Virus record (IMG/VR): IMGVR_UViG_3300045777_000191
Span: 1-32,466 of that record
Source: a virus
Strand: one strand, 5' to 3'
Length of the DNA: 32,466 nucleotides
A program made the position numbers and the translations under genes. Positions 1 to 32,466 of this stretch are shown piece by piece. The first letter of the stretch is position 1. Each line of letters begins with the position of its first letter. Below the pieces are notes generated by a model. That model worked only from the letters and a program-made list of their open reading frames with translations, made no database searches and was not told the origin of the DNA.

Positions 1-3000
1 ATCATTTAAAGCATCCCGGGTTTCAGCCGAAATTCTACCTTTTTCAACGGCGTAATCTAACAAGGCTTTGTTATATTCTCTATATCTTCGGGCTCCTTCT
101 TCTAACTGCTTTACTAAAAGCGGATCCATTTGACCAATGGTTTCCAGCATTTTTTTGGCTCCCAAATAATCCGAACGAAGTCCGGCTCCTTGACCAGTAA
201 TATGATACTTTGCTTTGGCTTCTTCTCTTTGCTTTTCCGAAACACCTGGCTTCGTAAATCCATCCCTTTCAGCAAATAAGTTGGCTAGTTCAACGGTTCT
301 TTGGGCTTGCAATAAATTTTCTAACATTTTTAAATGTTCAGCAAAATGGGGAGATTTTTTATCTAAAGCCCCCAAAATCCATGGCAACGTCATTTTGCTT
401 CCGGACAATTCATCAATTTTAAATTTTCCACTGGCATCAATTAAACCTTTGGAAAAAATATGAGTGATTTTTGATCCTACTCCGGCAAATACTTTTACGG
501 CTTTTTCAAAATTACTGGTTCCTCCATAGTCCAGTTCTTTACCGGGCATATCCAATAATTTTCGTAATACATCCCAGGCTTTCCAAACCGGGTATCGTTC
601 GTCAAATAGAGAAGCATAGGTTTTTTCCCATCCACTCAATTCAAATTTTCCAGAGCCTAAGCCTCCCTGAGTACGAGCATTAAAAATGGATTTTAAATTC
701 TCATACTTTTTTGCTTTTTCAAGAGCTAACAAAGCTTCTCTATTTTGCCGGCTGGCTTCAAACTGTTGATGAATGGTGGCCCCTTCTAAAGTTCGTATGT
801 CTGTCGAAAAAATTTCTATAGGAGCTTTTACCCGGTTGTCTACGACTTCCTGGTATAATTTTTCTAATTCGGGGTATCTCTTTTTTGTGGCTTCCGGAGA
901 AAGAATTCTTTTTCTGATAAATTCGGCAAACCCTTCTTTTAATTTATATCCTTCTTTGTCTGGATGATTTTCTGGTGGTTCAGAGGCCCTTCCTTTATTA
1001 GATAGTTTTTTTAAATCCGATTTTGTTTTTAAATTTTCGGAAGCCAAGTTCACAAAACTTTTATTGTCGTCTCGTAAAAGAGAAACTTCATTATCTATAA
1101 AGTGGCCGATTTCATGGGAAACTACCGGAGTATTAAATTTGCTTAAAACATTAATTTGCCGTAATCGTTGATTATAATTTCCTGGTCCTTTTGACTTGTT
1201 GAACTTAATTCTTTTGGTATTAATATATAATTCCAAGGATTTGGCTAAATCTCCAAAAATGTCTTTGATCATTTTAGGCGGTTTGTTCGAAGTAATAAAT
1301 TCAACAGGATCGTCTCCTCCACGATCTCTCCAAGAGGCATCTTGAAAAATACCGGCGGGGGCCGGACTATCAAACGAATGAATATCTTTTGGATCAATTT
1401 TTACGCTTTTCCCATCATGCGTTTGAGCCGTATATGGACTTTTTTTATCGGTTTTCGGTTCTGGATTTTGTTCTTTTTGAATTTTTGCTTTTTCTAAAGC
1501 CGTTTTCAAGTCATCTTCCGGATTTTTTTCAAAAGCATCTTTAACTTCATCTTTCGTCAATCCTTCTCCATTTTCGGCTATAAATTTTTCTAAATTACCA
1601 GTTCCATTATTTTCTATGCTTGCTAATAAAGGTTCATAAAAAATATGATCATTATGAATTCCATATTCATCTAAAATTTGATGAGCGGATTTAGGTTCTG
1701 AACTTTCATGAAGGGTTTCATTTTCCCCAAGGGTATAATCCGGTTTTAAATCTTGAACGGTCTGTTCAAATTCTTCGGGATGTTCTTCTTTAATTTTTAA
1801 ATCTTCTTCATTTAATGGTTTCTTTTGAGCGGCTTTTTTAGCGGCTTTTTTTACTTTTTGATCGGTTTCTTTTTTTACAGTTTGATTTTCATTGATTTCT
1901 GCGCTTCTTTTTTCAATAGCCTCCCGATTCTGATCATAAAATTTAGCTTCTTGGGGATTGGTAATATGGCTTTCAAAATCGCCCATGGAAAAATGATGAA
2001 GCCGAGCATAGTTTTCAATCGTTTGTGGATTTTCAGGATCTAAAACTTGACCATCTGCATGACCAATCGTGCCCTGCATTTTACCTTTTAATAATCGTTC
2101 GTATTCGCTATCTAAATTTTTATTACGAGCTTCTAAATCATTTTGCAGAATTAAAGACTTTTTAATTTCTAGTTTTGAATATAGATTTCCATTTTCATCC
2201 GTTCCATATTGAATATTTTTTAAGTTTTCAATATGCTTTTTATTTTCTTCAATTTGTCGTTCGTATTCTTTTAGTTGCCGATTAACGGGATTATTATTTT
2301 CATAAACTTGATTGATTTTTTGGATCAAACCGTTTAATGCATCTGATTTTAAAAGAGTTAATGGCCTTCCTTCGCTGTCTAGTTTAGGTTGGCCATCTTC
2401 GTCCAGTTCCGGTTTATATTTTTCTCGAAGGTTTTGGATAATTTCATCTTTATGATCAACAACATGATCCATTACATCCTTTAAGTCTGCGGTTTTATTT
2501 AGGGCTATAGCGGATACCAGTTTGGCATCTCGATCTTTCGGATCTTTATTATTTTCAAATGCCTCGTTTGCTTCATGTAAAGCCTGAGCATGGAGTACTT
2601 CGGCACTTTCCTTCATCGGATAGGTTTCATAGACTTTATGAAGGGTTTCCACAGGGGCTTTTAAAAAATCTTCCCATGCGTTTTTAGTCCGTATATCCGT
2701 CAATTTTTTTACGAGTTCTTTTCTTCCTGCTTTTTCTAATTCTGGATAACTTAATAATAACCCCACCCCAGCATTTTCTAAGGCCTCTTTAATATTAATT
2801 GAATTGCCATGGATAATATCATTGAGCATGGGCGTTGAAGCAAATACAGAAGTTACAGCCAAGGATTTTAAACCAGCTTTGGTAAATCCGTTCATGTCGG
2901 CCATACCGTATTTTTTAAGAAGGCCAATTCCTGTTTTTCCAAATTTTTCTCCCAACAATCCCTGGGTTTCTAGGGATATAGCCGATCCGAATCCGCTTGC

Positions 3001-4073
3001 CAATCCTTTAAATCCTTCGTAAGACGATTGACGAACATTTTTTCCAGACGACCGGGCTTCTCCATATTTTTCGGCTCCCTCGGTGGCCCCTAATAATGTT
3101 CCTAATTTGGCGGTTTTCGTTATTCCCGTTACGGCTTCTTTTATTCCAGTTCCCAATATCGAAGGATCCCAACCCAAACTTTCGCCTCCGGAAGCTAAAG
3201 TCATGATTACCGTGGGAACGGCATCTGCCGAACTTCGTAATATGTCTTTTACGATGTCCGTTGGATTGGACGATGGATAGGCTTTTTCCATATCCGATTT
3301 AATGGTTTTTTGTTGTTCCGAAAAAAAATCACTGGAAGCCATAGGGTCATTTTCAGCTTCAGTTGCAACGCCTAATGATCGTCTTAGGTTATCGACAATA
3401 TCGCGGGTTATTTGAGTAACTCCATGGGCCGTTCCATATATCATATCATCAAAAGAATTCACTAATGGTTTGACGATATTTTCTCCCGTATAGGCTTCTG
3501 CTTTTGAAAAAATATTTTTCGTGGACGTATCCCCATTTTCAAAAACGGGATTGGGTTTTCTTTGAGCTTGCCTATTCAATTCCGATTGAATAGCATCTTC
3601 ATCGGTAGAAGGGGCTACCTGATTATTTTGAAGGGCTTGTGTGGCATCGTATTGATCGGTCGAATGAAGGGAGTTTACGGGTTCATTACCGATTGCTACA
3701 TCGGTTTTCGTTTGCCAAGGTGCGTGTGGCGTTGGATTATAGGAAGGTTTAACCGGTCCTCTTTTAACCAAATCTGAAGCAGGATGATTTACGGCGTAGG
3801 CCGATACTGCATTATTAAGACCTTGATGAAATTCATCTCGTCTTTGTTTTTCTATTTGATCCCTTTGGTTTTCATTAAAAATTAATGGTGCCTTAGCATC
3901 ATAACCATAAGCATCATTTGTAGAATTTGTAGGATTATTAAGATCAGAAGGTTGAAATAAGGTTTTTTTTTTAATGCTTCGGTTTGAGAAGCCAACATTT
4001 TTTGTTTTGCCTCTTTTTCAGCCCGAATTCGTTTTACCTCAGCTTCTATTGGATCTTCTTGTTCTAGTTCCAT
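1..4073 (-). CDS. Giant putative ejection (internal virion) protein with zincin metallopeptidase motif; needs -1 frameshift; C-terminus off window
   Basis: About 1358 residues are visible and the gene continues past base 1. Translation starts at ATG 4073, one base after the stop of the previous gene, with a charged helix (MELEQEDPIEAEVKRIRAEK). The zero frame dies after 63 residues. A -1 shift at the A10 run (3963-3972) joins it to a frame open from 3963 to base 1 (1321 codons). That frame has a TGA at 4018-4020 and no ATG before the run, so it cannot start alone. The middle is helical and charged. At 1102-1116 the protein reads HEIGH (HExxH zinc motif), and about 60 residues later EGFAEF (919-936) could give the third ligand, as in gluzincin-like domains. 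Last of three genes after the tail genes, it matches the place of T7 gp16 among the ejection proteins, but carries a peptidase motif instead of a transglycosylase. The role is inferred from size, place and motif. Confidence 0.75.
3963..3972 (-). other. A10 run: putative -1 slip site (or homopolymer error)
   Basis: On the minus strand the codons are TTA AAA AAA AAA CCT, containing the heptamer A AAA AAA in the correct phase for -1 slippage. Slipping back one base moves the ribosome or polymerase from the 63-residue frame into the 1321-codon frame. An A run of this length also suits transcriptional slippage, and is equally where a sequencing or assembly base loss would be expected. Confidence 0.6.
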
Positions 4074-4074
4074 T

Positions 4075-5649
4075 TTATTCGTCTTGGTTGATTTTTAATA
4101 TATATTTAAGGGCTTTTTCGGCTTTATTGGAATCACCGTATTTTTTTTGTAGTATGGGTAATAAATATTTTTTCTTCTGCTCTAGGTTATAATGCTCGTC
4201 CTCCATGTGTTGTGTTAAGACCTCAACTTGCGAATCATTTATACCAGGAATGTATTTATATTTCTGGTATTGATCTATCTGTTCGTTTGTAATTCCTTTA
4301 TCGCCTTTTTCCATATCTAAAATGATATTAAATCGAGCGTTTAATCGGTCTTTATCGGATTTAGGAATCGTTTCTGATTTTCCTCCAAATAAACCACTGC
4401 CTTGTTGTTTAAAAGTATAGCTTTTTCCATTATCCACCATAGTTATTTTATGAGCGGCTGCTATTTCACTAACTTCTTTAATAGTTTTTGGATCTTGAAC
4501 ATCCGTTAGTTTTCGCAAGGTTTGAATCCGGGTATCAATCCTAGGATCGTTTAATTCCTCCTTATGATCGTTTCTATATTTTGCCTCAGTTAAATTGTTT
4601 CTAAGCGATAACGTATGGTTCTGAATGCTTAAATCATACGGATTTGCTTTTATGGTTCCGGAGTTAGCATCAATGGTACTTTGTGCTAAATTGGCTGCAC
4701 CTTTCGATATAATTAATTGCTTTCTAGCAAAATCCCTTACTTTTTGAATTATATTGGGATCATTTGTATTAAACTGTTCTGCAATTTTTGGTTCTTTTAG
4801 TATTTCTTTGGCAAAATTATCAACATCGACTGAATTGTTAGGGTCCAAAAACTGAATTCCTTTTTCCGGATCATTATAATAAAAGAAATTGCCAGGAATC
4901 CCGGGTTGTAAGCCTTGCTGGTGAAGTCCTTTCATGATTACCGGATCATTGAAACCGAAAGCAATAATGGCATTAACCCGAGGCATACTTGGAACATATC
5001 GAAAAAACCCATCCGCTCCTTTAACAGGCACTCGCTCAACTTTATCCAAACCTATTTTTTTATATTCTCCTATTAAATTTACTTTTTCTTCTGGTAAATT
5101 GTCTTTCAATTGTTTTAGGTCTATTTCATCCAGTTTTTTTTGATTTCCTTTATCATCTAAAAAAAAATTATTGTACTTTTCGTAGGAATCGGGAGTAAAA
5201 TTATCAACCCCACCTTTTTTTTCAATTAGAGCGTTCAGGTTATCTTCTATTCTACCTATTTCATTGGCTTTTGATAAATGGCCATAAAATCGGTTGGTAC
5301 GATCAATAAAATCCGGATCATTGGTCATTGGATTCTTGTTCGTTTTGGCAAATTGTATAGCCGCATCCTTTAATAATTGATCCTTTTCATCATTGACTTC
5401 ATTTTGAAAACGAGAAGGCGATTTTAAAGGCTGTATTCTCTCTAAAGTTTTTGCGTAATCCGACCTTTGAAAATTGTTATCATTTCGGTTAAGTTCATTT
5501 TGTTTATCTATATACTCTTGCCTTTTTAATAGTTGAGTATTAATATTATTCGCTTCTCCTGTGGTTGAAAAAGGATTATACTCTTGGGCTCCGGCCTGAC
5601 CTATTCCGTATTGAGGAACGGGGTTTGTAAAAGGAATCGGTTCAGGCAT
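4075..5649 (-). CDS. Putative internal virion / ejection protein (524 aa)
   Basis: A 524-residue, hydrophilic, Asn/Lys/Asp-rich protein predicted by eye to be mostly helical, with no transmembrane segment. It starts MPEPIPFTNP after a 4-base gap and ends one base before the giant protein gene. It lies between a small Ala/Gly/Gln-rich protein and the giant zincin protein. This small-medium-giant trio after the tail genes resembles the order of T7 gp14-gp15-gp16 or P22 gp7-gp20-gp16. I recognise no catalytic motif. The assignment as a DNA-ejection component rests on position and composition only. A T9 run at about 5159-5167 is in frame here, which shows that long homopolymers are not always broken in this assembly. 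Confidence 0.6.
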   Translation of the reverse strand: MPEPIPFTNPVPQYGIGQAGAQEYNPFSTTGEANNINTQLLKRQEYIDKQNELNRNDNNFQRSDYAKTLERIQPLKSPSRFQNEVNDEKDQLLKDAAIQFAKTNKNPMTNDPDFIDRTNRFYGHLSKANEIGRIEDNLNALIEKKGGVDNFTPDSYEKYNNFFLDDKGNQKKLDEIDLKQLKDNLPEEKVNLIGEYKKIGLDKVERVPVKGADGFFRYVPSMPRVNAIIAFGFNDPVIMKGLHQQGLQPGIPGNFFYYNDPEKGIQFLDPNNSVDVDNFAKEILKEPKIAEQFNTNDPNIIQKVRDFARKQLIISKGAANLAQSTIDANSGTIKANPYDLSIQNHTLSLRNNLTEAKYRNDHKEELNDPRIDTRIQTLRKLTDVQDPKTIKEVSEIAAAHKITMVDNGKSYTFKQQGSGLFGGKSETIPKSDKDRLNARFNIILDMEKGDKGITNEQIDQYQKYKYIPGINDSQVEVLTQHMEDEHYNLEQKKKYLLPILQKKYGDSNKAEKALKYILKINQDE

Positions 5650-5653
5650 GGTC

Positions 5654-6418
5654 TTAATTATAAAGTTGGTCTTGCAAGTAATCTAAATAATTAGGAATAT
5701 TGGGCATCAAGGAAGGTAAAAAGGCTTTGCTTTCCTGAACTTGCGGAACAATAGGACTGACACCTGGATTATAAGCTTGGTTTACGGGAATAGAACTCAT
5801 GGATTGCGGAGCATTTTCGGATCCCACTTTTGAATCCGTTCCGGAAAGAGCATTAATCGCCGAACTACCCAAATAAGCTAGTGAATTTGCACCTGAAGCC
5901 ACGTTTTGGCGACCTGCGCCCAATAAAGCGTTCGCCTTAGCCAAATTCTGTTCATAGGGCGCATCTTGATTATAATTGAAGGCTTTATCTTCATATTGAG
6001 CCTGGGTTCCTAATTGACTTTGAAGGTTGGCTGCATTTTGCCTTCTAAATTGTGCCCCTTGTACTCCTAAATTAATATTAGCTTGATTTTTTGAATTATA
6101 AAGTTTAGAGATGGCATCAATAATATCTCCAGAATTGCCCCCAGATTGTTGAGCGGCGGCTAATCCTCCCGAAGTGTTGGCTCCTAATTGATTCTGTAAA
6201 GCCCCATACCCAGGTAAATTAGGGTCATCGTATTGAGATTGTGCTAGATTTAAAGCTCCATTTTCACTGGCCGGTATATTATAAATAGGTCTTTGATTGG
6301 TTTTGTAAATGCTGTTGGCTTGATTTTCTTGTCCTATTCCGGATATGATATTAAATATACCGCCTGCACCTCCGAGTGCGGCGGCAAATGGATTGAAAGC
6401 ATCTGAGGGACTGGCCAT
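5654..6418 (-). CDS. Small Ala/Gly/Gln/Asn-rich virion protein, gp14-like ejection candidate (254 aa)
   Basis: The start chosen is ATG 6418 (MASPSDAFNPFAAALGG), two bases after the stop of the upstream gene. A longer reading to 6514 only overlaps the neighbour's C-terminus in another frame. The N-terminal 35 residues are small and hydrophobic (AAALGGAGGIFNIISGIG), suited to membrane insertion. The middle is low-complexity in Ala, Gly, Asn and Gln, with a repeated style of short helices such as LAKANALLGAGRQNVASG. These traits are usual in small podovirus ejection proteins and in minor structural proteins of Bacteroidota phages. First of the three putative ejection genes. Function inferred. 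Confidence 0.6.
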   Translation of the reverse strand: MASPSDAFNPFAAALGGAGGIFNIISGIGQENQANSIYKTNQRPIYNIPASENGALNLAQSQYDDPNLPGYGALQNQLGANTSGGLAAAQQSGGNSGDIIDAISKLYNSKNQANINLGVQGAQFRRQNAANLQSQLGTQAQYEDKAFNYNQDAPYEQNLAKANALLGAGRQNVASGANSLAYLGSSAINALSGTDSKVGSENAPQSMSSIPVNQAYNPGVSPIVPQVQESKAFLPSLMPNIPNYLDYLQDQLYN

Positions 6419-6420
6419 AA

Positions 6421-7323
6421 TTAAGAGTTTCTTTCGGATATGGAGTAGTAAATATACGTATTCCTTAGCTTTGTCAAAAAGACGGAATCTGTTTGCAAAG
6501 TGCAAATTAAACATTTTCCTCGCATCGGTCTGCCTTTTAAAATTGCATCTAAAGCATTGGTAAAATTAGGATCGTTGATGTCTTTTAATAGATCGGCCCA
6601 AAAAATACCTTCTTTTAAATTCATGTTTTGGGGGCCTAATGAACTGAGTTGTCCTTTTGGGTAATTATCGGATACGGGTGTTTGAATATTAGGAAAATAC
6701 CAAACTCCGGTAGAATCTACTTTTACAGTAAAAAATAATTTATTTTCTGTTCCTAGGTCTTTGCCATTGGCAGACATTTGAATTAAAGATGGAAATTGAT
6801 TTCCGTAAAAATTATTATAAAGGCCATTGGTTTCGTGCGCCCATAAATTTCCGTTTTTAAAAGTAAATAGTTTTTGATTATAATTGACCATCATCTCTGG
6901 ATCATAAGACCAAAATGTTTCCCATCGGTTATTTCTTTCATTAAAAGAAACCGTATTGAAATTACTAACGGCGTTAATGATGACTACGGATACTAATTGA
7001 ATAGAAAGGCTTCCGTTGGAATTAAAGCTTAGCTGAGTGCCATTAGCGGTTATAGTATCCGTATAGGTTCCATTGGCCGTATATATTCCTCCTCCGTTCG
7101 TGCCTAATTTTGCTTGAACAAATCCAAAGGACCAGTTTAAAACCGTGTATTGAACTTGATAAACTTGCCCAAGAACTAAAGTCAATCCGTTGTTTATAAT
7201 TTGACCCGTATTGCACTGGGTATGCGTAGCAATCCCTCCATTGACCGTCCAACCAGAATCATTATAATCCTGGAATAGCTGAATGGGCGTTGATCCTATA
7301 TTGGTGGTGTTAATAATAGCCAT
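6421..7323 (-). CDS. Tail protein: beta-sandwich N-terminus plus nozzle-type C-terminal segment (300 aa)
   Basis: Residues 1 to about 120 look like a Gly/Thr/Asn-rich beta-sandwich, possibly carbohydrate-binding. From about residue 125 the style changes to FNERNNRWETFWSYDPEMM, then LFTFKNGNLWAHE and NNFYG. From memory, that pattern normally forms the C-terminal part of the large P22 gp10-like stabilisation (nozzle or muzzle) protein of Bacteroidota podoviruses. Here it sits in a separate gene starting one base after the stop of the 1730-residue protein. I infer that this is the displaced C-terminal segment of the nozzle, now headed by a new domain. No signal peptide or membrane segment. Likely a virion tail-tip component. 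Confidence 0.6.
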   Translation of the reverse strand: MAIINTTNIGSTPIQLFQDYNDSGWTVNGGIATHTQCNTGQIINNGLTLVLGQVYQVQYTVLNWSFGFVQAKLGTNGGGIYTANGTYTDTITANGTQLSFNSNGSLSIQLVSVVIINAVSNFNTVSFNERNNRWETFWSYDPEMMVNYNQKLFTFKNGNLWAHETNGLYNNFYGNQFPSLIQMSANGKDLGTENKLFFTVKVDSTGVWYFPNIQTPVSDNYPKGQLSSLGPQNMNLKEGIFWADLLKDINDPNFTNALDAILKGRPMRGKCLICTLQTDSVFLTKLRNTYIYYSISERNS

Positions 7324-7324
7324 T

Positions 7325-10300
7325 TTACATTCCTATAGGGCAAGTTGTCGTGTTTACATAAGGAGCAATATAATTGGGATTTCCAACAACATTCGGAACG
7401 GACGTACCGGTAAGTACTCCGGATCCCGAAAAATTCTGTAACAAATTTAAAATAATTAATTTACCATCGTTTACCAGGGAATTCGGATATGGTAATTGAG
7501 AAGTTGTTCCGGAATCATAATTGACAATATAAATACCTGGAATGGACGAATTATAATCCAATGAAATAGGAGCCGAAGAGGCATTTCCTATGGTAAAGGT
7601 GTTATTTGTGGTATTGACTACAAAAATACTGGACCCGGTTCGAGAGCATACATATAAAGCGGAAATGGCCGGTATATAAATAGCATCGCCACAAACACTA
7701 GGGAAGCTGATATTGGCCAATATCGTATTAAAAGTAGAAACATTGCCCGGATTGGTATCAATAATAAATACTTTTTGAGTGGTTCCACATGGAACATATA
7801 ATTTTCTACTGGACGCAATCCAAGCCATTCTACGAGAAGTATCGCTCGAATTACTGGGAAGTTGTAAGGTATTATAATTAAACAAATCCCCTTGATGAAC
7901 GGTGTAAACACGTATGGGTGAATTGGCTCCTACATTAGAATCTGAAAAATATAAATCTCCTGAAACGGTATCTTCAGCTACATACGTAGGTCGTACAATG
8001 GTGTTGGTTAATTCGTTAGCGCTGGTATCAGAAATAATAATCGTTTTTATTAAAGTACCCGTAGGACTAAACACTTTTACAGGGCAAGTTCCTGATGTTT
8101 TGCCCGCTACTGTGCTAGACAAGCTAAATAAAGGAACGACAAATCCTCCTTGGATGGATGAATAAATAAAGGATAATGGGCCCGTTCCTCCACCAGATGT
8201 ACCTAAAGTAGATTGATTTACGATATTAAAAATGGCATAGGTATTAATATCTATCGTAAAAATACCTTGATTTTGATCAAGCAAATAAATGATTCCAGAT
8301 ACAAATAATAAAGCCCTGGGCAATCCTCCTCCTGCTCCTGGAACGGTAATCGTGGCTAAAATAGTATTAAAAGTAGGATTAGCCGGATTGGAATCAATAA
8401 CCGATACCGTTCCTGATCCATAATTGGCGACAAAGGTTTTATTAATAGACGAAATACATATTATACTATATGGATTCGAAAACCCGGAAATAGTGGCTCC
8501 TATGTTTAGCGTTTTTTCGCAAATGGCCGTTCCAGTATCGGCTACATATCCATAGCTTTGACTGTAAAGACTTACAGAAATAGCCTCTCCTGCTGTAATA
8601 GTGGCTGTAAAAGTAAGAGTTTGGTTCCCAGATGTGGCCGGGGTAATATTTTGAATCGATCCTCCATTGACGCTAACCCCTTGACCGGAAGCTTTAGGAA
8701 GGGTAACATTCATAGAAGCCGAAGATCCAACGGTAAGAGGCGTTGAAAAGGAGCCCGTACCGGCATTATTATTAGGAACGGTAAAACTTCCCGATCCTAA
8801 AGTTATTACAGCCCCTTGTAGATTAGCCTGGTAGGTTACAGCTATAACAAAGGTGGTTCCTACCGGACAAATATTAATATCGTAAAATGGGGCTATATAA
8901 TCTGGATTAGGGTTTCCAGAAATAGTAGGCGTATTAGCCTTGGTTTGACCCGTAGCCGTGGCCGAACTGATATTTCCTCCGGTGATGGTATCTATATAAT
9001 ACTGCTCTAAATTGGCAAAAACAACAAATCCCGTTTGATTTCCTGACCCATCTACGGGGCAAGATTGACCCGTTCCTCTCCATCCTGTGGGCCGGGTTGG
9101 AGAGATGACATTAATGCATTCATTAACGGCTGGAAGTTGAATTCCTGCTGGTGTTTTTGCCGTATAGCTAAAACTATCGGGACCCGAATACCCGGCATTG
9201 GGCGTATAGGTAACATTACCCGTGGAATCAATCGCTGAAAGAGTTCCATGAGTAGGCGGCGTAATAATTTGAAAAGTTGTAGAATCAATTTGATTTTGAT
9301 TGTTTGTTTGCCATGCATTTCCATTAAAAACATCGGTATAAATGGCGTTGGAGGTGTTTTGAAAAGCTAAAATATATTCTTCATTTTTGCGGTCGTAAAC
9401 ACCAAAAATTCTTCCTCCTGAATTGGCATAATAGGTTAATAAATTCCGAAAGAATTTATCCATTTTATACTTTGTAGAAATAGGAATCAGTCCATCTAAA
9501 CTTAACCGAAGAATGGCACCGGCATTGGCTGAGGCAAAATAAATTTGAAGTCCATTTTCAGCAAAAGATTCTGGATTGTTGCCTATACCCCCTTTAAAAG
9601 TATAATAATGTAATTGGTTTTCAAAAATATTATTAGAGGTTAATAATTGGGATGAATCATCTGCTAATTTTACTTGTACTTTAAATACATTGGTAAATCC
9701 CGTTATCAGTTGCTTTAAAATATACAGTTTAGAATCTCGGTAATACATTCGCATAATGGCTCCGTAGGAATCCGAATAATCAATGAAATTGGAATACAAA
9801 AATTGATTAATCCCATTGATATTACTTCCTGGAATAAAGCTTAAACTATATCGAATTCTTTCTGGAAAATAACTTTCCGCCGCCAAAGGGCTTTCCGCTT
9901 CAGGCCTTCCATTATCATTAAAAGCGGATGGGTAGAAATCGGAAAAATTATAATCTTCAACTGGTCCTATATTACTGGTAACGCCTGGGTAAGCATTGAC
10001 TTTGGGCATCTCCCTTAATCTGGCATAGGTGTCTCCGTTTGAAATATTAAAGAGGGCCGGTTGAATGGCCGTTTGATTTTGCGCTTGACCATTATGATAA
10101 GCAGTGGGCAGTCCCGGATTTTGAATATCATACTTTTGACCAAACTCAAAATAAACTTGCGATCCTTGAATTCCTGTATTTTTTCCTGGGGTAAAAAGTT
10201 CAACCAGTGCAAAAACGGGAAGAGCACCGGTAGATAAACCTGGTAAATTTGGAAAATACGGATTTTTAACCCGAATAATTAATCGGTCGTCGATAAAAGT

Positions 10301-12517
10301 GTAAGTATGAATGGTACTGAGATCATTAATCGGTTGATCTATTTGGTAATGGGTTGAATCTTGAATTCCGGTAATTCTTCTTTGAACAGGAATATTGGCA
10401 GAAGTTACTAAATTAATTAGCATACCAATTTTACTTGCATCAGTTGAAACTACGGATAGGGTGGTATTGCCCGAACCCTGTAAAACAGCATCGGTATTAA
10501 TTTGATATTGCGTATTATATCGCATCTCAACCACTTCTACTTCATTAAAATTGGAAGAAGAATTGGAAATAAAAATTTGTTGCGCATTGGAGTTGTCTAA
10601 ATAATATAAAAAACGACAACGATCCCCTGGATTAAAGGTATAGGCTATAATATTCTCTGGGTAAATTTTATGATAAATATTAATACCCTGCATGACCAAA
10701 TCTAAAAAATCGTTTCTTCCATTATTAGCGACCAAGTTGATAGCCTGGGTATAAAATTGAGTAAAAGTGGCAAAATTTAAATTTTGTGTTCTTACAATTT
10801 GAAATCGAACGGCATACGGTGGGGGCGTATGAGAAATACTAAGTTGATGACTGGCCCATTGAATAGACCCCAATTCCATAAAACTTTTGGAATATATTTT
10901 CCAAGACGAATTCGTAAATACTTGCGTTTTTCTTCCTTCAAAATCTTCATAAATAATTCCATATTGGACGATAGAACCCGATTTATTTACTTTTTGAGTT
11001 AAATTAGAAAGGCTTATAGATGTATAATACGTCGATATAACGGTTAATTCTAAATTAGGAATATTATTTCGGGCAAAACTTTTATATACATTAAAAGTTA
11101 CTACGGAGCCTGATTGAGTAGGCGTATTTCCTGGATAATCTAAATCGAACGCTTTTTTTTCAGCATCCCCGACAATTTGGAAACTTAATTCAAAAAAATA
11201 ATTGGCTACATCTAATGGTTTTGTATAGGGGGTTACGGTATAAATCCATTGTTCTGTTTCGTTGGCTATGCTATACAAAGTAAAAACCATTCCTGTCGCC
11301 AATGGGTTATTGGTAAAATCGATTGAAAATTGCCACCGGTTTAAATTATAATTACCTTGAATAGCACCACTTCTTGATTGAAAGGTGATGGGAGGATTGC
11401 TTAAAATGGGTGTAGTCGATCCAGAAAAATCAATCGCCGCATAGCTTATAACGGATCCAACTTGTATAATGAGGTTATTAAATCCTTCTTTAAAGCCCGT
11501 ATAGGCCATGATTTTGTTGTTTACCAATTCCTGAGCAAAGGGATTGGCTGGTAAATAGCTATAGGGTTGAATTAATAAAGAAACATCAACCGTATTGTAT
11601 TCTCCGTCATTGTAAAAATTAAGGGTGTAGTTGCTATTATTTCCTAAACTTAGGGTGTTTTTATTTATATTTTGAACTAAAACCCAATTTAATCCGTCTA
11701 TTTGGGCGACAATATTAATTTGGCTAACATTTTCAAAGCCTGTATTAATAATGATGGCTATAAAATTATTATTTTGATTGAGGCTAAAACTAGCCGTTTG
11801 AGAGTTGGCATTTAATAAAGAGCCATTATAGGGTTCATTTACCGGATTGGGTAAAATACTAAAATCGCTATAGGTACTCTGCTCGTTGTCGTCGTAAATA
11901 TATTGATAGGCGAATTTAAAAGTATGTCTATATAGGTTGTTGTTTTGGCGCGTTAGATCATTTCCATAGGAACAAGTGGGTGCATAATACGGAGCCCTTT
12001 TATAGGCATTTATAATATCCAGGCTAATGTCCGCATAACTGCCATCCCTTATTTTGGTTATATTAATTTTTCGAGCTGGGTTAATCCCTTGGTCTACCCA
12101 ATACAATAAATCGTTATTAATTAATACGGGATTTAAAATAAGACCCTGCAGAGAGAATTGGAAAATATCTACGCCTCCCGTATCGGTAATGGATTGGATT
12201 ATTTTTTCTATATACTCACCAATAATATTAAAAGATAAAATGGTATGATAACCACTAGAATTGTAAATCCAATAAATAATTTGAAATCCTACTTCATCGG
12301 CAAGGCTACCAATAACTACATTTTTTCCAGGGGGTAAAGAAAAGGGAATTAAAGTATTGCCCATAATATTTTTAATACCTAAAACATCTCCGGAACCGGT
12401 AGAATTGTTTCGAATATTTAAGGCATATAAATAATCAAAAGGGGAAATAGATTCAACCTGTGTGTCGGTATCCATTCCCCCTTTAAAATCATTTTGGGCT
12501 ATTAATTTAGTATTCAT
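7325..12517 (-). CDS. Giant tail nozzle/stabilisation protein with Ig-like and beta-propeller receptor-binding region (1730 aa)
   Basis: The N-terminus (MNTKLIAQNDFKGGMDTD) and residues to about 1045, including FKFAYQYIYDDNEQSTYSDF and FGVYDRKNEEYILAFQ, follow the pattern of P22 gp10-like stabilisation proteins (crAss-phage muzzle type). About residues 1080-1120 form an Ig-like or cadherin-like repeat (VTYTPNAGYSGPDSFSYT). A short Cys-containing module follows (NPDYIAPFYDINICPVG, about 1195-1215). About 1345-1690 read as a YVTN-type beta-propeller (FVANYGSGTVSVID; FNTILATITVP recurring as FNTILANISFP). The end repeats the Cys module start (NPNYIAPYVNTTTCPIGM) and stops. The start overlaps the 89-residue gene by 11 bases. 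Likely role: distal tail tube plus host recognition. The domain boundaries are my reading of the sequence, not a search. Confidence 0.7.
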   Translation of the reverse strand: MNTKLIAQNDFKGGMDTDTQVESISPFDYLYALNIRNNSTGSGDVLGIKNIMGNTLIPFSLPPGKNVVIGSLADEVGFQIIYWIYNSSGYHTILSFNIIGEYIEKIIQSITDTGGVDIFQFSLQGLILNPVLINNDLLYWVDQGINPARKINITKIRDGSYADISLDIINAYKRAPYYAPTCSYGNDLTRQNNNLYRHTFKFAYQYIYDDNEQSTYSDFSILPNPVNEPYNGSLLNANSQTASFSLNQNNNFIAIIINTGFENVSQINIVAQIDGLNWVLVQNINKNTLSLGNNSNYTLNFYNDGEYNTVDVSLLIQPYSYLPANPFAQELVNNKIMAYTGFKEGFNNLIIQVGSVISYAAIDFSGSTTPILSNPPITFQSRSGAIQGNYNLNRWQFSIDFTNNPLATGMVFTLYSIANETEQWIYTVTPYTKPLDVANYFFELSFQIVGDAEKKAFDLDYPGNTPTQSGSVVTFNVYKSFARNNIPNLELTVISTYYTSISLSNLTQKVNKSGSIVQYGIIYEDFEGRKTQVFTNSSWKIYSKSFMELGSIQWASHQLSISHTPPPYAVRFQIVRTQNLNFATFTQFYTQAINLVANNGRNDFLDLVMQGINIYHKIYPENIIAYTFNPGDRCRFLYYLDNSNAQQIFISNSSSNFNEVEVVEMRYNTQYQINTDAVLQGSGNTTLSVVSTDASKIGMLINLVTSANIPVQRRITGIQDSTHYQIDQPINDLSTIHTYTFIDDRLIIRVKNPYFPNLPGLSTGALPVFALVELFTPGKNTGIQGSQVYFEFGQKYDIQNPGLPTAYHNGQAQNQTAIQPALFNISNGDTYARLREMPKVNAYPGVTSNIGPVEDYNFSDFYPSAFNDNGRPEAESPLAAESYFPERIRYSLSFIPGSNINGINQFLYSNFIDYSDSYGAIMRMYYRDSKLYILKQLITGFTNVFKVQVKLADDSSQLLTSNNIFENQLHYYTFKGGIGNNPESFAENGLQIYFASANAGAILRLSLDGLIPISTKYKMDKFFRNLLTYYANSGGRIFGVYDRKNEEYILAFQNTSNAIYTDVFNGNAWQTNNQNQIDSTTFQIITPPTHGTLSAIDSTGNVTYTPNAGYSGPDSFSYTAKTPAGIQLPAVNECINVISPTRPTGWRGTGQSCPVDGSGNQTGFVVFANLEQYYIDTITGGNISSATATGQTKANTPTISGNPNPDYIAPFYDINICPVGTTFVIAVTYQANLQGAVITLGSGSFTVPNNNAGTGSFSTPLTVGSSASMNVTLPKASGQGVSVNGGSIQNITPATSGNQTLTFTATITAGEAISVSLYSQSYGYVADTGTAICEKTLNIGATISGFSNPYSIICISSINKTFVANYGSGTVSVIDSNPANPTFNTILATITVPGAGGGLPRALLFVSGIIYLLDQNQGIFTIDINTYAIFNIVNQSTLGTSGGGTGPLSFIYSSIQGGFVVPLFSLSSTVAGKTSGTCPVKVFSPTGTLIKTIIISDTSANELTNTIVRPTYVAEDTVSGDLYFSDSNVGANSPIRVYTVHQGDLFNYNTLQLPSNSSDTSRRMAWIASSRKLYVPCGTTQKVFIIDTNPGNVSTFNTILANISFPSVCGDAIYIPAISALYVCSRTGSSIFVVNTTNNTFTIGNASSAPISLDYNSSIPGIYIVNYDSGTTSQLPYPNSLVNDGKLIILNLLQNFSGSGVLTGTSVPNVVGNPNYIAPYVNTTTCPIGM

Positions 12518-12776
12518 CTTCCACTCTTGGCATTTTACCTTCTTTTTCGTGCCGGTATTGATTTAAAGTTACAATATGCGTGTTGCCGGCACTATCCGGA
12601 AATCTTCTTTTTTTAATCTCAACATGAAGCATTCCCTTTTGTGTTTCATTATCCCAGGCAAATTTTCTTAAGGATTCTACGTCAAAACTAATTTTTAGCA
12701 CTTGCCAAGTTTCCCCAGAAGAAGTTTGTGTTTCTTCTTTTGCATAACTTTTTGGCAAAAAAATATGTTCTTTCAA
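12507..12776 (-). CDS. Small conserved-type phage protein with TTG start (89 aa)
   Basis: The start chosen is TTG at 12776-12774. It shares two bases with the TGA stop of the upstream gene (TTGA overlap) and lies 7 bases after GGAG, one of the few Shine-Dalgarno-like sites here. The longer reading to an ATG at 12863 would be out-of-frame shadow of the upstream gene. The protein (FLPKSYAKEETQTSSGETW, then VLKISFDVESLRKFAW, GMLHVEIKKRRFPDSAGNTH) resembles in pattern a family of small phage proteins with a 'G-x-THxxxLN' ending. I do not know its function. Its place between a fibre-like protein and the nozzle gene suggests late expression. Confidence 0.6.
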   Translation of the reverse strand: MKEHIFLPKSYAKEETQTSSGETWQVLKISFDVESLRKFAWDNETQKGMLHVEIKKRRFPDSAGNTHIVTLNQYRHEKEGKMPRVEDEY

Positions 12777-13165
12777 GAGGTTGCTCCGGTTAGCCAATTT
12801 CCAGATGTCGCACCCGATAATCCAGCCGGTAAAATATCCAGTTTGCCCGTGGTGGAATTCCAACCAAAAAGGGTCATGGTATAGGTCCCTTGGGCTCTCT
12901 GTGCGGTCGTATGACTATACAATCCTATGTGCCCAGGAGTTAAAGCTGCGGATCCATTTTGGATAATTTGAGCCAAAGAAGTGCAATTTCCAAAGCCGTT
13001 ATAAAATAAATTGGCAAGCGTATTTACGCCATCACCCACTTTAAAATATTGGGTTTTGTGGATATAAGCCGATTCCCAAGGCTGTAAAATTTTGGGTGAG
13101 GCAAACATATCTAATTCACTATTGAATTCATGTTCTCTTGTTTTGGTGTGCTTTCTGTCTCCCAT
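12773..13165 (-). CDS. Small fibre-like virion protein (130 aa)
   Basis: After a charged N-terminus (MGDRKHTKTREHEFNS) the sequence has PWESAYIHKTQYFKVGDGVN. This is the GDG-x-x-x-L motif seen in trimeric fibre heads and in phage proteins similar to the N-terminal domain of tropism determinants. A beta-rich Gly/Thr/Ser C-terminus follows (GTYTMTLFGWNSTTGK). This suggests a small structural fibre, decoration or tail-tip protein. It lies 25 bases downstream of the connector gene and its stop overlaps the TTG start of the next gene. The function is inferred from the motif and location. Confidence 0.5.
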   Translation of the reverse strand: MGDRKHTKTREHEFNSELDMFASPKILQPWESAYIHKTQYFKVGDGVNTLANLFYNGFGNCTSLAQIIQNGSAALTPGHIGLYSHTTAQRAQGTYTMTLFGWNSTTGKLDILPAGLSGATSGNWLTGATS

Positions 13166-13190
13166 GACTTTTTTATTTTAAAATTAATAA

Positions 13191-13913
13191 TTATTTTGGA
13201 TTTGATTTATAATTGGATGTTAAAATATCAATATAATCTTTTTCGTTTCCTGATCCCATAAAATTGCGAATCCATTCCGATTCCCGATTATATTCTTTTA
13301 GGCATCGTGCGGATACTCCCGGGTTTTTAATCAGGTAATGCTCATATAAACAATAATTCCGTAGGGCAAATTCATACTGATCCGGTATCCATTGAAGGCC
13401 CGAAAAAGTAGGGTCGTATTTAAAACTTAAAACAAAGGTGTCATTGGGTTGGTAGCTTCCCGAAAGCACGGTACTCCTTTCGTGGTGAATGTGATTATAA
13501 TAACCCCAGGAATTACCCGGGTCTGTTACTCCAAATAATTCTCCGGTAAAGTTCCATACACCCGTATAATAGGGAAAAAAATTATCAATATCATATACGG
13601 CATAATCGACGGATTTCGCACCCAAATATTCTTTATAAACGGACCTACTTTGCAAGTTTTGATCTTTTGAAAGCCGGTACAAGTTATTGTATCGGGCTAG
13701 CCAAACATTAATTACCTGAATGCAATCAATCGGCCAATCCAACATATTGAGTGGGTTTAGATTGACATTTTCGGATCTATAAACGGGCGTATATTGGAGA
13801 TTTAATTTCCTTAAACCCCGGGCCATAGATAAAATCTGTTTATTGTACGTCCTGGCATCGGGATCATCTATGGAAATGCAAATATCCCGAATAAATTCAT
13901 CTACAGCCCTCAT
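13191..13913 (-). CDS. Head-tail connector / ring-like protein (240 aa)
   Basis: Starts MRAVDEFIRDICISIDDPDA in an ATGA overlap with the preceding gene. The opening 'FIRDI-x-x-x-I-x-DP' followed by a helix and a beta domain (LNMLDWPIDCIQVINVWLARY; FVLSFKYDPTFSGLQWIPDQYEFALRNY split over the middle) is the style of the head-tail connector (ring) proteins that follow the capsid gene in Bacteroidota podoviruses. Third of three similar-sized connector candidates in a row. No enzymatic motif is visible. It probably forms a ring between portal and nozzle. Confidence 0.6.
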   Translation of the reverse strand: MRAVDEFIRDICISIDDPDARTYNKQILSMARGLRKLNLQYTPVYRSENVNLNPLNMLDWPIDCIQVINVWLARYNNLYRLSKDQNLQSRSVYKEYLGAKSVDYAVYDIDNFFPYYTGVWNFTGELFGVTDPGNSWGYYNHIHHERSTVLSGSYQPNDTFVLSFKYDPTFSGLQWIPDQYEFALRNYCLYEHYLIKNPGVSARCLKEYNRESEWIRNFMGSGNEKDYIDILTSNYKSNPK

Positions 13914-14560
13914 ACTCTTGATTTATTGGTTGTGGTAATATCTTCATTATCCTCTTGATTGTCTCTGGGTGTGGTTCTTACAGGTGCAAAATAGGCGGTT
14001 ACATAGGCAATTAAATCGGCGACTTTTTCTTCTGGAATGGGTAGAGTATCCGCATCGTTTAAATCCGTTGGAGCGACATAGGCTTTCATTAATAATATTC
14101 TGGCATTGCCCGAATTGGCCAATCCTCGTAAATAGATATTACCCCCTTCTAAATAATAGGTGGTTTCGGTCTGTTTATATTTTTCAATGTATTTTTCTAT
14201 GGCATCCTCTCCTTGCTGTCCCGGGATAAACGATTTTCCTCCAAACGTACCCACATAAACAAGCCCTCTACCTTTTGTAAGCGATATAATTTTCCATGGT
14301 AAAGCAGTATAATATTGTCTGCGAAGCGTATCGTAGGATAGAGAAACACCTGGTGGAGGGGTAGAAAGGATGAGTTGTTGTTGGATAAATCGGCTTCCAT
14401 CATCGCCAAACCAATCTTGTTTGTATAAATCATATAGAATCTTATTGCAACCTACTATGATTTGTAAATCAATGTCGGATTCCCAAAGTGCGGTATCCAC
14501 ACTCGGTTTTCCTCCGGTCAGGGCTTCATAAATAAGATATTTTACCTGTCCAAAAAGCAT
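13910..14560 (-). CDS. Head-tail connector / adaptor-like protein (216 aa)
   Basis: Begins MLFGQVKYLIYEALTGGKPS. The N-terminal helical part (LWESDIDLQIIVGCNKILYDL) is followed by a beta-rich middle (RGLVYVGTFGGKSFIPGQQG) and a helical end (EEKVADLIAYVTAYFAPVRT), then an acidic tail. Size and layout are those of head-tail adaptor or connector proteins. Its start overlaps the previous stop by one base (TAATG) and its stop overlaps the next start (ATGA), suggesting translational coupling and a fixed stoichiometry with its neighbours. Function inferred from order and shape. Confidence 0.55.
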   Translation of the reverse strand: MLFGQVKYLIYEALTGGKPSVDTALWESDIDLQIIVGCNKILYDLYKQDWFGDDGSRFIQQQLILSTPPPGVSLSYDTLRRQYYTALPWKIISLTKGRGLVYVGTFGGKSFIPGQQGEDAIEKYIEKYKQTETTYYLEGGNIYLRGLANSGNARILLMKAYVAPTDLNDADTLPIPEEKVADLIAYVTAYFAPVRTTPRDNQEDNEDITTTNKSRV

Positions 14561-15243
14561 TAGTCAATTTTTAATACATCTTCTTGTTTTAATTTTAGAG
14601 AAGCTATTTCCATTAAAAATTGCTCTCTTATTTCTATGCCCAATTTTTCCAGCATGAGTAATACGATTAAATTAAAAGCAGTATCGTTCCATTGTAAAGG
14701 TATGGTATTGGACGGATCAATGGTAAGAGAAACCCCATACGGTGTTGAATTGGAAATAAGGGCAATACTGGCCGAAGCCGGTCTTTTTATGTATCGAAAA
14801 CGGATGGTGCAGGCCGAATAACTAGTTATTTGAAAATTGTCATTTTCAGTATAATATTGAATACGTTTCTTTTGAAGATTAAATTGGCGGTTGGGGCTTT
14901 GATTAATTAATCCTACTTGATTGGAATCGATGGGTCTAACGGGAATCCAAATCGGGTTATTATTCATATCTACTCCATTTTGATAATCTAAATCTAAAGA
15001 ATGTAAATAGTCTGAAGGAGCAGTAATAATTCCCTGGGAGTTGGAGTTTAAAATAGGCGTAACAATAAAAGGGCTCAAAATATCCTGAGCCCTTCCTGTA
15101 AAACCTAAATACGCATATATTTTTTCTACCAGTTCTAATTGAACGGCATCCAAACGGTCGTTAAAAACCTGGGCAGACGTGTATCCGGCTTGGTCTTTTT
15201 GGGCCAATTCATTAACACGATTATATACCCGAGCAGTATCCAT
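14560..15243 (-). CDS. Head-tail connector-like protein (227 aa)
   Basis: Starts MDTARVYNRVNELAQKDQAG, then SAQVFNDRLDAVQLELVEKI. This opening (a pair of helices, 'DQAG-x-x-S/T-x-x-x-FN') is familiar from connector-family proteins of crAss-like and other Bacteroidota phages. A beta domain with APSDYLHSLDLDYQNG and IWIPVRPIDSNQVG follows, and a C-terminal helix. It is TAATG-coupled to both neighbours. The role is probably a ring or adaptor protein between the portal and tail. I give the family by pattern only. Confidence 0.6.
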   Translation of the reverse strand: MDTARVYNRVNELAQKDQAGYTSAQVFNDRLDAVQLELVEKIYAYLGFTGRAQDILSPFIVTPILNSNSQGIITAPSDYLHSLDLDYQNGVDMNNNPIWIPVRPIDSNQVGLINQSPNRQFNLQKKRIQYYTENDNFQITSYSACTIRFRYIKRPASASIALISNSTPYGVSLTIDPSNTIPLQWNDTAFNLIVLLMLEKLGIEIREQFLMEIASLKLKQEDVLKID

Positions 15244-16367
15244 TAAACGACTACATTATTTTTTCTAAATTCCTTAATTTCTTCCGCCAATTCATGCCAC
15301 CGGTTTTGATCCAAGTGGCTTAATTCTGAGAAATTAGGAGAATGAGGGTCGTATTTTGCTAACCTTTTAATGGTTTTGTCATGGTTTTTATCGGCTTCTA
15401 CTTTCGATATTCCTTTGCTGGCTTCAGGAACAAGCGTGCTGGATTCTGGAATTTTTACTTCTTTAAAATATTTATCCATGGCCGAACTTTCCAAGATCGA
15501 TTCCTGATTGACATTATTTAGGCTATTGATAATTTCTTGCCATAATTCTTCCATTTTCATCAAAACCTGATCCTTTAAAAAACGGAACGGTTCGGCTCCC
15601 TGTGGAACGCCACAAATTTCCCGATTGTTCAGCTTCCAGATAATAATACCATTGGAATTCTTTTGGGTAATAATTCCTTTATCAATCGCATCTTGAATCG
15701 TTCCATCGAATTGAACCGATTTGTTTTTGATTTTATTCAAAAAATCATAAGGTGAATAATCGGCTATTGAATATAATCGGTTTTGAACTTCTTCGTTGCT
15801 CAATTCATCCACAGAGCCTACGCCAAATCCTTTTAACAGTTTTCTTAATTCCAAAATAGACTGATTTTCGGAATAAATAAAATTGGCCGCTTCTGTTTTT
15901 TTCTTGATGGTTTCGTTCTTTTCAGCAGCGTTGGCTTGAAGATTCAACACCTGATAGGTGTATCCCATACCTTCTTCTCGAAAGGGGCTTTCTTTAAAAA
16001 ATTCAGGATGTAAAAAGAACCAAATAAATTCATCTTCATCTTGAATCGTAAAGGTTACCTCTTTATAGGTCAGTATCTTGGTTGCAAAAATCATTTCACC
16101 CTTTGGTGTTCGATAATTGCTTTTGCTATACCTTAAAAAGTGAGAACCCGAATTTTTGCTCGATAAAGTATAATAGGGTTTTAAATTAAAACTATCCGGT
16201 TTAATTATACGGCCATTGTTCTCAGGATCCGGATCAATCGTGTATAAATTAGGGGCTAGGGTAAGCAGTTGTTTTTTGTGGTTTTTAGGAATTACACTTT
16301 CGCTTAATCCATACATAACCAATAAATCTTTTTTGGATATGGGTGTGTCGTCAATAAATAAAGGCAT
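15243..16367 (-). CDS. Virion-associated protein of unknown function (374 aa)
   Basis: First gene after the capsid gene and its terminator. The N-terminal half is beta-rich (YYTLSSKNSGSHFLRYSK; KEVTFTIQDEDEFIWFFLHP). The second half is helical and charged, with a Lys/Glu-rich end. I recognise no catalytic motif. The acidic stretch DEDEFIWFFLHPEFF and the position beside the capsid gene recall accessory proteins found at this place in Bacteroidota phages, but I cannot name the family. Because it lies downstream of a terminator, it may be expressed at a lower level than the capsid protein. Confidence 0.55.
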   Translation of the reverse strand: MPLFIDDTPISKKDLLVMYGLSESVIPKNHKKQLLTLAPNLYTIDPDPENNGRIIKPDSFNLKPYYTLSSKNSGSHFLRYSKSNYRTPKGEMIFATKILTYKEVTFTIQDEDEFIWFFLHPEFFKESPFREEGMGYTYQVLNLQANAAEKNETIKKKTEAANFIYSENQSILELRKLLKGFGVGSVDELSNEEVQNRLYSIADYSPYDFLNKIKNKSVQFDGTIQDAIDKGIITQKNSNGIIIWKLNNREICGVPQGAEPFRFLKDQVLMKMEELWQEIINSLNNVNQESILESSAMDKYFKEVKIPESSTLVPEASKGISKVEADKNHDKTIKRLAKYDPHSPNFSELSHLDQNRWHELAEEIKEFRKNNVVV

Positions 16368-16383
16368 AATAAACGATTTTAAA

Positions 16384-16418
16384 TTAAAAAAATAAAGGCA
16401 AGGCCGTTCGGCCTTGCC
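16384..16418 (-). terminator. Rho-independent terminator after the capsid gene
   Basis: GGCAAGGCC (16397-16405) and GGCCTTGCC (16410-16418) form a perfect 9-bp GC-rich stem with a 4-base loop. Read on the minus strand it is followed by a T-rich tract (TTTATTTTTTT). It stands 19 bases after the capsid stop, inside an otherwise continuous operon, so it probably lets part of the transcripts end after the capsid gene. Confidence 0.85.
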
Positions 16419-16436
16419 ATAATATAAAATGAATAA

Positions 16437-17945
16437 TTAGGTATTAATTGCTTTAGAAATGATTACCTGATTGGCAGATGAACCATGGAATGCAATTTCA
16501 GATTGCCAATAAAAACTCATCGCATCAATGGGAGAAGTTTTCTGAATTGGACCGGCACCTCCCAATTTGTAGATTTCAATTTCTCTTGAATAACCGTCTA
16601 ATTCTTTATACTCACCAGAAAATAATGGAAAACTTTCTTTGGTTTTGGTATCTGTAAAAGAACCCATTGGAATTTTAACCGAATAATTTGGATAACCAAA
16701 TCCCGTGGCTCCCATTCCTTGTGGATCGGTAAATTCCGGTTGTTTCCGACTAATATAAGTGAAAGAACCTTTATGATAAGCACGGAACCCGAAAAATACA
16801 AAATATTCCATTGGATCCCCTCCTCCTAATACGCTAGAATCCGGTAAGGCATCTTTGGCGTAGTTGAAATAGGTATTGTCCAAATAATCTTTAATGGAGT
16901 TTTCAACGTCATTATGATATTGGAATCCATCAAAAGAACAAATGACCGGAGCGGCTACCCGTTCTCTTTCTAAAATAACACCATAGGAATCAATATCATC
17001 TAAAGATACGGCTCCCGGTGTATGATTATAGATTTGTCCGTTGGCATTATAATACGGAATCATGCCTTGGGTAAATTTAACAGGTGTATTATAGGCCGCT
17101 ACGGCACCGGATAAGTTTAAACTCGTAAGAATAGGGTCGGTAGGAGGGCCAACCGTTATACCCGATAATTGCTGTCCAAACATTAAAGCGTGGCTCATTC
17201 GGTCATAATGCAAAATTTCTTCCGTTTCCATACCCTGCATTACATAACTTCCAGGCATCCCTTCAATCGGTTCATAAGGAAGTTGAGAAGTAATAGAAGA
17301 ACCGTCGATGGTAAATTGACTTTTTACAATCGTAAACTGGTTTTGATAGCGGATAGATTTAGTGGCCGTTGGGGCGACTGGACCAGAACCGGCGGCGTTG
17401 GCATTGGTTACAATGGGATACCGTCCATTAACCACAAAAGCTGCCGTTCCTCCCACTCCTGCCGTACTAGGGGTTACACTGGCATCGGGCTGTACGGTTA
17501 AAACGTGGGGATTAACACCCGTATTTTTTGCCGTTACATAAAACTGAATACGAGTACCAGGAATTTCGATAATATCACCCACTTTAGGAAACGAGAACGG
17601 TACAGCCGTTCCGGAAATGGTTGGAGTGTACATATCGGTCGTTCCCAAAGTAATCGTAGAAGTGGAACCAGCCGTAGTTCCTAACGTTACGGCACTAGGG
17701 GAAAAAGCTTGTTTAATCCAGTCCTGTTCATAATGGCCAGTGTTTGGAGATTTAGAAGGAAACATGAGCCCCAATTCTTTTAACATCAAATAAAGGCCTA
17801 AATGATAATTATGGCGTTTATAATATGTTTTTCGAAATTGTGGGGCATCGGCGAACAATCCTAATGTATTTAGGAACTGTTCGGTAACACCTGCGCCGGC
17901 TACTTGGGACGGGGTGCTTTGATATGGATAATTACCTACTGGCAT
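16437..17945 (-). CDS. Major capsid protein (502 aa)
   Basis: Predicted capsid subunit. Residues 1-70 (MPVGNYPYQSTPSQVAGAGV; FRKTYYKRHNYHLGLYLML) resemble an N-terminal arm. A Gly/Thr-rich beta region follows, then a helical spine, with a typical late MEYFVFFGFRAYHKGSFTYI stretch. The length of about 500 residues fits HK97-fold capsids of large Bacteroidota podoviruses. The position right after portal and scaffold genes and the strong terminator just downstream (high, separate expression) both support this. No protease motif is visible inside it. The start at 17945 has no Shine-Dalgarno sequence and is preceded by A-rich DNA (CTAAAAATCATG). Confidence 0.8.
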   Translation of the reverse strand: MPVGNYPYQSTPSQVAGAGVTEQFLNTLGLFADAPQFRKTYYKRHNYHLGLYLMLKELGLMFPSKSPNTGHYEQDWIKQAFSPSAVTLGTTAGSTSTITLGTTDMYTPTISGTAVPFSFPKVGDIIEIPGTRIQFYVTAKNTGVNPHVLTVQPDASVTPSTAGVGGTAAFVVNGRYPIVTNANAAGSGPVAPTATKSIRYQNQFTIVKSQFTIDGSSITSQLPYEPIEGMPGSYVMQGMETEEILHYDRMSHALMFGQQLSGITVGPPTDPILTSLNLSGAVAAYNTPVKFTQGMIPYYNANGQIYNHTPGAVSLDDIDSYGVILERERVAAPVICSFDGFQYHNDVENSIKDYLDNTYFNYAKDALPDSSVLGGGDPMEYFVFFGFRAYHKGSFTYISRKQPEFTDPQGMGATGFGYPNYSVKIPMGSFTDTKTKESFPLFSGEYKELDGYSREIEIYKLGGAGPIQKTSPIDAMSFYWQSEIAFHGSSANQVIISKAINT

Positions 17946-17966
17946 GATTTTTAGTTTTTAAATGGT

Positions 17967-19106
17967 TTAACGTCTGAATCGAATAGGCGGTCCTTCAGCT
18001 AATCTCTTTCTTTGGGCTTCATAAGCAGCATTCGTAACCTCTTGTGCGTTTTCTGGCCCTCTATTCACTACAGATGGATTTTGAATTGCCGCAAGTTGGG
18101 CTTTCGTCGTTTCGGACATGACGTGTTGCAATGAACTTTTGAAAGATACTTGCATAAAGGCCGCATCAATGTAATTTTTAATCTGGGATTGACCAATTTC
18201 CGTAGATGGGTTAATATTTTGCGAAATAACAAAATCCGTAAGCGGTTTTTCTATTCCGGATTTGAAATCGGCTGGCACAGGTAGGTCAATAATTTGTGCG
18301 TCGGAGCCTGTTTTTCCGTTTAGATTAAACCCTTTTCCTGGCTCGTAAGCGGTTAAGTAATTTTTTACTACCGGTTCTACCGATTGAATATACTTAACTC
18401 TTTCTTGTTCGGCCTTTAAGGCATTCGCCTGGGCAGGATTCACGGGTGGAGTACTAATTTCCACTTTTTGCTTTTCTAGGGCTTTAATAGCGACATCGGA
18501 ATCAATTTTCATTTGAACCTGAGCATAAGCAATTTCTTCGGGAGTATTCACTTCCGAATCAATTTTATACCGGTTTTTCATCAAAATTTCTGTGTCCTTT
18601 TCTGAAAGCCCGTGTTCTAGTTGTATTTGAGCCTTAATTAACTCAAACGGGGTTAATGCTTTTAAATCAATATCATTGACTTTATCAAAAGCCTTGATTT
18701 GCTCCTTGCTAGCCCCCTGAAGAAGAAGTTCATTCCTCTTTTTCATAAGTTCGTTCGCAAATGGATTTTCATTCGCTTTTACCCGTAAAGCTTCTAATTC
18801 TTGGCGCAAAGCTTCTTGCTCTTGCTTTAAAGTGTTTACCTGGGTAACGCTATCTTTCCATTGCTTTAATTCGTCCAAACTGGAAACTTCTACATTCGCT
18901 CTCTGGCGAAGTTCTTGAAGAAAGTCCGGTTGGATTATCGGGGCTGGTGTTGGAGTTTCAATGGCCACTTCTGGCGTAACGGGTTGAACAGGTTCGGGCG
19001 TACTCACTTGAACTGGGTTAGCCTCTGGCGTAACCGGTTTCAAGGTGCTGATGTCTGTTCTTTTTCCGGCCGCTAGATTGGCCATTTGTTGTTCGTTTAA
19101 AGGCAT
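17967..19106 (-). CDS. Scaffold-like head assembly protein (379 aa)
   Basis: The start chosen is ATG 19106 (MPLNEQQMANLAAGK) rather than a TTG two codons upstream. Residues about 20-60 are Pro/Val/Glu-rich and disordered (repeated TPE-type units). Residues about 85-125 are a coiled coil (LKQEQEALRQELEALRVKAN). The rest is helical and charged, ending in a basic tail (PPIRFRR). Disordered start, coiled coil, and a place between portal and capsid genes are classic scaffold traits. A C-terminal basic capsid-binding tail also fits. A TATATTTG box lies just ahead of the start. Confidence 0.65.
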   Translation of the reverse strand: MPLNEQQMANLAAGKRTDISTLKPVTPEANPVQVSTPEPVQPVTPEVAIETPTPAPIIQPDFLQELRQRANVEVSSLDELKQWKDSVTQVNTLKQEQEALRQELEALRVKANENPFANELMKKRNELLLQGASKEQIKAFDKVNDIDLKALTPFELIKAQIQLEHGLSEKDTEILMKNRYKIDSEVNTPEEIAYAQVQMKIDSDVAIKALEKQKVEISTPPVNPAQANALKAEQERVKYIQSVEPVVKNYLTAYEPGKGFNLNGKTGSDAQIIDLPVPADFKSGIEKPLTDFVISQNINPSTEIGQSQIKNYIDAAFMQVSFKSSLQHVMSETTKAQLAAIQNPSVVNRGPENAQEVTNAAYEAQRKRLAEGPPIRFRR

Positions 19107-19109
19107 AAT

Positions 19110-19117
19110 CAAATATA
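19110..19117 (-). promoter_or_regulatory. Candidate Bacteroidota -7 box before the scaffold gene
   Basis: TATATTTG on the minus strand matches the TAnnTTTG -7 element exactly and is followed by only 3 bases before the ATG at 19106. I see no good TTTG at the expected -33 distance (a 19-base spacer leads to CCCC), so this is a weaker candidate than the helicase promoter. If used, it would give a nearly leaderless scaffold/capsid transcript. Confidence 0.3.
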
Positions 19118-19122
19118 GTTAT

Positions 19123-21624
19123 TTATGAATTATATGGGGATTGAAAATATCGATCTCCGGCTCCTTTTCCATACACATTTTGGTTGGCTGCTTGTTCAAG
19201 GGCTAGTTGGGCTGGATCTTGGCCCGGTTGCGATATAGGACTTTCCGTGTTATCGGCTGGTGGGGATGGAGGCTGTGGGCCTTTTGTCGGAACGGCTTGA
19301 TTGCCAAATTCGGTAACCAGTTTTTGGGTTTGCCTTTGATTTTCGGCTTGTTGTTTTAAAGCTTCCATCGTGGCCTCTCCTTGATTTTTTAGTTGCTGTA
19401 ATTGCAGTTGGAAATCTTGATTTTGCTTTAAAGATTGGCCTTGAACCTGAGCGTTCATATTCATTTGTTGTTGGCTATCTGCCAAATCTTTTAACCTTTG
19501 AATTTCTTCTTTTTGAGCAATTAATAATTGAGCCTTGGCAATATTTCCAGAATCAATAACTTGGTTAATCATAAAAAAGTCGGACATGGTAAGGCCGCCT
19601 TTTCCAGTCTGGGCTCGAACATCTCTAAACCGGACAATAATATTTTTTAATTCGTTTTTAGCATCGTTATTAAATCCGGCTTTAATGGTAACATTAATAT
19701 CATCATACGATAATGCGCCGCCCAAAGTAATCGTTTTTAAACTATCGCTAACAAACAACGGTATTTTTTTATTTTTAGGGAGGTGGGTGTCAATGATTTT
19801 CCACATTTTAACCGCCGTGTTCATTCCTCGTTCATAAACGGATTGATACGCCGTTAATAAAGAATATAAAGAGTTTTCGGCACTCGATATGGAAATTTTA
19901 GCAACCCCTACGGCGGTTTCTGCGGAAGGGGTATTCGAAGCAAAAAGGTCATTAATTCCTGTTGCTGTTTTCATTTGATTATAAAAAAGGGCAATGGATT
20001 TTTCAAGGCCTTGTACCATTTCAAAAATTCGATCCGGAATAAACTGAATCACATTATTGGTATTGGCTCCAGTGGCTTCGTTAAATTGATTTAAATTACT
20101 AATCACCAACACCCCTTCATCGGTTAATGCCTGCAACAACATTTCTTCGCTGGCCGTAGTTTTTCCATCCAAAGAAACATTGGTAAGAGCGGAACGGTTA
20201 ATAATCATTCCAGGGGCTGGTATCATCTTTTTTAAAGCATTTCTAAATTTTAGATACGCTAATTGAATGTCATCGGCATACGGAATGCATCTTTCTACTA
20301 TGGAACTGGTTTCGATTTTGGCTATTTGATAGGGAAAAATGACTTCGGGCTGACCATTATCTCCCTCTTTATAAGAAATATTGTTGGGCTTTCCATAATC
20401 AATTACGTAATCATAGCCCAATACCATAGCACATTCATACAAGGTTTGAATGGCATATTCTTTAATTTCTTTTCCCTTTCGGGCATCTCTTTCTTTTAAA
20501 TTATAGTCTAATTTAACTTTATTAATAACGGTATTACCTTCTAAAGGCCGGTTTACCAAGGTCATTTTTTGATAATCGGTAGAAATCCAGCAACATTCAA
20601 TAACATCTACTAAAACGGAATCTATAATTCGGTTATCTACGGGCGAATCGTAATATTTACTTCTAAAATTATTCCAATCGGTAGAATTTTGTATATACCC
20701 ACCCATTCTTTCGGTATATTTTTTAGCCATATCGTACAGAATGTTTTCTGGAACGCCATAACGGGACCTTAATTCGGCAATACTGACTTTTCTAATCTCC
20801 CCAGCATAGGTAATATCTCGGTAATCATTGTATTCGCTGTGTGGAAATACCAAACCCTCTAAATCGACGTATTTATACTTTACATACGACGATCCTTTAT
20901 CACTATACGTTCGGATTGCGCAATGCCGGGCCGTAATGAGGTCAAAAAAGAGTTTACTTTTTATTTCGTTCCAATTTGATAGGCTATTGGATAAATCGAG
21001 CAAGGTTTTAATGGCGGCCTCTTCTGTTAAAATAAATCCCCCTATTTTATCATAAAAATCAATTTCTTCTTCTGTGTTAAATTGAACCGGAGGGGTATTG
21101 GGGTCATTGGGTTTATCCTCAACCAATTTGCTTTGCGCTAAAAAATTGGATATAAATTGGAATTTTTTAAATTCTTCTGAGATAAATAGCTTAGCCCGGG
21201 CTTTGGCTAAATTTCGATCTTCTTCGGCTTGCGGATCGAGTGCGCTCACCACCGGGTCAAAGTCAAATTTTTTAAAATATCCCATAATGTCATCGACAAA
21301 TTGAGGGATAACCTGAGCAATGTCCCAGGAAATATTTAGTGAGGTTTTAATTCGGTTCCCTGAATTCGGTTTTTTACCAATAATCCAATCTTTGTATTTT
21401 TGGATGCTATTTTCTCCCCGGGCATAGGCTCTTAATTCCCAAATTGATCGTTTTCCAGTTGGAAAGGCATACGGAATAGCACAGGCATTTTTAATGTAAC
21501 GGGCCGCAATGCTTTTTGCGCATTGTTTATAATATTCTTCATCCATTTTTTTATCTAAATCAACACGATCCGAAGGGAAAGAAGTGTTTGCATTTTGATA
21601 ATTTTCAGCGAATACAATAGCCAT
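19123..21624 (-). CDS. Portal protein (833 aa)
   Basis: The large size, the place between terminase and scaffold/capsid, and the sequence style identify the portal. The N-terminal third (KSIWELRAYARGENSIQKYK; SLNISWDIAQVIPQFVDDIM) follows the large podovirus portal pattern. The middle has VISNLNQFNEATGANTNNVI and IPDRIFEMVQGLEKSIALFY, then the stem-type helices around NDLFASNTPSAETAVGVAKI. The C-terminal about 130 residues are a Gln-rich coiled coil (QDFQLQLQQLKNQGEATMEA) and a Pro/Gln tail, perhaps the barrel. The portal forms the dodecameric DNA gate at one capsid vertex and docks the terminase encoded just upstream (8-base gap). Confidence 0.85.
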   Translation of the reverse strand: MAIVFAENYQNANTSFPSDRVDLDKKMDEEYYKQCAKSIAARYIKNACAIPYAFPTGKRSIWELRAYARGENSIQKYKDWIIGKKPNSGNRIKTSLNISWDIAQVIPQFVDDIMGYFKKFDFDPVVSALDPQAEEDRNLAKARAKLFISEEFKKFQFISNFLAQSKLVEDKPNDPNTPPVQFNTEEEIDFYDKIGGFILTEEAAIKTLLDLSNSLSNWNEIKSKLFFDLITARHCAIRTYSDKGSSYVKYKYVDLEGLVFPHSEYNDYRDITYAGEIRKVSIAELRSRYGVPENILYDMAKKYTERMGGYIQNSTDWNNFRSKYYDSPVDNRIIDSVLVDVIECCWISTDYQKMTLVNRPLEGNTVINKVKLDYNLKERDARKGKEIKEYAIQTLYECAMVLGYDYVIDYGKPNNISYKEGDNGQPEVIFPYQIAKIETSSIVERCIPYADDIQLAYLKFRNALKKMIPAPGMIINRSALTNVSLDGKTTASEEMLLQALTDEGVLVISNLNQFNEATGANTNNVIQFIPDRIFEMVQGLEKSIALFYNQMKTATGINDLFASNTPSAETAVGVAKISISSAENSLYSLLTAYQSVYERGMNTAVKMWKIIDTHLPKNKKIPLFVSDSLKTITLGGALSYDDINVTIKAGFNNDAKNELKNIIVRFRDVRAQTGKGGLTMSDFFMINQVIDSGNIAKAQLLIAQKEEIQRLKDLADSQQQMNMNAQVQGQSLKQNQDFQLQLQQLKNQGEATMEALKQQAENQRQTQKLVTEFGNQAVPTKGPQPPSPPADNTESPISQPGQDPAQLALEQAANQNVYGKGAGDRYFQSPYNS

Positions 21625-21632
21625 GGTTAAAG

Positions 21633-23759
21633 TTACATAATTTCATCAATTTCATACATCTTAAAAATAGGATTTAATTCTGCTTTTACATCGGCATGTC
21701 TTTCAATCATATAATTGCCCCAACTGGCAATTTTTGTCCATCCATAGGCAACGCCCAAATCCCTAAACTTTCGATTGCTTTTATTCATTTTAAGCAAATC
21801 TAGGACCACTCTTTTGTGTTTTAAACAATTATAATATCTTTCTATGTAAACAGCCAAGGTTTCAAAATATTGATTAATCGTTTCCTCTGTTGCTGGTGCT
21901 CCAGGTTCTTTTTGGTTGGCAGAATAGGCCGTTCGGGTTGCTTTTGGACGATCCATTAAATAAAGGCTATATCCTCGGTTAATAAAATACTGGCGAATAG
22001 CACTTTTGTTGTTTTCATAAAGAAGTTTACAGCCAAAATAAAAAGCGGTCATTAAAGCATCTTCATAAAAAAGTTCAATATTTTGAGGACGAAAAACATA
22101 ATCAATGACGCATTGGTTGGTCATCATGTTGGCCCCTCCATCTTCGGCCACCCCTTCTAAATCATAAGTAATATCTTTGTCTATTTGACTATCAAATAAA
22201 ATATCCACGGCAAAAGCACCATCCGATCTTTGTTCGTGCGGTGAATCGCTTTGCCCATACGGATCCAAACCCATTCTAAAATAAGCATTATTTCCAGGAG
22301 CCCGTAAATTATACAAACCATCTCCATACACTTCAAAATGGTTCTTTTTAAATCGATTGGGGACGTCTTGACTGATTTCCCACCGGCCATCATGAACATA
22401 GACAATTTCGACTTCGGTATCTCGAACATTATTTTTCCACTGTAAATTACATCTTCTGGTAAAAGGCTTTTCAATACTTTCGGCATAGGTAATTCTTTCC
22501 AAGGCTTCAGATAATTTTTCGGCATTAAAAGCCGATTTGTCGCCACCTGGGGTTAAAGCATCTTCAATATCTCGAGGTTGTTTTCTCCGGATAGCCGCTA
22601 TTTGCCGAATTTTATTATGCTTACGAAGGGCATCGATCATGTTTTCCATGAACCGTAAACTTTCTTCGGCATTAGAAAAGCCCCATTCATCAAAAGATGA
22701 GGAGTTTTGGTAACCAATAAAGGATCGAATCAGTCCATTCAGCGTTCTTCCGTTGGCATCCAAATCATTTGGATTGGCTTCATCCCATAGGGTTCGGCAA
22801 ATAACCAGGGTTCCTTCTTCTCCTTCGGCAATTTCCTCAACCGAACTTTCAAAAATAGCTTTGCCCGTAATTTTTTTACCCATATCCGCTTCCATACAGG
22901 GGCGTACAACCTCCCAGCATTTAATGGGGTCCATTTTGGCTTTTTGCTCGATTTTACCAAATTCATTTAGCGTGTACCGGGCCAAGGTTTCTCCGTCATA
23001 GGCCGTCGATACGCTAGAAGCATAAGAAATAGTTGAGGATAATTCTTCGTAAGCATAGTCTAAATCGCCATCATTGGTATCTTGTTCAACCGTTTTTTTG
23101 GTGATCATGGTCTCCGGATAGGAAAAATCGAGCCCCCCAGAAGCAATAGTAGAACCTCGGCTGATGGGTTTAAAATACCAAATCATCCGTTTGTTTATTT
23201 TTACGATCTTTTTATAATTATTTTCAGCCGAAACTTCGCTTTTGGATTGCATACCGGCTTGTATGCCCCGGGTTCGAGATACTTTTTCCCATAATAAAAA
23301 GTTGGTAATGGCCGTTAATCCTACCCTTCTCGGTTTAAATATAATCATCCCATATTTATTGGGGTCCCGAACAACGGCGTTCCATAAAATAAAAACTTGG
23401 CACTGAACATATCGAAATTCGGGCCATATTCCCCCAGGCAAACGGTTTTCGTTGAGAAAAACATAATAGGGACCGGTTATATAAATCGGAATTTCTTTAA
23501 TGATCACCCATAGACCGTGCTCCCTTATATGCCATTCGGATTCAATAAAATCATTTTCTTCGGGAGAAAGCTTGTTTTTCTTTCTTAAAACGCTTTTAGG
23601 CTTTACTGTTCGAGTAAATTTTTGCTTTTTAATGGGTGCTCCATAATTGATCATTTCCGTTCTAGGCGGCTGGCAAGGCACGGGTATAGGCACCTCGCAT
23701 ATCTCCAACTTTACATAGGTTGGCTTTGAATAATCCGCTATGTATAATTTTTTGGCCAT
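21633..23759 (-). CDS. terL: Terminase large subunit (708 aa)
   Basis: DNA-packaging motor with ATPase and nuclease halves. The ATPase starts at about residue 85. The Walker A-like segment is KPRRVGLT (142-149), where the usual lysine before T/S is leucine. The Walker B-like segment is YTLNEFGK (262-269), with Asn-Glu in place of Asp-Glu. IFESSVEEI (302-310) fits the coupling motif. The nuclease (RNase H-like fold) shows MGLDPYG (D499) and SDGAFAVDILF (D514/D519), with further acidic candidates near residues 577-582 and at D667. The 708 residues exceed the usual 450-600 but fit crAss-like and related phages. It starts in a TAATG overlap with the 182-residue gene and is followed by the portal. 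Confidence 0.9.
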   Translation of the reverse strand: MAKKLYIADYSKPTYVKLEICEVPIPVPCQPPRTEMINYGAPIKKQKFTRTVKPKSVLRKKNKLSPEENDFIESEWHIREHGLWVIIKEIPIYITGPYYVFLNENRLPGGIWPEFRYVQCQVFILWNAVVRDPNKYGMIIFKPRRVGLTAITNFLLWEKVSRTRGIQAGMQSKSEVSAENNYKKIVKINKRMIWYFKPISRGSTIASGGLDFSYPETMITKKTVEQDTNDGDLDYAYEELSSTISYASSVSTAYDGETLARYTLNEFGKIEQKAKMDPIKCWEVVRPCMEADMGKKITGKAIFESSVEEIAEGEEGTLVICRTLWDEANPNDLDANGRTLNGLIRSFIGYQNSSSFDEWGFSNAEESLRFMENMIDALRKHNKIRQIAAIRRKQPRDIEDALTPGGDKSAFNAEKLSEALERITYAESIEKPFTRRCNLQWKNNVRDTEVEIVYVHDGRWEISQDVPNRFKKNHFEVYGDGLYNLRAPGNNAYFRMGLDPYGQSDSPHEQRSDGAFAVDILFDSQIDKDITYDLEGVAEDGGANMMTNQCVIDYVFRPQNIELFYEDALMTAFYFGCKLLYENNKSAIRQYFINRGYSLYLMDRPKATRTAYSANQKEPGAPATEETINQYFETLAVYIERYYNCLKHKRVVLDLLKMNKSNRKFRDLGVAYGWTKIASWGNYMIERHADVKAELNPIFKMYEIDEIM

Positions 23760-24307
23760 TAGATAACGGGATCGCTAGTCGCTTTCATTTCTGGCCAAGA
23801 ATGAATTTTTGCACTTTCCATGGCGACGAGTTCTAATGTCGCTTCATCCATAAAAAGAGTTTTTTCAAGCTTTTCAATTTGCTGATACAACTCGTCTAAT
23901 TGAGCGGATATTTTTATTTTTTTCTCGTTTTCGATTGCATCATCATTTTCACCCGTTCGTAAATATTGGTTAATAGAATAATAAAGATTGAGTTTGGAAG
24001 TATAATTCGTAAAAGCTAAGTCGTGCAATATTTGGTAACATTCAAATAATATTTTGTTGAATTCCTCGTGCTTTCCTTTTAGAATTTCATCTTGCAACCC
24101 TTTGTTTTTGATGTTTAGTTCGGCAAAAATTTTCTTTAGTTTAAACCCGAAATTTCTTTCTTCAGCGAATGGGCTTTTTCTATCGGCTAAGCAAAGGGCT
24201 ATGCGAACCAAAGCATCATTGCTTTCTTTGGAACAGGCCGGAAAAAAAGAGAACTGAGAGTATCTCTTAACCACCGGCTGAACATTTTTAATTACATCGT
24301 ACTTCAT
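23759..24307 (-). CDS. Helical protein upstream of terminase (182 aa), function unknown
   Basis: Mostly helical and charged. Near residues 40-60 it has LADRKSPFAEERNFGFKLKK. From about residue 125 it forms a coiled coil (KISAQLDELYQQIEKLEKTL). A short protein just before the large terminase is in the place of a small terminase, and a 'SPFxDxxxF' segment is something I associate with pre-terminase proteins of Bacteroidota phages. I see no helix-turn-helix and do not assign terS. It overlaps the upstream gene by 20 bases and the terminase start by one base, so translation is likely coupled. Confidence 0.55.
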   Translation of the reverse strand: MKYDVIKNVQPVVKRYSQFSFFPACSKESNDALVRIALCLADRKSPFAEERNFGFKLKKIFAELNIKNKGLQDEILKGKHEEFNKILFECYQILHDLAFTNYTSKLNLYYSINQYLRTGENDDAIENEKKIKISAQLDELYQQIEKLEKTLFMDEATLELVAMESAKIHSWPEMKATSDPVI

Positions 24308-24536
24308 AATTGGGCCATAATAAAGGAGAGTGAATATTCAACAATAAGCCAATCATTTTATCAAAATCTCCGAGAACTATAAAATACGATTGATTAGCGT
24401 AAATATCCGTTTCAATGACGACCGTTTCTTTTATATTGCTTTTATAAACCGCTATAATGTCCGTAAAATGAATCATAAAATCGATCCATTCTCCTTCAAA
24501 ATATTCTTTAGAGCAATATATGTGTTCTTGGGTCAT
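24288..24536 (-). CDS. Small hypothetical protein (82 aa)
   Basis: An 82-residue protein whose start (MTQEHIYCSKEYFEGEW) overlaps the stop of the GroES-like gene as ATGA. The body alternates beta strands and ends in a short helix (FIVLGDFDKMIGLLLNI). This is the shape of small beta-sheet proteins with a 'TDIIAVYK...TVVIETDIY' strand pair. I do not recognise the family. Its tight coupling in the operon suggests a morphogenesis or regulatory accessory role, which is inference only. Confidence 0.5.
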   Translation of the reverse strand: MTQEHIYCSKEYFEGEWIDFMIHFTDIIAVYKSNIKETVVIETDIYANQSYFIVLGDFDKMIGLLLNIHSPLLWPNYEVRCN

Positions 24537-25285
24537 TCTAAAACAAAATAAATGTCTTTTCTTCTAATTTTCCAAAAGCTTTCTAGTCCGGTCGTTTGAA
24601 AATATTCATATTCCAAAGGTACTTGCATTCGGGTATTATAAAAAATACGATCCCCAGGTTTTAAATCCACCGTGTCATCGTCATATTCGTTATGATCAAT
24701 ATAAGCCCGAATGGGTTTGGATACTTTTCTTATAATTCCTTCACATCCTACCTGAACCCCCTTTTCTTTTACAAAGATATTGCTATCCGTAATTTCGTCC
24801 TTTTCGGTTAATATTCTTTCTATGAATAGCCATCCATTCACCGGGTTTTTATTAACGGCCAGTAGCTGATCATAGGCACAAAATAAACACATCCCATACC
24901 CTTCAATTTCAAACGTCCGGTTGTCCATTTGCCCGTTCACCGTTTCCCGGTAATTAAAATGAACTTCGTCCCCTTCCTGAACTTCAATATCGCAATCCCA
25001 CGGCATCGTCGTTCTCATAAGGTGTTGCATATACAGTGAAGGTCCTTTTTTTCTTTGCCTTTCAATTTCTTTTTTATAAAATAAAAGGCGTTGGCAAACT
25101 TTTAACACCTTACCTACAATATCGTAATATTTACCTTCGTATTCTCTAAGGTCTCTGGGGTTATAATATTTATTCACATGAGGGGCTGAAAGCATTAATC
25201 CCATGGGGGTTTTAATCACTTCGTGGTGGGCTCCTAATTGAAGTAAAACGTAGTTATGGGGTATGATAATTGAATTTATATTCAT
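24533..25285 (-). CDS. Tandem GroES-fold (co-chaperonin-like) protein (250 aa)
   Basis: The start chosen is MNINSIIIPHNYVLLQL (ATG 25285); a longer reading to 25342 would run into the divergent operon. Two GroES-type units are visible. Unit 1, about residues 5-145: IPHNYVLLQL, then TPMGLML, GKVLKV, VQEGDEVHF and CAYDQLLAV, with a basic helical insert at about 65-95. Unit 2, about 150-250: GWLFIERIL, GCEGIIRKVSKP, LKPGDRIFYN and FWKIRRKDIYFVL. Each ends like GroES ('GDxVxF...' then '...I/LxV/L'). GroES caps GroEL and some phages encode their own version (T4 gp31) to fold capsid protein. First gene of the late operon, beside terminase and capsid. Fold assignment is by pattern. Confidence 0.65.
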   Translation of the reverse strand: MNINSIIIPHNYVLLQLGAHHEVIKTPMGLMLSAPHVNKYYNPRDLREYEGKYYDIVGKVLKVCQRLLFYKKEIERQRKKGPSLYMQHLMRTTMPWDCDIEVQEGDEVHFNYRETVNGQMDNRTFEIEGYGMCLFCAYDQLLAVNKNPVNGWLFIERILTEKDEITDSNIFVKEKGVQVGCEGIIRKVSKPIRAYIDHNEYDDDTVDLKPGDRIFYNTRMQVPLEYEYFQTTGLESFWKIRRKDIYFVLE

Positions 25286-25335
25286 AGTTTTGATTATATT
25301 CGAAACGAAAATAGTCAAACTAAACTTAAAACAAA
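25286..25335. promoter_or_regulatory. Divergent promoter region of late operon and small basic-protein operon
   Basis: Fifty bases separate two divergent start codons. On the minus strand, TTTG (25332-25335 read in reverse) stands 18 bases from TATTTTCG (25306-25313), one mismatch from TAnnTTTG, with the ATG 20 bases further. On the plus strand, TATATTCG (25295-25302) also has one mismatch, with a poor -33. The two boxes face each other within a near-palindrome (TATTCGAAACGAAAATA), so the promoters may exclude one another. An alternative minus reading is TTGACT-N14-TATAAT, with too short a spacer for sigma-70. Confidence 0.4.
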
Positions 25336-25503
25336 ATGGCAAACAAAAATGAACGTCTGATGGATAACACCGTAGAAGGAACCATTGGCATTAAAGTTGA
25401 AAAACCGGTTGAAACCGAAGCTCGTCCAGGTATGAATACCCTAGAAAAGATGCGTCCTAAAGGGTGCTACACAGAGGATTTTAAGAAAAAAGGAGGGAAA
25501 TAA
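25336..25503 (+). CDS. Tiny charged protein (55 aa), function unknown
   Basis: ATG 25336 to TAA 25503 reads MANKNERLMDNTVEGTIGIK onward and ends in TEDFKKKGGK. It is hydrophilic, rich in Lys and Glu, with no membrane segment. It is the first of three short plus-strand genes spaced 6 and 2 bases apart that end at a terminator, so it looks like a real mini-operon rather than chance. The start has no Shine-Dalgarno sequence but A-rich DNA before it, as elsewhere here. Function unknown. Confidence 0.6.
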   Translation: MANKNERLMDNTVEGTIGIKVEKPVETEARPGMNTLEKMRPKGCYTEDFKKKGGK

Positions 25504-25509
25504 TTAGCG

Positions 25510-25665
25510 ATGGCAAAAAAAATGCTGGCAAAAATGCCCAAGGCGGCAAAGCCAAATAAAAATCAAGCGATGCCCCCTATTATGGGTGGCGATCCTCAGC
25601 CTAAATCCAAGCCCAATGGATTGATGGCTTTAAAAGGAATGGGTAAACCAAAAAAAGGCTATTAA
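25510..25665 (+). CDS. Tiny Lys/Met/Pro-rich basic protein (51 aa)
   Basis: ATG 25510 to TAA 25665 encodes MAKKMLAKMPKAAKPNKNQA, then a Pro/Gly/Met stretch and a basic end (KGMGKPKKGY). It is strongly basic and probably disordered, with about one quarter lysine. Such proteins in phages can be DNA-condensing or virion-packed peptides, but I see no family signature. It lies 6 bases after the previous gene and 2 bases before the next. Confidence 0.6.
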   Translation: MAKKMLAKMPKAAKPNKNQAMPPIMGGDPQPKSKPNGLMALKGMGKPKKGY

Positions 25666-25667
25666 TC

Positions 25668-25829
25668 ATGGGAAAGTTTGGAAAATTGGTGGACAAATTG
25701 GAAGATAAAGGCTTGCCCAAAAAAGAAGCTTCCGGAATTGCGGCTAAGGTCGGAATGGAAAAAATGGGTAAAAAGAAATTTGAAGAAAAGGCTCAGGCGG
25801 GTAGAAAAAAAGCCGAAAAAAAGAAATAG
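25668..25829 (+). CDS. Tiny Lys-rich helical protein (53 aa)
   Basis: Starts MGKFGKLVDKLEDKGLPKKE and ends FEEKAQAGRKKAEKKK. The pattern 'K-x-G-x-x-K-x-x-A-x-x-IAAKVG-x-x-x-x-GKKKFxxKAxxGRKK' is one I associate with short conserved phage proteins near head genes. Two amphipathic helices with a basic face are likely. Possible DNA-binding or virion protein; this is inference. Last gene of the mini-operon, 20 bases before a hairpin terminator. A 76-residue reading overlapping it in another frame is a shadow. Confidence 0.65.
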   Translation: MGKFGKLVDKLEDKGLPKKEASGIAAKVGMEKMGKKKFEEKAQAGRKKAEKKK

Positions 25830-25849
25830 GTTTGTTGGTTTCATTGATA

Positions 25850-25885
25850 AATCCTCAACTGCAGACGGTGGTTGGGGATTTTTTT
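25850..25885 (+). terminator. Rho-independent terminator of the small basic-protein operon
   Basis: AATCCTCAAC (25850-25859) pairs with GTTGGGGATT (25871-25880), 10 bp including one G-U pair, with an 11-base loop, followed by seven T (25879-25885). It lies between convergent genes and insulates the plus-strand mini-operon from the minus-strand helicase cassette. It may also work weakly in reverse. Confidence 0.8.
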
Positions 25886-25966
25886 ATGCTCTAATACCAA
25901 GTGAATGATTTGGATCTTCTAAGCCAAATTCTAAAGGATTATTGGTCTGGGTTTGTTTTGTTTCAT
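25884..25966 (-). other. Open 27-28 codon tail after the membrane protein stop; possible broken small gene
   Basis: Past the TAA at 25971 the same frame stays open and reads NYETKQTQTNNPLEFGLEDP and on, to a TAA at 25884. The peptide looks coding-like. The nearby ATG (25966) is one base out of frame with it and alone gives only 11 codons. One extra A after this ATG would give a 27-residue protein starting MKTKQTQ. It could be a readthrough extension, a small gene broken at an A run, or chance. Confidence 0.25.
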
Positions 25967-25970
25967 AATT

Positions 25971-26177
25971 TTAATCTTTAAATTGATCTATAGCTTTTTT
26001 GGTTTTTTCTTCCATTTCTTGTAAAGAGTGCATCATTTCTTGTAACTTTTCAAAGTCTTTCTCCGTACGAGAAAAATTCATTCTGCGGATGGCATGAATA
26101 TATCCCAAACGGTAGGGAACATAAATCACAATCGGCAACGCCATTCCAATAGCTAAGTACGTTAATTCTGGATTCAT
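25971..26177 (-). CDS. Small membrane protein with coiled coil (68 aa)
   Basis: The start chosen is ATG 26177, which overlaps the nuclease stop as ATGA; a TTG 18 bases upstream is less likely. Residues about 5-24 (YLAIGMALPIVIYVPYRLGY) form one transmembrane segment. The rest is a charged helix with heptad pattern (FEKLQEMMHSLQEMEEKTKK). A single-span protein with a cytoplasmic coiled coil could anchor a complex or act in lysis as a spanin- or holin-like protein, but nothing specific supports either. Last gene of the helicase cassette. Confidence 0.6.
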   Translation of the reverse strand: MNPELTYLAIGMALPIVIYVPYRLGYIHAIRRMNFSRTEKDFEKLQEMMHSLQEMEEKTKKAIDQFKD

Positions 26178-26416
26178 TTTGATTTTTGGTCGCAAGTGGC
26201 ATCAAAGCCCAGGTCAGTAAGTCGTTTTAACATTATTTTTTGGTCCGGTCGCAATCGATCATTTACCTCTTTAGATTCGACGAATTTTACATTGGGCCCG
26301 GGCTTTACCGCTAACAGATCCATAATCCCCGTATGGTTGGTACGAATCAAGTTGATCACAAAGAAGCCTTCTGCTTCCAGTTTTTTTTTAATTTTTTCTT
26401 TATACGGTGATCCCAT
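26174..26416 (-). CDS. VRR-NUC type nuclease (80 aa)
   Basis: PD-(D/E)xK nuclease of the VRR-NUC class, probably a structure-specific or junction nuclease in phage replication and recombination. The start chosen is ATG 26416 (MGSPYKEKIKKKLEAEG), overlapping the upstream gene by 17 bases; the longer reading runs over that gene. Core: GIMDLLAVKPGPNVKFVESK, with the catalytic Asp in 'G-x-x-DLLAV' and the E-x-K in 'FVESK', then RLRPDQKIMLKRLTDLGF, the family's typical '(L/S)xxQ' helix. At 80 residues it is a stand-alone minimal domain. VRR-NUC genes often sit next to SNF2-type helicases in phages, as here. Confidence 0.8.
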   Translation of the reverse strand: MGSPYKEKIKKKLEAEGFFVINLIRTNHTGIMDLLAVKPGPNVKFVESKEVNDRLRPDQKIMLKRLTDLGFDATCDQKSK

Positions 26417-26696
26417 TTTGTTTTTTAAAAATTGAATCGTTATGATCATGAATAGGACAATCATAATTATGAGTGGGCATAACTGGGGTTGTACTGCCAG
26501 GTATATACGGTATATTTTGCTTCATCTGTAAAATTCTCCATTCGTGGAACAAATGAAGCTCTTCTTTTACCTTATATTCAGCCCAAGTTCGGATTTCATG
26601 CTTGATCGTCATTTTCCGAACCTCACTCTTCTCCATGGTAAGTTTTTCTTCCAGGTCGGTAATTCTTGCTTCTATGTATTGGATTTTGTTCATCAT
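26400..26696 (-). CDS. Coiled-coil protein with CPIHDHND motif (98 aa or 78 aa)
   Basis: N-terminal helix with heptads (IQYIEARITDLEEKLTMEKS), a helix around EYKVKEELHLFHEW, then a short Pro-rich tail with HNYDCPIHDHND, a Cys/His cluster that could bind metal. The long start at 26696 overlaps the helicase gene by 74 bases; an internal ATG at 26636 would overlap it by only 14. The heptad pattern before that ATG favours the long form, but I cannot decide. It lies between helicase and nuclease genes, so it may be their accessory factor. Confidence 0.55.
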   Translation of the reverse strand: MMNKIQYIEARITDLEEKLTMEKSEVRKMTIKHEIRTWAEYKVKEELHLFHEWRILQMKQNIPYIPGSTTPVMPTHNYDCPIHDHNDSIFKKQNGITV

Positions 26697-28068
26697 AATC
26701 TTTTAAAAATAATCGGGTGGTATAACTCATTTTGTCGGTAACCGATTGATAGATATATCGCTCTATACCGCCTGTGCGAAAGATAAAATATATTTTTGAA
26801 TTTAAAGAATCGGAAGTGGTCATTCGATCCCGGCTTTGTAAATACACTAAAGCAGAAAAGTCGATATTATAATACACTAGGCAGTCGGCTTTCCGTAAAG
26901 ATATTCCTTGGCTTCCGGACTTTAGTTGTAAAGCCATCCACATTTTGGGATCGTTATTAAACGTCTCTAAGTCATTCGTAATTCTTCCTTTGAAATAACT
27001 AAAGAGTAAATTATACTCCGCCTGATATTTATAAAAAATAGCAATTTTTTTTTCACTAAACCGTTCTTCTATCTTTTTGGCTTTATCCAAATTAAAAATA
27101 AAAGGAAAGTTTCGAACAACCCCATTTCGCACCTGGTCCACAATGACCGTTCCCGAAGATACCTGATGAATTTTCATCAATCGCAAAGCCGGTGTAGTTC
27201 CGATAATTTGCGCATCTATTCCATGCTGATCCACATTCAAATTATACTCGTGCTCCGTTTTTAAAGCCATTATGATTTCTTGGGTCTGATCATCCATGGG
27301 TACGGAAATAATCTCCTCATCAATAATATTTTTAAAGCCGGCTTGGTTTTGGGAATAGTTTAGGCAATAGGGCTCAATCTCTTTCCGGATTTTCTCCTCG
27401 CTATCCTGGCATATTTTTATCAATAGCATCTCCTCATACTCCTTCTCCTCTTTACTCATGCGCCTTTGATGGATAATCCATTTTTTAATCTCGGCCGGCG
27501 TATTTTTATAGTTCCACATTTGCCCGTATCCAAAGTCCACTTCCAACTTAACACATCCCATTTGCTTAAACCATTTATAAAAGTCGGTCCGGGCCCAGGG
27601 GTGAAACCGGCAAATCGAAAAGGCATGGAAAATTTGACTGATGCTCTCCGGGTGAGGCGTGCCACTTAGAAAAATAACGGGCTTATTGCCATAAACAATT
27701 TTATACAATTGGGCCAATTTGTTTGGCTTTGGAAAAGAACCTAAGACGTGGGCTTCGTCCATAATAATAATCTCGGGTTCTTTGCCAGAGGTGGCTTGCT
27801 GTTGAAGCTGCTCATGGTTAATGACCTTTAGAGAAAAAAAATAATTATACTGAAAGTCCTCGTAGTCCTGATAAATATTTTTAATGGCTTTTTTCTTCGT
27901 AACAAACAGGACCTGTTTGTACTTCATCTTTTTGCAAATCTCCATGGATACGGCGGTCTTGCCCGTGCGCACCTGCATCATTAAATACAAGACATGGTAT
28001 TGCGACAAAATTTCTACCCCTTTTTTAGAAAGCTCATACTGATAGTCTCGTAAAAATTTTGTTTCCAT
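26623..28068 (-). CDS. SNF2/DEAH-type superfamily 2 helicase (481 aa)
   Basis: ATP-driven DNA translocase. Motifs in order: an N-terminal RDYQYE segment (Q-like), Walker A MMQVRTGKTAVSME (about residues 30-43), LFVTKKKAIKNIY (motif Ia), IIIMDEAHVLG (motif II, DEAH), IFLSGTPHPES (motif III), and in the second RecA domain LQLKSGSQGISLRKADCLVY (motif V) and YLQSRDRMTT (motif VI). The size is that of a minimal phage SNF2-like helicase. First gene of a minus-strand cassette with VRR-NUC, directly behind a strong Bacteroidota promoter. The ATG is only 4 bases past the -7 box, so the message is probably leaderless. Confidence 0.85.
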   Translation of the reverse strand: METKFLRDYQYELSKKGVEILSQYHVLYLMMQVRTGKTAVSMEICKKMKYKQVLFVTKKKAIKNIYQDYEDFQYNYFFSLKVINHEQLQQQATSGKEPEIIIMDEAHVLGSFPKPNKLAQLYKIVYGNKPVIFLSGTPHPESISQIFHAFSICRFHPWARTDFYKWFKQMGCVKLEVDFGYGQMWNYKNTPAEIKKWIIHQRRMSKEEKEYEEMLLIKICQDSEEKIRKEIEPYCLNYSQNQAGFKNIIDEEIISVPMDDQTQEIIMALKTEHEYNLNVDQHGIDAQIIGTTPALRLMKIHQVSSGTVIVDQVRNGVVRNFPFIFNLDKAKKIEERFSEKKIAIFYKYQAEYNLLFSYFKGRITNDLETFNNDPKMWMALQLKSGSQGISLRKADCLVYYNIDFSALVYLQSRDRMTTSDSLNSKIYFIFRTGGIERYIYQSVTDKMSYTTRLFLKDYDEQNPIHRSKNYRPGRKTYHGEE

Positions 28069-28072
28069 TTTT

Positions 28073-28103
28073 CAAATATAAACCATAACATTGACATTAC
28101 AAA
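28073..28103 (-). promoter_or_regulatory. Bacteroidota-type promoter of the helicase cassette
   Basis: On the minus strand TTTG (28103-28100), a 19-base spacer, and TATATTTG (28080-28073) match the -33 TTTG and -7 TAnnTTTG consensus of Bacteroidota sigma factors without a mismatch. The helicase ATG (28068) follows after only four A. Transcription should therefore start at or next to the ATG. The -33 box overlaps the palindrome at 28094-28107. Confidence 0.75.
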
Positions 28104-28107
28104 TGTA
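28094..28107. promoter_or_regulatory. Palindrome, probable operator of the RHH regulator
   Basis: ACATT-ACA-AATGT (28094-28106) and, one step inside, TACA-AA-TGTA (28098-28107) form nested inverted repeats. They cover the -33 box of the helicase promoter and end 6 bases before the start of the RHH gene. A small RHH protein encoded right beside a dyad is a common autoregulatory layout. Binding is inferred. Confidence 0.45.
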
Positions 28108-28112
28108 GTGCA

Positions 28113-28295
28113 ATGATTTCGAAGCCTGTTCAAATTAGAATCCCTTTTAAACTATACGAATGTGTTCTGGATGAGATAGATAGATCTCTTGATCCAACTT
28201 TAGATGTTAGCAAAATTATTAATGATTCGCTCATCAAAAGATACACAAGAAAGAAAAGAAAAGATACCGGAATCTCTACAAAGCGCGCAAAATGA
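28113..28295 (+). CDS. Ribbon-helix-helix (Arc/MetJ-like) regulator (60 aa)
   Basis: MISKPVQIRIPFKLYECVLD reads as the RHH beta strand (QIRIPFKLYE) leading into helix A, then DVSKIINDSLIKRY as helix B ('S-x-x-I-x-x-x-L'). The basic tail (TRKKRKDTGISTKRAK) could add DNA contacts. At 60 residues it is a full minimal RHH protein, active as a dimer. It is ATGA-coupled to the primase gene and faces the helicase gene across 44 bases holding a palindrome, so it may repress both arms. Family called by pattern. Confidence 0.65.
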   Translation: MISKPVQIRIPFKLYECVLDEIDRSLDPTLDVSKIINDSLIKRYTRKKRKDTGISTKRAK

Positions 28296-30334
28296 AGGTA
28301 TCCGAATTCAAAAATACCTCCTTTAAAAAGCCGGTAAAAAATATAGACTTTTCCGAGTTTTTAGACCTGTTGGCCCGTAACAATTTTGCTTTAGAAATTC
28401 AAGAAGCCCAGCAAACAGGAGATGTGTCTAAACTCTTAACCAAAGTGCCGGCCTTTTCTCTCTGTGGCACCTTTTCATTTCTTCGCTTTGGGGACCAGAT
28501 TCAACATTCGGGGCTTCTGTCCATAAAGACAACCCATCCCATAAAGCCCATAAAGTCCACGAATATAAAAAACGACCCCTACCTGTATTGTTCTTTTAAG
28601 GGGATCGACGGACAAATGGTGTATGTTTTTAAAATTAATCCTCACCTGCATTATTCTTCCTACCAAGGATTAAAAAAATATTTATCGGAAACCTATAAAG
28701 CCTCCTTTTCGCCGGATCAGGGAGCCTCCATCCTTTTAACTCCCCTTTCTTACGACGATAATTACCTTTTAAACGAACGAGCCGTTGTTTTTGACCGGGT
28801 TCTGCCCTCACCTCCACTTACCATTTTGCCCCCCAACAAAAAAAAGGATATTGACAGGCTCGTTCATTTAGTCCAGGAAAAAAAAGTGGACCTCACCATC
28901 GACTTTAGCAACTGGATGAAAATCGCCTATGGACTAGCCTCTGAACTAGGATCTGAAGGAGAACCGTACTTTCTCGGATTTAGCCAATTTAAGCCCTCCT
29001 ACAATGAGATCCAAGTGTCGGAGATATACAACATCGTCCTTGCGGACGTTATGAGCCCAGGCTTCATAAAAACCACGTCTCGCGCCGTTATAACTTTAGC
29101 CAAGACGTTCGGAATAACGGTGCCCAAAGAAAAAATAGAAATTGAAGGGGTAGAAGGGGTAGAGGAAATGACCCATCCCGAAATTATTTATGAAGTCTTA
29201 AAACGAAAATATAAAATCCGGTATAACCTCCTCACCGACGCCCCCGAAATTGATGGCCGCCGAGTCGATAAACGAACCATCAACGACCTCTGGTTTTATG
29301 TCCTCGATAAAATTCGGCCTCAGCAAATTCGCAAAGATGAAGTCGAAGCCGTCATCAACTCTCGCCTATGGCCCGAATTCCACCCCATTCGGGAATGGTT
29401 TGAAAAAAATGAACCCTGGGATGAAAAAGATCGTATGACCGACTTAGCCTCCGTTTTAAACTTAACCGAACCGGAAAAAGTAGACTTTGCCAAAGAATTT
29501 ATTTTTAAATGGATGATCGGCGTGGTAAACTGTCTATACGGTAAGCCCAATCCGCTTATCCTTCTTATCGTATCCCCACAAGTGGGCATTGGCAAGACCG
29601 AATTCTTCCGCCGCCTCCTACCCCATGAACTGGACCCCTATTGGGGTGAAGCCGAGCTCGATAACAAAGATATTTATAACACCATGAGCCAAAACTTAAT
29701 CGTTTATAATGATGAATTCTCCGCTAGCACCAAATTAGAAGTCGAAGTTTTGCGCAAATTGACCTCCTCTCGGATTTTCTCCGTTACCAAAAAATACCAA
29801 GCAGAACAGTCTCAAATCCCTCGCATCGCCTCCCTCTGCGGATCATGTAACCATACCGAAGTCATTAAAGATACCGTCGATAACCGGCGATACCTCGTCA
29901 TTGAGCCCCCTCCCAAACGGTTTAATTTTGAAATCTATAATAAAATCGACAAAAAACAACTGTGGGCCCAAGCCTATAACTACTACCAGGAAGGGGTCCC
30001 CTTCGAATTTTTAGATGATGATGTTGAACGGCTCAATCATTATTCTGAAGAATTTAAATCCCGATCCAAAGAAATTCAATTTATCGTTCGATTTTTTGAA
30101 CCCTATAACCCCATCTATACTCCCCATACCGAAGAACTCACTCCAGCCGATATAACTTCCTATATCCAAAATCAAACGGGAGATAAAAATCTTTCCTATC
30201 TCGAAGTGGGAAGGGCCCTGAAAACCCTGGGATACGTCAAAAAACGAATTCAGAAGGGAAATGTGCGTTTAGCCTATTATCCCATCATAAAAAAGGGAAC
30301 ACAAGAACCGAAAAATACATCCTTTTGGGGCTAA
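28292..30334 (+). CDS. VirE/BT4734-type primase-helicase (680 aa)
   Basis: Putative replication initiation protein. Residues about 1-165 match the BT4734-like N-terminal domain (VPAFSLCGTF, HSGLLSIKT, HLHYSSYQGLKKYLSE). About 200-250 match PriCT-2 (DFSNWMKIAYGLASELGSEG; FSQFKPSYNEIQVSEIYNIV). About 370-600 are the VirE P-loop ATPase: Walker A PQVGIGKT (429-436), Walker B LIVYNDEF (469-476), and DTVDNRRYLVIE with the likely arginine finger. In BT4734 proteins 'HTGLxxxDID' carries acidic residues; here it reads HSGLLSIKT, so the N-terminal active site may be degenerate. C-ending codons and local GC are higher than in the flanking genes. Directly upstream of the repeat cluster at 30387-30763. 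Confidence 0.8.
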   Translation: MKVSEFKNTSFKKPVKNIDFSEFLDLLARNNFALEIQEAQQTGDVSKLLTKVPAFSLCGTFSFLRFGDQIQHSGLLSIKTTHPIKPIKSTNIKNDPYLYCSFKGIDGQMVYVFKINPHLHYSSYQGLKKYLSETYKASFSPDQGASILLTPLSYDDNYLLNERAVVFDRVLPSPPLTILPPNKKKDIDRLVHLVQEKKVDLTIDFSNWMKIAYGLASELGSEGEPYFLGFSQFKPSYNEIQVSEIYNIVLADVMSPGFIKTTSRAVITLAKTFGITVPKEKIEIEGVEGVEEMTHPEIIYEVLKRKYKIRYNLLTDAPEIDGRRVDKRTINDLWFYVLDKIRPQQIRKDEVEAVINSRLWPEFHPIREWFEKNEPWDEKDRMTDLASVLNLTEPEKVDFAKEFIFKWMIGVVNCLYGKPNPLILLIVSPQVGIGKTEFFRRLLPHELDPYWGEAELDNKDIYNTMSQNLIVYNDEFSASTKLEVEVLRKLTSSRIFSVTKKYQAEQSQIPRIASLCGSCNHTEVIKDTVDNRRYLVIEPPPKRFNFEIYNKIDKKQLWAQAYNYYQEGVPFEFLDDDVERLNHYSEEFKSRSKEIQFIVRFFEPYNPIYTPHTEELTPADITSYIQNQTGDKNLSYLEVGRALKTLGYVKKRIQKGNVRLAYYPIIKKGTQEPKNTSFWG

Positions 30335-30335
30335 A

Positions 30336-30351
30336 ATAGACCTTTGTCTAT
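30336..30351 (+). terminator. Weak hairpin just after the primase gene
   Basis: ATAGAC (30336-30341) pairs with GTCTAT (30346-30351) across a 4-base loop. A T6 run follows only 12 bases later, so it is a weak terminator at best. It may be the first structured element of the repeat region. Confidence 0.3.
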
Positions 30352-30386
30352 GCCATTTAGCCCTTTTTTGAACCACCATAAACCAT

Positions 30387-30763
30387 ACTATACCACTGCC
30401 AACCGCCTTAACGTGCCCAAAAACCCATAAAATCATAGTGGTATAGAGTGGTATAGTATATATATAAAGAGTTATATATAATACAGTAAGACTATAGCAC
30501 TATACTACCTTTACATAATATATATTTCCTTATATAGAAACTTTTGTGCATTCCGCTATACCACCTATGCCACTATGCCACTTCCAAAAAAAACATCGAT
30601 TCCAGCTAGTAGAGGCACTTTTTTGACCCAAAAAATGTGGTATAGTGGTTTTTTGGCACTATGCCACCTCTTTTTCACTATGCCACATTTTGGCTTTTTG
30701 TATATTATTTAGTACACTTTTACGTGCCACCCTAAATTATTCTAGTGGCATAGCACTATGGCA
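30387..30763. repeat. Cluster of about 12 CACTATRCCAC repeats in both orientations; candidate replication origin
   Basis: Copies (consensus CACTATRCCAC, reverse GTGGYATAGTG): forward at 30387-30397, 30498-30509, 30555-30564, 30565-30573, 30572-30581, 30657-30667, 30676-30686; reverse at 30437-30446, 30447-30457, 30637-30648, 30744-30753; and a variant CACTATGGCA at 30754-30763. Several form tandem blocks of 8-10 base period, others face each other (30637-30668, 30744-30763). The left copies mostly carry TATACC and the right ones TATGCC. There is no open reading frame. The place right after the primase-helicase and the AT-rich core suggest iterons, bound by an initiator such as the VirE-type protein or the winged-helix protein. 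Confidence 0.7.
30455..30540. other. AT-rich tract inside the repeat cluster (possible unwinding element)
   Basis: Runs such as GTATAGTATATATATAAAG and TTATATATAATAC, and ACATAATATATATTTCC, make this the most AT-rich part of the gene-free region. It is flanked by repeats on both sides. Easy melting beside initiator sites is typical of replication origins. The role is inferred. Confidence 0.4.
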
Positions 30764-30830
30764 TTTTTATGAAAATATGGAACCAAAAAAAAATTAACCC
30801 CCTTCGTCAGCGCGCCTTATATATGATCTT

Positions 30831-30885
30831 GAGGGCCCCCATGGCTCTCCCCGAATCGGTTTTATAGAACCGGGTACCCCTTTTT
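30831..30885. other. Two adjacent hairpins at the far side of the repeat region
   Basis: Hairpin 1: GAGGGCC (30831-30837) with GGCTCTC (30843-30849), 7 bp with one G-U pair. Hairpin 2: CGGTT (30857-30861) with AACCG (30868-30872), followed by the palindrome GGGTACCC (30872-30879) and T5. They could end transcription from the primase side or be structural parts of an origin. From here to 31030 I see no gene and no clear repeat. Confidence 0.4.
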
Positions 30886-31030
30886 CAAAAGAATTCCTAT
30901 CCAAAAAGGTATCTAATTCGTAAATCTTCTGGCGAAAAGCTATTTTTAAGGCAGATTATTGACCTCCAAAAATCGAGGGTTAAAAATCAACTTTATAAGT
31001 ATCTGATAATTAACATATTAATTAAACAAA

Positions 31031-31051
31031 TTGGTTGTATGTAATAACCAA
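31031..31051. promoter_or_regulatory. Inverted repeat upstream of the winged-helix gene
   Basis: TTGGTT (31031-31036) and AACCAA (31046-31051) are perfect 6-base arms 9 bases apart, 16 bases before the ATG at 31068. It could be an operator for the winged-helix protein encoded next, or an RNA hairpin in its leader. A reading starting at TTG 31035 would lie inside this element and is not favoured. Confidence 0.4.
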
Positions 31052-31067
31052 TACAGTTTTTAAAGCA

Positions 31068-31534
31068 ATGCAGGAAAAGAGCAAAAGGAACGCATCCGGG
31101 ATACAAAAAATAACCGCAAGGGGCCCCATAGATAAAATAAATAACTATTCAGGATCATTATTGATGGCTTCAATAGTTGTGCGAAGAATATTAAATGATC
31201 CTTGGGAAAATCACTGCATTAAAATTTATGCGTTGTTAGATTATTTGGCCAGGAATAGGGAAAATGTAGTGGATATTAGGGAAATATCTAATATCCTTAT
31301 GATTCCCCATAAGTACGAAAACATTATGAAATGGCTTTATCCATTAAAAAAAAAGGCTTAATCCAGGCTGAAGCCAGAATGAAATACGTTCCCAGATTTC
31401 ATAAATGCATTCCTATACTACATTATAAGATTACAGGAAAGGGGATTTCTACGGTGGAAGAAATAAGCCGATTAATGAAATTGTACGAAAATGATCCGAT
31501 AGAATTTGAAAAGGAACTATCCAGATTAAAATAA
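31068..31534 (+). CDS. Winged-helix DNA-binding protein split by a -1 frameshift at an A9 run (about 155 aa joined)
   Basis: Frame 1 starts at ATG 31068 (MQEKSKRNASGIQKITARG) and ends at TAA 31361, just after the A9 run 31346-31354. The -1 frame continues to 31534. Joined, the protein reads IYALLDYLARNRENVVDIRE, then ISNILMIPHKYENIMKWLYP, LKKKGLIQAEAR, and HYKITGKGISTVEEI. That is a complete winged-helix layout: helices, recognition helix, 'LxKKGLI' strand and 'YKIT-x-KG' wing. Neither part alone holds the full domain. The run contains A AAA AAG in phase, the classic -1 slippery heptamer. It is either programmed slippage or a lost A. Possible replication initiator or regulator. Confidence 0.6.
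31346..31354 (+). other. A9 run with A AAA AAG slippery heptamer
   Basis: Zero-frame codons are TTA AAA AAA AAG GCT TAA, so the heptamer A AAA AAG is in the phase required for -1 slippage, and the zero frame stops two codons later. GGCTT right after the run can pair with AAGCC about 11 bases downstream, but this hairpin is too close and too weak to be a convincing stimulator. Confidence 0.5.
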
Positions 31535-31593
31535 AACACTGATAATTAAATAGTTAGGTATAATACTATCGCAATATGTAACAGAAATTTTAC

Positions 31594-31629
31594 ATTATAT
31601 ATATGTACATAATATATTATATATATGTA
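31594..31629. repeat. 14-base direct repeat in an AT-rich spacer
   Basis: ATTATATATATGTA occurs at 31594-31607 and again at 31616-31629. It lies in the gene-free stretch 31535-31895. Besides this repeat and the tRNA-like element near its end, the stretch holds a T-rich tract near 31660 and a purine-rich segment (31680-31800) in which I find no gene and no structure I can name. Confidence 0.5.
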
Positions 31630-31804
31630 TATTAGGGTATTGAAATTATTTAAACCGTTCTTTTTTTTCTTTTTGTAAAAATTACCAGGTGGTTAGGAAA
31701 TAGCGGTAAGCCGTTCAAGTGGTGGGATCAGGTTAAGCTTGGTAAGGAAATCAGTAAAGAATAAGAAGTAAGGGTGTTCTTTGAAAGGCGTAAAATACGA
31801 GTAT

Positions 31805-31864
31805 AGGCAGGAAAAGGCAGGCAGTATTATGAGTATTGCCGGGGTTCAATTCCCCATCTGCCTA
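31805..31864 (+). ncRNA. tRNA-like element without a D-arm (possible tRNA relic or attachment core)
   Basis: AGGCAGG (twice, 31805-31811 and 31815-31821) can pair with TCTGCCT (31857-31863) as a 7-bp acceptor stem ending in A. CAGTA-TTATGAG-TATTG (31822-31838) folds as an anticodon-type arm of 5 bp and a 7-base loop with T before A-T-G. GGGG-TTCAATT-CCCC (31841-31855) is a typical T-arm. With only 50-60 bases there is no room for a D-arm. A functional elongator tRNA is unlikely. It may be a relic, a tRNA mimic, or the 3' tRNA part of an attachment site. Confidence 0.4.
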
Positions 31865-31895
31865 CAAGGCTATAAACCAAGCCTTATTAAACATT

Positions 31896-32255
31896 ATGAA
31901 CGAAAAATTAAAAAATAAATGGGTAAAAGCTCTACGGAGTAAAGCCTATAAACAAGGTCGTTTTGTATTAAGAGATAATGAAAATTGCTTCTGCGCAATC
32001 GGCGTTTTATGTAATATTTATAGCTTAGGAATATGGGAATTGAAAGCGCATGGATGGAATTATAAGGAAAAAAGACCTAAAGATTTTAGACTTATGTATA
32101 TTACTAAGTATAGTGAAACAAATTATTTATTAAACTCAGAAGATTTAGAAGCTATGGGGTTAAGGAAAGAAGATCAAGAAATGATTATGAATCTAAATGA
32201 TAAAGAAGGGCGTTCATTTTCAGCCATAGCCGATTATATTGAATCCCATTTTTAA
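31896..32255 (+). CDS. Conserved phage protein of unknown function (119 aa)
   Basis: The start chosen is ATG 31896 (MNEKLKNKWVKALRSKAYKQ); an in-frame TTG at 31836 falls inside the tRNA-like element. The pattern is familiar from many phages: 'W-x-x-ALRSxxYxQGxxxLR', then ENCFCAIGVLCNIY, and near the end IMNLNDKEGRSFSAIADYIE. The 'FCxxGVLC' and 'LND-x-G-x-SFxxIADxIE' blocks define this family, whose function I do not know. A soluble, mixed-fold protein, probably early-expressed. The usual second Cys (FCCLG) is Ala here (FCAIG). Confidence 0.7.
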   Translation: MNEKLKNKWVKALRSKAYKQGRFVLRDNENCFCAIGVLCNIYSLGIWELKAHGWNYKEKRPKDFRLMYITKYSETNYLLNSEDLEAMGLRKEDQEMIMNLNDKEGRSFSAIADYIESHF

Positions 32256-32267
32256 ACTAGAAAAAAC

Positions 32268-32466
32268 ATGAAAACACAATTCTCAATAATAACCTATTTC
32301 GATCCCTACGGGGATAGAAAGTCCGTAAGAAAAGTTTTTAGTAGAAAAAATTACGAAAGTGAAAAATCTATAGAGGAAATACGGCTTATTTTGGAAATAT
32401 ATTCTAATTGTCGTTACTATCAGGGTGTTGATATTGGAAAGTTTGACAAACGACGAAAAAATATTA
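32268..32466 (+). CDS. Hypothetical protein, 3' end beyond the window
   Basis: ATG 32268, 12 bases after the previous stop, opens a frame that stays open for 66 codons to the end of the window (MKTQFSIITYFDPYGDRKSV onward). Beta strands followed by a charged helix (EKSIEEIRLILEIYSNCRYY) are likely. I recognise no family. Co-transcription with the upstream gene is likely. Confidence 0.5.
   Translation, partial: MKTQFSIITYFDPYGDRKSVRKVFSRKNYESEKSIEEIRLILEIYSNCRYYQGVDIGKFDKRRKNI

Follow-up and report, generated by a model that had tools for sequence, protein, structure and literature searches.

The closest described counterparts of the locus reported here are the rep-ori regions of SaPIs and PICIs. 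In SaPIs, the origin is found immediately downstream of rep, with iterons that are recognised by the C-terminal domain of Rep (PMC7581432), and PICI origins always comprise two sets of iterons placed around an A+T-rich region (PMC6092414). Segments carrying rep and ori replicate plasmids autonomously, as reported for SaPI and for an E. coli PICI (PMC6092414). This origin organisation was held in a 2018 paper to be unique to PICIs. In SCCmec, the iterons downstream of the gene for Cch2 are bound by this protein and by its C-terminal domain (PMC7581432). Finally, a 2018 primase survey described the VirE ATPase as experimentally uncharacterised and guessed at winged-helix origin recognition for related primases (PMC5862659).

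Here, we analysed the viral record IMGVR_UViG_3300045777_000191 over its full length of 32,466 bases (the window), a contig with an overall A+T content of 63 %. The record is linear and end repeats are absent, suggesting that it is probably a fragment of a larger genome. It returned its own matches to a large terminase, a portal and a virion protein, all of them on the minus strand, and so does not show the dependence on a helper for virion proteins that characterises a satellite. The structural-gene region also encodes a minus-strand protein of 1730 residues (7325–12517) with a bacterial Ig-like domain (PF17963). Towards the other end of the record, ORFs 31035–31361 and 31331–31534, which overlap at a poly-A stretch close to 31347, resemble a single small gene split by a frameshift, which may be real or an assembly error. 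The replication module comprises a VRR-NUC nuclease (26174–26464, minus strand; PF08774, 7.3e-8), an SNF2/DEAD-type helicase (26623–28068, minus strand; PF04851, 1.1e-7; phrog_62, 8.1e-38) and a VapE-type primase-helicase of 680 residues (28292–30334, plus strand). The SNF2/DEAD-type gene is inverted here; in several relatives, a helicase gene comes after VapE.

The VapE-type protein, which we propose as an origin-binding, self-loading initiator, matches the VapE-like helicase family (PF05272, E value 4.5e-28) with a score of 98.6 bits, above the curated cut-off of 25, and has a weak PriCT_2 match. It also aligns with the SaPI vapE chain 7pds_A, both by sequence (E value 2.8e-11) and by profile (E value 3.7e-18). 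Residues 285–673 of an AlphaFold2 model of the protein (mean pLDDT 81.6, pTM 0.51) superpose on the DNA-bound SaPI-type helicase PriRep1 (7pds; Z 25.0, rmsd 5.0, 368 aligned), a structure deposited as similar to D. nodosus vapE, and the model returned a Z of 13.9 against the SaPI5 primase-helicase 7ola. The N-terminal part aligns with phage primase-helicases bearing BT4734-like and PriCT-2 domains. At the C-terminus, the model places a winged-helix-like domain (residues ~593–667, encoded at 30068–30292 on the plus strand) of helix-helix-strand-strand order with a block pLDDT of ~80–89, and the PriRep1 alignment reaches residue 673; this domain is the proposed iteron reader. When folded alone from its single sequence, the domain gave a poor model, which was left out of the results.

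A hairpin followed by a T run lies at the VapE stop codon (30327–30364, plus strand; −17 kcal/mol, z −3.6, no shuffle equally stable) and is probably the transcription terminator of the gene. Beyond it, the first exact iteron starts 54 bases past the stop codon. The nonamer CTATRCCAC occurs exactly ten times in the whole record, six times on the plus and four times on the minus strand, and all ten copies fall inside 30388–30753, the stretch that we propose as a replication origin. When one mismatch was allowed, 13 of the 23 copies in the record fell in 30335–30800, while the eleven-base form CACTATRCCAC with at most one mismatch gave nine matches, every one of them in the cluster (shuffled sequence: mean 0.14, maximum 2). 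The motif read backwards, used as a control pattern, had no match in a search of the whole record.

The copies are arranged as two arrays that face each other. The left array consists of two minus-strand copies of CTATACCAC at a spacing of 10 bases (30438–30446 and 30448–30456), and the right array of three plus-strand copies, namely CTATACCAC (30556–30564), CTATGCCAC at a spacing of 9 bases (30565–30573) and a further CTATGCCAC at a spacing of 8 bases, which shares one base with the previous copy (30573–30581). Further copies are scattered on both sides of the arrays: CTATACCAC at 30388–30396 (plus strand) and 30637–30645 (minus strand), and CTATGCCAC at 30659–30667 and 30678–30686 (both plus strand) and 30745–30753 (minus strand). 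The gap of ~100 bases between the arrays (30457–30555) is the proposed melting site; its A+T content is 76 % vs 63 % in the record, and it holds two degenerate iteron copies at 30492 and 30500.

An earlier, sequence-only reading of this DNA had already noticed much of the above. Its iteron-like cluster in both orientations right after a VirE-type (VapE) protein was recovered, the expected confinement of the motif held in the search of the whole record, and its AT-rich core corresponds to the gap between the exact arrays. Other parts of that reading stood only in part. Its figure of about 12 copies is correct if near-copies are counted and too high for exact copies. The switch that it described from TATACC to TATGCC can be followed from the copies at 30388, 30438, 30448 and 30556, which read TATACC, to those at 30565, 30573, 30659, 30678 and 30745, which read TATGCC, but the copy at 30637 reverts to TATACC. 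As for its flanking hairpins, the one at the VapE stop is real, whereas the remaining 'hairpins' are inverted iteron pairs.

Cumulative GC skew, one of the checks named with that reading, gave a signal: the minimum of the record falls at 30,929, beside the cluster, although this is weak evidence because only 1.5 kb of sequence lies to the right. The VapE gene has a skew of −0.157 vs +0.145 to +0.200 for the ORFs right of the cluster, all of them on the plus strand, and these opposite skews fit forks leaving the cluster both ways, with the same 1.5 kb limit to the right.

The decisive addition was that the same layout, which the sequence-only reading had suggested seeking in relatives, recurs behind the VapE-type helicase genes of many unrelated phages. 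In an initial set of 25 annotated phages and satellites, the top 7-mer cluster (within 5 kb) lay between −50 and +600 bases from the VapE stop in 19, where 2.0 were expected. The limits of this zone were set with the first 17 loci already in view, so the prospective test consists only of a later 124-locus survey and its controls. For this survey, 128 loci were retrieved with two VapE alignments, of which 124 were usable, and clusters were scored with a simple Poisson model. The strongest short-repeat cluster fell in the zone in 84/124 viral loci (~11.8 expected), as did 65 of the 71 strong clusters. Dereplication at 95, 70 and 50 % identity left 63/92, 42/66 and 28/47 loci in the zone, vs 8.6, 6.1 and 4.4 expected, respectively. 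Stretches of 300 bases scored below 1e-7 in 36 % of cases post-VapE, vs 1 % in the remaining ORF-free gaps and 0 % within the VapE gene itself. The layout was also present, by the same method, in the Streptococcus satellite phage Javan339, a PICI-like positive control. About one-third of the VapE loci had no such cluster by the method used, and none was returned for Nonlabens phage P12024S and Cellulophaga phage phi46:1, known relatives of the window protein.

Some of the surveyed loci carried repeats or annotations in other positions. The APSE-2 record has an annotated putative origin upstream of VapE (2071–2171) and a nine-copy GTAACAA iteron cluster after VapE (4633–4931), and in L228 the iteron cluster (4581–4878) lies within the 3′ end of the VapE gene, not after it. 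Burkholderia phage Mica possesses seven copies of GGTGACA 2.9 kb past VapE (9169–9362 of its locus) and also encodes a ParB-like protein; these repeats may be a partition site. The heptamer GCGCGTA was ~3.6 times denser in the post-VapE 600 bases of many loci than elsewhere; it was dropped as a candidate recurring element, as its enrichment, seen overall, does not extend to A+T-rich loci.

Across phages, the iteron letters vary while the layout stays. The gap 3′ of VapE holds repeats of TAGACAACC in Yersinia phage YeP5, TGTGACAAC in Corynebacterium phage IME1320_01, TGTCCCAC in Pseudomonas phage Haddon, ATGCAACA in Staphylococcus phage phiSP15-1 and TACAACCGA in Dulem virus 37, and others likewise carry repeats with different letters. 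For 42 of the 49 distinct motifs, the iterons on either side of the largest gap point in opposite directions (same direction in five), and for 40 of the 49 the A+T content of this gap exceeds that of the locus. Tandem iterons are most commonly spaced at 9 bases, followed by 8 or 10. Among 57 dereplicated loci, the median iteron similarity rose from 0.39, where the similarity of the VapE C-terminal domains was below 0.10, to 0.88, where it exceeded 0.65. This link is weak and can hardly be told apart from that to the helicase core (partial correlation 0.10 given the core, Mantel p 0.001; 0.06 for the core); it is consistent with, but not proof of, the C-terminal domain reading the DNA.

Closer relatives were also sought. 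Peptide scans for close relatives of the window's VapE and terminase found none, and neither did a search of genome contigs with alignment A1. Viral contigs were also scanned for pairs of neighbouring motif copies; of the matches listed, those read were predominantly coding repeats, but one of the listed records, L125, displayed a non-coding, mixed-orientation cluster beside a 719-residue ORF that encodes a PF05272 protein (E value 5.7e-64), and it was the only one of 50 scan records checked with PF05272. This 719-residue protein is too distant to be found with the window protein by tblastn. Two triple-motif scans added only L118, in which the repeats are largely coding, and L282, and other carriers of the same iteron letters may exist beyond the matches listed. 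We rejected CTATACCAC, which is common to the window and L125, as a conserved motif, given that the C-terminal domains are dissimilar and relatives use other letters, and treat the match as chance or convergence.

Taken together, the confinement of the motif, the skew minimum beside it and the same layout behind VapE in many phages support the candidate-origin reading. We consider it highly probable (roughly 0.85) that the post-VapE region with its iterons (30388–30753) is the replication origin of the phage, where the VapE-type protein binds the iterons and starts forks. The cluster and its confinement, the inverted arrays with their A+T core, the family-wide link between the layout and VapE and the SaPI Rep homology with a winged-helix-like C-terminus were computed directly. 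By analogy with relatives, the C-terminal winged-helix domain of the VapE-type protein would bind the CTATRCCAC iterons, and the protein would assemble into helicase rings on the two opposed arrays and melt the A+T-rich core between them. It would then start replication forks, and priming, too, would proceed as in those relatives.

Repeats of this kind could also be operator sites, through which a phage regulator (the Arc-like product of 28113–28295 or that of the split ORFs 31035–31534) would control the downstream gene. The cluster does precede the next plus-strand ORFs, and the flanking small ORFs may encode DNA-binding proteins; however, the layout trails VapE in phages with quite different downstream genes, ten sites across 370 bases round an A+T core would be unusual for an operator, and promoter-like sites show no clear excess (6 vs 3.9 expected). 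We regard this explanation as improbable, but some of the iterons may well serve as both operator and origin sites. It is very improbable that the repeats mark a packaging (pac/cos) or partition site or are intergenic repeats with no function. Such sites are also marked by repeat clusters, but no result here pointed to one; the large terminase gene (21633–23759) lies 6.6 kb from the iterons, and clusters of this kind go with the VapE gene and seldom occur in the remaining ORF-free gaps.

Even if the region is an origin, its iterons might be bound by another protein, either host DnaA or a small phage protein in the manner of lambda O, with VapE only the recruited helicase. Lambda-type phages keep initiator and helicase separate, and the weak correlation of iterons with the VapE C-terminal domain leaves room for such a binder. 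The iterons of SaPI Rep and of Cch2, however, are bound by these proteins themselves (PMC7581432), and the change of iteron letters from phage to phage is ill-suited to a conserved host protein. Another binder is unlikely, marginally more so than the operator. The sequence-only reading had put forward both the 680-residue protein and a winged-helix protein as binders; of the two, the former is the likely binder, as no gene other than VapE is shared by every locus.

With the VapE-type protein as initiator, the locus suggests a simple rule: in the hundreds of phages where the gene is labelled only as 'virulence-associated protein E', the replication origin should be sought directly 3′ of it. It also argues that phage VapE/VirE proteins are replication initiators and not virulence factors, as which some surveys still list them (PMC6507118, PMC2605562), and the many iteron/protein pairs lend themselves to deciphering the recognition code of the C-terminal domain. 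On a broader reading, towards which we lean, a large class of tailed phages that use VapE-type initiators, spread over phages of Bacteroidota, Proteobacteria, Firmicutes and Actinobacteria, has the PICI format as its general origin. The layout would be fixed while the iteron letters change fast, and iteron specificity may then be a means by which satellites and phages compete or exchange modules.

Several described systems share parts of this arrangement. SCCmec Cch2 is, like the window protein, a helicase-initiator with iterons directly downstream of its own gene, which its C-terminal domain binds (PMC7581432), and its iteron strand TACCACTT resembles TATACCACT of the window, a likeness that may be chance. 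Cch2 differs in having just three iterons of 5 bases (AAGTG) within 23 bases and another helicase annotation, of Primase_Cterm/D5 type. At ori-lambda and in iteron plasmids, the iterons similarly sit beside an A+T-rich melting site; lambda O and the iteron-plasmid initiators are not themselves helicases and are not known to be related to VapE. The lambda origin lies within gene O (PMC6022878), whereas the window iterons lie after the VapE gene, and a Pfam search of the proteins adjacent to the cluster gave no O-like domain. The P4 alpha protein, as described, likewise fuses initiating helicase and primase in a single protein (PMC7145576).

The SaPI/PICI rep-ori remains the nearest match. It shares with the window the same helicase family (fold Z 25 to PriRep1, 7pds), a cluster immediately 3′ of the helicase gene, for which an origin role in the window is proposed by analogy, and two iteron sets around an A+T-rich region (PMC6092414). 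The sequence-only reading did not know the repeat from any described origin; the iteron sequence itself was indeed not found described in open PubMed Central papers, but the layout is known from the SaPI/PICI format (PMC6092414, PMC7581432). The window differs in being no satellite but a phage that has genes for a terminase, a portal and a virion protein, and its VapE-type protein differs in the N-terminal part that aligns with BT4734-like/PriCT-2 phage primase-helicases. Earlier descriptions may exist beyond open PubMed Central papers. The survey of VapE loci runs counter to the 2018 view of uniqueness to PICIs; this is a known origin type found here in a full tailed phage, and in every feature testable by sequence the window fits the SaPI/PICI origin format.
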